In this document: positions 1 through 64,000 of the stretch, one piece after another
How positions within the stretch are numbered: the stretch's first letter is position 1
Layout: every line of letters begins with the position of its first letter
NCBI RefSeq assembly: GCF_019969845.1
Contig: NZ_JAHXYR010000008.1
Span: 1-64,000, forward strand
DNA: 64,000 bases
Origin: Sphingobacterium sp. GVS05A
GTDB lineage: Bacteria > Bacteroidota > Bacteroidia > Sphingobacteriales > Sphingobacteriaceae
Direction: 5' to 3'
Notes under the pieces: generated by a model
Told to the model about the DNA's origin: nothing
Databases searched by the model: none
Seen by the model: the letters and a program-made list of their open reading frames with translations, nothing else
Position numbers and translations under genes: made by a program

Positions 1-79
<79 letters not shown>

Positions 80-320
80 AAATGAAGTTTTTGATTCCAA
101 CTATTTACATAATCAGAATTCTTTTTTATATCTCTGATCTTGGATCGAATTGAACTAATTCTTGAATTTGTTCATGACTTTCATTTTGTCTACTCGTCAC
201 GCTTACATGATTGTGTTTTCTTAAAGAACTTCTGCGCTTCAACTTCCGTATCCGCTATATTCCGATGGCATTGCGCCCTCTTTATCTTTTTTTTGTTTCC
301 CTCCGTTTCCGTTGGGACTG

Positions 321-351
321 CAAAGGTAGAAATCTTTTTTGAAATTCCAAA
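321..351 (-). promoter_or_regulatory. Proximal rRNA promoter (Bacteroidota -33/-7 type)
   Basis: On the minus strand, TTTG (positions 351-348) is followed after exactly 19 nt by TACCTTTG (328-321). This matches the Bacteroidota sigma-ABfr consensus TTTG-N19-21-TAnnTTTG. Transcription would start near position 314, giving a 16S leader of roughly 235 nt. The match is seen directly; the start site is inferred. Confidence 0.75.
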
Positions 352-472
352 AAACTTTTGAAGTTTTTTTTCTTTTTCTCTTTCCCGATTTCCGCGCCTA
401 ACTTCCGTTAAACCCTGCTTTTTTCAATGGTCGCCCCTTCCGAAGTAACCGCCCCTCCCTTGCGGAGTGGTG

Positions 473-504
473 CAAAGATAGGGAGATTACTAACAAACTT
501 CCAA
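473..504 (-). promoter_or_regulatory. Distal tandem rRNA promoter
   Basis: On the minus strand, TATCTTTG (480-473) fits the -7 consensus TAnnTTTG and lies 21 nt after a TTG (504-502). It points toward the 16S gene about 150 nt upstream of the proximal promoter, the usual tandem layout of rrn operons. Further -7-like matches without a good -33 partner occur at 871-878 and 1010-1017 on the same strand. Confidence 0.55.
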
Positions 505-2013
505 GCCTTTTGTTCTTATTTATTTCAATATATCCGTAACTCGCTGTGAACTTGGCGGATTCTTTTTGTAAAACAGCATCCCGGGGGGCGCCGGGATGCA
601 AAAATAGACGGTTATACGGGAAAATGCAGGGGAAAGACCACAGAAAGGCCGCGGGAACGTGGGCGGGAACGTGGATGGAGGAACCGGGGAATGCCGCACG
701 GTAGTGGATACCCTGGGCCGAAAAGCGGATAGAAACGGTGGACTCATGGGAAAAAGTGTCCCGGAACGAAAAGAGGGACGCTAAACATAACAGCTGCATC
801 CCCAAGGCGCCCTACCACCACGCCGCAACAGGGACAGAAAGCCGGTATACCCACAGCAGCGAACTTCCCGCAAAGATAGACGACCAGAAAAAAAAGCCAT
901 GAGCCGCAGCAGGCAGACCGGATCACGGACAGGTATAAAAACCGCAACCGAAAAAAAGCGCAGACCATCCAGAAAGACAACCCAAAAAGAAGGGGTAACA
1001 AAGTAAGGACAAATCTACTGTTTAGTTAGGTTTAGCTTAGGTTTAGTTTAGGTATTAGTTAGGTATTGTTTAGGTTTTAGCTAATTAATACCTAACTATA
1101 CCCTAACCTAATCGTAGACTATTGCTACTTTAATACTGGGCTTATCATTAAAAAATACCAGGATTGGTATCCCTAAAGGCAAAAGCATCCCCCTTCAGGG
1201 TGGTGTTCGCACCTTCCTGCGACCTCCTCCGGCTTTTCTATACCATTTAACCATCGTTTGGATAGGGAAACCGTAGAGAATCTATAGGAAAATTCCGAAC
1301 ATGGGGCAAAGCGGGGACGGTCGATATCCGAACACGGGTCAAAAAATTCCGGTTATACTCGGACCTGCAGCGCTTAGGTTGCGGTATCGAAAGGTTGAAA
1401 CTTTAATGATCACTTCCTAGGCAGCCTCCCTGCTCCTGTTCTGCAGATGGGATGACTTCGGGGGCAGAGAGTTATAGAACGAGCTGTCCGGGAACAATCA
1501 GGGAGCAAAAGTCTAAATAGCGCTTAACAAAGGGTCTCAGACATGAGGTGCTCTGAAGGAAAACAGCAAAATGCCCAGAAAAAAAAGAGATGGGATGCGA
1601 AGATTTCGGATAAACTTAACGTAGAAGGTACGGAGGTCGTTAAGGGAACAGCTCCACCTTCGGAAAAAACAGGGGTAGATGCACATGGAAACTGAAAACG
1701 TATAGTATAAAGACTATCCCCCTAAATCGGAAGGAGTGCAACAAAGCGACAACGAGATACTGGCGATAAACGAAAAACAGCTGTCAAGCACATTTCCAAG
1801 ACTCGGAATGGATCTCATGGGCAACCCGAGGAAATCTGAACAGCACACCCCACACTAGGCTACCAATGATTCGAAGGGTAAAAAACAATGATTTTATTTT
1901 CTATCAGGAATATTAAGTTTGATCTAGATTAAAAAATTACGAAAAGGGATCACTTGTATATAAGATGTTAAAGATATTGAATACTTTTATTCTAAATAAA
2001 CATCATATTAGTC
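505..2013. other. Gene-poor region upstream of the rRNA operon
   Basis: About 1.5 kb holds no gene that can be supported. The part from about 570 to 1000 is clearly richer in G and C than the rest of the window. It has a 12-bp tandem duplication (GCGGGAACGTGG at 652-663 and 664-675) and overlapping minus-strand ORFs that look like chance. From 1130 to 1880 there are only short ORFs, the best being a 50-codon plus-strand frame at 1543-1695 with no recognisable family. From 1880 the sequence becomes AT-rich and leads into the next gene. Confidence 0.6.
1021..1112. repeat. TTAGG-rich low-complexity stretch with inverted repeat
   Basis: The motif TTAGG, or a variant such as TTTAG, recurs many times from about 1021 to 1080. 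It is then mirrored as CCTAA from about 1090 to 1112. A perfect 12-bp inverted repeat is present: TAGTTAGGTATT at 1056-1067 against AATACCTAACTA at 1087-1098, with a 19-nt loop. Function is unknown. It could be a protein-binding platform or a supercoiling-sensitive cruciform upstream of rrn; the latter is speculation. Confidence 0.75.
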
Positions 2014-3198
2014 ATGATAGATTATAACGAACTCTTAAAACAGGTAGAAGAATTCTCTAACGCTTATATTATACAGAATATCTCCTCGTGTCATTGTTTT
2101 CACAACAGTATACATACACATTCAGTAGTACAAGCTGCAGATGAGATTTCCTCGTTTTATAAGTTAAATGACGAAGATCATTTTATAGTGATCAGTGCAG
2201 CCTATTTTCATGATTTAGGTTATGTAAAATCTGACAATGCTATTGGCCATGAAAAAAGAAGTGTAGAGATCGCTTTAGACTTTCTAAGGGATAAAGGGGT
2301 ACCGGAGGAGGTAAAAGAAAAAATCAAAGGTTGTATCCTCGCCACCAGAATGCCCCAAGATCCAAACAATCTATTGGAACAAATTCTTTGTGACGCTGAC
2401 TTGTTTCATTTTGGAGGAGAGGACTTTGAAAACAGAAATAAACTGATGAAGACCGAAGCAGAGGCTGTATTAGGTAAAGAAATTGATAAGGATGTTTGGC
2501 GTGCTGGCACTATAAAACTTTTGTCAAGTCATCATTACCATACAGATTATGCCCAACAAAAGCTCAACGCAAAGAAAGAAGAGAACTTAAAAGAACTGGA
2601 GCGAAAACAGGAAAAATCCAAGGACAAGAAAAAAGAAGACAAGAAAGAAACAAAAAAAGAGAAAGATAAAAGTGCCAAACCTGAACGTGGTATAGAAACA
2701 ATGTTCCGGATAACATCGTCCAACAACCAACGTTTGAGTGATATGGCTGACAATAAAGCTAATATTTTATTGACCGTTAACTCCATTATTCTATCTGTCG
2801 TTATTGCGGTATTATTTAGGAAATTGGATAGTAACGAACATTTGATCTTGCCAACAATTATTCTCACGGTAATTGTTGTGGCCACTATGGTCATGGCTAT
2901 ACTTTCAACTATACCCAAAATACCTTCTGGAAAATTCTCAAAACAGGAAATTGAAAATAAGACCGTCAACCTATTATTTTTCGGTAATTTCTATAAAATG
3001 AAACTGGATGACTATAATGAAGGAATGCAAAAAGTAATGATCGACTCCGAATTTCTATACGGCATGCTAACAAAAGACGTTTATTCCCAAGGAGTTGTAT
3101 TGGGTAGAAAATACAAATTACTGCGTTATGCTTATGGCATCTTCATGTTTGGCCTGGTTATCTCTGTTATTTCGTTTGTTATTGCAACGCTATTGTAA
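2014..3198 (+). CDS. HD-domain protein fused to a PycTM (DUF5706) membrane effector domain
   Basis: This 394-residue protein joins an N-terminal HD-superfamily phosphohydrolase fold to a C-terminal membrane module. The metal-ligand pattern is visible: His34/His36, the His66-Asp67 doublet (YFHDLGY), His79 and Asp127/Asp129. Residues about 185-228 form a highly charged Lys/Glu linker. Residues about 230-394 match the PycTM type (Pfam DUF5706) found in Pycsar effectors, including the motif NQRLSDMADNKANILL and three hydrophobic segments near 250-270, 280-300 and 372-394. In Pycsar defence such effectors respond to cCMP or cUMP and damage the membrane. No uridylate/cytidylate cyclase lies nearby, so a housekeeping nucleotide-linked role is just as possible. 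It opens an operon and ppk1 follows 36 nt later. Confidence 0.85.
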   Translation: MIDYNELLKQVEEFSNAYIIQNISSCHCFHNSIHTHSVVQAADEISSFYKLNDEDHFIVISAAYFHDLGYVKSDNAIGHEKRSVEIALDFLRDKGVPEEVKEKIKGCILATRMPQDPNNLLEQILCDADLFHFGGEDFENRNKLMKTEAEAVLGKEIDKDVWRAGTIKLLSSHHYHTDYAQQKLNAKKEENLKELERKQEKSKDKKKEDKKETKKEKDKSAKPERGIETMFRITSSNNQRLSDMADNKANILLTVNSIILSVVIAVLFRKLDSNEHLILPTIILTVIVVATMVMAILSTIPKIPSGKFSKQEIENKTVNLLFFGNFYKMKLDDYNEGMQKVMIDSEFLYGMLTKDVYSQGVVLGRKYKLLRYAYGIFMFGLVISVISFVIATLL

Positions 3199-3234
3199 GA
3201 CAGATACTCAGCATAAATTCATCATTTTTTAATT

Positions 3235-5256
3235 ATGTTTCGGATGAAAAAAGAAGACCTGTACATCAATAGGGATATCAGTTGGCTTTCCTTCAATGAT
3301 AGAGTACTTAACGAGGCTGGACGTAAGGAAGTCCCGTTATTGGAAAAATTACAATTCCTTGCTATTTTCTCATCTAACCTCGATGAGTTCTACCGCGTAC
3401 GGATGCCTGTATTGATGGCATGGAAAAAAATTAAAAAGAAGGCTATTGACCAAGTTGTCACGAATCTTGACATTGGAACGTATAAAAAGGCCTCTAAAAA
3501 TATCGATAAACAGCAGGAAAAATTTGGACTTCTTTTAACCGATATCATTCATCAGTTAACTGATGAAAATATTATTCTGATCTATAACCAGGAGATTCCA
3601 TTACCTGTAAGACCTCTTGTCGCCAAGTACTTTTTTAATACTATAGCTTCTTACCTGCAAATAATCCCCGTTGACGAAGAATTTTCTTTTTTTCCGATCA
3701 ACAACCATCTATACTTTGCAATGACAGACAATACTACAACAGACTTATTCATTGTAAACATACCTGCCGATCGCATTAATAGATTCTTCACTTGTCAGGT
3801 CAATTCCAAGACATACGTTGTCTTCATTGACGATATCATTAAGCTATTTTTACCGGGTTTACTACAAAGTAAAAGTCTAAATTTTTATTCCTTCAAAATC
3901 ACTCGGGATGCTGAACTCAATTTACAAGATGAATTTGATGGTGATATAGCGCAGAAAATAGAGGCAGAGGTCAAGAAGAGAGATCTTGGCTATGCCACTC
4001 GTTTCTTACATCAACCGGGTTTTCCAAATCAACTTACCGAAAGACTCGCAGTTCTTTTTGACTTAAGAAAAAGTAGCATTGTCGCCGGTGGATATTATCA
4101 TAATTTGAAGGATTTTTTCTCTTTCCCAATAAAAAAGGAAGAATTGTCTTTTCCACCACAGCAACAGCTAGCCTCACATCAGGACTTTGAACATTCTATT
4201 TTTGACCAGCTCGATCAGCATGATATGTTAATATGTACTCCTTATGAATCATTTGATCCTATTCTTCGTTTTTTTAATGAGGCAGCAATAAACCCTGATG
4301 TAGAGGAGATCCATACCACGCTCTATCGAATTGCCAGCGATTCGCATATTGCCCAAGCCCTGGCTACCGCAGCGAAGAATGGCAAAAAAGTGAATGTGTT
4401 TGTTGAGTTAAAGGCTCGCTTTGATGAAGCCAATAATATACATTGGTCAAAGATTATGAAAGAGCAGGGGGTAACGATCAGCTATAGTATCCCAAACCTT
4501 AAAGTACATGCTAAAATTGCGCTTGTCAAACGAAAAGATGGAAAAGAGAGCGCATTATTCGGAACAGGTAACTTAAATGAGAAAACCGCCAAAGTATATA
4601 CCGATTACTTCTTAATGACATCCAATCACCGATTGACTGAAGAGCTAAGGCTGTTATTTGAATTTTTACCCAAGAGAAAGAAACCGGATAAGCCGACAGA
4701 TATCCCATTTGAAGAGCTTTTGATTGCTCAATTCAATCTAAAGCAAACTTTTGTCACTTTGATTGATGAAACCATTACTCAGGTAAAGATGGGCATCGCC
4801 GCCTCAATAAAAATTAAGCTAAACAATTTAGAAGAAGAATCGTTAATCAATAAATTATACGAAGCCGGTCAGGCTGGTGTGAAAGTGCAATTATTGGTCA
4901 GAGGAATCTGTAGGCTTAAACCCCAGGTAAAAGGACTAAGTGAAAACATTGAAGTAAAACGGATCGTAGGGCGATATTTAGAGCACGGAAGAATCTTTAT
5001 ATTCCAATATGGAGAACATACAAAGGTGTATTTAGGTTCCTCAGACTGGATGAATCGTAATATCTACCATCGGATAGAGACCTGTTTCCCCATTACGGAG
5101 CCAGTATTGTCCAACAAGATTCAGCAGCTATTTGAAATTCAATTCGCTGACGACGTTGAAGCAACTGTCCTTGATGAGATGGGGCAAAACATACCTATAG
5201 AACATCCGACTGGCAATAAATCACAACAGCAAATTGTTGACTACTTAAATAACTGA
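3235..5256 (+). CDS. ppk1: Polyphosphate kinase 1
   Basis: This cytosolic, usually membrane-associated enzyme reversibly makes inorganic polyphosphate from ATP. The 673-residue length is normal for PPK1. The N-terminal domain begins with the family hallmark around INRDISWLSFNDRVL and FSSNLDEFYRVR. The autophosphorylated histidine sits in LKVHAK (His425), and a second conserved histidine in LEHGRI (His584); both belong to the phospholipase-D-like C-terminal domains. An in-frame ATG nine bases downstream of 3235 could be the real start. The gene lies between the HD-PycTM gene and a lipoprotein gene that starts 4 nt after its stop, which implies co-transcription. Confidence 0.96.
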   Translation: MFRMKKEDLYINRDISWLSFNDRVLNEAGRKEVPLLEKLQFLAIFSSNLDEFYRVRMPVLMAWKKIKKKAIDQVVTNLDIGTYKKASKNIDKQQEKFGLLLTDIIHQLTDENIILIYNQEIPLPVRPLVAKYFFNTIASYLQIIPVDEEFSFFPINNHLYFAMTDNTTTDLFIVNIPADRINRFFTCQVNSKTYVVFIDDIIKLFLPGLLQSKSLNFYSFKITRDAELNLQDEFDGDIAQKIEAEVKKRDLGYATRFLHQPGFPNQLTERLAVLFDLRKSSIVAGGYYHNLKDFFSFPIKKEELSFPPQQQLASHQDFEHSIFDQLDQHDMLICTPYESFDPILRFFNEAAINPDVEEIHTTLYRIASDSHIAQALATAAKNGKKVNVFVELKARFDEANNIHWSKIMKEQGVTISYSIPNLKVHAKIALVKRKDGKESALFGTGNLNEKTAKVYTDYFLMTSNHRLTEELRLLFEFLPKRKKPDKPTDIPFEELLIAQFNLKQTFVTLIDETITQVKMGIAASIKIKLNNLEEESLINKLYEAGQAGVKVQLLVRGICRLKPQVKGLSENIEVKRIVGRYLEHGRIFIFQYGEHTKVYLGSSDWMNRNIYHRIETCFPITEPVLSNKIQQLFEIQFADDVEATVLDEMGQNIPIEHPTGNKSQQQIVDYLNN

Positions 5257-5260
5257 ATTC

Positions 5261-6151
5261 ATGAAAGACGCTACACGATTAACAGCTCTTGCTCTAGGAA
5301 TGATTTCCATGGTATTGCTAGCTTGTAACCCCAGTAATGCGAATAAAGAACGTACGACTAGTGTAACTGACGTTACAACAGATAAACAACAGACAATTCC
5401 GTATAGATTATCATCCGGCGAAAAAATAAATTTGCCCGATGAACTGCTCGAAATATCAGGTATTGCATTTCTTGAGGGACAAGACCAAGATATCTATGCC
5501 ATTCAGGATGAACAGGGGCTACTTTTCAGATACAATTTGTCAACTCAAAAGCTCACATTCAACCCATTTGGAAAGGATGGTGATTACGAAGACATTGGCA
5601 TTAGTAAAACACATTTCTTTATTTTAAAGAGCAATGGGGCTATCTATTCCTTTCCCATCACGGATAAAGATAACATACAGACAGTCACCGAACAAAAAGA
5701 TATTTTACCCAAAGGTGAATATGAGGGGCTTTTTGTAGACAAAACAAGTAACCTTGCCTATGTGCTCTGTAAAGAATGTCGTACAGACAAAAAACAGGCG
5801 CAAACTACAGGATATATTTTCTCCATTGGCGCCGATGGCAAGTTTAATCCACAAGGTGAATTTGCGATTCAGATTGATGAGTTGAAAAAATTTGATCCCA
5901 AAATCAAAAAGACATTCAAACCTTCAGCCCTTGCAAAGAAAAACGATAGCAATGAGTGGTATATTTTGTCCTCCATTGACAAGGCACTTGTCGTAACGGA
6001 TGAAAATTTCCATGTCAAATCTATAACAACGCTGGATCCAAAGCTATTTCCACAACCAGAAGGCATCAACTTTGATTCAAAATCAAATCTTTACATCAGT
6101 AGTGAAGCTGGCGATCAAGACAAAGGAATCATTTATAAATTTGAAAAATAA
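5261..6151 (+). CDS. SdiA-regulated-like beta-propeller lipoprotein
   Basis: This 296-residue protein begins with a lipoprotein signal (Leu-Leu-Ala-Cys near residue 22), so it should be anchored in the envelope. The rest resembles the SdiA-regulated (YjiK-like) family, a six-bladed propeller. Family-type stretches are LLEISGIAF, YEDIGI, EYEGLFVD, KPSALAKK and QPEGINFD, where recurring E/P-G and D/E-I motifs line a presumed active or binding face. The biochemical role of the family is not settled; phytase- or esterase-like activity has been suggested for related propellers. It starts 4 nt after ppk1 and ends 5 nt before the barrel gene, so all three are probably translated from one mRNA. Confidence 0.75.
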   Translation: MKDATRLTALALGMISMVLLACNPSNANKERTTSVTDVTTDKQQTIPYRLSSGEKINLPDELLEISGIAFLEGQDQDIYAIQDEQGLLFRYNLSTQKLTFNPFGKDGDYEDIGISKTHFFILKSNGAIYSFPITDKDNIQTVTEQKDILPKGEYEGLFVDKTSNLAYVLCKECRTDKKQAQTTGYIFSIGADGKFNPQGEFAIQIDELKKFDPKIKKTFKPSALAKKNDSNEWYILSSIDKALVVTDENFHVKSITTLDPKLFPQPEGINFDSKSNLYISSEAGDQDKGIIYKFEK

Positions 6152-6156
6152 TAAGC

Positions 6157-8766
6157 ATGCAACGGGTCTTACCATTCTTTTTACTTTTTCTCGCTACACA
6201 AGCTTATTCTCAGCAGAAGAATAAGTCGAATTCAACAATTGACACGCACAAAGATAAATCGCTGACTCAAGCCGTGATTAAAGACAGTACTATTGTTGTA
6301 GCAAATGCAAAGTATGGGAAGGCGAGTGGATTTAAGAAGTCATTTCTTGGAGAAAATTATCGTAGAGAATGGGCTGCCGAGACCGCCTTACCCATATTAC
6401 AGCTCTCTAGATTATACGGTGGCCTGACCCCTGTTAAACAGGGAGGAGGCATGCAATCCATTTCACTCAGGTTAACAGACCCAACAGGTAGAGAATGGGC
6501 GCTGCGATCAGTAAATAAACGAACAGAGTCTTTGATTCCAGAGGAATTGCATGGCACCTTTGTACAGGACGTGCTGGACGATGCGACGAGCGCACAACAT
6601 CCTTATTCCGCATTGATGATTCCTGCGCTGGCTAATGCGGTGAAGGTTTCACATGCACATCCCGTTATAGGTGTCGTTGCGCCGGATACAATCCTTGGCG
6701 AGTACGCTCCTTTATTCGAAAACACTATTGCCCTATTGGAAGAACGAGAGCCAATGGGCGACTCCGATAATAGTCCAAAAGCCGTGCGCAAGCTTCAAGA
6801 GGACAACGATGATGATTTCAAACCCAAGGCATACCTGAGGGCGCGTATGCTAGATGTAATTGTAAGCGACTGGGATCGTCATGAAGATCAATGGCGTTGG
6901 TATAATGAAAATCAAGATACTGATGATAAAGACAAGGATTATATTCCAATTCCTCGGGATCGAGATCAGGCCTTGCGTGTTACACAGGGATTTTTGATGA
7001 AAGATATTTATCAACGGTTTGTCAACCCCGTTATGCAGGGTTTTACAACAGGCATTCCAAATATCAGATACTCCCTTTTCAAATCCAGATTTTTAAATGC
7101 ACATCCAAGCAATCAACTCTCCCACAAGGAGTGGACAAAAGAAGTAAATCAGTTTGTCTCCAGTTTGACAGATTCGGTACTCTGGCAATCTGTCAAAAGC
7201 TTACCACAATCATCCATCGCTATTCGGGGAGAACAGATTTTCCGCACACTTCAAAGCAGACGCGATGCTTTGCCGGCTGCAATGGAAGAATATTATCGTT
7301 TTATCAATAATATTGTCGATATCCATTTCAGTGATAAGAACGAAAAGGTGGAGATTGCAAGTACCCAAGATGAGGGCTTAAAAATCATTGTGTCCAAAAT
7401 CAACAAAGATGGAAAGGTGACTAAAACCCTAATGGACAAGACTTATGAAAAGAACTTAACAAAAGAAATCCGATTATACCTTTCTGAGGGTCAGGACTCG
7501 GTGTCCATAAATAATGTAAATTCGCCCATAAAACTGCGCATTATTGGCGATAGTTTGCCAAAGACCTATGTAATCAACAACAGTCACTCAAAAATAAAGC
7601 TCTATGAGAATACGGGCAACTCCACTTTTTTGGGAGAAAAAGGTCGAATCAGACTACATCAAGGTAAGGACAGCTTAAATACGCAGTTCGTTCCCGTCAA
7701 TCTATACAATTCCTGGCTCCCCTTGGTAACAGCGGGTTATAATGCTGATGATGGTTTTTCTCTCGGGCTTGGTGCCGCATATACGCATCAACGGGGTTTT
7801 AGAAAAACTCCTTTTACCTATAAACAACAGATTACTGTGGCAGCGGCATTCCGAACAGGGGCCTATAAAATTCATTATCGTGGCGAATGGGAAGATGTAA
7901 TAGGTAATGCCGACTTTGTCCTCGATGCATTAGCAAAAGCCCCCGACAATACGCAGAACTTTTTTGGTGTTGGTAACAATTCCCTATTTTTAAAAGATCA
8001 GTATGGCGCGAAATACTACCGTAGCAGGTTCAATATTTTCAATGTCAACCCACTACTGCGGTGGCACCCTTCGTCTACGCTGAATTATGCTATTGGTCCC
8101 CATATCCAGTTCTATCACCTGGATCCAATTGAAAATCAGAATCGTTTTATCTTAAATCCGCAAGCGCTCCATTCTTATGATAGTGTTTCCATTACCAATG
8201 ACAAAGCTTTCGTTGGACTAAATGCTTTTCTGACGCAAGATACACGTAACCGCAAGATCAATCCAAGTAAAGGATTATTTATCAAGGCAGCCCTACATTC
8301 TTTTTTGGGCTTAAATAAATATTCCAGAAATTCAGGCCAGCTAAGCGCAGAAATGACAGGCTATTTTAGTGCCCTAAATGAAGGCATCGTATTCGCAAAT
8401 AGAGTAGGCGGGGGAACGGTGGTTGGCAATCCTACATTCTATCAATATCTATTTCTAGGAGGTCATGAGAATCTTCGTGGTTTTCGTCAATATAGATTTG
8501 CTGGCGAGCAAATGGTATACAACAACCTCGAAGCCCGCGTCAAGATTCATGAGATAAAAAGCTACGTTCTACCCGGAGAACTAGGGATCATGGGGATGTA
8601 TGATATCGGAAAAGTGTGGGCAAAAGATCACAACAGTAAGACAGTCCACCAAGGATTCGGCGGAGGACTTTATTATATCATCGCCAATGCATTACCTCTT
8701 CACTTTGTGATGGCCAAATCTAATGAAGGTTGGTATCCCTATTTTAGTACCGGCTTCCGTTTCTAA
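6157..8766 (+). CDS. BamA/TamA-like outer-membrane barrel with kinase-like N-terminal module
   Basis: The 869-residue product has a signal peptide (cut after about residue 18, TQAYSQ). The C-terminal part, roughly 520-869, reads as a 16-strand Omp85-type barrel and ends in Phe (STGFRF). The N-terminal part, roughly 60-400, does not look like POTRA repeats. It carries DWDRHEDQW (Asp238-Trp246) and, about 24 residues on, PRDRDQAL (Asp268, Asp270). This spacing and composition recall the catalytic and metal-binding loops of HipA, Fam20C and CotH atypical kinases. The kinase reading is inference. Its place directly after ppk1 and the propeller lipoprotein suggests a shared envelope phosphate or polyphosphate role. 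Confidence 0.75.
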   Translation: MQRVLPFFLLFLATQAYSQQKNKSNSTIDTHKDKSLTQAVIKDSTIVVANAKYGKASGFKKSFLGENYRREWAAETALPILQLSRLYGGLTPVKQGGGMQSISLRLTDPTGREWALRSVNKRTESLIPEELHGTFVQDVLDDATSAQHPYSALMIPALANAVKVSHAHPVIGVVAPDTILGEYAPLFENTIALLEEREPMGDSDNSPKAVRKLQEDNDDDFKPKAYLRARMLDVIVSDWDRHEDQWRWYNENQDTDDKDKDYIPIPRDRDQALRVTQGFLMKDIYQRFVNPVMQGFTTGIPNIRYSLFKSRFLNAHPSNQLSHKEWTKEVNQFVSSLTDSVLWQSVKSLPQSSIAIRGEQIFRTLQSRRDALPAAMEEYYRFINNIVDIHFSDKNEKVEIASTQDEGLKIIVSKINKDGKVTKTLMDKTYEKNLTKEIRLYLSEGQDSVSINNVNSPIKLRIIGDSLPKTYVINNSHSKIKLYENTGNSTFLGEKGRIRLHQGKDSLNTQFVPVNLYNSWLPLVTAGYNADDGFSLGLGAAYTHQRGFRKTPFTYKQQITVAAAFRTGAYKIHYRGEWEDVIGNADFVLDALAKAPDNTQNFFGVGNNSLFLKDQYGAKYYRSRFNIFNVNPLLRWHPSSTLNYAIGPHIQFYHLDPIENQNRFILNPQALHSYDSVSITNDKAFVGLNAFLTQDTRNRKINPSKGLFIKAALHSFLGLNKYSRNSGQLSAEMTGYFSALNEGIVFANRVGGGTVVGNPTFYQYLFLGGHENLRGFRQYRFAGEQMVYNNLEARVKIHEIKSYVLPGELGIMGMYDIGKVWAKDHNSKTVHQGFGGGLYYIIANALPLHFVMAKSNEGWYPYFSTGFRF

Positions 8767-8779
8767 AAGTGTTCAATAA

Positions 8780-11140
8780 ATGGAAATAAAGAATATACGA
8801 CTAGCCAAAAGCGAAAGCAGGCTATATAATATCGAGAAGAAGCTCCATTTCGAACCTTTTTTTCGTTATCTAGAGTCATTTACCAAAGGCGATGTATCTC
8901 CAGATGGTATGATTCCATTATTTGCTCTGGAACGCATCAGAAAGATTGAACAGGTCAACGGTAGGCTATGTAACCAAAACTTAAGCGCATATAAAGATAT
9001 TTTACAGCTCATTTACAGTCTTTCAGTATCGCTAATTGATACTGACCCCAAAAGATATTGGGCGCTTGCAACGCCACTTGCTGAAGAAACATTTTATGGC
9101 ACAGAAGCATTTTTCGAACTCTGGAAAAATGAGCTAGAGGAACAAGATCTTCAGGACGAGATGCAAGATGGAGGTATCCTGAACAATCAGGAAAAACTGA
9201 TATATGCCCTTATTTTCGAACGGTTATATGGACTTCCTGCCAAAGAAAATAATACAATCGTCTACTATCATTTAAATGAGCAGGGCGAAATCATTGATTA
9301 TTACGATTTAAATATAGATTTCAAATTTGTTGATATTAAACCAAAAAAGGAACTCCCACAATTTGATGTAGGGCATCTGACGAAAAATGCCAATGATACC
9401 TCTTTATTCGATTGGAATATTGTTGTCAATACAATTAAGATCGAAGATTTTGAACTATCGGGCTTTACTATCCTCACCGTCAAGAAAAGCAGTTTAGAGC
9501 ATACCCTCAAGCGGATACAATCCATTTTATTAGATCTCGCAACATATAACTACCATCTCTTCCTATCCGATCTCGAGAAAATTATTGCTCCGATCTTGAA
9601 GGGATCGGATACAGTTTTCAGCCTGTTTCCATTGTTTCAGCTAAATGGACTACCATTTTTTGATTATTCTATTACCAACAAAAGTATTTTAATTTCGGAA
9701 ACCTACGCAAGCACCAATTATACTAACATCAATCCAGAAGTCGCCAATTATCTAAAACATCCGCATCTGATCTTCCACAATACGATGGATGGCATTAAAA
9801 ATACAACATCCGTTTTCGAAGAACGCATTAAGACTTCCGGAGTCAAGACCTATCTATGCATTCCGTTGATACATAATCATGCTTTGTCTGGTATTCTGGA
9901 AATCTACAGTCATCAACTGGACCAATTGGATAATGAGACAATACACTCTCTTCGTGAGCTTGTACCGCTGCTATCCCAGTTATCACATGATATCACGACA
10001 GAATTTAAAAAACGTATTGACGAGATTATCATTAACCGATTTACAACAATACAACCAGCTGTACAGTGGAAGTTTAACCATATTGCAGCTCAATATATTC
10101 AGGAACTCGAAAATGATGAACAGAATGCACAAATCAAACCAGTTATTTTTGAGGAGGTATATCCACTCTATGGCGCCATTGATGTCAAAGATTCTACGAT
10201 CATCCGTAATGCGTCTATTTTAAAGGATTTTAGTTTCAAAGTAAAACAACTGGCTCTCCTCATTGACGAATTGTCTTTGGATGGTACACATCAAGTAATT
10301 ATTGCCTTTTCTAAGCGTGTAGATCAGATTGCCGAATCGCTCGACCATATTTCCTTTGATGAGTCTATGGTAAAGATCATTGAATTCTTCCGAAAGGATG
10401 TGCAACCATTTCTCGATGCGGCGAGAAGACAATTCCCAACAAAACATGCCATTATTGAGCATTACGCCAGGCACTTTTTTACCAATCGTGATACAGGCGA
10501 GTTTTATAGGAATGAATTTGAAACCTCTTTGCGTCAAGTAAACCATATCATCAGTAAAGAACTTAATCATTTCAACAGCTTCATTCAGGGCAATTATCCA
10601 TCTTACTTCCAAAAATTCAGGACGGATGGTATTGAGTATGATATTTATGTTGGGGAATCCATTACGCCACAGCAAACTTTTAGCTACGAGTTTATCAATG
10701 TTTTTAGGCGGCAACAAATTATATCCATGGCTAGAATCGCTCTAAAAGCACATCATGCGAAGCGCGATCTACCACTTGCACTAGAGACCACACAACTTAT
10801 CTTCATCAATCCGCACAGCATTGACATTAGTTTTCGGGAAGACGAACGTCGATTTGATGTAGAGGGGTCATTAAATATCCGTTACGAAATCATCAAAAAA
10901 AGAATAGATAAGATCCGGATAAAACGTACAAAGGAGAGGCTTACTCAGACCAACAAAATAGCAATTGTCTATTTATCGGATGAGATTTTAGAAGACCTGA
11001 ATCTAAGCATACAAGCTATTTATGATATGGGAATAATTGAAAGCACTGTAGAACACCTCAAACTGGAAGATGTGCAGGGAATAGTAGGTTTGAAAGCTAT
11101 TCGTCTTACAGTAAACCTAAACTACAGAGATTTCTCCTAA
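8780..11140 (+). CDS. GAF-domain protein of unknown function
   Basis: This 786-residue soluble protein has no signal peptide or membrane segment. Residues about 285-410 resemble a GAF sensor domain (VKTYLCIPLIHNHALSGILEIYS, followed by a LSQLSHD helix). The N-terminal 280 residues and the C-terminal 370 residues match nothing I recognise. I see no kinase, cyclase, GGDEF or DNA-binding signature in them. The C-terminal half is mostly helical and charged. The gene begins 13 nt after the barrel gene, so it is the fifth member of the ppk1 operon. A cytosolic sensor or adaptor for that operon is a guess from position only. Confidence 0.75.
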   Translation: MEIKNIRLAKSESRLYNIEKKLHFEPFFRYLESFTKGDVSPDGMIPLFALERIRKIEQVNGRLCNQNLSAYKDILQLIYSLSVSLIDTDPKRYWALATPLAEETFYGTEAFFELWKNELEEQDLQDEMQDGGILNNQEKLIYALIFERLYGLPAKENNTIVYYHLNEQGEIIDYYDLNIDFKFVDIKPKKELPQFDVGHLTKNANDTSLFDWNIVVNTIKIEDFELSGFTILTVKKSSLEHTLKRIQSILLDLATYNYHLFLSDLEKIIAPILKGSDTVFSLFPLFQLNGLPFFDYSITNKSILISETYASTNYTNINPEVANYLKHPHLIFHNTMDGIKNTTSVFEERIKTSGVKTYLCIPLIHNHALSGILEIYSHQLDQLDNETIHSLRELVPLLSQLSHDITTEFKKRIDEIIINRFTTIQPAVQWKFNHIAAQYIQELENDEQNAQIKPVIFEEVYPLYGAIDVKDSTIIRNASILKDFSFKVKQLALLIDELSLDGTHQVIIAFSKRVDQIAESLDHISFDESMVKIIEFFRKDVQPFLDAARRQFPTKHAIIEHYARHFFTNRDTGEFYRNEFETSLRQVNHIISKELNHFNSFIQGNYPSYFQKFRTDGIEYDIYVGESITPQQTFSYEFINVFRRQQIISMARIALKAHHAKRDLPLALETTQLIFINPHSIDISFREDERRFDVEGSLNIRYEIIKKRIDKIRIKRTKERLTQTNKIAIVYLSDEILEDLNLSIQAIYDMGIIESTVEHLKLEDVQGIVGLKAIRLTVNLNYRDFS

Positions 11141-11205
11141 ATTTGTCGAAATCTCTCTGCGGTAGAGTAAATAAATAGGAAAAATATTTTAAAAACAGGA
11201 TTACG

Positions 11206-11817
11206 ATGATAACTGATGCCAACTATTTTTATTTAAGCGATTTGCTTGGCACCTTATTTTTTGCAATATCGGGGACTTTATCCGCAAAACGTAAGGATAT
11301 CGACATCTTTGGAGCAGCTTTTTTGGGCTTTGTAACAGCTATTGGCGGCGGATCCATGCGTGATGTATTTTTAAATCTGCGTCCCGTTTGGGTCAACGAC
11401 AGCAATTACCTTATAGCCATATTCTTGGGCATCTTGATCGCTATCATATTCAATCGGCAGCTCTATGGTTACTATCGTACCCTAACACTTTTTGATGCCA
11501 TAGGAATTAGCTTCTTTACCATTTTAGGGGTACAAAAGTCATTAAACTATGAAAGTAATGTCTATGCGGCAATTATTTTTGGAATGTTTACAGCCGTTTG
11601 TGGAGGCATGACACGTGATATTCTGCTCAATGAGACACCACTGATCTTTAAAAAGGAAGTTTATGCAACAGCCTGTCTGGCCGGTGGACTGATCTATATT
11701 CTACTCGTTCATCTCAATCTTGATTTATCCTGGGCCGCTTTTATTGCTGCCGGTGTTGTTTTCCTTGTTCGAATGACTGCGGTCAAATACAGATTATATC
11801 TTCCCCGATTGGATTGA
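11206..11817 (+). CDS. TRIC-type cation channel family protein (UPF0126/YicG-like)
   Basis: This 203-residue integral membrane protein has seven predicted hydrophobic helices. The family's two-fold repeat is plain: AIGGGSMRDVFL in the first half and AVCGGMTRDILLNE in the second. Bacterial homologues form trimeric monovalent-cation channels. It follows the GAF gene after 65 nt, so it may be the last gene of the ppk1 operon or have its own promoter. A strong terminator follows at 11851. Confidence 0.88.
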   Translation: MITDANYFYLSDLLGTLFFAISGTLSAKRKDIDIFGAAFLGFVTAIGGGSMRDVFLNLRPVWVNDSNYLIAIFLGILIAIIFNRQLYGYYRTLTLFDAIGISFFTILGVQKSLNYESNVYAAIIFGMFTAVCGGMTRDILLNETPLIFKKEVYATACLAGGLIYILLVHLNLDLSWAAFIAAGVVFLVRMTAVKYRLYLPRLD

Positions 11818-11850
11818 TAGGTGGGATTTGGAGATTATTGCTGTTAAAAA

Positions 11851-11892
11851 CAAAAGAAAAAGCGTTAGTATGGACTAACGCTTTTTCTTTTG
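11851..11892. terminator. Bidirectional terminator between the channel gene and def
   Basis: A perfect 18-bp stem (11851-11868 with 11875-11892) closes a 6-nt loop and is flanked by A-rich and T-rich arms. It can stop transcription from both converging genes. The right arm overlaps the last codons of def on the minus strand. Confidence 0.9.
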
Positions 11893-12456
11893 TTGTGGAA
11901 ATTTCATTTTATAACTCACTCGGATATTGCCCTTGGCAATTGCATCCAATTTGCTCTTCAACATTGTTTTCTTAAGTGTACTTAGTTTGTCCGTAAACAA
12001 TTTACCTTCAAGATGATCGTATTCGTGTTGAACGACACGTGCAGCCAGTCCAGTTAGATCCACTTCATGTTCTTCAAAATTCTCATCCAAATAATTAATG
12101 CGAATATTTTTGTGACGAAGCACGTCTTCGTTAATATCTGGAATACTTAGGCACCCCTCACCAAAAGCCCATTTTTCACCGGATTCTTCGACCATAATCG
12201 GATTGATGAAAACTCTTTTGAAAGTCTTAAGCATTTCTTTATTCTCTTCGTCATCCTCTGCAAATGGTGTCGCATCAATAACAAACATTCGTATTGGCAG
12301 ACCTATCTGTGGTGCTGCAATCCCAACACCATGTGCGGCATACATGGTATCATACATATCATCAATCAATTTTTTTAAATCGGGATAGTCTTCATCTATT
12401 TCTTCAGCGACCTTTCTCAATACAGGGTCGCCATACGCCACTATCGGAAGTTTCAT
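11875..12456 (-). CDS. def: Peptide deformylase
   Basis: This enzyme removes the formyl group from the starting methionine of new proteins. The three family motifs are present: GVGIAAPQIGL, EGCLSIP and the metal-binding QHEYDHLEG (His144, His148). At 193 residues it has the usual length, with a lysine-rich tail. A -7 element (TACCTTTG on the minus strand, 12483-12476) lies 20 nt upstream of the ATG, implying a very short leader. The promoter region is shared with the divergent gene at 12543. Confidence 0.96.
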   Translation of the reverse strand: MKLPIVAYGDPVLRKVAEEIDEDYPDLKKLIDDMYDTMYAAHGVGIAAPQIGLPIRMFVIDATPFAEDDEENKEMLKTFKRVFINPIMVEESGEKWAFGEGCLSIPDINEDVLRHKNIRINYLDENFEEHEVDLTGLAARVVQHEYDHLEGKLFTDKLSTLKKTMLKSKLDAIAKGNIRVSYKMKFPQQKKKR

Positions 12457-12475
12457 AGTACTATTATATTTTGCA

Positions 12476-12538
12476 CAAAGGTACGGATAATTATTAAAAG
12501 CGAATATTTCGTCAAAACTTCTATAAAAGCTACTTTTG
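12476..12538. promoter_or_regulatory. Divergent -7 elements between def and the 12543 gene
   Basis: Two matches to TAnnTTTG face away from each other in the 86-nt gap. TACCTTTG on the minus strand (12483-12476) points to def. TACTTTTG on the plus strand (12531-12538) points to the gene at 12543. Neither has a clear -33 TTTG at the ideal spacing. The plus-strand element ends only 4 nt before the ATG. Confidence 0.5.
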
Positions 12539-12542
12539 TCTT

Positions 12543-13322
12543 ATGACTCCATCCTTTAAAGACTTGGCTATTCGGCTTAAAATTGACCTCGAACGACAGC
12601 TCGACGTACAACTAACCCTGATCGAACTTGATGGATTTATACAAATTCTCGCTACTGAAATAACAAAAAATATATTTATTTACCCTAATGAGCGAGTTTT
12701 ACGCTATCATACCCCTGAATATGGCATTCATATAGATGAAGACCAACTAGCGCAAAAATTCGACCTCATCGTCCAGCGTATCGTTGCTAAATCAAAGAAT
12801 AATAGACGTATCTATGCACGGAAAACTGTCGTTGCCCGCATTGATAAAAAAGTAACTCAACAGTTCCTCGTGGAACATCATCTGCAGTCAGCTCTCCCCG
12901 GAAAATATCGGTATGGACTATATGATCAAGGTGAACTCGTTTCTATTGCTGTATTTTCTGGTGGGCGCCGTATGAATGATAAAAGCGAAGAGTATCGTTC
13001 CTTCGAATTATTGCGTTTTTGCAATAAATCTGGTTATAATGTGATCGGCGGGCTAAGCAAATTAATCAAAGCCTTCTCCAAAGATTTCCACCCTGGAGAT
13101 ATCATGACATATACCGACCGGGATTGGAGTCAACATTCCTCATTGGAAAAGATCGGCTTTACAACAAAAGAAATTACGGCATCTATTAACTTCTGGGTAG
13201 CGGGAATACATCGATATACCTATCGCTCCGACGAAGAACTACAAGCATTAATGGAGCGGATCCCAATTGGTTTTCAAAAGGAAAACATGGGAAGCATCAA
13301 GATGATTTTATATATAAAATAA
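12543..13322 (+). CDS. Uncharacterised protein with GNAT-like C-terminal half
   Basis: I do not recognise the 259-residue protein as a named family. The C-terminal half (about 105-225) reads like the GNAT-fold domain found in some phage and homing-endonuclease-associated proteins: FLVEHHLQ, YRYGLYDQGELVSIAVFSGGR, SFELLRFCNKSGYNVIGGLSKLIKAF, then TYTDRDWSQHSSLEKIGF. The N-terminal 100 residues are unlike anything I know. It may modify a macromolecule, but no substrate can be named. The gene is divergent from def. A -7 element sits so close to the ATG that the mRNA may be leaderless, or the true start may lie further in. Confidence 0.7.
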   Translation: MTPSFKDLAIRLKIDLERQLDVQLTLIELDGFIQILATEITKNIFIYPNERVLRYHTPEYGIHIDEDQLAQKFDLIVQRIVAKSKNNRRIYARKTVVARIDKKVTQQFLVEHHLQSALPGKYRYGLYDQGELVSIAVFSGGRRMNDKSEEYRSFELLRFCNKSGYNVIGGLSKLIKAFSKDFHPGDIMTYTDRDWSQHSSLEKIGFTTKEITASINFWVAGIHRYTYRSDEELQALMERIPIGFQKENMGSIKMILYIK

Positions 13323-13388
13323 GCTAAATTGTGTATATTGTACACTGTAATAGTTTGAAAAAAATAAATAATCAAAAATAATAACGTT

Positions 13389-14561
13389 ATGAAGAGAAAA
13401 CTTCGCATGGGTATGGTCGGAGGCGGAAATGACGCCTTTATTGGAGCTGTACACCGCATCGCCGCTTTTATGGATGGCAAGATTGAGTTGGTTTGTGGTG
13501 CATTTAGCATCGATCCACAGATTTCAAAACAATCTGGAGAAGACTTATTTGTAGCTCCCGAGCGTGTCTATCTAACCTACGAAGAGATGATAGAAAAAGA
13601 ATCTTTGCTTCCTGAGGGTGAACGCATGGATTTTGTAACGATTGTTACTCCTAACTTTCTACATTTTGCCCCAGCTAAATTAGCCTTGGAAAAAGGTTTT
13701 GATGTTGTCGTTGAAAAACCTATGACAGTATCTGTTGAAGAGGCAAAAGAATTGCAGGAGACTGTAGAGCGCACAGGCCGTACACTATGTTTGACACATA
13801 CCTATTCGGGGTATCCGATGGTAAAACAAGCCAAAGCGATGGTGAGAGAAGGCCACTTTGGTAAAATAAGAAAAATTGTTGTTGAATATCCACAAGGATG
13901 GTTAAGCCGTTTAACCGAACGTGAGGGCAACGCGGGCGCTGCTTGGCGTGCAGATCCAAAACGCTCAGGCAAATCTTTGGTAATGGGAGATATCGGTACC
14001 CATGCTGCTCATCTTGCAGAATATGTTTCAGGATTAAAAATCGAAGAATTATGTGCTGATTTGACAACATTTGTTGAAGGCCGTCTATTGGATGATGATG
14101 GTTCGGTATTGTTACGTTTCGAAAATGGTGCAAAAGGTGTATTAATGGCATCACAGATCTCAGCGGGAGAGGAGAATGCAGTCCGTATCCGCATTTATGG
14201 TGAAAAAGGAGGGTTAGAATGGGCCAATGAAGACCCGAACAACCTGATCATCAAAATGCTGGATCAGCCTCGTCAATTGTACCGTACAGGAAATTCTTAT
14301 GCAGCTCCATATACATTGAGTTCTTTTGCTACACATAATACGCGTATTCCTGCAGGTCACCCAGAGGGTTTATTGGAGTCCTTTGCGAACATTTACCGCA
14401 ATTTTACCTTGACTGTCACTGCAAAAAGAGAGGGCAGAACCCCAACGGCTGAACAACAAGATTTTCCGACTGTTTACGATGGTGTAAGAGGTATGACTTT
14501 TATTGATACTGTTGTAAAAAATAACGAAGGAACAGAAAAATGGACTAAATTTGTCGTGTGA
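13389..14561 (+). CDS. Gfo/Idh/MocA-family NAD(P)-dependent oxidoreductase
   Basis: This 390-residue enzyme probably oxidises or reduces a sugar, polyol or glycoside derivative. The N-terminal Rossmann fold starts with GMVGGGNDAFIGAVHR. The family EKP motif is present in VVEKPMTVS, with the conserved lysine used in catalysis, and GDIGTHAAHLAEY supplies the second catalytic histidine region. The exact substrate cannot be told. The stop codon overlaps the GTG start of miaA by 4 nt, so the two are probably translationally coupled although functionally unrelated. Confidence 0.92.
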   Translation: MKRKLRMGMVGGGNDAFIGAVHRIAAFMDGKIELVCGAFSIDPQISKQSGEDLFVAPERVYLTYEEMIEKESLLPEGERMDFVTIVTPNFLHFAPAKLALEKGFDVVVEKPMTVSVEEAKELQETVERTGRTLCLTHTYSGYPMVKQAKAMVREGHFGKIRKIVVEYPQGWLSRLTEREGNAGAAWRADPKRSGKSLVMGDIGTHAAHLAEYVSGLKIEELCADLTTFVEGRLLDDDGSVLLRFENGAKGVLMASQISAGEENAVRIRIYGEKGGLEWANEDPNNLIIKMLDQPRQLYRTGNSYAAPYTLSSFATHNTRIPAGHPEGLLESFANIYRNFTLTVTAKREGRTPTAEQQDFPTVYDGVRGMTFIDTVVKNNEGTEKWTKFVV

Positions 14562-15457
14562 TAGACAGATTAGAACATATACTTTCTCTTTTGGAGCGGA
14601 CAACTGTTCCAAAAGAGAAAGTAATCGTTATTCTGGGCCCAACAGCCTCTGGAAAAACCAAACTGGCATTACAGCTTGCCCAACAAATTGATGCCGAAAT
14701 TATCAGTGCGGATTCCCGTCAAATTTATAGACGCATGGATATCGGCACAGGAAAAGACCTCACTGAATATCAAGATATTCCATATCATCTTATCGATATA
14801 CAAGAACCGGGCGCGAAATACAATCTTGGAAATTTTATCACTGATTTCAATCAGGCCTATCAATCCATTTTAAACAAAGGTAAACATACAATCTTATGCG
14901 GTGGGACGGGGTTATACTTGCAAAGCGTTATCCAACGGGCCCCCTATGCACTGATTCCAAGCATTGAAGGATTCAAAGAAGCGTTTTCGGAACAGACTGA
15001 ATCAGAATTAATGGAACGAGTAAGCTCTTATAGATGTCCCCAAGACTTTCAAATTGATCATTCTACCAATAAACGTATCATCCGCGCCATCGAGATACTG
15101 GAGTTTCTCAGACAAAATCCAGATTTCAAACCCGAACAGCAAGCGCCTGAAGCTCTTGTCATTGGACTAAATCCGGCTCTTGAAAAAAGAAGATCAAGTA
15201 TCAGTAAGAGACTGAATGAGCGAATAGAAAACGGTTTTCTACAAGAAGTCGAACAATTATTAGTCGATGGGATTTCCCATGACCAACTACAATATTATGG
15301 GTTAGAGTATAAATATGCATCTTTTTATCTCCTTGGACAGTTGGATTACGCAACCTTCTTCACAAAGTTAGAAACAGAAATACATCGATATGCTAAACGT
15401 CAAATGACTTACTTCCGGAAAATGGAAAAAGATGGGATCAAAATTCATTGGATATAA
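14558..15457 (+). CDS. miaA: tRNA dimethylallyltransferase
   Basis: MiaA transfers the dimethylallyl group to A37 of tRNAs that read UNN codons. The P-loop GPTASGKTK (residues about 29-37) and the following ISADSRQIYRRMDIGTGK are diagnostic, as are GGTGLYLQSV and the C-terminal RYAKRQMTYFRK. At 299 residues the length is normal. The start is a GTG that overlaps the previous stop; no later Met is compatible with the P-loop. A perfect 15-bp inverted repeat lies inside codons 8-22. Confidence 0.95.
   Translation: MIDRLEHILSLLERTTVPKEKVIVILGPTASGKTKLALQLAQQIDAEIISADSRQIYRRMDIGTGKDLTEYQDIPYHLIDIQEPGAKYNLGNFITDFNQAYQSILNKGKHTILCGGTGLYLQSVIQRAPYALIPSIEGFKEAFSEQTESELMERVSSYRCPQDFQIDHSTNKRIIRAIEILEFLRQNPDFKPEQQAPEALVIGLNPALEKRRSSISKRLNERIENGFLQEVEQLLVDGISHDQLQYYGLEYKYASFYLLGQLDYATFFTKLETEIHRYAKRQMTYFRKMEKDGIKIHWI
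14581..14622 (+). promoter_or_regulatory. Perfect inverted repeat inside the 5' end of miaA
   Basis: ACTTTCTCTTTTGGA (14581-14595) is exactly complementary to TCCAAAAGAGAAAGT (14608-14622), with a 12-nt loop. It lies just after the miaA GTG start, so a folded mRNA would place a stable hairpin at the ribosome landing site. It may also attenuate read-through from the upstream oxidoreductase gene. The structure is seen; the role is inferred. Confidence 0.6.
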
Positions 15458-15461
15458 ACAA

Positions 15462-15491
15462 AAAAGGGCTAGTATTGCTACTAACCCTTTT
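15462..15491. terminator. Terminator between miaA and rng
   Basis: AAAAGGGCTAGTA (from 15462) pairs with TACTAACCCTTTT (to 15491) with one mismatch and a short loop, flanked by A and T runs. It lies in the 50-nt gap between two converging genes, so it can serve both strands. Confidence 0.75.
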
Positions 15492-15507
15492 CGTTAATCT
15501 CTTTCTA

Positions 15508-17061
15508 TTATAACTTGATTTCCTCATCTTTCGCATTGAAGAAGTGGAATTCAGTTAGGTAATATGACGTCATTGGATTTACTTTAATCCATTTACCGTA
15601 CTTCATAAACCATTTCATTCTTTTAGAAATCAAACCAGACTTAATGTAAGCGTCTATGTATGGGTGAACACATAAGGTCACCTTTTTCTCATTCTGTTCT
15701 TGGAGAATAAAACTCAAATTATTTTCAATATCATCCATTAGGACAATACTTGATCGGATTTCACCTGTACCATCACAAGCAGGACATTTCTCGTTTGTGA
15801 CAATATTCATTTCAGGTCTTACACGTTGACGGGTGATCTGCACTAGACCAAATTTACTTGGTGGCAAAATCGTATGTCTCGCTCTGTCCGACACCATACA
15901 CTCTTTTAAGAACGTATACAACTCTTTTCGATGATTGGGCTTGTGCATATCGATAAAATCGATGACTACAATTCCCCCCATATCACGCAAACGCAGTTGC
16001 CGCGCGATTTCTTTTGCTGCTTCCATATTGACCAGCAATGCATTATCTTCCTGATTCTCCTTATTGGCAGAACGGTTACCGCTATTGACATCAATTACAT
16101 GTAGGGCTTCGGTATGTTCGATAACGAGATACGCACCACCCGGCAATGTAACAGTTTTGCCAAAAGCTGCCTTGATTTGCTTTTCAACTCCGAAATGGTC
16201 GAAAATTGGTTCTTTATGTTTGTAAAGTTTTACAATTTTCTCCAGATCTGGAGATATATCGTGTATATATGATTTTGTTTCTTCGAAGATCGAAGGATCA
16301 TTAACATAAATATGCGAAAACTCATCCGTTAGGATATCCCGTAGAATCGTGGATGCACGATCCATTTCGCCGAGAACCTTTTGCGGTGGTTCAGCATTAC
16401 GAAGACGTTTGGTAAATAGCTCCCATTTTGAGATCAGGTCCAATAAGTCACGTTGTAGTTCTTCAACACCTTTTCCTTCAGAGACCGTACGGATAATTAC
16501 ACCAAAATTAGCTGGTTTAATTCCTTCGACAATCTTTTTGAGGCGGTTGCGCTCATTACTACCTTTGATACGCTTGGAAATGGAAACAGTACTTGAGAAA
16601 GGTACCAAAACGACAAAACGACCTGCAATTGAAAGGTCTGAACTCAGACGAGGTCCTTTTGTTGAGATGGGTTCTTTGGCGATTTGTACTGGCACGAGCA
16701 TATTTTTGCTCAAGACATCAGAGATCTTACCAGCTTTATCGATATCCTTTTCAAGTTTTAAACTATTGAGCAGTTTCTCTTGATAACTGCCATTCTTTAC
16801 TATACGCGTAAGCTTTAGCAAAGATTGAACTTGTGGACCCAAATCTAGATAATGTAGAAAAGCATCCTTTTCGTAGCCTACATCTACGAAAGCCGCATTC
16901 AGCCCTGGCATAATCCGCTTGATACGTCCGAGATAAATATCTCCGACAGCGAAATTGTTATTTGCGGGTTCGCGGTTAAGTTCAACAAGCTGCTTGTCTT
17001 GTAGTAAAGCAATAGTTACCCCTTTATCAGGAGTTGAATCGATAATTAATTCCTTTACCAA
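15508..17061 (-). CDS. rng: Ribonuclease G/E family endoribonuclease
   Basis: This 517-residue enzyme processes rRNA and decays mRNA. An S1 RNA-binding domain occupies about residues 36-125 (VGDIYLGRIKRIMPGLNAAFVDVGYEKDAFL). The catalytic magnesium-binding aspartates are in VIDVNSG (Asp324) and VVIDFIDM (Asp368), 44 residues apart, close to the 43 seen in E. coli RNase E. The zinc-link cysteines are in CPACDGTG. There is no long C-terminal degradosome scaffold, so it is RNase G-like. The order rng, tiny basic gene, TPR gene, HU on one strand is common in Bacteroidota. Confidence 0.95.
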   Translation of the reverse strand: MVKELIIDSTPDKGVTIALLQDKQLVELNREPANNNFAVGDIYLGRIKRIMPGLNAAFVDVGYEKDAFLHYLDLGPQVQSLLKLTRIVKNGSYQEKLLNSLKLEKDIDKAGKISDVLSKNMLVPVQIAKEPISTKGPRLSSDLSIAGRFVVLVPFSSTVSISKRIKGSNERNRLKKIVEGIKPANFGVIIRTVSEGKGVEELQRDLLDLISKWELFTKRLRNAEPPQKVLGEMDRASTILRDILTDEFSHIYVNDPSIFEETKSYIHDISPDLEKIVKLYKHKEPIFDHFGVEKQIKAAFGKTVTLPGGAYLVIEHTEALHVIDVNSGNRSANKENQEDNALLVNMEAAKEIARQLRLRDMGGIVVIDFIDMHKPNHRKELYTFLKECMVSDRARHTILPPSKFGLVQITRQRVRPEMNIVTNEKCPACDGTGEIRSSIVLMDDIENNLSFILQEQNEKKVTLCVHPYIDAYIKSGLISKRMKWFMKYGKWIKVNPMTSYYLTEFHFFNAKDEEIKL

Positions 17062-17237
17062 AAGCTACTCATTTTTGATACCTATGCAATATCCTATCGC
17101 AATTTTTGGTATCCGATTAAACATTTAAAGAACGTTGTTACGAAAAAAACAATCTACACACCCATAAAGACATGTAGATCGTTTCGTAAAGCTATCTCAG
17201 CAAAATGGGCCAAGATGTTTAAAAGCTTAACACAAGA

Positions 17238-17327
17238 CTATTTTTTCTTGTGTCTATTTTTTCTTAAACGTTTTTTACGTTTGTGAGTAGCCATCTTGTG
17301 TCTTTTTCTTTTTTTTCCGCTTGGCAT
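17238..17327 (-). CDS. 29-residue, extremely basic conserved small protein
   Basis: On the minus strand, ATG at 17327 opens a 29-codon frame that ends with TAG at 17238. The product begins MPSGKKRKRHKMATHKRKKR and more than half of its residues are Lys, Arg or His, with no acidic residue. Very similar tiny proteins sit between rng and the HU/TPR genes in many Bacteroidota. The composition fits a ribosomal or rRNA-binding peptide. It may correspond to one of the phylum-specific small ribosomal proteins reported from Bacteroidota ribosome structures, but I cannot confirm which. It is below usual gene-calling limits. Confidence 0.8.
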   Translation of the reverse strand: MPSGKKRKRHKMATHKRKKRLRKNRHKKK

Positions 17328-17364
17328 AGCTAAATTTTTTAATGATTATAAAATAATAAATTAA

Positions 17365-18201
17365 TTACTTGCTCAATTCCCCGATCTTACGGTCGATGAA
17401 TTGTGATAGGGACGGATCAGCTGCCAGCTCTTTACTTTTTTGAAAAGCAGTTACGGCCTCTTTTTTCATCCCAATATTTTCATAGCCTGTGGCTAAGTAA
17501 AAGTATGACTCTGCATCGGGTTTTTGATCGATAACGGTCTTAAAACGCTCGATGGCTTTGTCAAACTGACGGGACTGTAATGAAAACAATCCCAAAGTTT
17601 TATTCGCTTCTAAGTTTTTCGGATCAGCAGCAACAACTTCACGCAATAAAGCAATACCTGCCATTGGATTGTTTGTTCCTGATACCATTGCGGCACCTAA
17701 TCCTGTTTTTGCATCAAGACTACTTGAATTAGCTTTTAGCGCCGCTTCATATGCATGAATTGCATTCTGATTAAGAGCTTGAGCTAAAGTAGAATCTTGC
17801 AAATTAGTGTAAGCAGCACGATAAGCATTACCCGCTTTCAACCAATATTCAAATTGAGGAGAAACCTTTGCCATTTCCTCATACACAAATGCCTGAGGAG
17901 CTGGTTTTGCGACATCGTCCCACTTATTTGCCAACTGTTGCAACAGCTTTATCTTATCTTCACCAGAAGCTTTTGCAACTTGGGCCTCAATATCGGAAAT
18001 TTCTTTGACTAAACTAGCATCTAAACCTTGTTTTGTCATCGAAGAGATATTTTCCAAGTTTACTTCATTGGAAGGTTTCGATTCAGATGCTGCAGCAGTT
18101 TGTTTTTCTTTGTCCACCAAACCTTTAATAGGCTGTGCAAATAGCACAGCAACCAAGGCTACTACTGCTCCTATGACTATTATTTGTTTGGTTTTTGCCA
18201 T
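17365..18201 (-). CDS. Membrane-anchored TPR protein
   Basis: The 278-residue protein has one N-terminal hydrophobic segment (about residues 8-25) with a short Lys-containing start, so it is anchored or exported with the bulk outside the cytosol. Residues about 120-275 contain TPR units, for example the one around ALKANSSSLDAKTGLGAAMV and the one around AIERFKTVIDQKPDAESYFYLATGYENIG. TPRs mediate protein contacts and no enzyme signature is present. It lies between HU and the tiny basic gene, 17 nt from the HU stop, and probably shares the HU transcript. Confidence 0.88.
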   Translation of the reverse strand: MAKTKQIIVIGAVVALVAVLFAQPIKGLVDKEKQTAAASESKPSNEVNLENISSMTKQGLDASLVKEISDIEAQVAKASGEDKIKLLQQLANKWDDVAKPAPQAFVYEEMAKVSPQFEYWLKAGNAYRAAYTNLQDSTLAQALNQNAIHAYEAALKANSSSLDAKTGLGAAMVSGTNNPMAGIALLREVVAADPKNLEANKTLGLFSLQSRQFDKAIERFKTVIDQKPDAESYFYLATGYENIGMKKEAVTAFQKSKELAADPSLSQFIDRKIGELSK

Positions 18202-18218
18202 TTTAATCTATTTTAAGA

Positions 18219-18503
18219 TTATTTATTGCCGTTTTTTACTTTCTCAACGAAAATTTTAGCTGGCTTGAAGCTAGGAACAAAGTGCTCTGGAATAATGATC
18301 GCTGTATTTTTCGAAATGTTTCTTGCAGTCTTCTCAGCTCTTTTTTTGACTACGAAGCTACCAAAACCTCTTACATATACATTTTCTCCTCCGATCATTG
18401 CGTTTTTGACAACTTTGAAGAACGCCTCTACGGTCTCTTGAACATCTACCTTCTCTAAGCCAGTTTTGTTAGAGATTTCTGCAATAATTTCTGCTTTAGT
18501 CAT
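18219..18503 (-). CDS. hup: HU/IHF-family DNA-binding protein
   Basis: This 94-residue nucleoid protein bends and compacts DNA. The beginning MTKAEIIAEISNKTGL, the GFGSF turn and the DNA-contacting arm (ARNISKNTAIIIPEHFVPSFKPAK) are typical; the IIP motif marks the tip of the arm. A -7 element TACTTTTG (minus strand, 18570-18563) lies about 60 nt upstream. The downstream TPR gene follows after 17 nt. Confidence 0.95.
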   Translation of the reverse strand: MTKAEIIAEISNKTGLEKVDVQETVEAFFKVVKNAMIGGENVYVRGFGSFVVKKRAEKTARNISKNTAIIIPEHFVPSFKPAKIFVEKVKNGNK

Positions 18504-18562
18504 ATCTATTTTACTGTAATTATTTATTTTTCAACCCTTAAGCCAACTAATGTTTGGGGATG

Positions 18563-18570
18563 CAAAAGTA
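18563..18570 (-). promoter_or_regulatory. -7 promoter element of the HU operon
   Basis: On the minus strand TACTTTTG fits TAnnTTTG. No clear TTTG is found at the -33 position. The remaining 180 nt up to 18750 is AT-rich and shows no other feature. Confidence 0.45.
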
Positions 18571-18750
18571 TTGTTTTAAAATGAGGAATGGAAATTATTT
18601 AAACACTTTTTTGATAAATAAGCTTCCAAAAGCCAAACATTTACAATCAATTAACGAGATTTCACATCGAGCAAACCGCTAAATAAGTTTCAAAATTAAC
18701 AACAATTTCCTAATTTACAACAAGTTGATTCATTGGATGTCATAAAAAAA

Positions 18751-19797
18751 TCAAGATATGCCAATTTCATGACTAATACATTCCAAATCTTCGCGCGTAT
18801 GATGTGCATTGACAACAATTCTATTCAATAATGGGTCTGTAGGAAGGGGATAAGGAAAACTAGAGACCAATATACTTGCTTCCATCAGCCTTTCATAGAG
18901 ACTAATATCATTGGAAGAGAAGACCGGAAAATTAGCGATGGCATTTAAATATCCTTTTGAAAGCGATGCGAAATAAAGAATATTTGCCTGCAATTTTTCA
19001 AATTGCTTACGATAGATCTGCTCCCCATTTACAAAAGCATAAAGACTCGCGGGAGAACACGGGGAGGCTCCAGTATAAAAGTTTGACTTTTTCAACTGTT
19101 CAATCCGTTTCTGGCTGGCCAAAATCAGGCCCGCGTCTGTCGCTAAGCCCTTTGCCAAGGAGGCCACGACAATTAGCTCCATATTTTTTCTCAAAAAACC
19201 ACGCTCCACCAGTGAAATGCCATTTTCATGCAGCACACCGATTCCATGAGAATCATCCAGCACCAGGGTAACCCTTTTAGCATCGGAAATTTCATCAAAA
19301 ACCGAAAAATCATATCTTTCAGGCTTCATATTATCTAGGCTATTGCTAACAATAACAAAAGATGTTTCTTTGGATTTATTGATATAATCGACAGTATGGA
19401 AGCTCCAATCCCTAAAATCGTCAACTACGCCTGGGTTTGTGTCAAGCCACAAGGAAGGATGGCTAGCAGGTGCATAGAGCAATTCTCCCTCTTGCGACAA
19501 CGTTTTGACAACAAATTGAGTCGCCAAGTAACCGCTTGACAGCAATAATCCAGACTCAAATCCAAATCGCTGCGCCGCATGCTCCTCAGCTTGGTCAAAT
19601 ATAGCCTGCTGAACATTGTTATTTCGAGAAGTGCCATTATTAACACCATAACGCCTTAACCCCTCAATGAAAAGTTCGATATATTCATTATCGGTCGCCA
19701 ACCCTAAATAGGAGGTTCCTCCAAAAAAAAGGTATTCCTTTCCATCCAAATATATGCATCGCGCAGTAGGCTGATCAAGTTTTGTAAAATTCTTCAT
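18751..19797 (-). CDS. AONS-family PLP-dependent acyl/aminotransferase (BioF/KBL-like)
   Basis: This 348-residue fold-type I PLP enzyme resembles 8-amino-7-oxononanoate synthase and 2-amino-3-ketobutyrate CoA ligase. Visible signatures are YLGLATDNEYIE, the glycine-rich YGVNNGTSRNN, SGYLATQF, SHPSLW (ring-stacking His), LDDSHGIGVL (PLP-ring Asp) and SLAKGLATDAG containing the likely Schiff-base lysine. It is shorter than typical BioF (about 385), with a reduced N-terminus. No biotin gene is near, so a role in biotin synthesis is not supported by context. It follows the D-2-hydroxyacid dehydrogenase by 24 nt, which hints at joint metabolism of a small amino or keto acid. Confidence 0.85.
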   Translation of the reverse strand: MKNFTKLDQPTARCIYLDGKEYLFFGGTSYLGLATDNEYIELFIEGLRRYGVNNGTSRNNNVQQAIFDQAEEHAAQRFGFESGLLLSSGYLATQFVVKTLSQEGELLYAPASHPSLWLDTNPGVVDDFRDWSFHTVDYINKSKETSFVIVSNSLDNMKPERYDFSVFDEISDAKRVTLVLDDSHGIGVLHENGISLVERGFLRKNMELIVVASLAKGLATDAGLILASQKRIEQLKKSNFYTGASPCSPASLYAFVNGEQIYRKQFEKLQANILYFASLSKGYLNAIANFPVFSSNDISLYERLMEASILVSSFPYPLPTDPLLNRIVVNAHHTREDLECISHEIGIS

Positions 19798-19821
19798 TTA
19801 AATATTTAGGAGTGATATGCG

Positions 19822-20790
19822 TTAACCCTTCAGTACCTCTGGATTGGCAATATGCTGAGGTGTTCCTTGTGCGAAAGCAACAATATTCTCAAAAGCCAAC
19901 TTAAATAGCTGTTCGTAGCTATTTTCTTCGACGTAGCCCAAGTGAGGTGTGCAAATAACATTCGGTATCTGCAACAATGGATAATTAGACTCTGTAATAG
20001 GTTCTGACTCGTAAACGTCCACTGCTACAGCGCCTGGTGTCCCACTGGTCAAAGCATCCAAAAGTGCTCCCTGTTCAACCAATTCCGCACGCGAAGTATT
20101 TACGAATAGTGCTGATGGTTTCATGGAACGCAGATCTTCCAATTTTACAATAGCTCTGGTTTCTGGCACCAATCTTAGGTGTAATGATATGACATCAGCA
20201 AAATGAAAGAAATCCGACTTACTTGATGCGGCTAAGAATCCGTCTTTCACCGCCTCTTCTCTGGAGTGCTCACTTCCCCATACAATCACCTGCGCGCCAA
20301 ATGCCTTTGCGTACTGGGCAACCCGGCGCCCAATCTTTCCGTAACTCCATATCCCTATGGTTTTCCCGGCTACGGATTGACCAATATTCGACTGCCATTC
20401 CCCTGCTTTCATCGCTGCAATCGCTTGTGGCAGCTTCCTCAAACCATTCATAATTAATAGCCAGGTCAGTTCGGCAGGTGCGACCGAAGATCCCATACTT
20501 TCTGCAACGGCAACTTGATAAGCACTACAGATCGCCAGATCAAGGTGGTTGGAAATCTTACCCGTTTGGCTGATGAGCTGGAGATTTGGAAGTCTGCTGA
20601 GCAGATCAGCAGAGATTTTCGTTCGCTCTCTAATCAGCACCAACGCCTCTGTATTTTTAAGCTTTTCGGCCAGCTGATCTGGATCTGTATAGGATTGTTT
20701 CAATATCTGAACATCGTGACCATCAAGTATTTTGAAACAATCCAGCTGTCGGACAGCATCTTGATAGTCATCTAAAATGGTAATTCGCAT
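19822..20790 (-). CDS. D-2-hydroxyacid dehydrogenase family protein
   Basis: The 322-residue enzyme uses NAD(P) to interconvert a 2-keto acid and a D-2-hydroxy acid. The Rossmann motif is slightly unusual: GIWSYGKIGRRVAQYAKAFG. The catalytic triad is visible as Arg in NTSRAELV, Glu in DVYESEP and His in TPHLGYVE. I chose the ATG at 20790 (protein begins MRITILDDYQDAV) because the longer reading frame to 20940 adds a non-homologous leader that collides with the divergent TonB receptor gene. It is upstream of and close to the AONS-like gene. Confidence 0.9.
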   Translation of the reverse strand: MRITILDDYQDAVRQLDCFKILDGHDVQILKQSYTDPDQLAEKLKNTEALVLIRERTKISADLLSRLPNLQLISQTGKISNHLDLAICSAYQVAVAESMGSSVAPAELTWLLIMNGLRKLPQAIAAMKAGEWQSNIGQSVAGKTIGIWSYGKIGRRVAQYAKAFGAQVIVWGSEHSREEAVKDGFLAASSKSDFFHFADVISLHLRLVPETRAIVKLEDLRSMKPSALFVNTSRAELVEQGALLDALTSGTPGAVAVDVYESEPITESNYPLLQIPNVICTPHLGYVEENSYEQLFKLAFENIVAFAQGTPQHIANPEVLKG

Positions 20791-20955
20791 CTTTTTGTGA
20801 CTTAATTTACACCACTCGTTAACACGATCGGTTCTCATTCCAAGCATTAATTTACAGCATAAAATCGGAATACGACATTTCATCATCATATTTTGACATT
20901 TCATCCACTCTTTTTCGTGGAAGCAATTGCTCTGTTCCATTTTTGGATAAAAAAA

Positions 20956-23103
20956 ATGAAGCTGTTATTAACCTTATTATTTTTAAGTACCACCACCATT
21001 TTCGCTCAATCTATTCTCAAAGGCAGGGTAGTAGAGAAAAATGGTAAACCCATCTATTTAGCCAATGTTTATATTGAGGGTACCTACGATGGGAGCACAA
21101 CAGACTCGCTCGGAAATTTTACTTTTGAAACCAATGAGCGGGGTGCCAAGACAATCAAAGCGTCCGTTGTAGACCGTCCACTGTATAGCAAAACTATTGA
21201 ATTACCATATAAGGAACTTTTGATCATTCAATTGCAGGGTAGTGAGAATCGATTGCAAGAGGTCAGTATTCAGGCAGGGGTCCTCCAAGCCAACAGCTCA
21301 GGCAAAAACACGGTGATGAGCCCCTTGGATATCGTCACGACGGCGGGAAGTATGGGCAACATCATCAGTGCTTTGGCAACATTACCGGGTGCACAAGTTG
21401 CGGGAGAAAACGGCCGCCTCATGGTCCACGGCGGAGATGCCTTCGAAACACAGACTTACATCAATGGAATACGAGTAGCACAACCCTATACCGCAACCCC
21501 AAATGAAATTCCTGTCAGAGGTCGATTCTCACCAATGCTTTTTAAAGGAGTGAATTTTTCCACAGGCGGTTATTCCGCAGAATTTGCCAATGCCTTATCC
21601 AGCATTTTGGCCCTTAGTACAGAAAACACTATTGAACAGCCCAAAACAGAAATTTCTTTATCCTCGGTAGGATTAGGTCTAGGACATACATTACAATGGG
21701 GTAAAAACTCCCTGACATTCAACAGCAGCTATACAAACTTAGAGCCCTATTCAAAAATCATTACCCCCGATATCAGATGGACCAAGCCCTATGAAAACGC
21801 TTCCGGAGAACTGATCTATCGCCATCAGTTTAAAAAAGGTTTTCTAAATATTTATGGGGCGTACAATTTTGAGAATATGGGGCTTTACCAATCCGACATC
21901 AATTACGAAGAGCCTATCCCATTGAAAAAGAAGTCCAACAATAGCTACGCCAACATCACCTATAGTCAAGACCTAGGAAATCGCTGGGCATTCCATTCAG
22001 GCGTTGGAATAGGCTATCTGACAGACAAGCTCCATTACAGTGATATTTACCTGCCCAACGACGAAAAGAGCCTCCATCTAAAAGGGACGCTAAGAAAAAC
22101 CTGGAAAAACAGTATAAAAAGCATTTGGGGAATAGAATATTTTGACAACAATTACAAGGAAGAATACCATCGTCAAGAACTTGCCTACAGCTATGGATAC
22201 CATAGCAAAATGACTTCACTGTTTACCGAAACCACTTTTGCCCTATTACCTAGCCTTATTGGAAAGGTCGGACTGCGGGGGACTACGTCCAATTTACAAA
22301 GCAAAAAAACAATAGAGCCAAGGGCATCCTTGGGCTACGCTTTGAACAAGTATACTCAGCTCTCGCTGGCCTATGGAACGTTTCATCAACAAGCTCCAAG
22401 CCCATTTTTAAAATATGATCCTCAGCTGGATTGGCTAGCCGCCAGACATTATATCGCAAATTACTTTTACGAGAAAGGTGGACACCTGTTGCGTCTGGAA
22501 GTTTACCATAAGACATACGACAACCTGATAAAATATAACAGCCAAACAGCAAGGTACGACAGTCAATATGACAACAATGGCAACGGCAAGGTCAAAGGCT
22601 TTGATGTATTTTACAAAAACACCAGTAGCGTAAAGAATCTACAATACTGGATTTCATACTCCTACACGGATAGCAAAAGAGATGAAGCGAACTATCCCCA
22701 TACAGTTACTCCCTCTTATGTTTATAAGCATAGCCTTTTTATTGTTGGAAAATACTGGTTTGCAAGCCTCCGTTCACAGCTCAGTTTGACAAATTCGATT
22801 GTCTCAGGAAGAAATTACAACGATCCTAACCAAACCAACTTTATGAATGGCCGCACCAAAGGATATAATAATCTATCTATGAGTTGGTCATTCCTCTACA
22901 GTCAACAAAAAATTATCCATTTCTCTGTCAGCAATGTGCTCGGAGCTTCACCGATCTATGGATATCAATATGCAGACCGACCAAATACACAGGGTATTTA
23001 TGATCGTAGAGCTATTGTGCCTACAGCTAAACGCTTTGTCTTTTTGGGTTATTTCTGGACGATAAGTAAAAATGAAAAAGACAATCAACTGGATAATCTA
23101 TAA
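20956..23103 (+). CDS. TonB-dependent receptor with N-terminal CarboxypepD domain
   Basis: The 715-residue outer-membrane protein has a signal peptide (MKLLLTLLFLSTTTIFAQS). A carboxypeptidase-like beta-sandwich (LKGRVVEKNGKPIYLANVYI, about 20-105) precedes a plug domain (about 115-225, LATLPGAQVAGENGRLMVHG). A barrel then runs to the end. It is short for a SusC protein and has no SusD partner, so it is a standalone receptor, probably for a siderophore, metal or small ligand. Start 20956 fits the signal peptide; the frame extends to 20893 but that adds no sensible sequence. It heads a run with a TPR gene and a LytS/LytTR pair. Confidence 0.9.
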   Translation: MKLLLTLLFLSTTTIFAQSILKGRVVEKNGKPIYLANVYIEGTYDGSTTDSLGNFTFETNERGAKTIKASVVDRPLYSKTIELPYKELLIIQLQGSENRLQEVSIQAGVLQANSSGKNTVMSPLDIVTTAGSMGNIISALATLPGAQVAGENGRLMVHGGDAFETQTYINGIRVAQPYTATPNEIPVRGRFSPMLFKGVNFSTGGYSAEFANALSSILALSTENTIEQPKTEISLSSVGLGLGHTLQWGKNSLTFNSSYTNLEPYSKIITPDIRWTKPYENASGELIYRHQFKKGFLNIYGAYNFENMGLYQSDINYEEPIPLKKKSNNSYANITYSQDLGNRWAFHSGVGIGYLTDKLHYSDIYLPNDEKSLHLKGTLRKTWKNSIKSIWGIEYFDNNYKEEYHRQELAYSYGYHSKMTSLFTETTFALLPSLIGKVGLRGTTSNLQSKKTIEPRASLGYALNKYTQLSLAYGTFHQQAPSPFLKYDPQLDWLAARHYIANYFYEKGGHLLRLEVYHKTYDNLIKYNSQTARYDSQYDNNGNGKVKGFDVFYKNTSSVKNLQYWISYSYTDSKRDEANYPHTVTPSYVYKHSLFIVGKYWFASLRSQLSLTNSIVSGRNYNDPNQTNFMNGRTKGYNNLSMSWSFLYSQQKIIHFSVSNVLGASPIYGYQYADRPNTQGIYDRRAIVPTAKRFVFLGYFWTISKNEKDNQLDNL

Positions 23104-23247
23104 CAATCAACAACTCATCATCAAAATATGCCGGTTCATCCAAAATTATTCCCATTTGTCAGTTGCTATCCGCAATTTCACTGGAGTTCAACAAAATATG
23201 AACCAGCTATCGAAGAATCAAAAATGTTAACCACTAAACGAAAGATC

Positions 23248-23862
23248 ATGAAATCAATTATTATCGCCATTATCTGTTTCATAAGCAGCAGCACATTTGC
23301 ACAAAGCAACTACGAAAAAAGTATGGGGCAAGCCATGGGTTTATGGCAGTCCGGAGAGATACAGAAAGCATCTGCACTCCTGGAACGAATTGGCCAAGCC
23401 GAAAAAGACAATTGGATTCCAACCTATTATCAGGCAATGATCCTGACGACAGCCGCCTTCAGGGAAAAGAACAAAGAAACACAAGCAAAATACATAGAAT
23501 CTGCAGAAGACATCCTGAATAACAGTACCCAGGACAATAACTCGGAATGGCTTGTGTTGCGAGCAATGAATAAAACCGCATTAATGGTAACCGATCCCAT
23601 GACAAAAGCCAAGGAGCTATCACCAATCATCATTGGTTTGTATAAAAAAGCATTGGCAATCACACCTAGTAATCCACGCGCGGCGTTGGGACTGGCTGAA
23701 TTCCAGATGAACGCAAAAAAATATTTCAATCAGGACAGCAGTAAAGAATGTGAGGATGTCAAGAAAGCACTATCTTTATTCAATGAAGAAAAAGTGACTG
23801 TTCCCTTTTCTCCTTCTTGGGGCAAAGACCGGGCAGAACAAATACTGAAAGAGTGCAAATAA
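23248..23862 (+). CDS. Exported TPR-like protein
   Basis: The 204-residue protein has a signal peptide (MKSIIIAIICFISSSTFAQS). It then shows helical pairs resembling TPRs, for example around YEKSMGQAMGLWQSGEIQKA and ALAITPSNPRAALGLAEFQM. No catalytic motif is seen. The frame is open from 23128, but the start at 23248 is the one with a proper signal sequence. It lies 144 nt after the TonB receptor and 7 nt before the histidine kinase, so it is probably co-transcribed with the kinase. It may report envelope or receptor state to the kinase; that is a guess from position. Confidence 0.8.
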   Translation: MKSIIIAIICFISSSTFAQSNYEKSMGQAMGLWQSGEIQKASALLERIGQAEKDNWIPTYYQAMILTTAAFREKNKETQAKYIESAEDILNNSTQDNNSEWLVLRAMNKTALMVTDPMTKAKELSPIIIGLYKKALAITPSNPRAALGLAEFQMNAKKYFNQDSSKECEDVKKALSLFNEEKVTVPFSPSWGKDRAEQILKECK

Positions 23863-23869
23863 TATTGCT

Positions 23870-24937
23870 GTGAAGAGATTTCCATTTAAAGCCATTATTC
23901 AGGCCATATTAGCAAGTGTGGTTGTCTCCATCTATTTTGTAGTTGTAGCCAAACTCGATCATAAAGATGTCCCTTTGTTATCGATCATCTTGCACCCTAA
24001 TATGGTCAGAGGTTTATTGTATGGATTTTTTCTTTTCCTCGGGCATGGCTATTTATCAAAATGGGTCTCGGATAAATACCCAAGCAGTAAAGAGTTTGGA
24101 AAAAAAATGATTACTTTTTATAGTATCAGTTTCGTCTTGACCATACTAGTTGTTTTTATTGTCAATGCATTTTTTTCCGGCCTGTTTATCCCGACCGGTT
24201 CCAAAGACTTCCTCCAGCGCTTCAATCATTTTATTAATCAGCAGCGTGTTGCTTACTACTTTCAACTTACGATTATCTCCTGGTTTATTTCAATGCTATT
24301 TTTTGGCTTCTATTTCTATAAAAGATTCAAAGACTATCAGATTAAAGAATCGGAGCAGGAAAAACAACAGATAACAGCCCAATTCGAATCTTTAAAAAAC
24401 CAATTGGATCCACACTTTCTATTCAACAGCTTAAATGTGCTGAACGGGTTGATTGAAGAGGATCCCAAAAAGGCTAGCCTGTTTACAACTGACCTGTCAA
24501 AGATATACCGCTATGTACTGGAACACAAGGACAAGAGTCTTGTCAGCTTACAGGAAGAACTCAGGTTCTCAAAAGCCTATTTGAATCTTCTGGGCCTACG
24601 GTTTGAAGCAGGTATCCAGATTGATCTACATATTTCTGAAGACGAGATCAGTGGTTTTATTTTACCGCTTTCTCTTCAATTGCTCATCGAAAATGTAGTC
24701 AAGCACAATGTTATTTCGTTAAAGAGCCCACTGATGTTAAAGATTTATCGTAAAAACGATTATTTATATGTTGAGAATAATCTACAGAAAAAGAAAGTGC
24801 TCAACAGCAACTCTGGCATCGGTTTGAAAAATATCCAGGAGCGTTATGCATTATTGTCCGATCAACCTGTTTACATTCAGGAAAGCGCTGATTTGTTTTC
24901 TGTAGGACTGCCGATTATTGCCGAAACAGTAGCATGA
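23870..24937 (+). CDS. LytS-type sensor histidine kinase
   Basis: The 355-residue protein has four N-terminal membrane helices (within about residues 1-155), a short coiled segment and a His_kinase (PF06580) domain. The phosphoacceptor is His182 in LDPHFLFNSLNVLNGL. The ATPase part shows LIENVVKHN and GIGLKNIQERYALL. The start codon is GTG at 23870. Cognate partner: the LytTR response regulator 193 nt downstream. The gap (24938-25130) holds no gene, only a short imperfect CAAGGATC-type repeat. Confidence 0.93.
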   Translation: MKRFPFKAIIQAILASVVVSIYFVVVAKLDHKDVPLLSIILHPNMVRGLLYGFFLFLGHGYLSKWVSDKYPSSKEFGKKMITFYSISFVLTILVVFIVNAFFSGLFIPTGSKDFLQRFNHFINQQRVAYYFQLTIISWFISMLFFGFYFYKRFKDYQIKESEQEKQQITAQFESLKNQLDPHFLFNSLNVLNGLIEEDPKKASLFTTDLSKIYRYVLEHKDKSLVSLQEELRFSKAYLNLLGLRFEAGIQIDLHISEDEISGFILPLSLQLLIENVVKHNVISLKSPLMLKIYRKNDYLYVENNLQKKKVLNSNSGIGLKNIQERYALLSDQPVYIQESADLFSVGLPIIAETVA

Positions 24938-25130
24938 AAACCAGCTCATTTAAAACAAGTCAATGCCAGTAGCATCTGACGACAAGGATCAATCCGGTTC
25001 AAGAGGCCATTAATTAAAACCAAAGAAAATACCAGTAGCAATTAAATGTCATAAGCAGGCAGGTATGACCTGAATGCGAAATAAATAAACCACTCAAGGA
25101 TCAGACGATCAATGAGAACAAAAATATGCA

Positions 25131-25880
25131 ATGAAAATATTAATTATAGAAGACGAACTTCCTTCTGCGAGACTGCTCCGAAGAAAATTGGAGCGGCTCG
25201 GTTATACGGTGTCAGCCACACTACAGACCGTAGAAGAATCGATTGAATGGTTTAGGTCAAATAACGAACCTGATCTACTTTTTATGGACATTCAACTTGC
25301 TGATGGCATATCATTTGAGATCCTCGAGCAGATAAAACCTAGTTCGGCCATTATTTTCACGACAGCGTATGATGAATATATGTTACGGGCATTTAAACAA
25401 AACAGCATCGACTACCTGTTAAAGCCAATTGAAGATGAAGAACTGGAAAACGCGATTGAAAAGTTTCTGCAGTTTAGGCGCCCAGTCTCTCCATTTGATC
25501 TAGCTACCTTTGAGGCATTATTTAAAAATACCACCCAAACATTTAAGGAACGTTTTACCATCAAGATCGGCCAGAGCCTCAAGGTTGTGACCACCAGACA
25601 GATCGAGTGCATTTACAGCGAAAACAAAGGCACCTATTTATATACCAATGAAAATGGGAATTATCTGTTCGACCAAACACTGGATGCCTTAACCCCACAA
25701 TTATCGCCCAAAGATTTCTTTCGGATCAACCGAAGTGCTATCGTGCAATTTGATGCCATCAAAAGCATCGCCGTGCACTCTAATGCGAGATTAAAAATAT
25801 ACCTCAAGCATTACGAATCTGACGAACTGATCGTTTCGAGGGAGAAAGTCGTTGCTTTCAAAAATTGGCTAGACAAATAA
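25131..25880 (+). CDS. LytTR-family response regulator
   Basis: The 249-residue DNA-binding regulator has a REC domain with Asp53 in FMDIQLADG and Lys in YLLKPI. A C-terminal LytTR domain follows (about 145-247; IYSENKGTYLYT, FFRINRSAIV). It should be phosphorylated by the LytS-type kinase encoded just upstream. Likely targets are its own region, the TonB receptor or the two barrel genes on the opposite strand, but no verified operator can be shown. Confidence 0.94.
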   Translation: MKILIIEDELPSARLLRRKLERLGYTVSATLQTVEESIEWFRSNNEPDLLFMDIQLADGISFEILEQIKPSSAIIFTTAYDEYMLRAFKQNSIDYLLKPIEDEELENAIEKFLQFRRPVSPFDLATFEALFKNTTQTFKERFTIKIGQSLKVVTTRQIECIYSENKGTYLYTNENGNYLFDQTLDALTPQLSPKDFFRINRSAIVQFDAIKSIAVHSNARLKIYLKHYESDELIVSREKVVAFKNWLDK

Positions 25881-25998
25881 CTTCGGATTGAACGCCCGAT
25901 TTACCTTTCGTAAAGCTATTAAATCACAGACAAGGATCCAGGCTCAAGTCGTCGAACGAGCACTTAACTGCAAGGAAAAGAAGAATATAGTGGAAGGG

Positions 25999-26463
25999 TT
26001 ACATATTGAGTCTATAGTTCAGTGGAATACTGAATCTAAGTGACACGGCAAATCCCTTCATTGGCCGATAATCTTTTTTGTCTTTGATGGAAAAACCATA
26101 TCCAAAATCAATATCCAAAAGTGTCGCCAGACTAGCTCCGACTTTAGGGGTGAAGGTATAAGGCGTCACTTCTGCGCGCACAAATGGGGTCAGTACATAG
26201 CTTTGCGGATAATATGTTAGCGCCGCTTCTGGAATAACCGCAAATTTCTTTTGCGTCCAGGTAAAGTTAGCGGTGGCATCTGCCCGCAGGATGTTATCAC
26301 CTATAAATGGAAATGCAAAATAAGCTCCAGTTTTGATGATACTCCCTTTTTGGAACTGGTAACTCAGTGTCGGACCAATCAAATGGTCTTGTGCTGCTGC
26401 CTTTTTTCCAAAAGCGAGCAAAATAACCATACAACCTAACCAAAGTATATTTCTATTTTGCAT
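25999..26463 (-). CDS. Small outer-membrane beta-barrel-like protein, copy 2
   Basis: The 154-residue protein has a signal peptide (cleaved after AQ near residue 25) and alternating hydrophobic strands ending SIPLNYRLNM. It is clearly paralogous to the gene 10 nt upstream: both share AEVTPYT or AELTPYT, TPKVGASL, GYGF and a final IPLN motif. The family is not known to me; an 8-strand barrel is a reasonable guess. The two form an operon opposite the LytTR regulator gene. Confidence 0.75.
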   Translation of the reverse strand: MQNRNILWLGCMVILLAFGKKAAAQDHLIGPTLSYQFQKGSIIKTGAYFAFPFIGDNILRADATANFTWTQKKFAVIPEAALTYYPQSYVLTPFVRAEVTPYTFTPKVGASLATLLDIDFGYGFSIKDKKDYRPMKGFAVSLRFSIPLNYRLNM

Positions 26464-26473
26464 GACTCGCCAT

Positions 26474-26950
26474 TTAATAGATATGAAAATTCAATGGTAT
26501 ATTCACACCTACAGATACGGTAAAACCATCTATTGGCTTGAAATTTTTCTTTGTATTGTAATCGAATCCATAGCCTATACCCAAATCGACAATTGAAAAC
26601 AAACTCGCTCCAACTTTAGGAGTAATGGTATAGGGTGTCAATTCAGCTTTGACAAATGGGAACAGGACAAAGTCATTCAGGTAATATGTAAACCCTACTT
26701 CCGGAATTACCGTCGTTTTGTTTTCCATCCAGCTAAAATTGGCACCAGCATCTATTTTCATATACTGGAAGTCGTTTGGTGCAAATAAGCCCCAACCTGA
26801 AACTTTCAGAAAATTTCCGCTCTGATATTGATACCCCACAGAAGGTCCCCAGATCCATCTATTATGTTCCTGTAAAGGTTTCCTCTGAGCCTTTACAAGC
26901 GAAAATGAACAACATAGTGCGGCAATTAACGACAGTGCTTTTAGTTTCAT
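26474..26950 (-). CDS. Small outer-membrane beta-barrel-like protein, copy 1
   Basis: The 158-residue paralogue of the next gene has a signal peptide (MKLKALSLIAALCCSFSLVK, mature part from about residue 22). It shares the core FPFVKAELTPYTITPKVGAS and a closing IPLNFHIY. Length and strand pattern match copy 2 throughout, which indicates tandem gene duplication. The region from 26951 to 27090 has no further feature. Confidence 0.75.
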   Translation of the reverse strand: MKLKALSLIAALCCSFSLVKAQRKPLQEHNRWIWGPSVGYQYQSGNFLKVSGWGLFAPNDFQYMKIDAGANFSWMENKTTVIPEVGFTYYLNDFVLFPFVKAELTPYTITPKVGASLFSIVDLGIGYGFDYNTKKNFKPIDGFTVSVGVNIPLNFHIY

Positions 26951-27090
26951 CCAGCTAAATTACAAACTATAATCTATTTTATGGAATACAACAGGCGCAC
27001 TCAAGAATAGTTTTACTTAAAACAGAAAATAGTACCTATACGGCTCGGTATCCGCAAATTAAATTAACAAAACTCCCGTTTAGGACAATT

Positions 27091-28221
27091 TTAATCCTCA
27101 AGCAGTTTGATTCTAATAAATTGAGACCTTTCACTCAAGGATCCTTCTTCCCCCCAATACCCATTTATATGGTTTGCCGCGGTATATATATGTCCATCTT
27201 TACCCCAAAATAGCAGTTCCTCTTTCCAGGTCGGCATCCATTCTTTAAAGCTTACCGAAATCATCGGTATTATTTTCCCTTGTTTCACGTGGAAGAGTTG
27301 CAGGTCACCTGTCGATTCATAGGGATCAGCATGGAAAGCCATCAAATATTTTTTGTCAGCAGAAAAGAAGGGATAATCACCACATTCCACGATAAGATGA
27401 CCGTCCTTTCTGTCAAAAAGGCGTACATCAGCACTTTCCCAATAGTTTCCCGCAACGGCAAAGGCATTCAGAAAATCGTAATGCCCCATGTACGAATACA
27501 TAGATTCCAACTCATTGTCAATATCTTTATCTGTAAAAGTCAGCTTTTTCCCATTTTCTAGCGGTAATTCCAGAATCTTTCCATTTTTAGTATAGGACAG
27601 CGTATCCTTGATCATATAATTTTTGGCCGTATTTCGGGCCGCTAAAAACGTTTGTTCATCGATCAATTCCACAAGAAGATATTTATCCAAAGGATGACCT
27701 TTTTCGTAATAGCTTTCTTTTCCGTTCACCGTCTGTGAGACAATGATATTTAAATCCTTGGGTGATATTGTAATTTTATCCTGTTTACCCAATTTAGATT
27801 TTGCCACATATACCTTTTCCCATCGTGTTACATCATTAGCTTCGCCGTTAGCCCCTTTATAATCCCGTTGAACACGATCCATCACAGCAATCCACTCTCC
27901 TTCCTCAGCGATTACATCCAGTTTTGTACCAAAAGGATACTTTCCAAGTGCCGGAGCATTTTCATCCGCACCTTGACGCAACACTACACCAGCACGGTCG
28001 ATCACATAGAGGTTTTTTAAGACCTTTGTCTGATCATAGTTGATCGGCAATGGAGGAAATTTCTCCGTTACAGCAGTATTCTTGACCGCGACCGAATCCA
28101 TTTGAGTAGAATCTCCCTTTTGGGTATCTGTCTTCTTTGAACCGTCACCGCAGCCTGATATTCCCATGGAAATAGTCCCGCCGACTAGCATACACAGGGG
28201 TAAAAATAGCAGTCTTTTCAT
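27091..28221 (-). CDS. SH3-domain lipoprotein of unknown function
   Basis: The 376-residue protein carries a lipobox (GISGC, lipidated Cys about residue 24) followed by a charged Ser/Thr-rich spacer. Residues about 70-150 form a bacterial SH3 domain (LYVIDRAGVVLRQGADENAP, then WIAVMDR, WEKVYVAKSKLG). Such domains often bind peptidoglycan or partner proteins. The rest looks like beta-rich repeats with DKKYLMAFHADPYESTGDLQ and has no catalytic signature I recognise. It stands alone; the 150 nt before the next gene show nothing notable. Confidence 0.8.
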   Translation of the reverse strand: MKRLLFLPLCMLVGGTISMGISGCGDGSKKTDTQKGDSTQMDSVAVKNTAVTEKFPPLPINYDQTKVLKNLYVIDRAGVVLRQGADENAPALGKYPFGTKLDVIAEEGEWIAVMDRVQRDYKGANGEANDVTRWEKVYVAKSKLGKQDKITISPKDLNIIVSQTVNGKESYYEKGHPLDKYLLVELIDEQTFLAARNTAKNYMIKDTLSYTKNGKILELPLENGKKLTFTDKDIDNELESMYSYMGHYDFLNAFAVAGNYWESADVRLFDRKDGHLIVECGDYPFFSADKKYLMAFHADPYESTGDLQLFHVKQGKIIPMISVSFKEWMPTWKEELLFWGKDGHIYTAANHINGYWGEEGSLSERSQFIRIKLLED

Positions 28222-28374
28222 AAAGGTGAAGATAGCGATTCCTGTGCCGAAAAAAAATACTGGTATTCAGGGGTTCTTACCTGCCGGTATAAATATCAAA
28301 AATCCAACAGCATTGGTTCATCGCTATTTGAGTAGCGACCATGGCAATTATTGTCTTTTTCATCCACAATAATT

Positions 28375-29157
28375 TTAGCTTTTTCGCCAAAGCGTCTTAC
28401 GATTCACCTGAAGACCGCCATGCATTCTTTTTGCTTTAATTACTGTCAATGTGATAACGATCGCGATCGTCAAAAAGCGGAAAATATTCGCATACCAGTT
28501 CCCTGCGGCGTTATCATCAACATCAAATAGCATCCAAGCCAGATTCATCAAGATATGTAAAGCAATGGGAACCCAGAGATTAAACTTCCATTCGGTATAC
28601 AACCAGGCAAACAATACCGATCCTAAAAATGTTGTCGTAAAAATGAGCGCCAATTCCATCGGTTCCCGACTTTGATATAGATGCAATAAGGCAAATACGA
28701 ACGAAGTTGAAAGAATAGCAGGAATAAAACCCAAGCGAGTGTACCGATAAACTAGACCAAAAAAGTAAGCCCTAAAGATAAGCTCTTCAAACAATCCCGC
28801 AGAGAGGGTATTAATCATTAAAGAATTGAAATCGGGCTGTTTGATTAAAGAAAACTTAAAAGCATACCCGATAAACATCGGGAGTGTTGCCAACCCGCCG
28901 ATAGATAGCCCCAATATGAATGATCCATTTAAACCAAATTTAGAAATCATGGTGTCCTGATCTTTTGGGCGAAGTAAAAACGCCCCTATGAGCAGAGGGG
29001 GTAAGCTAAGTACATAGGTTGACATATGACCCAAGGTTCTGTTGTGAAGGAGGCTGGTCATTTTGGTCTGAACTGTTGCAAAGAATAATTGATCCAAAAC
29101 AAAATAGATTCCGAAAAACAAAAACAAAACAAATAAATTGAAATTTGTACGATTCAT
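28375..29157 (-). CDS. CPBP-family intramembrane glutamic endopeptidase
   Basis: The 260-residue integral membrane protein shows the CPBP (Rce1/Abi) motifs in order: LFEELIFRAYFFG with the EExxxR core, FALLHL and HILMNLAW. Around seven hydrophobic helices are visible. The start at 29157 (MNRTNFNLFVLF) places a hydrophobic helix right after the start; the frame continues to 29220 but adds unlikely residues. Substrates are not known; some relatives process bacteriocins or signal peptides. Confidence 0.9.
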   Translation of the reverse strand: MNRTNFNLFVLFLFFGIYFVLDQLFFATVQTKMTSLLHNRTLGHMSTYVLSLPPLLIGAFLLRPKDQDTMISKFGLNGSFILGLSIGGLATLPMFIGYAFKFSLIKQPDFNSLMINTLSAGLFEELIFRAYFFGLVYRYTRLGFIPAILSTSFVFALLHLYQSREPMELALIFTTTFLGSVLFAWLYTEWKFNLWVPIALHILMNLAWMLFDVDDNAAGNWYANIFRFLTIAIVITLTVIKAKRMHGGLQVNRKTLWRKS

Positions 29158-29267
29158 AACTTTTTGGGACAAAACTAAATTTCGGTTCAACAATAGACAA
29201 AAATAAGTGGCGGATAGCAAAGATTAGGGACGAATGGCAAACAGCAGATTAGAGTTTATTAAGCAGA

Positions 29268-30323
29268 TTAATTCAATAAGTAGGGTTTTACCGAATGGAG
29301 CATCGAACGGGACACGAAAGCATACTCCTCCATATCCTCGAAACGCAAGAGAAATCCCTGCGCATTGCCCTCTTTGCTCAGGATCTTATCGAAGTTAACC
29401 AGATATGATCTGTGACAACGGTAGATATTTGCACCTGTCAGTAGCTCGGCTAGCTTCCCTAGCGTAATACGCACGATCTCCTTTTTTACCCTATTACCTT
29501 CGTAGAAATAGACTATGCAATAATTATCCATGGATTTGGCAAATATAAAATCCTGTCGACCAAAATATAAAAACTGGCTTCCATTGGCAACACAAACAAT
29601 AGCATTGTTATCAGAAACAATAGCGTTGTCATCAGAAGCAACAACATGCTGCCCTGTTACACCCATCCGAATCGGAGAATCTGAATTCTGAGAGATGGGA
29701 TTCGAGATGCGCTGTTCAAGTAAGTTCGCTCGTATCGGCAAAACAGGATCTAGAGAAACAGCGGGTTGAGAGACGGAGTTCGGTATAAGCGGTTCAGATA
29801 AGTCCGTCGGTACCAGAGAGGCCAGTCTCTGAGGCGCAGCGTTCAAGATTGGCATGGTAGGTTTCGTCCGATTTGTATGTATAATTGCTAAAAAATAGAT
29901 CAGTCCAATGGGCACATAGAGTGATAGGGTATAAAGTCCCATATATAGCAAGTTAATCCATTGCATGGGCACTTGACTAACAACCAAACTATTGTACAGA
30001 AAATTCAATATTGAAGCTGATAGACATACCAATAGCATGCGTACTAACTCCTTTCGCATGGTCCATTCCTTCCTCTCAGGTAATACAAAAGAAGCCAATA
30101 GATAAGAAAAAGCGAAAATAACCCCATAACCGGCCAATAGTAGGTATTTGCTAGTATCTTCGAAATTGTAAGTACCAAAAGGCTGAAAAATAATTAAAAA
30201 AAGGTAACAGGATACTCCCAGCAAAAAAGCATAACGCAGCGACCGCTGGAGTGAAAATATCCCCGGAATGACCTGTTGCCCCTGCCTTAACCATGAGATT
30301 AAATTGATCATAATCATCGACAA
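29268..30323 (-). CDS. Membrane-bound LytTR DNA-binding protein (no REC domain)
   Basis: The 351-residue protein has four hydrophobic segments in residues about 25-150 and a cytosolic LytTR DNA-binding domain at the end (about 250-350; FIFAKSMDNYCIVYF, IYRCHRSYLVNFDKI). Between them is a low-complexity linker of about 90 residues with repeated short units such as SDDNAIVSDNNAIV. With no REC domain and no kinase beside it, it may sense a membrane signal directly, as a one-component regulator. The linker is variable-looking and may have expanded by DNA slippage. Confidence 0.88.
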   Translation of the reverse strand: MSMIMINLISWLRQGQQVIPGIFSLQRSLRYAFLLGVSCYLFLIIFQPFGTYNFEDTSKYLLLAGYGVIFAFSYLLASFVLPERKEWTMRKELVRMLLVCLSASILNFLYNSLVVSQVPMQWINLLYMGLYTLSLYVPIGLIYFLAIIHTNRTKPTMPILNAAPQRLASLVPTDLSEPLIPNSVSQPAVSLDPVLPIRANLLEQRISNPISQNSDSPIRMGVTGQHVVASDDNAIVSDNNAIVCVANGSQFLYFGRQDFIFAKSMDNYCIVYFYEGNRVKKEIVRITLGKLAELLTGANIYRCHRSYLVNFDKILSKEGNAQGFLLRFEDMEEYAFVSRSMLHSVKPYLLN

Positions 30324-30749
30324 TTTACTAAAATTTCATCATTTCATATTGTACTTTTCATTCGCGCAGAGACTTTCAAGCTAATTATAACAATTACAGC
30401 GCACCGTTTTACGAAGCCCATATCCCGAAAAACCCAATTCCATCGAAGATCTGCCATGGAAGATGTACTCCTTGTTGATAGTAATCCACTTCAAGAGCTA
30501 AGGTAGCTAGTAGCCCTTCCAAAAATTCCTTACTCAACGGTCAAAGACAGAAATATCTATAACAATGTTTACAAAAACATTATTATAGCGACCATAGAGC
30601 TTTTTTAAGCCTCTTTTCGCATATATCTTCTTTGAAAGATACTCTTTTTGTAAAAGGCAGATCATAAAGCTGTTTATTTGATAAACCTATAAACAGCTTT
30701 GCTTTTTATTGATTAGTTTTGTGTTTCAACGATAAATTAGAGCATTTCG
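30324..30749. other. Intergenic region between divergent signalling genes
   Basis: This 426-nt stretch has no ORF of substance. It holds a stable hairpin at 30666-30700, and a plus-strand -7 element TAGTTTTG at 30714-30721, 28 nt before the GTG of the next gene. No -33 TTTG at the right distance was found. A smaller 6-bp hairpin lies near 30627-30645. Confidence 0.5.
30666..30700 (+). terminator. Hairpin upstream of the GNAT-like gene (terminator or operator)
   Basis: AAAGCTGTTTAT (30666-30677) is perfectly complementary to ATAAACAGCTTT (30689-30700), with an 11-nt loop, and is followed by GCTTTTTATT. It has terminator shape on the plus strand, but no plus-strand gene ends nearby. It overlaps the spot where a promoter for the following operon would sit, so it could also be an operator. 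Confidence 0.5.
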
Positions 30750-31559
30750 GTGGCATTATTATTCAACGAGGGACGTCCGGTAGTTAGACTAAGAGCATTT
30801 CGTGCTATCGACGATCCCAAAACCTGCGAACGTTTTATAGAAGGGCATGCCCATGTCTTGACAGCAATAGGTGTCAAGAAAGTTACTTCATCCAAAAATG
30901 ACTGGATGTATAATCCGGCATCATTCGTCCTTATTGTAGAATCACTTGACGGTGAGAAGGTGTATGGAGGAGTTCGGATACATGCTGCTGGAGGGAGCGA
31001 GCCTCTACCGATAGAACAGGCTACAGGTGCTATGGATGCACGTATCTACGATTTAGTATACGAATACGCTCTTCATGGTACCGGAGAAGGTTGTGGTCTA
31101 TGGAACTCCCGTGAGATCGCAGGTTATGGCATCGGCAGTATCTTCCTCACAAGGGCGGGAGCGGCAATCAGTACACAGATCGGGATCAAATCACTGTTTG
31201 CACTATGCGCTCCATATACGGTAAAACTAGCTGAGAGTGTCGGCTATCGGATAGATACCAGCGTTGGTAACAATGGTACTTTCTACTATCCCAAATTGGA
31301 TTTATTGGCAACTGTTATGATCATGAGAAATCTGGATACGCTAACCGAAGCCGATCAAGAAAACAAGGAAGCGATATTTTCGCTCCGAAACAATTCCAAT
31401 ATTGTCCGGATAGAAACCTTGCGAAATAAAGAGATTGAAATTCACTATCAAATAGATATTCCTAATCTAGATCGTTGGGATCTTGACGAAGTCATAAAAA
31501 ATTTGCAACACACATCGGCAGATCTCAAAGTAGATCATCGTAATCTAAATATTTTGTAA
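30750..31559 (+). CDS. GNAT-fold putative acyltransferase, autoinducer-synthase-like
   Basis: The 269-residue protein resembles GNAT-fold N-acyl amino acid or acyl-homoserine lactone synthases rather than ordinary acetyltransferases. The pattern is SFVLIVE then KVYGGVRIH (strand pair), LWNSREIAGYGIGSIFLTRA (a GxGIG-type acyl-carrier or CoA loop preceded by the W-S-R-E element), and ALCAPYTVKLAESVGY. Substrates cannot be assigned. It begins with GTG. Its stop overlaps the ATG of the methyltransferase gene by 1 nt, so the two are tightly coupled. It opens a putative four-gene signalling operon with two sensory proteins downstream. Confidence 0.6.
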   Translation: MALLFNEGRPVVRLRAFRAIDDPKTCERFIEGHAHVLTAIGVKKVTSSKNDWMYNPASFVLIVESLDGEKVYGGVRIHAAGGSEPLPIEQATGAMDARIYDLVYEYALHGTGEGCGLWNSREIAGYGIGSIFLTRAGAAISTQIGIKSLFALCAPYTVKLAESVGYRIDTSVGNNGTFYYPKLDLLATVMIMRNLDTLTEADQENKEAIFSLRNNSNIVRIETLRNKEIEIHYQIDIPNLDRWDLDEVIKNLQHTSADLKVDHRNLNIL

Positions 31560-32323
31560 TGGATACTAAACACTATGGTGCCAGTTATTTACAAGACACC
31601 GGAGACTTTCTCAAGCAACTAAAAATACATTCTTATAGCCCTTTCAACATAATCAAAGAAGGGCGTGTTGCCGATCTTGGCTGCGGTACAGGAATGGACG
31701 CTGTTAACCTTGCAAATGTGTTAGGGGGCAATGTACAAGTCATTGGCGTTGACCATGATGCTGTGTTGATCGATCATGCCAAGTCAGGCAGCAAGGGCGT
31801 CAGTAACGTCAATTTTGTACAGGGTGAGGTATATCAACTCGGTTTCGAGAATGAGAGCGTTTCAGGCGTACGGATGGAACGTCTTGTTCAGCATCTGATC
31901 GCTCCACAAAACATGTTTCAGGAGGTTTATCGCGTATTGCGCAAAAATCAACCATTGGTCATTGTGGAGACAATTTGGAATAGCCTGACTTTTTATACGC
32001 AACATGTGGATATAGAGGCTAAAATATGTCATTACTTGACAGAAGATAAAGTCAATAACGGTTGGGCAGGCAACAAGCTGACAGCTGATCTCCTTGCAAA
32101 TGGATTTCAACAGGTTCAACTGCAAACATTCAATATGGTAACACGCTCTAGGGAAGAAGCCAACCGTTATTTATTTCTGGACAAAATACTGTTGGAAATG
32201 TTTGAAAAGGGCAAATTAAATCAAGTCGAATACGACAATTTTCAACAAACACTGGACCAATTGGATGAATCAGGCTGCTTTTTAGTCTCTATGAATTTAG
32301 TAATCGCTCAAGCAAAAAAATAG
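31559..32323 (+). CDS. Class I SAM-dependent methyltransferase
   Basis: The 254-residue enzyme has the Rossmann-like methyltransferase core: motif I VADLGCGTGMDAVNLA, the acidic VDHDA end of strand 2 and FQEVYRVLRKNQPLVIVE near motif IV/V. It is closest in style to the UbiE/COQ5-type Methyltransf_11/25 group that works on small molecules. Coupled translation with the GNAT-like gene suggests that it methylates the product or precursor of that enzyme. Only 10 nt separate it from the kinase gene. Confidence 0.88.
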   Translation: MDTKHYGASYLQDTGDFLKQLKIHSYSPFNIIKEGRVADLGCGTGMDAVNLANVLGGNVQVIGVDHDAVLIDHAKSGSKGVSNVNFVQGEVYQLGFENESVSGVRMERLVQHLIAPQNMFQEVYRVLRKNQPLVIVETIWNSLTFYTQHVDIEAKICHYLTEDKVNNGWAGNKLTADLLANGFQQVQLQTFNMVTRSREEANRYLFLDKILLEMFEKGKLNQVEYDNFQQTLDQLDESGCFLVSMNLVIAQAKK

Positions 32324-32333
32324 TATCCTAAAG

Positions 32334-34484
32334 ATGAAGTGCTGGTTTTTCCTGATCTGTATTTTTATTCTCGCATACCTGCCATCACGCGGCCAGCTTA
32401 CTATCGATCAATCTGGGCAACGGTTGCTAATTGGTCATATGCTCGAGCGCTATACAGGCCCCGAAACCACAGATTTTTCAACAGTTTCATCATCATCGGC
32501 CTTTCAACCGCTGAACAGTGAAGTGCCTAACCTAGGGACATCGCCCAATGCCATTTGGTTGCGCTTACCTGTTAAAAATAATACCAAACAAGATTTAGAT
32601 CTTCTTCTGGAAATTGCCTATCCATTGCTGGATGAGATTGAATTATATAGTCCTAATGAAAATGGCACATATCAATCCATTAAACTGGGAGAACATCAGA
32701 ATTTTTCGATTAGAAAATATAAAGTTCCCAATTATGTATTTGACATTCATCTGCACTGTCACTCGGAAAAGACCTTTTTTCTCCGCATTAAAAGTATCGA
32801 GCAGATTATATTACCGATCTACTTAAGTAGCGAACGTAAATTCATGGCGCAGATGAATAGCGACAGCCTCCTCAGTGGTATTTATATTGGTATCGTATTC
32901 ATTATGGCGATATACAATCTTTTTCTGTTTTTTTCTGTTCGGGACAAGGGCTACCTCTATTATGTCCTATATGTTGTGTGTGCCGGAATCACCCAAATGG
33001 GTATCAAAGGCTATAGTTTTCAATATTTATGGCCGAACTGGCCTTATTTTGCCACCAAAGGTCCGATTATTTTCGGCTGTTTGTCTGGACTTAGCGCCCT
33101 TCTTTTCGCAGGTTCATTTCTCCAATTAGAGAAGAATGCTCCTCGATCAAAACGGATAATCACAATCTTTATCGTATTATTTGCCCTTGGTACCATCCTC
33201 GCATTGTTCAATCTGACACAGCCCGCATTTTTTGTTATGCAAGTGACCACTGGTATAGGCTCATTATTTGTCCTTTATCTATCCTACCGCATCATGATCA
33301 GCGGGTATAGCCCGGCGAAATACTTTGTCTATGGCTGGACAGTCTTATTATTGGGATCTGTAGTATTTTTATTAAAAGACTATGGGATATTAGACTACAA
33401 CAACTTTACGAGCAATTCAGTACAAATTGCCTCAGTTATCGAAATGGCTTTACTTTCATTTGGTCTGGCATACAGTATCAATATACTTAAACAGGAAAAA
33501 GAAGAGTCTCAAAAACGAGAATTGGCTATCTCTCTGGAAAATGAGCAACTTATCCGTGAGCAGAATACGATGTTAGAACAAAAGGTAGATGAACGGACAC
33601 ATGAACTAAAAGAATCCAATGCATCGCTGCAAACAACATTGGCACATCTGAAAGAAGCTCAGTCACAGCTTGTCGAAGCCGAAAAAATGGCTTCTTTAGG
33701 GCAATTGACTGCAGGAGTAGCCCATGAAATCAATAACCCTATCAACTTTGTCACTTCAAATGTCGCCCCACTAAAGCGCGACATCAAGATGATCTGGGAA
33801 ACACTGGACGAAGTCGAGCGTATTGCATTTACTACGGGCCTTTCCGATAGTGAAAAACAGTCACAGATCAAAAAATTTAAAGATGATTTGGATATTGGGT
33901 ACCTGAAGACCGAAGTCGATTATCTATTGAAAGGAATGGACGAAGGAGCTCATCGAACAGCAGAAATTGTAAAAAGTTTACGTATCTTTTCTCGTGTCGA
34001 CGAAGACACCTTAAAATTTGCGGATATCAATGAAGGTCTAACGTCCACCATGATAATACTTAACAGCTTAATAAACAATTCGATCGAAGTAGAAAAACAT
34101 CTTGGAAATCTACCAAAGATCGAATGTCATGCCGGAAAATTGAATCAGGTATTTCTTAATATTATCACTAACGCGGTGTATGCCATAGGCAAAAAATTCG
34201 GTGGTAACACTGGTGGGAAACTAAGTATTGAAACTGGGCTTACAGCTGATCAATCTGCTATTTTTGTTAAAATAGCAGACAACGGTATCGGCATCCCTGA
34301 AAACATTCGAGACCGAATTTTTGAACCCTTTTTCACGACGAAAGATGTAGGTGAAGGAACAGGACTAGGCATGTCTATTGCCTATAATACCATTGCAAAA
34401 CATCATGGTAAGATTATTGTAGAATCAGAAATAGGAGAGGGAACAGCTTTTACATTACACATTCCCGTGCAACAAACAAATTGA
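32334..34484 (+). CDS. 7TMR-DISM sensor histidine kinase
   Basis: The 716-residue kinase has a signal peptide, a periplasmic 7TMR-DISMED2 domain (about 30-165, carbohydrate-binding-like jelly roll) and seven membrane helices (about 180-385). These lead to a coiled coil, HisKA with His464 in GVAHEINNPINF, and a HATPase_c domain (NIITNAVYAI, DNGIGIPENI, GEGTGLGMSI). DISM receptors sense extracellular small molecules. It is encoded 10 nt after the methyltransferase, so the sensor and the putative synthesis genes share a transcript. Confidence 0.93.
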   Translation: MKCWFFLICIFILAYLPSRGQLTIDQSGQRLLIGHMLERYTGPETTDFSTVSSSSAFQPLNSEVPNLGTSPNAIWLRLPVKNNTKQDLDLLLEIAYPLLDEIELYSPNENGTYQSIKLGEHQNFSIRKYKVPNYVFDIHLHCHSEKTFFLRIKSIEQIILPIYLSSERKFMAQMNSDSLLSGIYIGIVFIMAIYNLFLFFSVRDKGYLYYVLYVVCAGITQMGIKGYSFQYLWPNWPYFATKGPIIFGCLSGLSALLFAGSFLQLEKNAPRSKRIITIFIVLFALGTILALFNLTQPAFFVMQVTTGIGSLFVLYLSYRIMISGYSPAKYFVYGWTVLLLGSVVFLLKDYGILDYNNFTSNSVQIASVIEMALLSFGLAYSINILKQEKEESQKRELAISLENEQLIREQNTMLEQKVDERTHELKESNASLQTTLAHLKEAQSQLVEAEKMASLGQLTAGVAHEINNPINFVTSNVAPLKRDIKMIWETLDEVERIAFTTGLSDSEKQSQIKKFKDDLDIGYLKTEVDYLLKGMDEGAHRTAEIVKSLRIFSRVDEDTLKFADINEGLTSTMIILNSLINNSIEVEKHLGNLPKIECHAGKLNQVFLNIITNAVYAIGKKFGGNTGGKLSIETGLTADQSAIFVKIADNGIGIPENIRDRIFEPFFTTKDVGEGTGLGMSIAYNTIAKHHGKIIVESEIGEGTAFTLHIPVQQTN

Positions 34485-34564
34485 TGCCAAAGTAAACCCA
34501 ATGAATTCGATAAATTATCATTAATTTCGTTCATTTTTGGAAGATAAACCAGATTATAAAAATT

Positions 34565-35650
34565 ATGCAGACGGAGATTGAAATATTATATATTGATGAT
34601 GAAGCAAATAACTTGGTTGGTTTTAAAGCAAATTTTAGATACGACTATGTCATTCATACCGCATCAAATACCACCGAAGCCGAAAAAATACTTCTTTCCA
34701 ACCCGGATATCCGTGTGATCTTTTGTGATCAGCGTATGCCAGGGGAATTGGGAATAGATTTTCTCCACCGCATCAAAAAAGACTATCCTAAGCCAATCCG
34801 TATTCTATTGACCGCCTATGCAGACATGGATACGGTTATAGATGCGATCAATAAAGGGCATATATTTCGGTTCGTTCGCAAACCCTGGATGGGTGAAGAA
34901 ATTATCTCTGCGATCGAAGAGGCGAATAAATTTTATGTCGCAAATTCACTATTGGAGACAAAGAACCAAGAATTGCAGAAAGCATACGATGAGCTCGATA
35001 AGTTTGCCTATAGCGTGAGTCATGATTTACGAGATCCCTTAACTGGTGTACTCTCTGCGGTAAAACTAGGATTAGAATTTAACAATATAGACCGCATCCA
35101 CGAATTGCTTACCTTGATGGATAGTTCATTGGTCAGCCTGGACGCCTACATCGATAGTCTACGGGACTATTACCTCCTGCGAAGAGGAGAACTTATGTTA
35201 TCTAAGATTGATTTTGATGAGCTTTTTGGCAATGTTAGACAATTCTATAAAATGTACACACAAAATAAGGATGTAACATTTGATATCCATGTGGAGCAGA
35301 AAGAGCCATTTCATTGTGATAAAGCCATACTGGAATTAATCTTGCACAACCTGCTATCCAATGCTTTTAAATATCAGCAAAAAGAGCAGACGAATCCATT
35401 TGTCAAATTATCTGTTGATGTATCTGACAAACATGCTACTATTGTCGTGAGTGATAATGGTATTGGAATTTCTCCCGAACATATCGGTGATATTTTCAAG
35501 TTATTCTTTAGAGGTAGTGATCAGGCCAAAGGCATGGGATTTGGCTTATATAATGTACAGAACGCCCTACTTAAGCTTCAGGGGTCAATCGATGTGCAAT
35601 CGCCACCAAATATGGGCACAACATTTACGGTTAGGATACCGAGCAAATAA
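34565..35650 (+). CDS. Response regulator-histidine kinase hybrid (REC-HisKA-HATPase)
   Basis: The 361-residue cytosolic protein starts with REC (phospho-acceptor Asp55 in FCDQRMPGELG; Lys in VRKPW). A HisKA domain follows with His153 in YSVSHDLRDPL, then HATPase_c (LHNLLSNAFKY, VSDNGIGIS, GMGFGLYNV). Receiving a phosphate at REC and acting as a kinase, it is a mid-relay element. The REC domain is closely similar to that of the convergent regulator at 35677. It lies 80 nt after the DISM kinase. Confidence 0.92.
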   Translation: MQTEIEILYIDDEANNLVGFKANFRYDYVIHTASNTTEAEKILLSNPDIRVIFCDQRMPGELGIDFLHRIKKDYPKPIRILLTAYADMDTVIDAINKGHIFRFVRKPWMGEEIISAIEEANKFYVANSLLETKNQELQKAYDELDKFAYSVSHDLRDPLTGVLSAVKLGLEFNNIDRIHELLTLMDSSLVSLDAYIDSLRDYYLLRRGELMLSKIDFDELFGNVRQFYKMYTQNKDVTFDIHVEQKEPFHCDKAILELILHNLLSNAFKYQQKEQTNPFVKLSVDVSDKHATIVVSDNGIGISPEHIGDIFKLFFRGSDQAKGMGFGLYNVQNALLKLQGSIDVQSPPNMGTTFTVRIPSK

Positions 35651-35655
35651 GATCT

Positions 35656-35686
35656 GCTATCCTAAAAAATCAGCTTTTAGGATAGC
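35656..35686. terminator. Bidirectional terminator between convergent signalling genes
   Basis: GCTATCCTAAAA (35656-35667) pairs perfectly with TTTTAGGATAGC (35675-35686) around a 7-nt loop. The right arm includes the stop codon of the minus-strand regulator. Confidence 0.8.
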
Positions 35687-36141
35687 AACTTCTGACGTAG
35701 CATAAATTCCAATTGATCATTAGAGGCTTCCAGCTGCGCATTCGTTTCAATTATTTTTTGCCGTTCAGTATACACTTCATAAGCACGTTGAATTGTTTGA
35801 TCGAGCTCTTTTTCACTCCAGGGTTTATTGAGGTAATGAAAGATCTTTCCTTTATTGACGGCCTCGACCACTGCTGCCATATCAGCATACCCTGTTAAAA
35901 GGATGCGCATTGGAGCTGCATCAATTTTTATGATTTCTTCCAAAAACTCCACGCCTGTCATTTCAGGCATTCGCTGGTCAGTGATAATGATATCAATAGG
36001 GTTGTTTTTGACAAGTTCTATTGCTTCGGCGCCACTTATAGCCGTAAACACCTCATATTTAAACCGGAATGTCGCTTTAAAGGAAAATAGATTATTCTCC
36101 TCATCGTCAACATACAATATCGAAATCTTCTTATTTTTCAT
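35677..36141 (-). CDS. Single-domain response regulator (REC plus coiled tail)
   Basis: The 154-residue protein is a REC domain with Asp55 in IITDQRMPEMTG and Lys in YLNKPWSEKEL, followed by a helical tail (YTERQKIIETNAQLEASNDQ) and no output domain. It belongs to the RpfG-like REC group by its YVDDEENNL start and is paralogous to the REC of the hybrid at 34565. It may take phosphate from the DISM kinase or the hybrid. Confidence 0.9.
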   Translation of the reverse strand: MKNKKISILYVDDEENNLFSFKATFRFKYEVFTAISGAEAIELVKNNPIDIIITDQRMPEMTGVEFLEEIIKIDAAPMRILLTGYADMAAVVEAVNKGKIFHYLNKPWSEKELDQTIQRAYEVYTERQKIIETNAQLEASNDQLEFMLRQKLLS

Positions 36142-36245
36142 AAGCTTGTTGCCTCCGGCACAAATTTACGGAATAAATCTTCTGAATTAAGTAACAGACA
36201 TGTAGTTTTTATGGGAGTAGCTCTTTTGTCAACAGCTTCCTGTTT

Positions 36246-36902
36246 TTAATTTTTAGCCGTAATCGTTAGGTTTTTAAAGCCCCCATCCGATGTATGTCCT
36301 GTCCAAAATCCCACTTTTCCATCGGATTTTCCATGTAAGGATTGAACCTCAAGTACTGGGGTAATATCCGAATTAAAATAAATTTTGATCGTTTGTCCGA
36401 TTACAAGGAGCTTTACATGAAACCAATCGTTCGGGTCCACCACAGATGTTATAGGCGCTTCGTATTTATCAGGGAACTGCTTTCTCAGATAGGGCCAATC
36501 ATTTTTTGGTAGCGCGATATACTGCACCGCATGTTTTTTCCTTATCGGATCCTTTGCATAAAAATTAAATGGCCGGAAATATACGGCTTCATAAGTTGTA
36601 TCATTAACTCCGTGAAATGCTATCCCCACAAAACTCTGTTGCAACAGGTCTTTTCCTCTGACATCGAATTCGATATAACCATTTTTAAAAGAACTATCTT
36701 TTATCCATGCGATACCAGCATTGGGCCGACCATTAATATGGACTACAGGTGTTCCTGTACTGTCCTTTTCTACGGTCACGGTCCTGTTGACCGGATATAA
36801 ATTATCCAAAGATAAGTTTGTTTTTATGGACTCCTGTCCTGATACTATAGACAGCAAAGAAAAGAGTAAACACAAGCAGGATGTAATTTTAAATTTAATC
36901 AT
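36246..36902 (-). CDS. Secreted LamG/DUF1080-like protein
   Basis: The 218-residue protein has a signal peptide ending near SGQES. The mature part is beta-rich and resembles concanavalin-like domains such as DUF1080/LamG: GYIEFDVRGKD, SFVGIAFHG, AVYFRPFNF, WFHVKLLVIGQTIKIYFN and GKVGFWTGHTSDGGF. No catalytic pair typical of glycosidases is clear. The start at 36902 was chosen for the signal peptide; the frame is open to 36968. It is divergent from the membrane-bound regulator at 37028, which carries a related-looking sensory end. Confidence 0.75.
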   Translation of the reverse strand: MIKFKITSCLCLLFSLLSIVSGQESIKTNLSLDNLYPVNRTVTVEKDSTGTPVVHINGRPNAGIAWIKDSSFKNGYIEFDVRGKDLLQQSFVGIAFHGVNDTTYEAVYFRPFNFYAKDPIRKKHAVQYIALPKNDWPYLRKQFPDKYEAPITSVVDPNDWFHVKLLVIGQTIKIYFNSDITPVLEVQSLHGKSDGKVGFWTGHTSDGGFKNLTITAKN

Positions 36903-37027
36903 TATGTTAAAAGATTTGATGTTTATATTAGGCATTGCAAAATATACTTTGATAAAGATAGTTCCCAATGGATATATCCTGAATTCATAACTTGTTCAAA
37001 TCTGTGCAAGTTTAATCGTGATTAAAT

Positions 37028-38272
37028 ATGACTGAAAATCAACACCATATCAACAAATGCAAAGAGCTCATCGAAGAAAAAGTCATGTGGGGAAGTAGCT
37101 CAGGTTGGCAATCACAGGATTTTGATAACCTGAGTGAATTGATTTATAAGGAAACCAATGTTGTCCTAAGTACAAGCACCCTCAAAAGAATCTGGGGAAA
37201 GGTACAATACAATAGCAATCCCAATTTAAGCACATTAGATGCTTTAGCCAAATTTTCGGGATTCTCTAATTGGCGCTCGCTGACATCTTCCATCCCCATC
37301 GCTGATCAAAACAATAAAGAGGAGCTCAAGAGAAGACCTCATGCTAAAATAGTATATGCCTGTCTTATCCTGTTAATCTTAACAGGATTTCTGATAGGGG
37401 TCAATAAATTTCAAGGAAAATCAACGAATGAATTATCCTATCGTAAAATCAGCTTTAGTAGTAAACCTGTGACGACAGGGGTACCTAATACTGTCATATT
37501 CGAGTACGATGCAAGCCATTCCAATGCAGACAGTGTCTTTATTCAACAAAACTGGGATTCAAAAAGAAGGATAAAAGTCGATAAAAACCGTCATGAACAC
37601 GCCAGTACCTATTACCGTCCGGGATATTACCGGGCAAAATTGGTCCTCAATGACTCTATTGTTAAAGAGCATGATATTTTTATAGAATCCGAAGATTGGA
37701 TGGGCTTCATAACGAAGGAACCTATCCCAATGTATCTCCCCAAGGAAATGATTGATCATGGAGACTGGAAGGGGCTGAAACAACAGGATATACCACAAAA
37801 CATTGGAAACTATAATTCCGAGATACCAGAATTTGTATTAACACAGGTTTCCAAGAGATGGAATATCGACAGTAAAAATTTCACTCTATCCCTGGCCATT
37901 CAGAATACATATCGACAACTTAATGCTCCTTGCCAACAAAGCGGAATAACACTCTTAGGAACGGATGGAATAATTATGATTCCACTTTCCAAACCGGGCT
38001 GTGTCGGCGAACTCCAATTGTGGGTTGGAGAACAATTATTGGACGGTACCTCCAACAATCTATCTGCTTTTGGAGTAGACTTATCTTCACTTGTATCAGT
38101 CAAATGCGTATCTAAATCGGGAAAAATTAAGATAGAACTGAATGACAAACTCGCATATCAGGGATTATTTCCTACTGGAATCGGGAAGATTGTTGGTGTC
38201 CGAGTTTCCTTTCAGGGGTCTGGGCTTATCAAATCATTTGATATCCGTGATACAGCTATATTACCCCATTAG
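37028..38272 (+). CDS. Membrane-anchored protein with putative DNA-binding N-terminus
   Basis: The 414-residue protein has a cytosolic domain of about 90 residues (FDNLSELIYKETNVVLSTST, LKRIWGKV, then LDALAKFSGFSNWRSL) that resembles an HTH-like domain seen in Bacteroidota regulators. One membrane helix sits at about 105-124. The outside part is beta-rich: a PKD-like module (about 140-235) followed by a LamG-like one (about 265-410). This ToxR-like layout suggests a one-component regulator sensing an extracellular ligand. The divergent gene for a secreted LamG-like protein is a natural target. DNA binding is inferred, not shown. Confidence 0.7.
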   Translation: MTENQHHINKCKELIEEKVMWGSSSGWQSQDFDNLSELIYKETNVVLSTSTLKRIWGKVQYNSNPNLSTLDALAKFSGFSNWRSLTSSIPIADQNNKEELKRRPHAKIVYACLILLILTGFLIGVNKFQGKSTNELSYRKISFSSKPVTTGVPNTVIFEYDASHSNADSVFIQQNWDSKRRIKVDKNRHEHASTYYRPGYYRAKLVLNDSIVKEHDIFIESEDWMGFITKEPIPMYLPKEMIDHGDWKGLKQQDIPQNIGNYNSEIPEFVLTQVSKRWNIDSKNFTLSLAIQNTYRQLNAPCQQSGITLLGTDGIIMIPLSKPGCVGELQLWVGEQLLDGTSNNLSAFGVDLSSLVSVKCVSKSGKIKIELNDKLAYQGLFPTGIGKIVGVRVSFQGSGLIKSFDIRDTAILPH

Positions 38273-38358
38273 AGCTTAACCAAATATTCTTTATTTAAGA
38301 TGACGGTTGCAAGTGAATTGCACTTCTTGTCTTGATTCTATTGGATCTTATGGAACGA

Positions 38359-38390
38359 AAAAGCCGTCCTACTTACATAAAACGGCTTTT
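38359..38390 (-). terminator. Terminator downstream of tRNA-Lys
   Basis: AAAAGCCGT (38359-38367) pairs with ACGGCTTTT (38382-38390) around a 14-nt loop, just after the 3' end of the tRNA on the minus strand. Confidence 0.7.
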
Positions 38391-38397
38391 CTGAAAG

Positions 38398-38470
38398 TGA
38401 CCCCGCTGAGGCTCGAACTCAGGACCCACAGATTAAGAGTCTGTTGCTCTACCAACTGAGCTACGAAGTC
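38398..38470 (-). tRNA. tRNA-Lys (anticodon CTT)
   Basis: The minus strand folds as a complete cloverleaf of 73 nt: acceptor GACTTCG with CGGGGTC, D arm GCTC-GAGC, anticodon loop CTCTTAA (anticodon CTT) and a T arm with TTCGAGC. Discriminator base is A. CCA is not encoded. Confidence 0.95.
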
Positions 38471-38528
38471 ATTCGATAAGTCAAATGTAAGATTCACCAA
38501 AGAGAAAGTCAAGTATAAAATAAATTTT

Positions 38529-38790
38529 TTATTCTTTGCCTTTCATTTTTTGCGCCATTGCTTCGATCGCCTTGGATGTGCGTTCATACATCGGTTCTAC
38601 AAATTCATATAACATCTGATAACTGTCAAAAACCTGCTCCGCAAAGTCTAAATTCGACATATATGTACCAGATATTTCCTGCTAAGCTTCCAAAAAAGCC
38701 TGCTGATCATCATCTACAGAAACAATATTGACGGGTTTAAAATTTTCGTAAACAGATGGAGGTAGAAATCGGCATACACTAATATTTATT
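38529..38790 (-). pseudogene. Decayed ORF with in-frame stop; 43-codon tail intact
   Basis: On the minus strand a 43-codon frame runs from ATG at 38660 to TAA at 38529; the product starts MSNLDFAEQVFDSYQMLYEF and ends in a lysine-rich tail. Directly upstream the same frame continues open for about 33 codons (from about 38788, including VYENFKPVNIVSVDDDQQAF) but is broken by a TAG at 38684-38682. The two parts read as one protein interrupted by a point nonsense mutation. I do not recognise the family. The tail could also be a genuine small gene. Confidence 0.45.
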
Positions 38791-39549
38791 CATCGTGGGA
38801 ATGTCCACATACTTCATAGGGGCAGCTATCTTTCCCATAATCATCGGCCTAACCTCCATCTCAATCGTTTTTTTTATAGCTGTTTTAGCTCCCTTTTTCA
38901 ATGGGATGATGACAGTTCGATAACCGATCATTTCTGCCCGAAGTTCCTGATTCTTGTTCAGAAGCGATTGTGGCACCCAGAGTTCAAAATTACCTTTTTC
39001 ATCAGCTTGCGTATGGTAATTCCCGATCGTCACATTGGTACCCATCATGCTGTCCCCACCAGAAGCGCAGACAATTTTTCCAGCAATCTTTACTTTACTG
39101 CTATCCTGATTTGATGATACTTGCCTGTTGTTACCTCGAAGGTTTGAATTTATTTTTTTTCCATTAGATTTACTTGTTCCTTTTGATTGCATCACAGCCA
39201 CTTCTCCCGTTGTGAAGGCCTTCTGAGTCTGTGCCTGCGCAGTATGGAAGCTCAATGAACCGATCAACATCAATCCTGCAGCAATACCACTCCATCGATT
39301 GCGCCATAGCGGATTTTTTGCAATGGAAACACTGGCATCCAGTTCACGAAGCAGCTGATCTTCATAAAATCGGCCACAAAGCCCTTTACTGGATTTTTTG
39401 ATCTGATCTACAATTTCCTGATCGCTCATCTCCGAGAAATCAACGACTACCTTTTCACACTTGCCACAAAAGCGTCCCTGTTCCTTTGCTGTCATTTTAC
39501 CCCAATCTGCTGTGCAGGATTCTTTTACTTGTAATATGATCTTTTCCAT
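38779..39549 (-). CDS. Membrane protein with CxxC segment and CarboxypepD-type C-terminal domain
   Basis: The 256-residue protein begins in the cytosol with a conserved Bacteroidota module (MEKIILQVKESCTADWGKMT, then GRFCGKCEKVVVDFSEMSDQ) that holds a CxxC pair possibly binding metal. A membrane helix lies at about 103-122. The outside part has a carboxypeptidase-like beta-sandwich (VKIAGKIVCASGGDSMMGTN). I chose start 39549 because the longer frame to 39729 adds an unrelated hydrophobic leader. It may be a ligand-responsive membrane protein. No partner is obvious. Confidence 0.8.
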   Translation of the reverse strand: MEKIILQVKESCTADWGKMTAKEQGRFCGKCEKVVVDFSEMSDQEIVDQIKKSSKGLCGRFYEDQLLRELDASVSIAKNPLWRNRWSGIAAGLMLIGSLSFHTAQAQTQKAFTTGEVAVMQSKGTSKSNGKKINSNLRGNNRQVSSNQDSSKVKIAGKIVCASGGDSMMGTNVTIGNYHTQADEKGNFELWVPQSLLNKNQELRAEMIGYRTVIIPLKKGAKTAIKKTIEMEVRPMIMGKIAAPMKYVDIPTMNKY

Positions 39550-39666
39550 GTCTATGTCTTTATGTTTGGTAAGGGATGCACAAAAATTCAAGATTCCACA
39601 GGGGCGGAATAAAATAATTTTAAATAGCTGTAAAGAGAGAATAGGGGAATACAAGTAAAAATAAAA

Positions 39667-39705
39667 AACAGGCTGCATCCGGAAAAAGGTCGGACACAGC
39701 CTGTT
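39667..39705 (-). terminator. Terminator downstream of the tricorn-type protease gene
   Basis: Outer stem AACAGGCTG (39667-39675) with CAGCCTGTT (39697-39705) and inner stem TCCG-CGGA, followed on the minus strand by a T-rich tract (TTTTTTATTTTT). The rest of the 283-nt gap (39550-39832) shows no gene. Confidence 0.85.
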
Positions 39706-39832
39706 CACAATATATATTACCGCTTTCAAATAAACTTTGGAAGCTATTTTTCGAAATCGCCTTTCGACATAGTCCTGCTACAGCTGGAGGGGATCCCACT
39801 CCAGGTTGTAGCCATTTATTCATGTTACCGCA

Positions 39833-42800
39833 CTATTTAAGATCAGCTAAGATTTCCTTCACTGCACGCTCTAGCTGTGGATCTTTATTTTCCATACGGT
39901 CCTGCACTGTATTTTTCACAAAAATATCCGGTGCGACACCTGTCTGCTCCAGATCCTGACCGTCCAGAGTATAACATCCCCAGGAAGGTAAGCGGTAGAA
40001 AGAGCCATCGACCAATGCTTTACCTGAGGTAAAGATGATCCAGCGGTAGGTTTCATTACCGATAATTTTACCCAGTTTCAGGGCTTTGAACCCCGCTGCG
40101 GTCATCTCCGCATCACTCAGCGATTGCTCATTAATCAACAGCACGATCGGTTTGGATGCAGGTGCAAAATTACTTTGCGGCGCGCGCTTCCCTCCACGGT
40201 ATTGCCATTGTAGGTAAGGGCGCTGCGACAAAAAGCGCAATACCTCATCATGCACATTTCCACCGGTATTATAACGTAAGTCTAAGATGATCCCTTGCTT
40301 GTTATTTTCCTGCTCGGCCATATCGATGAGAAAACGTTGCAATTCGCCTCCCGACATATTCTTCATGTGCGAATAGGCGATCTTATTGTCACTCAGTTTG
40401 TCCACACGGCTGCGGTTATCCTTGATCCATTCATCGTAAATCAATTCCCTAAAAGCTGTACTGGAAGTTGGTCGTACATTTGTTTGAACCTCTTTTCCAT
40501 TACGGTTCAAAGTCAGCTGAATTTCCTCTTCTAATGATGGCCAGGTAAAATAGCTGTCCCGGTCTGCCGTAGTATTCAATTTAACACCATTGACTGCAAC
40601 CAGCACATCGCCATCTTTGATATCCACCTCTTTCTTTGCAGCTGGTCCATTGGCCACAATGCGACTGATTTTATAAGGGTTTTGGCTATCATATTCCACG
40701 CCGATTTCGTTGGTAACAAAGCCGAATGGTTTACGCTCTTCAGCTCCCATTGAACTGAAGCCCAAGTGTGATGAGTTAAGCTCACCTAGCATATCATTCA
40801 GGAGAATACGCAAGTCATTCCGATCATTGATACCCGGCAGATATTTTTCGTATTTCTTTTTGGTTGCCGTCCAGTCTACCCCATGGAAATTGCTGTCATA
40901 AAAATTCTCTTCCAGATTGGCCCAGGTCTCATAAAACATCTGGTTAAACTCTTTCTCCAGATCCTTATTAAATTTATAGCTCATGGTTATTGCATCGAGC
41001 TTGTTTCCTTCCAGGCTATATTTCTGTATGACACCACGGTTAAGCACAAAGTACTTGCCTGCCGATTCCTGCACCAGCCCCATGCCACCTTCGATGACTT
41101 TTTCAGTTTTTGGGGCGGTGAATGGTTCATATACGGTACGGTAGGCGCTGAATTTGCCCTCATGGTCAGACCCATAGAAGACATAGGTCTTGTCTGCCTT
41201 TTGGATCACCAAAGGGCTATATTGTGTCCCAAATGCAGGGCTGACCTGCTCAATACGATCCCGCAAACCCTCAAGATCAAGCTGTACCAAGACCGTTTTC
41301 TTTGGTTCTGGACTAGGGGCTGCCCGTTTATTCTTATCCGCATTGGTCTTGCTCTTATCTTTGGCATCGTTTTCTTTTTTAGGCGCTGTCGGCTTATTTG
41401 CGACCGAATCTTTTTTTACTGTCGGCTGAGCAAATAATTCATCAAACTTTGTACTGCGATAAGGTTCGTCAAAATTGGTCAGCGCCATACGGAAGATGCT
41501 CGAATTTTGCATTCCGGTAGGGTAGGAGGGCTTTGTTCTATTACTTGCAAAATAAATATACTTACCGTCTGGCGACCAATAAGGGCTGGTCTCGGAGACA
41601 CCGGTATTGGTCAGGTTGGTCGTTTGTCCACTTTTGAGGTTATGGACAAAGATGTCCTGCTCAAAATTACGCATTGCGGTAAATAACAAATAATTGCCGT
41701 CTGGAGAAAATGAGGGCGAAGAATTTTGGAATCCCCAGATTTCGTCTTTGACTACGGTCTGACTCTTGAGACTACCTAGATCCAATGTACGTACCTCATC
41801 ACGGCCGCTTAGGTACACTGCTTTGGTACGGTCAGCATTAAAGGTAATGTCACGGTTGTTGCGAAGATCTTGGGTCAGCTGTTTCACTTCACCTTTTCCA
41901 TCCGCAGTGCGGGAACACCAATTTTGATAGCCCTGGAATGTCTGGCTATAGAGTAAGGTTTTGCTATCCTTAAGCCATTTGACCTCCATGACGCGCTCTC
42001 CCTGTCCGGACATCTGACGGACAAACTTACCCTCGCTATCAGAAACAAAAAGCTCTCCTCGGGATACAAAAGCTATTTTTTTGCCATCTGGCGAGACATC
42101 GAAATTACTGATACTACCCGAAATATTGAATTCCTTTAGCTTGCCGAGGACCTGATTGCGGTTTAAAGCAATATTGGGTTGTACCGTTTTCTTTCCATTG
42201 ACCTCATAAATATAGAGCTGATACCCCTTTTCAAATACAATCTTATCGCCATTTGCTGACACAAAGGGTCTTTTAATGGATTCAGGGAAACTTGTCAACG
42301 CTGTTTTGGCCTTACCGTTGAGCTGATACAGGTTGTATTCGCCGTTGTTTTCATCCGAAACGTAATATATCGTTCCTTTTTGGTCTATCGTAGGCCATAG
42401 GTCTTTTCCGACATAGTCAGTATATTGTTGAAAGGCTTTTGTTTTGGGATTATAGGAGCGGATATCTGGGTTGAATGCTCCTTTATAGCGCTTGCGGTTT
42501 GCCGAACTATATCCTTCCCAGCTATCGTTGAACAGGAGCTCTCCCGATGGTGTAGAAACGATCCCGCTGATATAATTGAAAAAATGTGGAAATAGGCGTG
42601 TTGCCGTACCACCATCTACTGAAACCTGGTAACCTCCCATACGATTATAACGTGTCGAAGTAAAATAGAGTGTTTTACTGTCCCAGCTCCAGCTATCCAC
42701 TTCATCCGAAGCATCATGCGCGGTCAATTGACGGATGTCACCACCCGCTAAGGGCATGACATAGACATCCATATTCCCGTTTTGATTGGCCGAGAATGCT

Positions 42801-43036
42801 AACCATTTGCCATCTGGAGAGATTCGGGGATTGATCTCATTACCTTCCATACCGGTAAGCCGGACAGCAACCCCACCTTGGCTTGCTACTTTCCAAAGAT
42901 CACCTTCATAACTGAATACCATCTCCTTCCCATCGGGCGTTAACGCGGGATGAGACAAGAATGTCGGTTGTTGCGCAACAACATAAGCAGTTCCACCATA
43001 GGCCAGAACTGCACTCAAAAGCAGTTTTTTTATCAT
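39833..43036 (-). CDS. Tricorn-type S41 peptidase with WD40-like propeller
   Basis: The 1067-residue protein has a signal peptide (cut after about residue 21, YVVAQQ), so it acts in the periplasm or outside. The first 550 residues are PD40/WD40-like propeller repeats (for example LTPDGKEMVFSYEGDLW, ISPDGKWLAFSANQNGNMDV). A Lys/Pro-rich linker precedes the C-terminal core: a tricorn C1 domain (LEENFYDSNFHGVDW), PDZ (VEYDSQNPYKISRIVANGPA) and the S41 peptidase (GIILDLRYNTGGNVHDEVLR). The nucleophile region is NEQSLSDAEM (likely Ser974). Homologues cut peptides handed over by other proteases. Transcribed alone. Confidence 0.95.
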   Translation of the reverse strand: MIKKLLLSAVLAYGGTAYVVAQQPTFLSHPALTPDGKEMVFSYEGDLWKVASQGGVAVRLTGMEGNEINPRISPDGKWLAFSANQNGNMDVYVMPLAGGDIRQLTAHDASDEVDSWSWDSKTLYFTSTRYNRMGGYQVSVDGGTATRLFPHFFNYISGIVSTPSGELLFNDSWEGYSSANRKRYKGAFNPDIRSYNPKTKAFQQYTDYVGKDLWPTIDQKGTIYYVSDENNGEYNLYQLNGKAKTALTSFPESIKRPFVSANGDKIVFEKGYQLYIYEVNGKKTVQPNIALNRNQVLGKLKEFNISGSISNFDVSPDGKKIAFVSRGELFVSDSEGKFVRQMSGQGERVMEVKWLKDSKTLLYSQTFQGYQNWCSRTADGKGEVKQLTQDLRNNRDITFNADRTKAVYLSGRDEVRTLDLGSLKSQTVVKDEIWGFQNSSPSFSPDGNYLLFTAMRNFEQDIFVHNLKSGQTTNLTNTGVSETSPYWSPDGKYIYFASNRTKPSYPTGMQNSSIFRMALTNFDEPYRSTKFDELFAQPTVKKDSVANKPTAPKKENDAKDKSKTNADKNKRAAPSPEPKKTVLVQLDLEGLRDRIEQVSPAFGTQYSPLVIQKADKTYVFYGSDHEGKFSAYRTVYEPFTAPKTEKVIEGGMGLVQESAGKYFVLNRGVIQKYSLEGNKLDAITMSYKFNKDLEKEFNQMFYETWANLEENFYDSNFHGVDWTATKKKYEKYLPGINDRNDLRILLNDMLGELNSSHLGFSSMGAEERKPFGFVTNEIGVEYDSQNPYKISRIVANGPAAKKEVDIKDGDVLVAVNGVKLNTTADRDSYFTWPSLEEEIQLTLNRNGKEVQTNVRPTSSTAFRELIYDEWIKDNRSRVDKLSDNKIAYSHMKNMSGGELQRFLIDMAEQENNKQGIILDLRYNTGGNVHDEVLRFLSQRPYLQWQYRGGKRAPQSNFAPASKPIVLLINEQSLSDAEMTAAGFKALKLGKIIGNETYRWIIFTSGKALVDGSFYRLPSWGCYTLDGQDLEQTGVAPDIFVKNTVQDRMENKDPQLERAVKEILADLK

Positions 43037-43537
43037 TATATCTAGGAGGCTAATAATTGTTTGCCTTTAACAAAAATAGAATAGCTTATTGAAAAATCAT
43101 GGAAGTATTGCGAATTTTACATTTTTATTGAATTTAACCCGATGTTAATAGGTCTTGTTTGAACATCTTCGTATATTTAATATAAAATAGGGGAGATGCC
43201 TTCAACATCTGGTATCTGACTATAGTCGCAATAAGCAAGGTCGAATCAGGCACAGGCAATACACAGAACACTGATAATAAGCCACTTAAATAAAACTAAT
43301 TTATCTCAACAAATAAGCGAAGATAATTATCGCAACGTTCCTGCACAGAAAGCAAAGCAGAAGAAGATAATTAGCGTTAATTATAAAGACAATTATCGCC
43401 TTATTTTAATTACCGATTACACGCTCGCTCAGCTTAACGATCTTTTTTCTGTTGAGACTGGGTCGCCAAATTTCTTTATTGATCCTGTCGTAAAATGAAA
43501 TACTTATCCGTAACTTTGCACGCTCAAATCAAATACT
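43037..43537. other. Intergenic region with three spaced repeats upstream of the MFS gene
   Basis: This 501-nt region has no gene. It holds three near-identical 14-mers on the plus strand: AAGATAATTATCGC (43320-43333), AAGATAATTAGCGT (43364-43377) and AAGACAATTATCGC (43386-43399), with starts 44 and 22 nt apart. A -7 promoter element TAACTTTG lies at 43511-43518, 20 nt before the ATG of the MFS transporter gene. The repeats may be operators for that gene. Confidence 0.6.
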
Positions 43538-44725
43538 ATGGACGCAACGTTAACTCTCTCAGAAGAAGAACTTTACAATAAGCGCAATCGCATACGGATT
43601 GCAGTATCACTTTTCTTTTTTTGTCAGGGTATCGCTTTTGCATCTTGGGCTAGTCGCATCCCTGTCATCAAGGAACGCCTCCATTTGAGCGAAGGACAAC
43701 TGGGAACAATCCTATTGATGCTTCCTGTGGGACAACTGGTGACAATGGCTCTTTCCGGTAAGCTGGTTACAAAATATGGCAGCGCCAAAGTCCTGCGTAT
43801 CGTACCGATTGCTTATGCATTAGTCCTCTGCTCCATCGCCTTTGCTCAAAATGCCTGGCAACTGGGGGCTATTCTATTTCTTTTTGGTGTCACAGGTAAT
43901 ATGTGCAATATTTCGGTCAATACTCAGGGAGTAGCTACAGAGCAGATCTATAAAAAGTCCATTATGACTTCTTTCCATGGTGCTTGGAGTATCGCAGGTT
44001 TTACAGGAGCACTCGTTGGACTGCTGACCATGAACCTTGGCCTGGATACGCTACCCCATTTCTTGATCATATTGGCTTTCGTCACTGCCAATACATTGAT
44101 TAATCAGCGGTATCTGGTTCCGGGAAAATCGCCGCAGAAAGAAAAGCGGAGTTTCTTTTCCAAACCGGAGGGAAGCCTTTTGCAACTGGGCATCATTGGC
44201 TTTTTCAGTATGGCAACCGAAGGAGCCATGTTTGACTGGAGCGGGGTATACTTTAAGGAAATTGTACACGCTCCCGAAAAATTCGTTGTCGTGGGCTATG
44301 CCTCTTTTATGATCATGATGGCTATCGGCCGCTTTGTGGGTGATGGCGTGATTCGCAAACTGGGACGCAAAAGAACCTTACAATATAGTGGAATCTTGAT
44401 GTTTGTGGGCATGATAACCTCGGTCGTTTTTCCTCAATTTATTGTATGCACCCTTGCTTTTATGCTTGTGGGGATCGGTGTCGCCTGTAATGTACCGTCT
44501 ATCTATAGTATCGCTGGCCAAAACAAAAATGTCCCATCGGGCGTGGCATTGGCCATGGTTTCCAGCATTAGCTATCTTGGTTTTTTAATGGGGCCGCCGC
44601 TGATCGGTTATATCGCGGAGGTCTTTAGCCTTCGTTATTCTTACGGTGTATTCGCCTGCTTCGGTTTACTCATGGTTGGCATGGTTGGAAGGCTATCCCT
44701 ATTTAAGGAAACGCAGTCCAATTAG
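43538..44725 (+). CDS. Major facilitator superfamily transporter
   Basis: The 395-residue inner-membrane protein shows twelve hydrophobic helices and the short cytosolic charge loops typical of MFS (LVTKYGSAKVLR after helix 2; DGVIRKLGRKRTL in the second half). The amino-terminal FFFCQGIAFASWASRIPVIK, a Trp-Ala-Ser-Arg motif, is typical of the group often annotated as YbjJ-like or sugar MFS. The substrate cannot be inferred. A decayed copy of its own 3' end lies immediately downstream. Confidence 0.93.
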   Translation: MDATLTLSEEELYNKRNRIRIAVSLFFFCQGIAFASWASRIPVIKERLHLSEGQLGTILLMLPVGQLVTMALSGKLVTKYGSAKVLRIVPIAYALVLCSIAFAQNAWQLGAILFLFGVTGNMCNISVNTQGVATEQIYKKSIMTSFHGAWSIAGFTGALVGLLTMNLGLDTLPHFLIILAFVTANTLINQRYLVPGKSPQKEKRSFFSKPEGSLLQLGIIGFFSMATEGAMFDWSGVYFKEIVHAPEKFVVVGYASFMIMMAIGRFVGDGVIRKLGRKRTLQYSGILMFVGMITSVVFPQFIVCTLAFMLVGIGVACNVPSIYSIAGQNKNVPSGVALAMVSSISYLGFLMGPPLIGYIAEVFSLRYSYGVFACFGLLMVGMVGRLSLFKETQSN

Positions 44726-44764
44726 CAGCGAATTCGCCCTACATGGGTATTTTTAGTACGTCCA

Positions 44765-44872
44765 GCTTTGTTTGACCACCGTTCCCGGCATATTTTCGTC
44801 CGCCTCGGCTTAGCCGTGTTTGCCATGGCTGGAAGATTATCGTTATTTAAGGAAAGGCAGCCAAATTCCTGC
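44765..44872 (+). pseudogene. Decayed duplicate of the MFS transporter C-terminus
   Basis: In one plus-strand frame (44765-44872) the sequence reads FDHRSRHIFVRLGL followed by AVFAMAGRLSLFKERQPN. This lines up with the last residues of the preceding transporter (FSLRYSYGVFACFGL, then MVGMVGRLSLFKETQSN). DNA similarity is evident over the GGAAG..TATC..TATTTAAGGAAA..CAG core. No start or upstream helices remain. It is a remnant of a tandem duplicate or of a second transporter gene that was mostly deleted. Confidence 0.75.
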
Positions 44873-44885
44873 TTAACCATGTTCG

Positions 44886-45641
44886 CTATGGTCTTCGTTC
44901 TTGCTTTGAACTATTTCTGTTTATCATAACCGGAAGGACTGTTCCTATTAGTTTGGTTTGAGGGAATTTAAAGTTGGATACCGGACGTTTATTAAATGAA
45001 ATCATCGGCATGAAAATAAAATAAATACAGGTAGCTCCCACACCCAATAGTGATCCAAACGCAACATCTTCAAGGAAATGCTGTCCCAAATAGATTCTGG
45101 AATAGCCTGTTAACGCTGCTAGAATAAAACAGAATAGGCCTATTCTTTTGTCTTTGGAAATGATGGCAACAGTAGCTGCCATAGCAAATGCAGAAGTTGT
45201 ATGTCCCGAGGGAAATGAATTTGCGTAGGCGACAGGTAACCAGGAGACAACATGGAATGTTGGATCTCCTTTAAACATCGCTGCCGGGCGCTCCGCGTGA
45301 AATATACTTTTCAAAACACAGCAAACCAAGCCAGAAAAAACATAAGTTCCAAAAATACCCTTGGCGTAATTCCATTTCCTAAAAAAACAGCACAGAACCG
45401 CGAGCGCAATAATAAAGATCCCATCTCCAACGAATGTGTTCACCGTCATGAGGATATCCGCCCATAGGGCATGATGACTATTAATAAATTGAAATGATTC
45501 TTTTTTGGTTACCAAAAGCAGGAGAGTGATAATCAGTATCACCCATATACAAAAAGTAATAAAGAAGGCCGGACTTGTCTTATATATTCTTTTAAATTGA
45601 TTCTGAATCACTTTTATCATTTCACAGGTTTTATCAAACAA
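44886..45641 (-). CDS. PAP2-family membrane phosphatase
   Basis: The 251-residue protein has six hydrophobic helices and the three PAP2 phosphatase motifs: KSIFHAERPAA (motif 1), SFPSGHTTSAFA (motif 2, catalytic His) and SRIYLGQHFLEDV (motif 3). Such enzymes dephosphorylate undecaprenyl pyrophosphate, lipid A or phosphatidic acid; the exact lipid is unknown here. An alternative start at 45620 (MIKVIQ) is equally possible. It converges on the MFS remnant. Confidence 0.92.
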   Translation of the reverse strand: MFDKTCEMIKVIQNQFKRIYKTSPAFFITFCIWVILIITLLLLVTKKESFQFINSHHALWADILMTVNTFVGDGIFIIALAVLCCFFRKWNYAKGIFGTYVFSGLVCCVLKSIFHAERPAAMFKGDPTFHVVSWLPVAYANSFPSGHTTSAFAMAATVAIISKDKRIGLFCFILAALTGYSRIYLGQHFLEDVAFGSLLGVGATCIYFIFMPMISFNKRPVSNFKFPQTKLIGTVLPVMINRNSSKQERRP

Positions 45642-46004
45642 ATTTAGCTCCCGAATATTAGCAAGTCATTAATTTGTAATAAAATTTAAATTAACACAAT
45701 TTTTACCAATCATGAAAATATTATGACAAAAGTCTTGAAATGTTACAGAATTAATGACATAATAAATTTATTGATGATCAACACTAAAAGATATATATCC
45801 TTTTTAATGTACAGCAATTAGATTTTATCTCAAAAAATTCAAATTGTATATTTTATTTTAAAAATGAACGGACTATACATCCGACAGAAGACTTATACAA
45901 AACAGCAAAGATGATTATGTATAAAAATAAAACAGGAGAAATACCTTTTATAGTATTTCTCCTGCAATTGAAAAATGACACCAATAATACCACTTCTTCT
46001 TATG
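45642..46004. other. AT-rich intergenic region before tRNA-Arg
   Basis: Nothing coding is visible here. The only clear structure is the terminator of the tRNA-Arg transcript at 45933-45964. Confidence 0.6.
45933..45964 (-). terminator. Terminator downstream of tRNA-Arg
   Basis: CAGGAGAAATAC (45933-45944) is perfectly complementary to GTATTTCTCCTG (45953-45964) with an 8-nt loop. On the minus strand it is followed by TTTTATTTTTAT. Confidence 0.85.
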
Positions 46005-46076
46005 TAGCCCCGAGCAGAATCGAACTGCTATCAAATGTTTAGGAAACATCTATTCTATCCGTTGAACTACGGGGCC
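46005..46076 (-). tRNA. tRNA-Arg (anticodon CCT)
   Basis: The minus strand gives a cloverleaf of 72 nt: acceptor GGCCCCG with CGGGGCT (one G-U at the end), anticodon stem GATGT-ACATT and loop TTCCTAA (anticodon CCT, decoding AGG). The T arm contains TTCGATT. Discriminator is A. CCA is not encoded. Confidence 0.93.
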
Positions 46077-46318
46077 TTTTCAAAAGCCAAACTTAGGTTT
46101 ATTTTATAAATAAGTCAATAGCTACATGAAAATCCGCTATATATTTTTTGTAGTCCTCCATTATTAAGAAAAAAATAGCTCGATAATGATGCTCAACAAC
46201 GCCTTAACTACAACTGCATAACAGTATACACCGGATAATGGAGACGGATTGCAATCGGTGCAATGTACTCATCTATTTGACAGGAAAGTTTAAAGTGAAT
46301 TTTATAAAGGAAAAAATG

Positions 46319-46399
46319 TGGAGGGAGAAGGATTCGAACCTTCGAAGCCGAAGCAACGGATTTACAGTCCGTCCCATTTGACCGCTCTGGAACCCCTCC
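46319..46399 (-). tRNA. tRNA-Tyr (anticodon GTA)
   Basis: The minus strand folds into an 81-nt class II tRNA with acceptor GGAGGGG and TCCCTCC, anticodon loop CTGTAAA (anticodon GTA) and a long variable arm, as expected for bacterial tRNA-Tyr. Discriminator A; CCA is not encoded. The 242-nt gap to tRNA-Arg shows no other feature. Confidence 0.95.
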
Positions 46400-46652
46400 A
46401 GCATTGCGCTATTTTGAAATAGAACGTCGCAAAAGTAGGTTTTGCGCAGCACTTGTGCAACTATTTTGATGCATTAATCTGTAACTACCCCAGTATGAAT
46501 TGTTTTATTTTTTCGAAACATCCCAAATCCCATATAAACACATCATCAGCGATATATTAATATAATAAAAACTTATTGTTATATTCTAGTCATAATAGAT
46601 TTTGATGATAGTGTATTGGTAAAATCAATTCGCTTTTTGATCGGAGTTGCCT

Positions 46653-46660
46653 TATCTTTG
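46653..46660 (+). promoter_or_regulatory. -7 promoter element of the peroxiredoxin operon
   Basis: TATCTTTG matches TAnnTTTG exactly. Transcription would begin near 46667. This supports ATG 46687 as the start codon, because the possible GTG at 46660 lies inside the element. Confidence 0.65.
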
Positions 46661-46686
46661 TGTCAACAAAAAAAGAAAGATATATT

Positions 46687-47319
46687 ATGAGTTTCACAGG
46701 TAAAAGTTTTCCAAGCATTACGGTAGATGCAATCGATTATTTAGGCGACAATTTGCAGATCAACATTTTCGAAAAAGCGGTTAAAGAAGGTAAAAAAGTA
46801 ATTTTATTTTGGTACCCAAAAGATTTCACTTTTGTATGTCCTACAGAATTACATGCTTTCCAAGAGGCTGCTGCTGAATTTGAAAAACGTAACACAATCT
46901 TAATCGGTGCTTCTTGCGACACAAACGAAGTTCACTTTGCTTGGTTAAACACGGCAAAAGATAATGGCGGTATCGAGGGTGTTGAATATCCTATTTTAGC
47001 TGATACTAACCGCAACTTATCTAGCGTATTGGGTATCTTGGACGTTCAAGAAGTTGAACATCCTGAGTACGGTACATTAGCACAAGGATCTGCTGTTACT
47101 TACAGAGCTACTTATTTGATCGACGAAACTGGCCGTGTATTTCACGAGTCTGTAAACGATATGCCTTTGGGCCGTAACGTAAAAGAATATTTACGCTTGA
47201 TCGACGCTTACGCTCACGTACAAAAATTTGGCGAAGTATGTCCTGCGAACTGGGAAGAAGGTAAAGATGCAATGAATGCAGACAGAAAAGGTGTAGCTGA
47301 CTATTTAGCTAAACACTAA
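46687..47319 (+). CDS. Peroxiredoxin (AhpC/Prx1-type 2-Cys)
   Basis: This 210-residue thiol peroxidase reduces hydrogen peroxide and organic peroxides. The peroxidatic cysteine is Cys51 in FTFVCPTE and the resolving cysteine is Cys185 in EVCPANW, a typical 2-Cys arrangement. ATG 46687 is preferred; see the promoter entry. Next come a thioredoxin gene and a DUF6952 gene, a trio conserved in Bacteroidota, so the thioredoxin is the likely electron donor. A weak hairpin (AAAGACCC with GGGTCTTT, 47325-47356) lies in the gap and may reduce downstream expression. Confidence 0.95.
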   Translation: MSFTGKSFPSITVDAIDYLGDNLQINIFEKAVKEGKKVILFWYPKDFTFVCPTELHAFQEAAAEFEKRNTILIGASCDTNEVHFAWLNTAKDNGGIEGVEYPILADTNRNLSSVLGILDVQEVEHPEYGTLAQGSAVTYRATYLIDETGRVFHESVNDMPLGRNVKEYLRLIDAYAHVQKFGEVCPANWEEGKDAMNADRKGVADYLAKH

Positions 47320-47404
47320 CAATAAAAGACCCTAGGTCTTATCAACGGGGGTCTTTATCCCGGCTCCTGTTGATTTCTCCATCAATCACCTTAATAATAA
47401 AATC

Positions 47405-47719
47405 ATGTTACAAGAATTAGAAAACGATAATTTACAAGAAATTGTAAACAATAACGATATTGTGATGGTTCAGTATGCTGCTACCTGGTGTGGTAATTGC
47501 AAAATCATGAAACCAAAATTCAAGAAATTGTCTGGCGAAAATGAGAGTGTTCCTTTTATCATCGCTGATGCAGAGAAATTCCCTGAATCACGCAAATTGG
47601 CGAACGTCAATAACCTACCTACATTTGCTGCATTTAAAAACGGTAAATTGGTGAATCAAGTACAAACAAATAAGTTGGACGCATTAGTAGAATTATTCAA
47701 TGAAGCTGCCGGTAATTAA
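47405..47719 (+). CDS. Thioredoxin-family protein (CGNC active site)
   Basis: The 104-residue protein is a thioredoxin fold with active site WCGNC (Cys29, Cys32), cis-proline region NNLPTFAAF and no signal peptide, so it is cytosolic. Asn instead of the classical Gly-Pro between the cysteines alters redox potential. Probably reduces the peroxiredoxin encoded upstream. Its 3' end overlaps the next gene by 20 nt in another frame. Confidence 0.93.
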   Translation: MLQELENDNLQEIVNNNDIVMVQYAATWCGNCKIMKPKFKKLSGENESVPFIIADAEKFPESRKLANVNNLPTFAAFKNGKLVNQVQTNKLDALVELFNEAAGN

Positions 47720-47954
47720 ACATCTTACAGAATTCATCGAACAGAATGATGTCGACTATGTATTGGAGACCATCGAGACTTTGGAAGCTCTTACCGAAGC
47801 TCCATTGAAAGATGAGGAACTCGACGTTATCGGTGAATTAATTTCTAACCTATACGGAGCAGTAGAGGTTGATAAATTGATAAAAGAAGGCAATACAAAA
47901 AAAGATGCCTTAAATATGTTCATGAAACGTGTTTTAGGAGCAATCGACAAATAA
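47700..47954 (+). CDS. DUF6952-family small protein
   Basis: The 84-residue acidic, helical protein is the conserved third member of the peroxiredoxin-thioredoxin cluster (MKLPVIKHLTEFIEQNDVDY at the start). It has no cysteine, no signal peptide and no known function. Overlap by 20 nt with the thioredoxin gene implies translational coupling. Confidence 0.85.
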   Translation: MKLPVIKHLTEFIEQNDVDYVLETIETLEALTEAPLKDEELDVIGELISNLYGAVEVDKLIKEGNTKKDALNMFMKRVLGAIDK

Positions 47955-48003
47955 TCTTGTTTGATTAAACACCTTGAAGTGAAACTTTCTTTTCATATTT
48001 TTA

Positions 48004-48050
48004 GTTTTCCAAAAGCTAAATTGTTGACAAAATTTAGCAATGTGGAAAAC
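48004..48050. other. Nested inverted repeats after the DUF6952 gene
   Basis: An inner stem GCTAAATT (48015-48022) with AATTTAGC (48031-48038) is enclosed by GTTTTCC (48004-48010) with GGAAAAC (48044-48050). There is no T tract, so it is not a classical terminator. It could be an RNA-stabilising element or cruciform. Confidence 0.45.
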
Positions 48051-48181
48051 TTATTGAAGGAATCTGACAGAACTAAATATTTTCTACATATATTTACTAT
48101 GTTAAAGGTTGCCACTTGGAGCGAAGCGACAAAATAACTATTCTCTAAAAATTCGTTTCAGGAAAAAATATTTTAATTGTT

Positions 48182-48220
48182 AAACGGAAATTTCAACTTG
48201 GTTGGAATTTCCGTTTTTTG
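48182..48220 (+). terminator. Strong terminator of the peroxiredoxin operon
   Basis: A 16-bp stem (48182-48197 with 48201-48216, one G-T pair) and a 3-nt loop are followed by TTTTTTGTTTTTG. It lies in the 392-nt gap after the DUF6952 gene, which otherwise contains no gene. Confidence 0.9.
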
Positions 48221-48346
48221 TTTTTGTACGTATTTAAAGTTAACTCCTTTATTTTCGCAGGGTTTCACCTACTTTATGGCGAACAATATACATTAAAATT
48301 ACAATGTACAACGATGCTGTTTTGGATGAAATCTTTATCTTTAAGC

Positions 48347-50800
48347 ATGCGAAAACCCTTTCTTTCCGTCATTATTCTATTGGCTAGTATGCTGTCAAAA
48401 TCGACTGTACAAGCACAAAATCCGCAGTGGAATGCCGCTGAGATTAAGCTTAACCTAGAAAAACTGAATGTTTTAGGCTCTGTCCTGTACTTTGCAGCAC
48501 ATCCGGACGACGAAAACACCCGTCTGATCGCTTGGCTCGCCCAGGAGAAAAAATATAGAACGGGTTACTTATCCCTGACCCGTGGCGACGGGGGACAAAA
48601 TCTTATCGGTACCGAACAGGGCATCGAACTGGGACTGATCCGTACGCAGGAACTTCTCGCCGCGCGAAAGATCGACAAAGGGGAACAATTTTTCTCCTCA
48701 GCCTATGATTTTGGATTTTCCAAAACGCCCGAAGAAACGTTTGCCTTCTGGGACAAACAACGGGTGCTCGCCGAGGCAGTATGGTTGATCCGCAAATTCA
48801 GACCTGATGTCATCATAACAAGGTTCCCCCCCGATGCCAGGGGCGGACATGGTCACCACCAGGCCTCAGCGATGTTGGCACATGAAGCTTTCAAAGCCGC
48901 AGCTGATCCCAAACAGTTTCCAGAGCAGCTTCAATACGTACAACCCTGGCAGGCGAAACGTCTCCTTTGGAATACATTTAATTTCGGGGGACAGGACAAC
49001 ACAAGCGAAGATCAGCTAAAGGTGGATATCGGAAACTATAATGCGCTGATAGGTGCTTCCTACGGTGAAATTGCTGCGCATAGCCGTTCCTCCCACAAAA
49101 GTCAAGGCTTCGGATCTGCCGCTCAACGTGGTTCATCCATCGAGTATTTTGAATATGTCGATGGTACTCCAGCAAAAGCGTCTCCACTGGAAGGAATAGA
49201 TACTTCTTGGAAAAGGGTCGCAAATAGCGGAACAGTACAGTCACTGATCGCAAAAGTCAATCAGAACTACCAAATGGACAAACCTGAATCGGCTTTGCCC
49301 GATCTGATCCAGCTTTATAAAGCCCTGGATCAGATCAATGATGTGTACTGGAAAAACGAAAAGAAAAAGGAGGTAGAGAAATTAATCTTAGCCTGTGCTG
49401 GAATTTGGTTTGAAAGTATCGCAAAAAATCCTGAATATGCGATAGGTGATAAGATCAACGTCGACAACGCCATTATTGCAAGACGTCCAGATGTTATCGT
49501 ACAATTGGCTAAGCTAAACGGCAAAGAGATCCATAAAAACCTTGTCAACAATCTTCTTTTAAAAGATGCTATTGCTGTTAGTTCAACAAATTCAACACAG
49601 CCTTATTGGCTAAATGAACCTCACGCCAAAGGAAAATTCAATGTCAGTGACTTCAATCTCACCGGTTATCCCGAAAACCCCAATAATCCAAAAGTACGCT
49701 TTGAATTATTGATCAATGGTACTGCAATCGCATTTGACCAGAATATACAATATAAATATACCGACCCCGTTCGTGGCGAAATCTATAATCCGATAGTTGT
49801 CCTTCCACAGCTCACAGCAAAGAGTTCAAGTCCATTGGCTTTGACTCAAAATGCCCAATCTGTCAAAGTAAACCTGTTGTTCCAAAAAAATGGACAGGAT
49901 CCGGCACAATCATTTAATGTAAAGACTATTGGAGCAAAAGGCTGGGAAATATCTCCAGCTTCATTTGACCTCCAGTTTGCCTCTGGTGTCAGCAATCTCT
50001 CCAAAGAGATCACTATAAGCCCCTTAGATGCGACTGTTTCATCCATTGATACACTGCTTTTTCAAGTCAATCAAAAGGATAGACTAAAAGAGATAAAAAC
50101 AATAGCTTATAACCATATTCCTGAGATTGTCTATTTCCCTGATGTTGCTATAAAAATGAGCAATATCAATCTAAGCAATGAGGTAAAAAAAGTAGCGTAT
50201 ATCCATGGCGCTGGAGATCTGATTCCGGAATCGCTTAGTGCAATTGGCATCAAAGTGGACGTGCTAACAAGCGAACAGCTATTAAAAAGTGATCTCTCAG
50301 GCTATGATGCAGTCATCTTAGGTGTGAGGATCTTTAATGTCAATAAAGATATCGCACAAATCCAAAATAGACTATTGGATTATGTCAATAACGGCGGAAC
50401 TGTGGTCGAGCAATACAACGTAAGCAATGGCTTGGTTTCGAAAAATTTTGGCCCCTATGCTTTTAGTCTTGGAAGGAGTCGGGTTACCGATGAACTTGCC
50501 GATGTTCATTTTGACGAAAAAGATCCGGTTTTCAATTATCCCAATAAAATTACAAAAGCAGACTTTGACAATTGGGTACAGGAGAGGGGATTGTATTTCG
50601 CTGAAAATATCGACAAGAGATACCGTACACCAATCGCCATACAGGATCCCGGTGAGCCTTTGCATAAGGGTTCATTACTGATTACGGACTACGGGAAAGG
50701 AAAATTTGTCTATACATCGCTATCTTTTTTTAGACAATTACCTGCAGGAATTCCCGGAGCTTACAGATTATTTGTAAATTTGTTATCAAAATCAAAATAA
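48347..50800 (+). CDS. PIG-L family deacetylase with C-terminal amidotransferase-like domain
   Basis: The 817-residue protein has a signal peptide (MRKPFLSVIILLASMLSKST, cut after VQA). The LmbE/PIG-L zinc deacetylase domain follows (about 35-300), with the hallmark AAHPDDE, RGDGGQN and GGHGHHQ. A beta-sandwich middle region precedes a class I amidotransferase-like/ThuA-type fold at about 625-817 (VAYIHGAGDLIPESL, YDAVILGVRIF). Substrates are likely N-acetylated sugars or glycosides outside the cytosol. Frame is open to 48218, but the start at 48347 (or 48326) best fits the signal peptide. Downstream small membrane genes and a symporter suggest an uptake system. Confidence 0.88.
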   Translation: MRKPFLSVIILLASMLSKSTVQAQNPQWNAAEIKLNLEKLNVLGSVLYFAAHPDDENTRLIAWLAQEKKYRTGYLSLTRGDGGQNLIGTEQGIELGLIRTQELLAARKIDKGEQFFSSAYDFGFSKTPEETFAFWDKQRVLAEAVWLIRKFRPDVIITRFPPDARGGHGHHQASAMLAHEAFKAAADPKQFPEQLQYVQPWQAKRLLWNTFNFGGQDNTSEDQLKVDIGNYNALIGASYGEIAAHSRSSHKSQGFGSAAQRGSSIEYFEYVDGTPAKASPLEGIDTSWKRVANSGTVQSLIAKVNQNYQMDKPESALPDLIQLYKALDQINDVYWKNEKKKEVEKLILACAGIWFESIAKNPEYAIGDKINVDNAIIARRPDVIVQLAKLNGKEIHKNLVNNLLLKDAIAVSSTNSTQPYWLNEPHAKGKFNVSDFNLTGYPENPNNPKVRFELLINGTAIAFDQNIQYKYTDPVRGEIYNPIVVLPQLTAKSSSPLALTQNAQSVKVNLLFQKNGQDPAQSFNVKTIGAKGWEISPASFDLQFASGVSNLSKEITISPLDATVSSIDTLLFQVNQKDRLKEIKTIAYNHIPEIVYFPDVAIKMSNINLSNEVKKVAYIHGAGDLIPESLSAIGIKVDVLTSEQLLKSDLSGYDAVILGVRIFNVNKDIAQIQNRLLDYVNNGGTVVEQYNVSNGLVSKNFGPYAFSLGRSRVTDELADVHFDEKDPVFNYPNKITKADFDNWVQERGLYFAENIDKRYRTPIAIQDPGEPLHKGSLLITDYGKGKFVYTSLSFFRQLPAGIPGAYRLFVNLLSKSK

Positions 50801-50809
50801 AATATCACA

Positions 50810-51019
50810 ATGGAAAATCAGATTAACAACAACTGCACAACGATAGATGCTGGCAAAGCAAAAGGGATCATCCTTTTAGTCGCTGTAGTATTTGGTGCAT
50901 TAATTGGCTTCGCTGCAAATGAGACATTTTTAAGCATCATTGGCGGCGCGGTTATTGGATTGATTATCGCTGCGTTTTTTAACAGTGTTATCTATCCTCA
51001 AAAGCCTTCAGACAGATAA
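50810..51019 (+). CDS. Small two-helix membrane protein
   Basis: The 69-residue protein has a soluble N-terminus and two close hydrophobic helices (IILLVAVVFGALIGFAA and IIGGAVIGLIIAAFFNSVI). The Gly-rich helices resemble pairing helices. No family is recognised. It is 9 nt after the PIG-L gene and 8 nt before the 30-residue ORF. Confidence 0.75.
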   Translation: MENQINNNCTTIDAGKAKGIILLVAVVFGALIGFAANETFLSIIGGAVIGLIIAAFFNSVIYPQKPSDR

Positions 51020-51027
51020 AATACAGG

Positions 51028-51120
51028 ATGAATAGCTGGAAACGCTACTATTGGATGGTCGTTATCTGGCTATTTATATTTATCCTTTTTCTGTACTTTT
51101 TTACGAAACATTATTCATGA
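51028..51120 (+). CDS. 30-residue single-helix membrane peptide
   Basis: ATG at 51028 opens a 30-codon frame ending with TGA at 51118-51120. The product has a charged start (MNSWKRYYW), a single hydrophobic helix (VVIWLFIFILFLYFF) and a short positive tail. Its stop overlaps the ATG of the symporter gene (ATGA at 51117-51120), so translation of the two should be coupled. It is too short for usual gene finding. It may be an accessory subunit of the symporter, but this is inference from position. Confidence 0.7.
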   Translation: MNSWKRYYWMVVIWLFIFILFLYFFTKHYS

Positions 51121-52832
51121 GTACAGTAGATTGGGCTGTTCTATTCCTAACACTTTTATCGATTGTCGCTTACGGCATCTATAAAAGTAGAGGGATCAAA
51201 AATATTGATGGTTATCTTTTGGGCAATCGTTCTTTGCCCTGGTACCATGTCGGACTTTCGGTAATGGCTACTCAAGCGAGCGCCATTACTTTTTTGTCTG
51301 CTCCCGGATTAGCGTATTCTTCGGGAATGAGTTTTGTACAGTTCTATTTTGGTCTCCCTTTGGCCATGATTGTACTCTGTATTACCTTTATCCCAATATT
51401 TCACAGACTTAAGGTTTTCACAGCCTACGAATTTCTTGAGAAACGTTTCGATGTCAAGACCAGGGGGCTCACAGCATTGCTTTTTTTAATCCAACGGGGT
51501 ATTTCGACAGGTATTACCATATTTGCACCATCGCTCATCATCTCAACCATTCTCCATATTGATCTGACCTTAACAACACTGGTCATTGGAAGCTTTGTGG
51601 TTATCTACACCACCTACGGTGGTACAAAAGCGGTATCCCATACACAATTGCTCCAGATGAGCATAATATTTGGATCTCTGCTTATTGCAGGAATGCTTGT
51701 CATTCATCTTCTTCCAACAGACATCGGTCTTTCGAAAGCTCTTCATATCGCCGGTAAATCAGGTAAAACCAATGCACTGGACTTCACTTTTGACCTGAAT
51801 AACAATTATACGTTGTGGACTGGCCTGATCGGAGGATTTTTCCTACAACTCTCTTATTTTGGTACAGACCAGAGCCAAGTAGGACGTTATCTAACCGGAT
51901 CTTCCATAAGGGAAAGCAGAATGGGGCTAATTATGAATGGCCTTTTAAAGATCCCGATGCAATTTGCTATCCTGCTGATAGGTATCCTGGTATTTACATA
52001 TTATCAATACCACCAACCTCCGATCTTCTTTAACCAGGTCGAAGTACAGAAGTTGAAAGAAAGTCCATATGCGGCTTCCTACCAAGAGCTTGAACAAAAA
52101 CACAAACTGCTATTCCAACAACGTGAATCTCTCGTCAATGGCCTCAGTACAGCGCTGGATCAGGATAATAAGAGGAACATCGAGTCCTCCCGCTCAGCGT
52201 TGCATCAACTGAATGCCCAAATGCAGCAAGTAAAAGACAGCACACTTACACTTATCAAGAAAAACAATCCTGCAGCCGAGACAAACGACAATAACTATAT
52301 TTTCCTTTCGTTTGTAACCAAAGCCTTTCCGAAAGGTCTGATCGGTTTGCTGATCGCCGTTATTTTTCTGGCATCTATGGGCTCTACCGCCAGTGCCATT
52401 AATTCATTGGCATCAACTACAACAATAGATATCTACAAACGCTTTATAAACCGCAACGCAACTGAAAAACAGGATCTTCTCTGGTCTCGTATATTTACCT
52501 TAGCCTGGGGCATCTTTACTGTTGTCATTGCGCTATATGCCAACAAGCTGGGCAATCTATTAGAAGCCGTGAATATCTTGGGGTCTTTATTCTATGGCAC
52601 AATCCTAGGCATATTTATCGTTGCTTTCTATATGAAAAAAATTCAGGGAAAGGCTGTTTTCATCGCAGCGATCCTCTCTGAAATCTTTGTCGTTGGCATC
52701 TGGTACCTAGACAAAATTCCTTTTCTCTGGCTGAATCTCATTGGCTGTCTGGCTGTCATGATAATTGCATATTTTATACAGCTTTCGCTCAGAAATAATT
52801 CGGCTATCCCAAATACAAGCAATACGCAATAA
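51117..52832 (+). CDS. Sodium:solute symporter (SSS family)
   Basis: The 571-residue inner-membrane transporter has about 14 hydrophobic helices. Signatures of the SSS family are GYLLGNRSLPWYHVGLSVMA, TQASAITFLSAPGLAYSSG, YTTYGGTKAVSHTQLLQM and DQSQVGRYLTGSS. Start at 51117 is fixed by the ATGA overlap with the preceding peptide; a frame open to 51051 would run through that gene. A cytosolic or external insert near residues 315-395 contains coiled-coil-like Glu/Gln-rich residues. Probably imports the sugar or amino product released by the PIG-L deacetylase. Confidence 0.93.
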   Translation: MSTVDWAVLFLTLLSIVAYGIYKSRGIKNIDGYLLGNRSLPWYHVGLSVMATQASAITFLSAPGLAYSSGMSFVQFYFGLPLAMIVLCITFIPIFHRLKVFTAYEFLEKRFDVKTRGLTALLFLIQRGISTGITIFAPSLIISTILHIDLTLTTLVIGSFVVIYTTYGGTKAVSHTQLLQMSIIFGSLLIAGMLVIHLLPTDIGLSKALHIAGKSGKTNALDFTFDLNNNYTLWTGLIGGFFLQLSYFGTDQSQVGRYLTGSSIRESRMGLIMNGLLKIPMQFAILLIGILVFTYYQYHQPPIFFNQVEVQKLKESPYAASYQELEQKHKLLFQQRESLVNGLSTALDQDNKRNIESSRSALHQLNAQMQQVKDSTLTLIKKNNPAAETNDNNYIFLSFVTKAFPKGLIGLLIAVIFLASMGSTASAINSLASTTTIDIYKRFINRNATEKQDLLWSRIFTLAWGIFTVVIALYANKLGNLLEAVNILGSLFYGTILGIFIVAFYMKKIQGKAVFIAAILSEIFVVGIWYLDKIPFLWLNLIGCLAVMIIAYFIQLSLRNNSAIPNTSNTQ

Positions 52833-52933
52833 AAACAATCTGGAAAAATAAAGAGGCTTACTCGCAATAAGATGCCTGATTACGAAGTTGTATTTAATTT
52901 GGAGTGGTCTTCTTAATCCCCACCAATATTAAA

Positions 52934-52966
52934 AAAAGTCCGGATTCGAAACGAACCCGGACTTTT
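52934..52966. terminator. Terminator after the symporter gene
   Basis: AAAAGTCCGG (52934-52943) pairs with CCGGACTTTT (52957-52966), with an inner TTCG-CGAA stem. It separates the symporter gene and the convergent amidase gene. Confidence 0.85.
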
Positions 52967-53036
52967 CGATTTTATAGACCGAGATGCCAATATCCTATTT
53001 AGTATCATCTATCAAAGTTCGTATTTTGACAGCTTA

Positions 53037-53903
53037 TTAGTATTTCTTGTAAATATTGTAAAGTACACTCTTATCATATATGGTCAGCTCGGGTGTTGTA
53101 TCCCGTACAATAAATTTACGTTTAAATGCGATGATCGCAGCCTTTAGATTGGACGTGTCATATCCAATGATTTTAAGCGCATCAATAGCATTAAAACTAT
53201 CAGGAGGGGTAATCAGTTGACCTTCATCATACCATACACCAAACCCTCTGTTTGCAAGCTTCTTCCATGGGAAGAAAACGCTGGGGTCATTTTTACGTGC
53301 TGGGGCGATGTCTGCATGACCGATAAAATTATTGTCAGGTATTAGATATCGTGATTTTAAAGTGTCTAAAACGGTCATCAACGAATTGATTTGGGCATCT
53401 GGGAAGGGCTCCCTGCCATTGTTGTCCAATTCAATTCCAATAGAACAAGAGTTCATATCCACAATGGATCCCCACTTAGCCACACCGGCGTGCCACGATC
53501 GTACATAATCATTCAACATCTGGATAATCTCACCATTTCGACCAATCACATAATGTGAACTTACCTTGGTGCGTGGAATCTGGAACGTTTTGATGGTCTG
53601 ACCAACACTATCTTGTGCTGTATGGTGGATAATCACAAAATTTGGTTTACGAACATCATAGTGAATGGCTTCTGCTTGGCGCCAGTAGGGGTGAGCACCT
53701 GTCTTTTGTAAGAAGATGACCTTTCTCTCCTGGGGTGTCAATAGATTGGTATCGAGTTTGGCCACAACTTTTTCCTCCAGTACAACTGCCGGCGCAAAAG
53801 ACGCTACCAATGGTTTGGCCACAGCAGCTTGTCCCTTGGACTTACAGCCCGCCAAAGACATAAAAACGGCAAGTATGATCCCAATTGACACTGGTCTAAA
53901 CAT
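53037..53903 (-). CDS. N-acetylmuramoyl-L-alanine amidase lipoprotein (Amidase_2)
   Basis: The 288-residue enzyme splits the lactyl-amide bond of peptidoglycan. It is a lipoprotein (SLAGC lipobox, about residue 20). The amidase fold shows VIIHHTA, the substrate loop SWHAGVAKWG, and GHADIAPARKNDPSVFFPW with the zinc-ligand histidine and Asp. The two strongest zinc ligands are in IHH and GH. It shares a 1-nt overlap with the DUF3078 gene upstream, in a run of cell-wall genes on the minus strand. Confidence 0.93.
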   Translation of the reverse strand: MFRPVSIGIILAVFMSLAGCKSKGQAAVAKPLVASFAPAVVLEEKVVAKLDTNLLTPQERKVIFLQKTGAHPYWRQAEAIHYDVRKPNFVIIHHTAQDSVGQTIKTFQIPRTKVSSHYVIGRNGEIIQMLNDYVRSWHAGVAKWGSIVDMNSCSIGIELDNNGREPFPDAQINSLMTVLDTLKSRYLIPDNNFIGHADIAPARKNDPSVFFPWKKLANRGFGVWYDEGQLITPPDSFNAIDALKIIGYDTSNLKAAIIAFKRKFIVRDTTPELTIYDKSVLYNIYKKY

Positions 53904-54964
53904 TATTTTGGCAAACTATATACTATTCCCATAGCCAATGACTGGCTCAATTGTACTCTTGAAATAACATCCGGATCATAGATCATAATCCCGTTTAGAT
54001 TGACGTTGATTACCCGAGTTACTTTCGCTGTTATTGTTACATCAAGACGATGCGTTGGATCTGAAATTTTCTCGTAATCAGCAAACAGATTATAACGAGC
54101 TTTCACATTCAGTTTATCTGTAAAATTCTTATCCAAGTTACCTGTTAGCTGAAATGCCAATGCATTTGAGAAGGAGCGATCTTCCTTCACACCAAACCGT
54201 TCTCCTGTACCCTTGCGCTTATTATTATCGCTCTCAGGCTGGCTCATATTTGGCAATAGATAATAACCATATTTATCGTAAAAGCCATCTACCGAACGTG
54301 GCTTTACGCGTTCATCCAAAATAAAGGTCTGCCGTGCGGTACCCGTACCAAAACGCAACGAAAACTCATTACTCGGCTTATACTCAAGACCGAAAGATTC
54401 GGTCAAATAAGCTGGCGCCATAAATGCATTTTCAATATAGTCTATTGTATCTTTACCATTTCTGGTTGTGTACTTGTATCCAGCATCAAATTGTGACTCA
54501 AAAGTAACCGATGTAAACAAAGCCCAGTTTGCCGACAATTTATAAGATAACTTGTTATCCCAAAATATACGGTCATTGTTCTTTTTCGCAATATTGTTAT
54601 TATTCTTGATCTTACCATAACGGAGGTCAACTTCAGTCACAAAATTAAAGTTGTCCCGGGTATAGTCTGATTTGTGATTGGCATTGAGACCAACAGCAAT
54701 AGATCCAACACCACCACCTTTCCAATTATCGTTAAAGGATGCCTGGTTTAAGTTGATCCCAAATTTGGTCCAATGCTTCCAGTAATCGACCTCAAGATTG
54801 AGCTTGGGTACCACCGGACGAATGGTTTTGATATTTAACGGTTGCTCTTTTTGGACAGAAATTACGGTATCTGGTTTTGCTCTAAGATCTTTCAGATCCT
54901 GTGCCTTTATGCTTGTAAAAGAAAGGCAAAGCAAAGCTATGCCGACAAAATTGAATAACTTCAT
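53903..54964 (-). CDS. DUF3078 outer-membrane-like protein
   Basis: The 353-residue protein has a signal peptide (cut near TSIKAQ) and beta-strand alternation, with the DUF3078 stretch WTKFGINLNQASFNDNWKGG, NHKSDYTRDNFNF and WALFTSVTFESQFD. The family is confined to Bacteroidota and is of unknown function, probably a barrel. It is 1 nt from the amidase gene, so the two share an mRNA. Confidence 0.88.
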   Translation of the reverse strand: MKLFNFVGIALLCLSFTSIKAQDLKDLRAKPDTVISVQKEQPLNIKTIRPVVPKLNLEVDYWKHWTKFGINLNQASFNDNWKGGGVGSIAVGLNANHKSDYTRDNFNFVTEVDLRYGKIKNNNNIAKKNNDRIFWDNKLSYKLSANWALFTSVTFESQFDAGYKYTTRNGKDTIDYIENAFMAPAYLTESFGLEYKPSNEFSLRFGTGTARQTFILDERVKPRSVDGFYDKYGYYLLPNMSQPESDNNKRKGTGERFGVKEDRSFSNALAFQLTGNLDKNFTDKLNVKARYNLFADYEKISDPTHRLDVTITAKVTRVINVNLNGIMIYDPDVISRVQLSQSLAMGIVYSLPK

Positions 54965-54986
54965 TCTGAAAACGTCTATTTTTTGT

Positions 54987-55748
54987 TTACGGTACTAATT
55001 TATAATTAATTGTTGGAAAAGGATCAATAAAATATTGAGAAGGGTTTATTCGATAACGGGAATAGCAATCTTTGATGTAATTTGTTACTTCGTAATCGCT
55101 TGCTGCCAGAATGAAAAAATAGGAGGGTCTAAATATTCTCCTAAATCGCTCCGCCTCTTCAAAATTGAGCCCCGTGACCTTACTAATAAGTTCCTTCGTA
55201 AATTTATAATCAATTACATTTTCCTTATAATCGTTTTCTATGGTTTTAGTCAGTCTACGCGCCCTTTTAGCCTCCTTACTAAACAGGCTATAAATAGAGT
55301 TGATGCTCAGTCCCGCTCCAGTAGGCCCCACCGAAAATACATCACCATATCCTGCTAACCGGTAGGCTTTCTCATAATCTTCTTTGGCTTTTCTCAGAAT
55401 TTCCTCAGGGTTCTTTCGTGCTGATACCTGCACCTCATCAATATAGATCGACTCCCGGATTAAATGAAACAATAATAATCCCTTATTGTCAACAGCAAGG
55501 GTATCTGAAAAATATTCCTTGCTCATTGCAACAATCTGATCACCTATCTGGGCAGAAAAGTCAAATTCACCTTTAATATTATTATAGAATACCTCTCCCG
55601 TCCTTAGATTGGCAAGTTTCACATTTCCGATACGTTGTTTGGTCTTTTTGTCAAATACGATCCCTTCAACTTTTTTTTCTTGACAAAAAAGCAGGGGGGT
55701 AATGCCTAGTATGGCTACAAACAGAAAAATATAGCGTATTAGTTTCAC
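54987..55748 (-). CDS. Exported CarboxypepD-domain protein
   Basis: The 253-residue protein has a signal peptide (PLLFCQEKKVEG). Residues about 25-105 are a carboxypeptidase-regulatory-like beta-sandwich (GIVFDKKTKQRIGNVKLANL). The helical rest (about 115-253) is conserved-looking but of unknown family. It lies 22 nt upstream of DUF3078 in the same direction. Confidence 0.8.
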   Translation of the reverse strand: MKLIRYIFLFVAILGITPLLFCQEKKVEGIVFDKKTKQRIGNVKLANLRTGEVFYNNIKGEFDFSAQIGDQIVAMSKEYFSDTLAVDNKGLLLFHLIRESIYIDEVQVSARKNPEEILRKAKEDYEKAYRLAGYGDVFSVGPTGAGLSINSIYSLFSKEAKRARRLTKTIENDYKENVIDYKFTKELISKVTGLNFEEAERFRRIFRPSYFFILAASDYEVTNYIKDCYSRYRINPSQYFIDPFPTINYKLVP

Positions 55749-55809
55749 TTTCGTAAAACTACTATATCGCTGTACAAAACTGAAATATTTAACATCTTTT
55801 AAAGCGTAA

Positions 55810-56643
55810 CTATTTAGATATAACCAATAGCTGTCCTAAGGACAATGCTTCATCTGTAAGGCCATTTAATGATTTGATCTGTTCGACAGAGACATTATAG
55901 AGCTTGCTAAGCGAATAAAGCGTTTCCTGCGCTTTCACCTCGTGAATACGCATCGCTAAAGGGCTTTTAATCTCCTCAGTCTTCACAGTAGCAGGAGGGG
56001 TCTCCTGAACATTCTGGACGATTTCTTCTTTTACAACCTCTTCACGCACGACTTTCTCCTTAGGAGTCTCTCTTCGGTCATATTGATCAAGATGATATCG
56101 TTCTATCATTTCAATCAATAGATCCGGATAACGGGGGTTGGTTGCATATCCTGCAGCCTTCAGTCCCTTAGCCCACCCCTTGTAATCATCCTTATCCAAC
56201 TTAAACAAAGCCGAATAACGGGGTCGTAGCAGAAACTCGGAGTGATCCCTAAACGATTGTTGAGGGTTGTCATATACACGAAAACAATCATTAATATTAT
56301 CGTCGGGACGGGTCACGGATTTACCTTTCCATACGCCACCACACTTAATACCAAAATGATTATTTGCTTCACGTGCTAGGTAGCTATTTCCGTTGCCAGA
56401 CTCCAGCAGAGCCTGAGCGAGCTTAATGCTGGCCGGAATACCATACTTGTTCATTTCTGCAATTGCTATATCTTTATATTGAGCAATGTAGTCATTTCCA
56501 GCCATGGTGGGTCGGCCTACGGAAGAAGATGAAGAAGTTTTTGAATTGGATCCGGATTTAGAGGATGATAATGTGCCTCTCCGGCTTGAACATGATGTAA
56601 TCAACATCATGAATACAATCATGCCATAAAAAAACTTCTTCAT
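55810..56643 (-). CDS. Glucosaminidase-LysM lipoprotein
   Basis: This 277-residue cell-wall hydrolase is a lipoprotein (LITSC, about residue 18). A Ser-rich spacer leads to a glucosaminidase domain (about 50-195), with catalytic Glu in LAQALLESGNGNSYLA and the repeating NNHFGIKC. A LysM repeat at the end (HEVKAQETLYSLSKLYNVSV, about 232-277) anchors it to peptidoglycan. It is 15 nt after the smaller related gene at 56659. Confidence 0.93.
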   Translation of the reverse strand: MKKFFYGMIVFMMLITSCSSRRGTLSSSKSGSNSKTSSSSSVGRPTMAGNDYIAQYKDIAIAEMNKYGIPASIKLAQALLESGNGNSYLAREANNHFGIKCGGVWKGKSVTRPDDNINDCFRVYDNPQQSFRDHSEFLLRPRYSALFKLDKDDYKGWAKGLKAAGYATNPRYPDLLIEMIERYHLDQYDRRETPKEKVVREEVVKEEIVQNVQETPPATVKTEEIKSPLAMRIHEVKAQETLYSLSKLYNVSVEQIKSLNGLTDEALSLGQLLVISK

Positions 56644-56658
56644 GCAATAATATCGTGC

Positions 56659-57180
56659 TTATTTTTTTGTTGACGAGAATTTATTTTGCTTGGAATCGTT
56701 ATCAAACATATCAAGATGATATAGTTTGATCGTTTTAAGTACTTTCGCTGTCCAGTCTCTACTCGTAGAGTATCCCGAACGAGCTATTGCCTTGACCCAA
56801 GCTTCATATTTTTCTCCTGGATGTTTTTCAAAAAGGCTTTGAGTAGTCTTCTTTCTTTTTACTATCCCCACAAAGTCATCATATGAGTCTAATACAGACC
56901 TATAACCTTTGTAAGCTGACCGAATAACGGTACTTCTGTTCTTTCCTTTGACACCAAAATGGTTATTCAAATTCTTTGCTATCCTGCTACCACCATTTCC
57001 GCTTTCATGCATAGCGATGGCTAAGATAACCGATGCTGGAACTCCGTGTTCCTCCATCATTTCTTTTGCTATTGGACTGTACTTATCGACATATGCCGCA
57101 CTTTGAGCTGAAACTTTTGAAATTCCAAAAGTTGCCAAAGCCAGTACCAGTACAAAGCTTTTTAATTGTTTTAAATTCAT
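56659..57180 (-). CDS. Exported glucosaminidase-domain protein
   Basis: The 173-residue protein has a signal peptide (ATFGISKVSAQS) and one glucosaminidase domain, with catalytic Glu in LAIAMHESGNGGSRIA and NNHFGVKGKN. It lacks LysM. The start at 57180 is the one with a signal peptide; the frame is open to 57222. It is clearly paralogous to the next, larger gene, and the two hydrolases form a pair. Confidence 0.9.
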   Translation of the reverse strand: MNLKQLKSFVLVLALATFGISKVSAQSAAYVDKYSPIAKEMMEEHGVPASVILAIAMHESGNGGSRIAKNLNNHFGVKGKNRSTVIRSAYKGYRSVLDSYDDFVGIVKRKKTTQSLFEKHPGEKYEAWVKAIARSGYSTSRDWTAKVLKTIKLYHLDMFDNDSKQNKFSSTKK

Positions 57181-57202
57181 GAAGAATGTTTTAGTTCTCA
57201 AA

Positions 57203-57838
57203 TTACTTCTTGCGCAATGCAAAAAGTCCGTCTCGAATCGGTAATATTACCTTTTCTACGCGCTTGTCCTGAGCTAAACGTGCATTCAAATCAATGATCT
57301 GCTTTGTTTGGTTGTCTGGTTTTGAATCTAACACCTTACCTTTCCATAAGACATTGTCAATCAAAATAAGTCCCCCAGACGGAACTTGATTTATTATCGT
57401 TTCGAAATAATATAAATTTCTCTTTTTATCAGCGTCAATAAACACCAGATCAAATGTTTCATTCAATGTGGGTATAATCTCCGCTGCATCGCCAATATGG
57501 TATCTGATTTTATCTGCGAATTCAGACGCATCAAAATAACCTTGGACTCTCTCCTGTTGCTCTTCATTGATATCAATGGTATGTAAAACCCCATCTTGCT
57601 GAAGCCCCTCTGCGAGACATAATGTTGCATATCCCGTAAAAGTTCCGATCTCCAAAATACGTTTTGGAGCAACCAATTTACTCAATAAAGAAAGAACTCT
57701 TCCCTGGTAATGACCAGATAACATATGGGGCATTGTTTCCTTCAAATATGTCTCCCGATTTACCCTTTTCAGTAACGAATTTTCATCGTCTGTAGTATGT
57801 TCCAAATAGGACTCCAAATCGTCGGCAACAATTTCCAT
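57203..57838 (-). CDS. O-methyltransferase (caffeoyl-CoA-type)
   Basis: The 211-residue enzyme shows the O-methyltransferase family 3 core: ILEIGTFTGYATLCLAEGLQ (motif I), HTIDINEEQ, FDLVFIDADKKRNLYYFE (metal-binding Asp-Ala-Asp-Lys) and GGLILIDNVLWKGKV. The start at 57838 (MEIVADDLES) is usual for this family; another ATG lies 24 nt upstream. Substrate unknown. Confidence 0.93.
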   Translation of the reverse strand: MEIVADDLESYLEHTTDDENSLLKRVNRETYLKETMPHMLSGHYQGRVLSLLSKLVAPKRILEIGTFTGYATLCLAEGLQQDGVLHTIDINEEQQERVQGYFDASEFADKIRYHIGDAAEIIPTLNETFDLVFIDADKKRNLYYFETIINQVPSGGLILIDNVLWKGKVLDSKPDNQTKQIIDLNARLAQDKRVEKVILPIRDGLFALRKK

Positions 57839-58014
57839 AACCACAAAGGTACCAAAAAACATTTTTATGATAAAAATATTTTTTTATAAACAACTGAAAA
57901 ACAGTACAATATAATTATCGGATTGTAAAGGAATTTTTCAGTGACTTGCCTTAAAAGCCCAAAAACGCAATATCCTCTTTTTTTGATTTTTGTATTTATT
58001 TCCAAATTTCATCA

Positions 58015-58059
58015 AAAAATTAGCCCTCGAGAAGACGTGCTTTTCGAGGGCTAATTTTT
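58015..58059 (-). terminator. Terminator downstream of folE
   Basis: AAAAATTAGCCCTCGA (58015-58030) pairs perfectly with TCGAGGGCTAATTTTT (58044-58059) with a 13-nt loop. It follows the folE stop on the minus strand. Confidence 0.9.
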
Positions 58060-58079
58060 ATTATTTATCGATAAAAATA

Positions 58080-58709
58080 TTAGGCAAGATCCGCTGTGAT
58101 CAAACGTAAAAATTCCGATCGTGTCACGTCATTCTGAAATGCTCCTGTAAATGCCGAGGTTGTTGTAACAGAATTTTGTTTTTGTACACCACGCATGGCC
58201 ATACACATGTGTTTGCACTCCATCACAACCGCAACTCCACGCGCGCCTAGTGTTTCCTGGATACAGTCTCTGATTTCGTTGGTCAGACGCTCTTGTACTT
58301 GCAGGCGGCGAGCAAAGATATCTACAACACGAGGAATTTTACTCAAACCTACAATATGTCCGTTTGGAATATAAGCGATATGTGCCTTTCCAAAGAAAGG
58401 CAGCATGTGATGCTCACACAAAGAGTACACTTCGATGTCCTTTACAACCACCATCTGGCTATAATCTTCCTCAAACATGGCTCCTCTCAGTACTTCAGCA
58501 GCATCGATATCATATCCATGTGTCAAAAACTGCAGGGCTTTAGCCACACGCTCAGGAGTCTTTACCAGACCTTCACGCTTAGGATCCTCTCCCAGGCATT
58601 CCAATATATCTGTATAATGAGAAGCGATGCGATCTACTTTTTCAGTATTGTATTTGTCGATCTTAATATATCCATCCAACTCTTCGTTGTCAAATGAGTG
58701 TTGACTCAT
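58080..58709 (-). CDS. folE: GTP cyclohydrolase I
   Basis: This 209-residue enzyme opens GTP to 7,8-dihydroneopterin triphosphate, the first step to folate and queuosine. Zinc ligands and active site are visible: [20 protein letters not shown] and [16 protein letters not shown], with the [11 protein letters not shown]-type GTP-binding helix as [13 protein letters not shown]. Its neighbour queD uses the product, so the pair makes functional sense. Confidence 0.97.
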
Positions 58710-58737
58710 AGTTTCTACTATTTAAATGTATTAAAGA

Positions 58738-59151
58738 TTAATCGCCAAAATATTCGACGTAGTTATTTTCGGTTTCGTGCAAACGAACACTATGTAGTGC
58801 CACTCCTTGTTCTTCAAACAGTGGTTTCAGTATCCTGAATATCTCAATAGCGATATTTTCTGTAGAAGCCATGACACCCTTCATAAAATCAACATCCAAG
58901 TTGAAATTACGATGATCCACTTTATCAATGATGCTACGATTGATAATTTCCTTCATGATCTTTAAATCAATCAAAAAACCAGTTTCGGGATTTACCTCCC
59001 CCTTCACTGTGACAAAAAGGTCATAATTGTGTCCATGCCAATTTGGATTAGAACAGAGTCCAAACACTTGTTCGTTTTGTTCATTGCTCCAATCTTCACG
59101 ATACAGCTTATGTGCTGCACAAAAACGTTCACGACGAGTTATAAATATCAT
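58738..59151 (-). CDS. queD: 6-carboxy-5,6,7,8-tetrahydropterin synthase
   Basis: This 137-residue enzyme acts on the FolE product in queuosine synthesis. It has the zinc-binding histidines in FCAAHKLY and GHNYDLFV, plus catalytic Cys in GLCSNPNWHGH and the Asp/His pair DKVDHRNFN. I chose ATG 59151; the longer frame to 59235 has no similarity. A -7 element TATCTTTG (minus strand, 59166-59159) lies 7 nt upstream, so the mRNA may have almost no leader. Confidence 0.94.
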   Translation of the reverse strand: MIFITRRERFCAAHKLYREDWSNEQNEQVFGLCSNPNWHGHNYDLFVTVKGEVNPETGFLIDLKIMKEIINRSIIDKVDHRNFNLDVDFMKGVMASTENIAIEIFRILKPLFEEQGVALHSVRLHETENNYVEYFGD

Positions 59152-59158
59152 AATAAGA

Positions 59159-59166
59159 CAAAGATA
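59159..59166 (-). promoter_or_regulatory. -7 promoter element of queD
   Basis: TATCTTTG on the minus strand matches TAnnTTTG. The distance to the ATG at 59151 is so short that transcription would begin at or next to the start codon. Confidence 0.5.
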
Positions 59167-59325
59167 CGGCTTTAGGCCCAATTTTAACATTTCTATTTTA
59201 GGAATGCCGTCAGAATATGGTAATATAATTAACAAGTAAAGATCATCTGTCGATTTTTATTTTAATCTGCTAAAGACATCCGCTATAATTCGTAATTTTC
59301 GCATACTATTTAAAAGAGTTCTATC

Positions 59326-59967
59326 ATGAAGATATTAATCGTAGCCGCTACGCAATTCGAAATTCAACCTTTTTTGGAGGTTGCCGCCAACTACCCCAAT
59401 TGTGATACGGTAATCACAGGTGTGGGGATGGTTGCAACAGCATTTGAATTAGGAAGGATACTACATGAAAACGAATATGATCTCCTTATAAATATAGGTA
59501 TAGCAGGATGCTTTGACCGCAACCTGAAAATAGGAGAGGTCGTGCAGGTCACCTCAGAATCTTTAGTGGAATTGGGTGCAGAAGATGACCTACAGTTTAT
59601 CCCGATCGAACAGTTGGGTTTCGGAAAATCCAAATTTGAGTCTTCTTTGCTTCAAGGCAAAAATGTAGCGTTTCCCTTTTTAGCCCAAAGACATGGTATT
59701 ACAGTAAATAAGGTCCATGGGAATGCCGATAGTATTGCAAAAGTTCTACAGATCAACCCCAACAGTTGTATCGAGAGCATGGAAGGTGCGGCCGTTTTTT
59801 TTGCCGCGGATAAAATGGGACTTCCGGTGATTGAGCTTCGTGGGATTTCCAACTACGTAGAAAAAAGAAACCGTGCCACGTGGAACATTCCTCTAGCAAT
59901 AATGAATAGTAATAAGGCGCTTATACAAACATTGGATTTCTTGCCAGACTTATTTTCCAAAATTTAA
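59326..59967 (+). CDS. mqnB: Futalosine hydrolase
   Basis: This 213-residue nucleosidase removes hypoxanthine from futalosine in the alternative menaquinone pathway. It has the MTA/SAH nucleosidase fold: ITGVGMVATAFELG, INIGIAGCFD and the catalytic-region SMEGAAVFFAA, ending with ELRGISNYVEKRNRATW. Absence of the usual MTA/SAH context favours the futalosine role. Transcribed alone between queD and the E1-beta gene. Confidence 0.9.
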   Translation: MKILIVAATQFEIQPFLEVAANYPNCDTVITGVGMVATAFELGRILHENEYDLLINIGIAGCFDRNLKIGEVVQVTSESLVELGAEDDLQFIPIEQLGFGKSKFESSLLQGKNVAFPFLAQRHGITVNKVHGNADSIAKVLQINPNSCIESMEGAAVFFAADKMGLPVIELRGISNYVEKRNRATWNIPLAIMNSNKALIQTLDFLPDLFSKI

Positions 59968-60051
59968 TACAAAAGTCATTTACTTATTAAAAAATGACAT
60001 AAAACTATACAATTAGGCTAGTCAAATCTTCAAAATATCAATTTTAAATAG

Positions 60052-60059
60052 TAGATTTG
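60052..60059 (+). promoter_or_regulatory. -7 promoter element of the E1-beta gene
   Basis: TAGATTTG matches TAnnTTTG 31 nt upstream of the ATG at 60091. No -33 TTTG at the proper spacing was seen. Confidence 0.45.
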
Positions 60060-60090
60060 TAATCTAAAAATTGACACTATTTTACAACTG

Positions 60091-61077
60091 ATGAGAGAAA
60101 TACAATTCAGAGAAGCACTTCGTGAAGCAATGAACGAAGAAATGCGTAAAGACGACAAAATATTTTTATTAGGTGAAGAAGTTGCAGAGTATAACGGAGC
60201 TTATAAGGTAAGCCAAGGTATGCTTGATGAATTCGGTGCAAAACGTATCATTGATACACCTATTGCTGAACTTGGTTTTGCTGGGATTGCTGTCGGTGCA
60301 GCAATGAACGGTCTAAAACCAATCGTTGAATTCATGACGTTCAACTTTTCACTTGTTGCGATTGACCAAGTTATCAATGCCGCTGCAAAAATCCACTCGA
60401 TGAGTGGTGGACAATTTTCTATCCCAATGGTCTTCCGTGGCCCGACAGGAAATGCAGGTCAGCTAGCAGCACAACACTCTCAAAACTTTGAAAACTGGTT
60501 TGCAAATACACCAGGTTTAAAGGTGGTTGTTCCTTCAAACCCTTATGAAGCTAAAGGTTTATTGAAATCTTCTATTATTGATCCAGATCCAGTTATTTTC
60601 ATGGAATCTGAGGTCATGTACGGTGATAAAGGCGAAGTTCCTGAAGAAGAGTACTACTTAGAAATCGGAAAGGCAAATATCATCCAAGAAGGTACTGATG
60701 TTACTGTTGTTTCTTTCGGTAAAATGCTTCCTCGTGTTGTAATTCCAGCAGTTGAAGAATTGAAAAAAGAAGGTATCAGTGTAGAATTGATCGATTTGCG
60801 TTCTGTACGACCTATTGATTACCCTACGCTTATTGAATCTGTAAAGAAAACAAACCGTTTGGTTATTGTAGAAGAAGCTTGGCCTTTGGCGTCGATCTCT
60901 ACAGATTTAGCATTTAATGTACAACGCAATGCATTTGATTATTTGGACGCTCCTGTAATTCGTGTGAATTGTGCTGACGTACCTCTTCCTTATGCACCAA
61001 CATTGATTGAAGCTGCTTTACCTAATGTAGAAAAAGTAGTTAAAGCTGTAAAAGAAGTATCTTACATCAAAAAATAA
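60091..61077 (+). CDS. pdhB: Pyruvate dehydrogenase E1 component, beta subunit
   Basis: The 328-residue subunit works with the alpha subunit and thiamine diphosphate to decarboxylate pyruvate. It shows the E1-beta profile: MREIQFREALREAMNEEMRK, LGEEVAEYNGAYKVSQGML, DTPIAELGFAGIAVGAA and the Gly-rich FRGPTGNAGQLAAQHSQNF. The pdhA and E2 genes are not beside it. A 2-oxoacid other than pyruvate is possible but the sequence fits PdhB. Confidence 0.92.
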   Translation: MREIQFREALREAMNEEMRKDDKIFLLGEEVAEYNGAYKVSQGMLDEFGAKRIIDTPIAELGFAGIAVGAAMNGLKPIVEFMTFNFSLVAIDQVINAAAKIHSMSGGQFSIPMVFRGPTGNAGQLAAQHSQNFENWFANTPGLKVVVPSNPYEAKGLLKSSIIDPDPVIFMESEVMYGDKGEVPEEEYYLEIGKANIIQEGTDVTVVSFGKMLPRVVIPAVEELKKEGISVELIDLRSVRPIDYPTLIESVKKTNRLVIVEEAWPLASISTDLAFNVQRNAFDYLDAPVIRVNCADVPLPYAPTLIEAALPNVEKVVKAVKEVSYIKK

Positions 61078-61100
61078 TTGGATTCTTTTTTGAATCCAAT

Positions 61101-61135
61101 AAAAATCCCTTTTACTGATTGTAAAAGGGATTTTT
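61101..61135 (+). terminator. Terminator after pdhB
   Basis: AAAAATCCCTTTTA (61101-61114) pairs with TAAAAGGGATTTTT (61122-61135), 7-nt loop, followed by more T. A smaller GGATTC hairpin lies just upstream. Confidence 0.9.
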
Positions 61136-61180
61136 TTATATATTTATCTGTTCTGTTATTATTAACAAAAATCCCAATAG

Positions 61181-61936
61181 ATGAAAACACTAAAAACAAT
61201 AGCTATGACGGCTGTAATCGCATTTGTAGCCCTGTCTGTATCAGCCCAAAAGAAATTTACCCTACGGGTGAATCCCGAAGAGGGAAAGAAAATAGCGCAA
61301 AATGTTATCATGGCAATGGATATCGAAACTGGCGAACAGAAGATTGTGACAGATTTAACAATGGGCTTTGATATTACAAATACAGCCAAGAAAGACAATT
61401 CCTTTCTATTTGAGCTTAAATACACTGGTATCAATATGAAAATGAGCGGAGAAGCTATGGAAATGACCTATGACTCCAAAAATCCGGAAGCAAATGAATT
61501 TTCAAAACAGATGCATGCTACAGTAGGCAAGCTAGTAGATAGTAAGATCAGCTTTTCAATAGATCACTTGGGAAAATCTTCTGATATAAAATTGCCAGAA
61601 GGCGTCAACCTTCCCTTTGATCGCAGTATGTTTGAAAATATTAGCACCGTATTGCCTGAGCATGCCATTAGTATTGGAGAATCATGGAGTTCAAAATCAG
61701 AATCGGAAGAATCGGGTCTACTGGTCGAAAACAAAATGACTCTCGCCGAAGTAAATGAACAGGGTTATAAGGTAAATGTGGAAGGAAAAATGTTTGGATC
61801 CGACGCAAAACAGGTCGGCAGTATCCAAGGATTCTATGTATTGGATAAAAAGACTTGTCTGACTAAAATAACAGAAATGACAAGTGATGTCGATATGCCT
61901 GAAGCAAAGATCAAAACAGTCATAAAATGCCAGTAG
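61181..61936 (+). CDS. DUF6263-family exported protein
   Basis: The 251-residue protein has a signal peptide (MTAVIAFVALSVSAQKK). The mature part reads as beta-rich DUF6263, with PEEGKKIAQNVIMAMDIE, TMGFDITNTAKKDNSFLFEL and LPEHAISIGESWSSKSE. Function unknown. It converges on gcvH through a shared terminator. Confidence 0.85.
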   Translation: MKTLKTIAMTAVIAFVALSVSAQKKFTLRVNPEEGKKIAQNVIMAMDIETGEQKIVTDLTMGFDITNTAKKDNSFLFELKYTGINMKMSGEAMEMTYDSKNPEANEFSKQMHATVGKLVDSKISFSIDHLGKSSDIKLPEGVNLPFDRSMFENISTVLPEHAISIGESWSSKSESEESGLLVENKMTLAEVNEQGYKVNVEGKMFGSDAKQVGSIQGFYVLDKKTCLTKITEMTSDVDMPEAKIKTVIKCQ

Positions 61937-61944
61937 ATGGCGAC

Positions 61945-61982
61945 AAAAAAGGGGCTTAATTTTAAAATTAAGCCCCTTTTTT
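61945..61982. terminator. Bidirectional terminator between the DUF6263 gene and gcvH
   Basis: A perfect 38-nt palindrome (61945-61963 with 61964-61982), with A-rich and T-rich ends around a GGGGCTTAA core. It serves both converging transcripts. Confidence 0.93.
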
Positions 61983-61997
61983 GTTATCACAACGATA

Positions 61998-62378
61998 TTA
62001 AGCGTTGATTTCTTCTTTGTATTGATCTGCAGATAATAATGCGTCTACGTCTGCTACATTATTCAATTTAACACGAACAATCCAGCCCTCACCATATGGA
62101 TCAGAATTCACCAATTCAGGAGAAGCATCAATTGCATCATTAACTGATAAAATTGTAGCTGCTACAGGCAAAAACAAATCAGAAACTGTTTTTACAGCTT
62201 CGATTGTACCGAAAACTTCATTTGCGGCAACTTCTTCACCTACAGTGTTAATGTCAACAAAAACGATGTCACCCAATTCACGTTGAGCGAAATCGGTAAT
62301 CCCTACAACTGCTTCATCACCTTCAACACGAATCCATTCGTGATCTTTGGTGTATTTCAATTCTGCTGGAAAATTCAT
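61998..62378 (-). CDS. gcvH: Glycine cleavage system H protein
   Basis: This 126-residue carrier shuttles the aminomethyl group on a lipoyl arm in glycine cleavage. The lipoylated Lys63 sits in [30 protein letters not shown] is the standard opening, so ATG 62378 is chosen; the frame is open to 62429. P, T and L proteins are not in the window. Confidence 0.96.
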
Positions 62379-62478
62379 TGTATCTAATTTTTTGATTTTT
62401 AATGCCGTGAAGTTACAAAATATCTTCAATTGTCAAAAATGATATTCATTATAAGATTTTTGTGTTTATTTTTAGATT

Positions 62479-63675
62479 ATGAATCCTCAAATCGAAAAAC
62501 TTTATCAGATCGCGCTTAAAAAAGAGCGTTTTATTATTGGATTAATGTCCGGAACATCTTTAGACGGTCTTGATATCGCATTGTGCCGTATTGAAAATGC
62601 CGGAAAGACCACAAAAATAAGCTTAGAAAAGTTTATCACAATGGATTACGAGGATATATTCAGAACGAAAGTCCGTGAAATATTCGCAAAAAGAACCATC
62701 GACCAGCAGTTATTTTCGGGCCTCAACGCATATGTTGGGATCACCCATGCGAACCTGATCAACCAGGCTCTTGAAAGCTGGAATATTTCAGCTACTGAGA
62801 TAGACTGCATCGCTAGTCATGGACAGACGGTATACCATGCCCCGCAATCGTTGACAAAGGACCTTGCTTGGCCAAATAGCACACTACAAATCGGTGATGG
62901 GGATCATATTGCTATACATACCGGCATAATTACACTGTCAGATTTTAGACAAAAACACATTGCTGCAGGAGGAGAGGGGGCACCATTAGCAGCCTATGGA
63001 GACTACCTTCTTTTTTCCCATCCCACCGAAAACCGATTTTTACTGAATATAGGCGGCATTTCAAATTTCACCTTTATTCCGAGTCATCAAAGCAATCTGG
63101 AAGCCTATGCGACAGATCTAGGGCCAGGAAATACAATGATGAACCAGTATATGAAAGCTCATTTTGACCAAGAGATGGACAGAGACGCCATGATTGCAAA
63201 AAAGGGGACAGTTAATGGACCATTATTGGAGCAGCTCCTGGCGGAAGAATTCCTAACTTTGGAGTTCCCGAAAACAACAGGTCCGGAATTATTCAATCTT
63301 GATTACCTGAAAGAGGCTCAAAAACGTTCAGAGACGTTAGATCTCTCAGCAGAAGATATCATGGCAACACTCAATCGCTTTTCGGCCCAAGCGATGATCA
63401 ACGGCATACGTCGGCAAGCCCTTGGCTTAGCGAATTTCTCGGTATATATCAGTGGCGGGGGATTGCATAATCCGCTACTTTTTGGGTACATCAAAGCAAA
63501 TCTACCGGACATCAAAGTAGAGAGCTTCGCCACATTAGGGGTTGATCCCGATGCGAAGGAAGCTGTATTATTCGCCTTGCTAGCCAATGAGACCCTCACT
63601 GGAAACAAATCCAATGTCGAACATATAAAAGATTCTCCGGCGGTCTGTATGGGCAAAATTAGTCTACCAGAGTAG
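62479..63675 (+). CDS. anmK: Anhydro-N-acetylmuramic acid kinase
   Basis: This 398-residue enzyme phosphorylates and opens 1,6-anhydro-MurNAc during peptidoglycan recycling. The ATP-binding opening IGLMSGTSLDGLDIALC, then CIASHGQTVYHAP, ATDLGPGNTMMNQYM and VYISGGGLHNPLL are typical. Its end is 1 nt from the convergent DUF2461 gene. Confidence 0.95.
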   Translation: MNPQIEKLYQIALKKERFIIGLMSGTSLDGLDIALCRIENAGKTTKISLEKFITMDYEDIFRTKVREIFAKRTIDQQLFSGLNAYVGITHANLINQALESWNISATEIDCIASHGQTVYHAPQSLTKDLAWPNSTLQIGDGDHIAIHTGIITLSDFRQKHIAAGGEGAPLAAYGDYLLFSHPTENRFLLNIGGISNFTFIPSHQSNLEAYATDLGPGNTMMNQYMKAHFDQEMDRDAMIAKKGTVNGPLLEQLLAEEFLTLEFPKTTGPELFNLDYLKEAQKRSETLDLSAEDIMATLNRFSAQAMINGIRRQALGLANFSVYISGGGLHNPLLFGYIKANLPDIKVESFATLGVDPDAKEAVLFALLANETLTGNKSNVEHIKDSPAVCMGKISLPE

Positions 63676-63676
63676 A

Positions 63677-64000
63677 CTATTCGCTGTCGATCGCCTCTTG
63701 TAAAAACTCCTTGAAGGGTAACATCTTTTTATAAGAGGCGATAATATTATCCAATGCGTTTTTGTTTGACAGATCTTTGATCGTCAGGGGTTGATCCAGA
63801 ACAAAGCTTTTTAACTTGATAAAATCAATATAGGGATTATCTTCGCCATAACCGGCGGGAGCACGTTTTAACAGATCTTCTTTGAAAAGATTTATTTTCC
63901 CCTCATCCAACAATCCATTCAGAGTCTTAGCCAATTGTTCGCCACTGTAGTCTATCTCCTGTCTAATAGCCTCCAAGTGCGGCTTCTCCGGCCTCCAGTA
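63677..64000 (-). CDS. DUF2461 (TIGR02453) family protein, 3' part only
   Basis: The minus-strand frame enters from the right edge in phase (64000 is a codon start) and ends at 63677, giving the last 107 residues. WRPEKPHLEAIRQEIDYSG matches the conserved GGxxxP-L-xxIRxxI region of DUF2461. The start lies outside the window; the TTG at 63976 is not the true start. Function of the family is unknown. Confidence 0.85.
   Translation of the reverse strand, partial: YWRPEKPHLEAIRQEIDYSGEQLAKTLNGLLDEGKINLFKEDLLKRAPAGYGEDNPYIDFIKLKSFVLDQPLTIKDLSNKNALDNIIASYKKMLPFKEFLQEAIDSE

Follow-up and report, generated by a model that had tools for sequence, protein, structure and literature searches.

A putative synthesis-and-sensing module of Bacteroidota in which finishing enzyme and receptor input half appear to be exchanged together

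In the soil bacterium Sphingobacterium sp. GVS05A, a group of four genes (A to D) combines a predicted acyltransferase, a finishing enzyme, a membrane histidine kinase and a receiver-kinase. Across related loci, the finishing enzyme appears to be exchanged together with the sensing half of the kinase, like species' chemical dialects of one language. We consider it likely that these genes form a synthesis-and-sensing module conserved in Bacteroidota, in which C would sense a tailored N-acyl amino acid and the exchanged cassettes would be pherotypes. To our knowledge, the literature on Bacteroidota says little about dedicated cell-cell signaling systems whose signal and receptor are both known. 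An earlier sequence-only reading had proposed synthesis plus sensing in one operon; this interpretation is supported overall, comparison with relatives strengthens the observation behind it, and results that could have contradicted it came out in its favor.

Module layout and the predicted acyltransferase

Coordinates are given in Table 1 as positions in the window, the 64,000-nt stretch of DNA that was analyzed, read along its forward strand. The four genes lie where the sequence-only reading had placed them, and its account of their junctions holds: the TAA stop of A shares 1 nt with the ATG of B, and C follows B after 10 nt. The gap from C to D is 80 nt, so D is coupled less tightly than A, B, and C are to each other. 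The GTG start of A is conserved in most relatives. Pfam confirmed the proposed domain assignments, with B a class I SAM methyltransferase (Methyltransf_25, 4.8e-16), C a 7TMR-DISM histidine kinase that carries DISMED2 (1.7e-31), 7TM (3.7e-51), and HisKA/HATPase (3.7e-23) domains in one chain, and D a hybrid of receiver, HisKA, and HATPase domains. A fifth partner, E, had been overlooked. It is encoded on the opposite strand, convergent with D. Most loci have E next to the module, placed after D and convergent with it or ahead of the biosynthesis genes and divergent from them. The hairpin between D and E is probably a terminator common to both.

Table 1. Features of the module in the 64,000-nt window
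Feature	Position	Strand	Description	Basis
Gene A	30750..31559	+	Predicted N-acyl amino acid synthase-like GNAT protein, 269 aa	AF2 model, Foldseek, VIA-align
Gene B (slot gene)	31559..32323	+	Class I SAM methyltransferase, 254 aa	Pfam Methyltransf_25
Gene C (predicted receptor)	32334..34484	+	7TMR-DISM histidine kinase, 716 aa	Pfam
Gene D	34565..35650	+	Receiver + histidine kinase, 361 aa, without DNA-binding domain	Pfam
Gene E	35677..36141	-	Single receiver-domain protein, 154 aa	Pfam Response_reg 2e-21
Input half of C	32391..33488	+	Ectodomain + 7TM, residues 20-385; tracks slot enzyme	
Kinase half of C	33531..34481	+	Residues 400-716; tracks species, as A and D do	
Inferred exchangeable specificity cassette	31461..33500	+	Last ~30 codons of A, whole of B, sensor half of C to ~residue 389	
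Hairpin between D and E	35654..35688	.	Fold -17.7 kcal/mol, z -5.75	Terminator scan
TAGTTTTG	30714..30721	+	28 nt 5' of A	Match to Bacteroidota -7 element TAnnTTTG

As a match to the -7 element, TAGTTTTG is by itself no better than chance. The best-conserved upstream stretch in an alignment of 29 Sphingobacterium and Parapedobacter loci, which include both slot types, is ttttattgattAgtTTtgt; upstream of these loci we found a conserved -7-like element only and no repeated operator. The window contains 93 copies of the motif TANNTTTG, where 70 would be expected, so we place little weight on it alone. The flanking genes examined with Pfam encode LytTR, CAAX protease, and two-component proteins, with neither a DNA-binding regulator nor a LysR gene conserved beside the module. 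A plasmid copy of A was not found in PLSDB.

The genes follow one another as A-slot-C-D not only throughout the genus but also at the level of the family and in further families of the class, which makes the arrangement more than chance. Of 61 Sphingobacterium genomes, 41 have A, C, and D and 20 have none of the three; scored at ortholog level, C and D accompany A in each of the 41 A-positive genomes and occur in 0 of the 20 that lack it. The three genes are thus gained and lost jointly, and the neighbors of A are not unrelated elsewhere. In one genome (G021), D lies ~35 kb away from C.

The AlphaFold2 model of A (pLDDT 87, pTM 0.85) has a GNAT fold, for which the top solved folds in Foldseek and VIA-align are the N-acyl amino acid synthase FeeM (2g0b) and the AHL synthase BjaI (5w8). 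FeeM ranks first in Foldseek (5.7e-7), and the BjaI/FeeM match has a Z of 16.0 at 12% identity, so the likeness is at the level of fold only. The modeled fold agrees with the earlier suggestion that A resembles N-acyl amino acid or autoinducer synthases, and it speaks against an ordinary acetyltransferase, since FeeM and BjaI come first. At the level of family profiles, A matches no Pfam or NCBIfam family, Autoind_synth included, and no curated acyltransferase model in these collections scores above its cut-off for A or its relatives. We therefore describe A as working like N-acyl amino acid synthases and not as a member of them. Signs of LuxI-type AHL quorum sensing were absent both from A, in the lack of an Autoind_synth match, and from the flanking genes examined, which held no LuxR. 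A sequence search of A against PDB sequences returned chance matches only.

Comparison of profiles suggests remote homology of A to an Rv1355c-linked protein of the actinobacteria Rhodococcus and Nocardia, which was used as a presumed TrzA homolog (score 38.2 over 169 columns, probability 61%; maximum of 17.8 among 60 column-shuffled decoys). The matched Rhodococcus protein adjoins Rv1355c and GGDEF genes, the neighborhood described for trzAS (PMC12856293), and the N-acyltransferase TyzA likewise has FeeM and BjaI as its nearest solved folds (PMC10404671). We also looked for an A-like domain at the N terminus of NF011425, a ThiF/nitroreductase model, but in the genome of the window strain this part hit only ordinary ThiF/MoeB-type genes.

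Three unrelated enzymes in one slot

The position of B, which we call the slot, holds in 72 related loci always exactly one of three unrelated enzymes and never two together. These are a methyltransferase (30 loci), an Rv1355c-family ThiF with or without a nitroreductase (40), and an ICMT-family membrane methyltransferase (2; PF04140 at 1.5e-19). Among the 61 Sphingobacterium genomes, 27 with the methyltransferase and 14 with the Rv1355c-family ThiF make up exactly the 41 that are A-positive, and in the window strain the Rv1355c-family gene is absent from the whole genome. The ThiF gene sometimes stands before A, and in loci with ThiF alone the nitroreductase that known oxazolone pathways include is missing. 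On a Mycobacterium plasmid, a methyltransferase also occurs near an Rv1355c gene; unrelated genes intervene there, and this case was left out of the count.

Slot ThiF proteins score 472 (cut-off 476) and 796-801 bits against NF005901. Their E1 adenylation residues (D154, D156, N162, R165, K177, and D224 in L066 numbering) are near-invariant in 39 sequences and align with those of TcdA, a carboxylate-cyclizing tRNA dehydratase. Together, these scores and residues rule out an unrelated E1 enzyme. TrzS, of the same Rv1355c family, makes N-acyl oxazolones.

The AF2 model of B (pLDDT 92.5) shows the fold of a generic class I methyltransferase, from which the methylated atom (carboxyl, N, O, or C) is not readable. 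Both alternates belong to families that act on a carboxylate, which ThiF activates and ICMT esterifies, so that the carboxylate is most simply the shared target. The signal in this strain is probably a methyl ester of an N-acyl amino acid. The methylated acyl-amino product suggested by the sequence-only reading would fit, and relatives make it more concrete by filling the slot with a cyclase of the oxazolone family or with a carboxyl-methyltransferase of the ICMT type. B might instead methylate a side chain, nitrogen, or hydroxyl of the product, or a protein; B is UbiE-like, its best Foldseek matches include C-, N-, and O-methyltransferases, and stieleriacines have C- or O-methylated tyrosine, with an N-acyl synthase and ThiF alongside. 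Given the families of the slot replacements, we regard methylation away from the carboxylate as rather unlikely, though a serious possibility.

The mosaic receptor

Phylogenetic trees show C to be a mosaic, with a kinase half that tracks A, D, and the species and an ectodomain and 7TM half that tracks the slot enzyme. The methyltransferase type forms one clade in the sensor tree (support 99), whereas AU tests reject a single methyltransferase clade for the kinase half (P = 7e-6), A (P = 2e-7), and D (P = 2e-60), and the sensor tree requires 2 slot changes, the minimum, against 9 in the kinase tree. In all 32 MT/ICMT rows, the breakpoint in C falls at residues 330-389; these breakpoints, the tree conflict, and the DNA break described next are the basis of the cassette in Table 1. 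Two close species with different slot enzymes (L071 and L065) are 87% identical in A, 91% in the kinase half, and 92% in D, versus 18% in the ectodomain and 33% in the 7TM region; their DNA homology is interrupted at 6720-8637 and restarts in C. More broadly, pairs with different slot enzymes and kinase identities of 70-92% share 28-39% 7TM identity (n = 307), and pairs with the same slot enzyme share 66% on average (n = 448). When kinase identity is controlled for, the identity of the slot enzymes predicts that of the sensors (partial r of 0.94 for the methyltransferase and 0.49 for ThiF; 0/2000 in a permutation check). A sensor that simply evolves faster, with no exchange, was rejected as the only cause, since the topologies conflict in the AU tests and identity steps from ~25% to ~75% at the boundary.

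Pheromone systems such as PhcBS and ComQXP show this pattern, in which the tailoring enzyme and the input half of the receptor diversify jointly, and it bears on whether the module serves communication. C could instead monitor a derivative of an N-acyl amino acid inside the cell or in its membrane (a membrane lipid, antibiotic, or stress lipid) and set its production. Such feedback control would suit the greater intracellular abundance of tryptazolones, the ties of oxazolones to stress physiology, and the antimicrobial activity reported for N-acyl tyrosines (PMC12856293). Considering the diversification pattern and the lack of DNA-binding domains in D and E, which resembles quorum-sensing PhcR and PhcQ, we give feedback control about one chance in four.

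Association across distant loci bears on a further explanation, in which the slot gene and input half simply travel as neighbors and C senses an unrelated cue (envelope state, a glycan, or an ion), as 7TMR-DISM kinases such as LadS and RetS respond to other cues. B lies next to the sensor half, and in cross-type pairs the DNA between the flanks shares no homology, so this block is transferred whole and homologous recombination at the flanks would carry both along even without functional coupling; ectodomains also diverge within a single slot type. Physical linkage alone is nonetheless improbable, because the association persists across families (in L112, A is only 44% identical, yet the 7TM region groups with the methyltransferase type) even though the side of E, the distance of D, and the place of ThiF can shift, because L104 and L105/L106 have exchanged a block of A plus the sensor half, so that a biosynthesis gene again accompanies the sensor, and because C is missing from every A-lacking genome of the 61.

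Proposed signaling mechanism and its known relatives

Our best reading is a PhcBSRQ-like system with ComQXP-like exchange of pherotypes, for which we infer the chemistry, that C binds the product, and that the signal acts between cells. From its fold, remote homology, and neighbors, A would join an acyl group to an amino acid, and the slot enzyme would complete the molecule. B would do so by methylation, most likely at the free carboxylate, to yield the methyl ester of an N-acyl amino acid; the ThiF cyclase of relatives would close an oxazolone ring, or their ICMT-type membrane enzyme would form the ester. The ectodomain and 7TM half of C, which covaries with the slot enzyme, is the proposed sensor of the product because it alone passes down together with the slot enzyme, the two forming a specificity cassette that is exchanged jointly. 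The conserved kinase half would then pass phosphate to D and E, whose architecture follows that of PhcS-PhcR-PhcQ. Different cassettes would constitute mutually deaf signaling types, as with ComQXP of Bacillus, and the signal may act between cells or within one cell.

By Pfam domain content set against the published description (PMC8578825), the module resembles PhcBSRQ of Ralstonia solanacearum in grouping a methyltransferase, a membrane histidine kinase, a receiver-kinase, and a lone receiver, the last two without DNA-binding domains. In that system, PhcB and PhcS group by signal type and PhcR and PhcQ by phylotype, and the signals are methyl 3-hydroxy-fatty-acid esters. The sequence-only reading knew of no Bacteroidota system of this composition, and our literature searches likewise found none; PhcBSRQ, the nearest described system in another phylum, had gone unmentioned. 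The two differ in several respects. Here, the slot may hold a cyclase, and a GNAT acyltransferase precedes the methyltransferase and suggests an N-acyl amino acid instead of a methyl 3-hydroxy fatty acid. PhcB has 464-468 aa versus 254 aa for B, and phcQ (336-337 aa) lies inside its operon, whereas E, with 154 aa, is read from the other strand. In PhcS, the phosphorylated histidine is already reached at residue 230, which leaves a far shorter sensor than the 7TMR-DISM half of C.

The ComQXPA system of Bacillus offers the parallel for exchange, since its signal-modifying enzyme and the N-terminal membrane half of its receptor ComP are variable and the kinase half is conserved. It uses a peptide signal and a DNA-binding response regulator, in contrast to the small molecule and the output without DNA binding proposed here, and in our loci the modifying enzymes are non-homologous between types. 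A gene for a precursor peptide is absent between enzyme and receptor, where the overlap of A with B and the short B-C gap leave no room for one.

With the trzAS, tyzACB, and oxz pathways, relatives of the module share an acyltransferase and an Rv1355c-family ThiF, with or without a nitroreductase (NF005901 at up to 801 bits); the window strain differs in having a methyltransferase and no Rv1355c-family gene. The oxazolone pathway papers describe no dedicated receptor; they note c-di-GMP genes nearby and propose a signaling role (PMC12856293). Oxazolones are degraded by acid and by methanol, and methanol also generates spurious methyl esters (PMC12856293). NAMEs, the class to which the predicted product of A and B belongs, are established compounds for which no synthase genes had been reported. 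The module provides a candidate receptor for acyl-oxazolones and a candidate enzyme pair for NAMEs.

We see about even chances that this is a widespread small-molecule pheromone system of Bacteroidota, in which a conserved chassis of acyltransferase, kinase half, and receivers is re-addressed by swapping the finishing enzyme and input half. The natural mosaics are direct test material, as a swap of input halves between two species should swap the extract that is answered. If the proposal is true, acyl-oxazolones and N-acyl amino acid esters would gain in C their first known receptor, and the slot would be a first case in which one system draws its alternative pherotypes from tailoring enzymes that are chemically unrelated.

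Layout and conservation of the module

The genome containing the window is 6.29 Mb long, and the genes of the module are listed in the table below. A strong hairpin lies between D and E. The lone receiver E was outside the sequence-only reading, yet it travels with the module at either of two places: after D in convergent orientation, or ahead of the biosynthesis genes in divergent orientation. Elsewhere in the window, a forward-strand gene (2014-3198) adjoins a polyphosphate kinase gene, and its product combines HD and PycTM (Pycsar effector) domains.

Genes of the module in the Sphingobacterium sp. GVS05A window
Gene	Position	Strand	Product	Arrangement
A	30750-31559		GNAT-fold protein	overlaps B by one base
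B	31559-32323		class I SAM methyltransferase	
C	32334-34484		7TMR-DISMED2, 7TM and histidine kinase	10 nt gap from B
D	34565-35650		receiver and histidine kinase	80 nt gap from C
E	35677-36141	-	receiver alone	convergent with D

Using tblastn, we surveyed 56 genome loci and 16 more distant loci. C accompanied A in 71 of these 72 loci, the one exception being a contig end, and D was almost always and E usually alongside. In the role of B, hereafter the slot, each locus had exactly one of three non-homologous kinds of enzyme: 30 loci encode a methyltransferase, 40 a ThiF protein belonging to the Rv1355c family (NF005901), with or without a nitroreductase domain, and 2 an ICMT-family membrane methyltransferase (PF04140). 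Upstream of A in the window, the 426 nt intergenic stretch at 30324-30749 is well conserved only around a TAnnTTTG element, in species of both slot types.

A was present in 41 of 61 Sphingobacterium genomes, 27 with the methyltransferase, 14 with ThiF, and none with both; the 20 genomes lacking A had neither slot gene. The sensor half of C (ectodomain and 7TM) and the whole of D were found at ortholog level in 41/41 A-positive and 0/20 A-negative genomes, and only a distant C paralog (91 bits) was present in A-negative genome G020. We give co-occurrence as counts, without a Fisher value, because related genomes are not independent.

Several loci vary around D. At L098 (genome G021), D lies about 35 kb from C yet is retained, which suggests that it is needed although unlinked. 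In L112, a methyltransferase-type module from another family (7038-13433), D is absent from the stretch covered; some 1.6 kb further along, there is a gene for a PAS-SpoIIE phosphatase. L109, L111, and L115 carry a PAS domain between the receiver and kinase of D, and in two of the three HisKA_3 takes the place of HisKA.

Mosaic structure of C

Identities computed segment by segment showed that C is a mosaic. The methyltransferase-type S. paucimobilis locus L071 resembles ThiF-type members of its genus in A (82%), the kinase half of C (78%), D (74%), and E (82%), versus only 22% in the ectodomain and 31% in the 7TM region; against the methyltransferase-type L112, the values are 44% for A, 46% for the kinase, and 48% for 7TM. 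In the closest different-type pair, L071/L065, A, kinase, and D are 87%, 91%, and 92% identical, the ectodomain 18%, and 7TM 33%, with identity stepping up near residue 385 of C. At the DNA level, identity between L071 and L068 is 92% across 4.8 kb upstream and 86% in A. Roughly the last 30 codons of A and the whole slot gene then show no homology, which returns inside C; between two ThiF-type species, the alignment is unbroken. The best single breakpoint fell at residues 330-389 of C for 32/32 methyltransferase and ICMT sequences, each compared with the nearest other-type kinase. The C-terminal tail of A also tracks the slot (54% versus 27% at equal core identity).

The sensor-half tree required two slot-type changes, the minimum for three types, and placed all methyltransferase-type sensors in one clade (support 99), while the kinase-half tree of the same proteins required nine. 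Holding the methyltransferase types together was rejected for the kinase half of C (P = 7e-6), the A core (2e-7), and D (2e-60). At constant kinase identity, slot-enzyme identity predicted sensor identity with a partial r of 0.94 in the methyltransferase type and 0.49 in the ThiF type (0 of 2000 permutations).

Given two blocks that lack homology, linkage could by itself make neighbouring genes travel as a unit. Against this, the pairing of enzyme and sensor persists across families, other parts of the module tend to move, and the receptor is lost whenever A is lost. A further point against linkage alone comes from L104, L105, and L106, which belong to one genus and share the order ThiF-nitroreductase-A-C-D. 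Here A and the sensor half form the exchanged block: L104 has only 44-46% identity to L105 and L106 in A, and ThiF/nitroreductase, the kinase half, D (80%), and E (87%) stay alike. With ThiF left in place, the biosynthesis gene adjoining the receptor thus goes with the input half, whichever gene that is.

Identity of A and related systems

A had no match in Pfam or NCBIfam. Its AlphaFold2 model, from a 24-sequence alignment, is a confident GNAT fold (pLDDT 87, pTM 0.85). The nearest solved folds are FeeM and BjaI, as also reported for the N-acyltransferase TyzA (PMC10404671); because sequence identity is about 12%, the likeness is one of fold and does not extend to family membership. When profiles were compared, that of diverse A proteins matched that of Rhodococcus plasmid proteins over 169 collinear columns with a score of 38.2, against 17.8 for the highest-scoring of 60 column-shuffled decoys and 13.0 on reversal. 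The Rhodococcus proteins are encoded beside Rv1355c-family and GGDEF genes, the neighbourhood described for trzAS (PMC12856293), and are therefore probably TrzA-type acyltransferases. On a Rhodococcus qingshengii plasmid (L121, 3824-8148), the Rv1355c-family gene adjoins the A-like and GGDEF genes; this arrangement recurs on several Rhodococcus plasmids, placing oxazolone-type loci beside c-di-GMP genes on mobile DNA.

The module shares with PhcBSRQ of Ralstonia the plan of a methyltransferase, a kinase, a receiver-kinase without a DNA-binding domain, and a lone receiver (PMC8578825); there, PhcB and PhcS cluster according to signal type, PhcR and PhcQ according to phylotype. With ComQXP it shares the pairing of a variable modifying enzyme with a receptor that varies at its N-terminus and is constant in its kinase. 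Its enzymes belong with those of oxazolone pathways, whose authors considered the compounds' role unresolved and pointed to signalling as possible (PMC12856293). In the literature covered, outside which lie subscription journals and preprints, neither the module's combination nor a receptor for such compounds was found described, so we file the module as small-molecule receptor-kinase signalling, set apart from all three families.

Proposed mechanism

We propose that A makes an N-acyl amino acid and that the slot enzyme would finish this product. TrzS, from the family of the slot ThiF, closes an N-acyl tryptophan to an oxazolone via ATP-dependent carboxylate activation, and the slot ThiF proteins retain the adenylation residues. 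ICMT enzymes methylate carboxylates. Since both act there, the carboxylate would be the most economical target for the three kinds of slot enzyme to share, and from this we tentatively predict an N-acyl amino acid methyl ester as the window's product. In L065-L081 and other ThiF-type Sphingobacterium loci, ThiF lacks the nitroreductase domain that known oxazolone pathways have; one would accordingly expect either a saturated oxazolone or a desaturase encoded at another place in the genome. Of the two halves of C, the one that covaries with the enzyme would read the product, and the other, the conserved kinase half, would signal through D and E.
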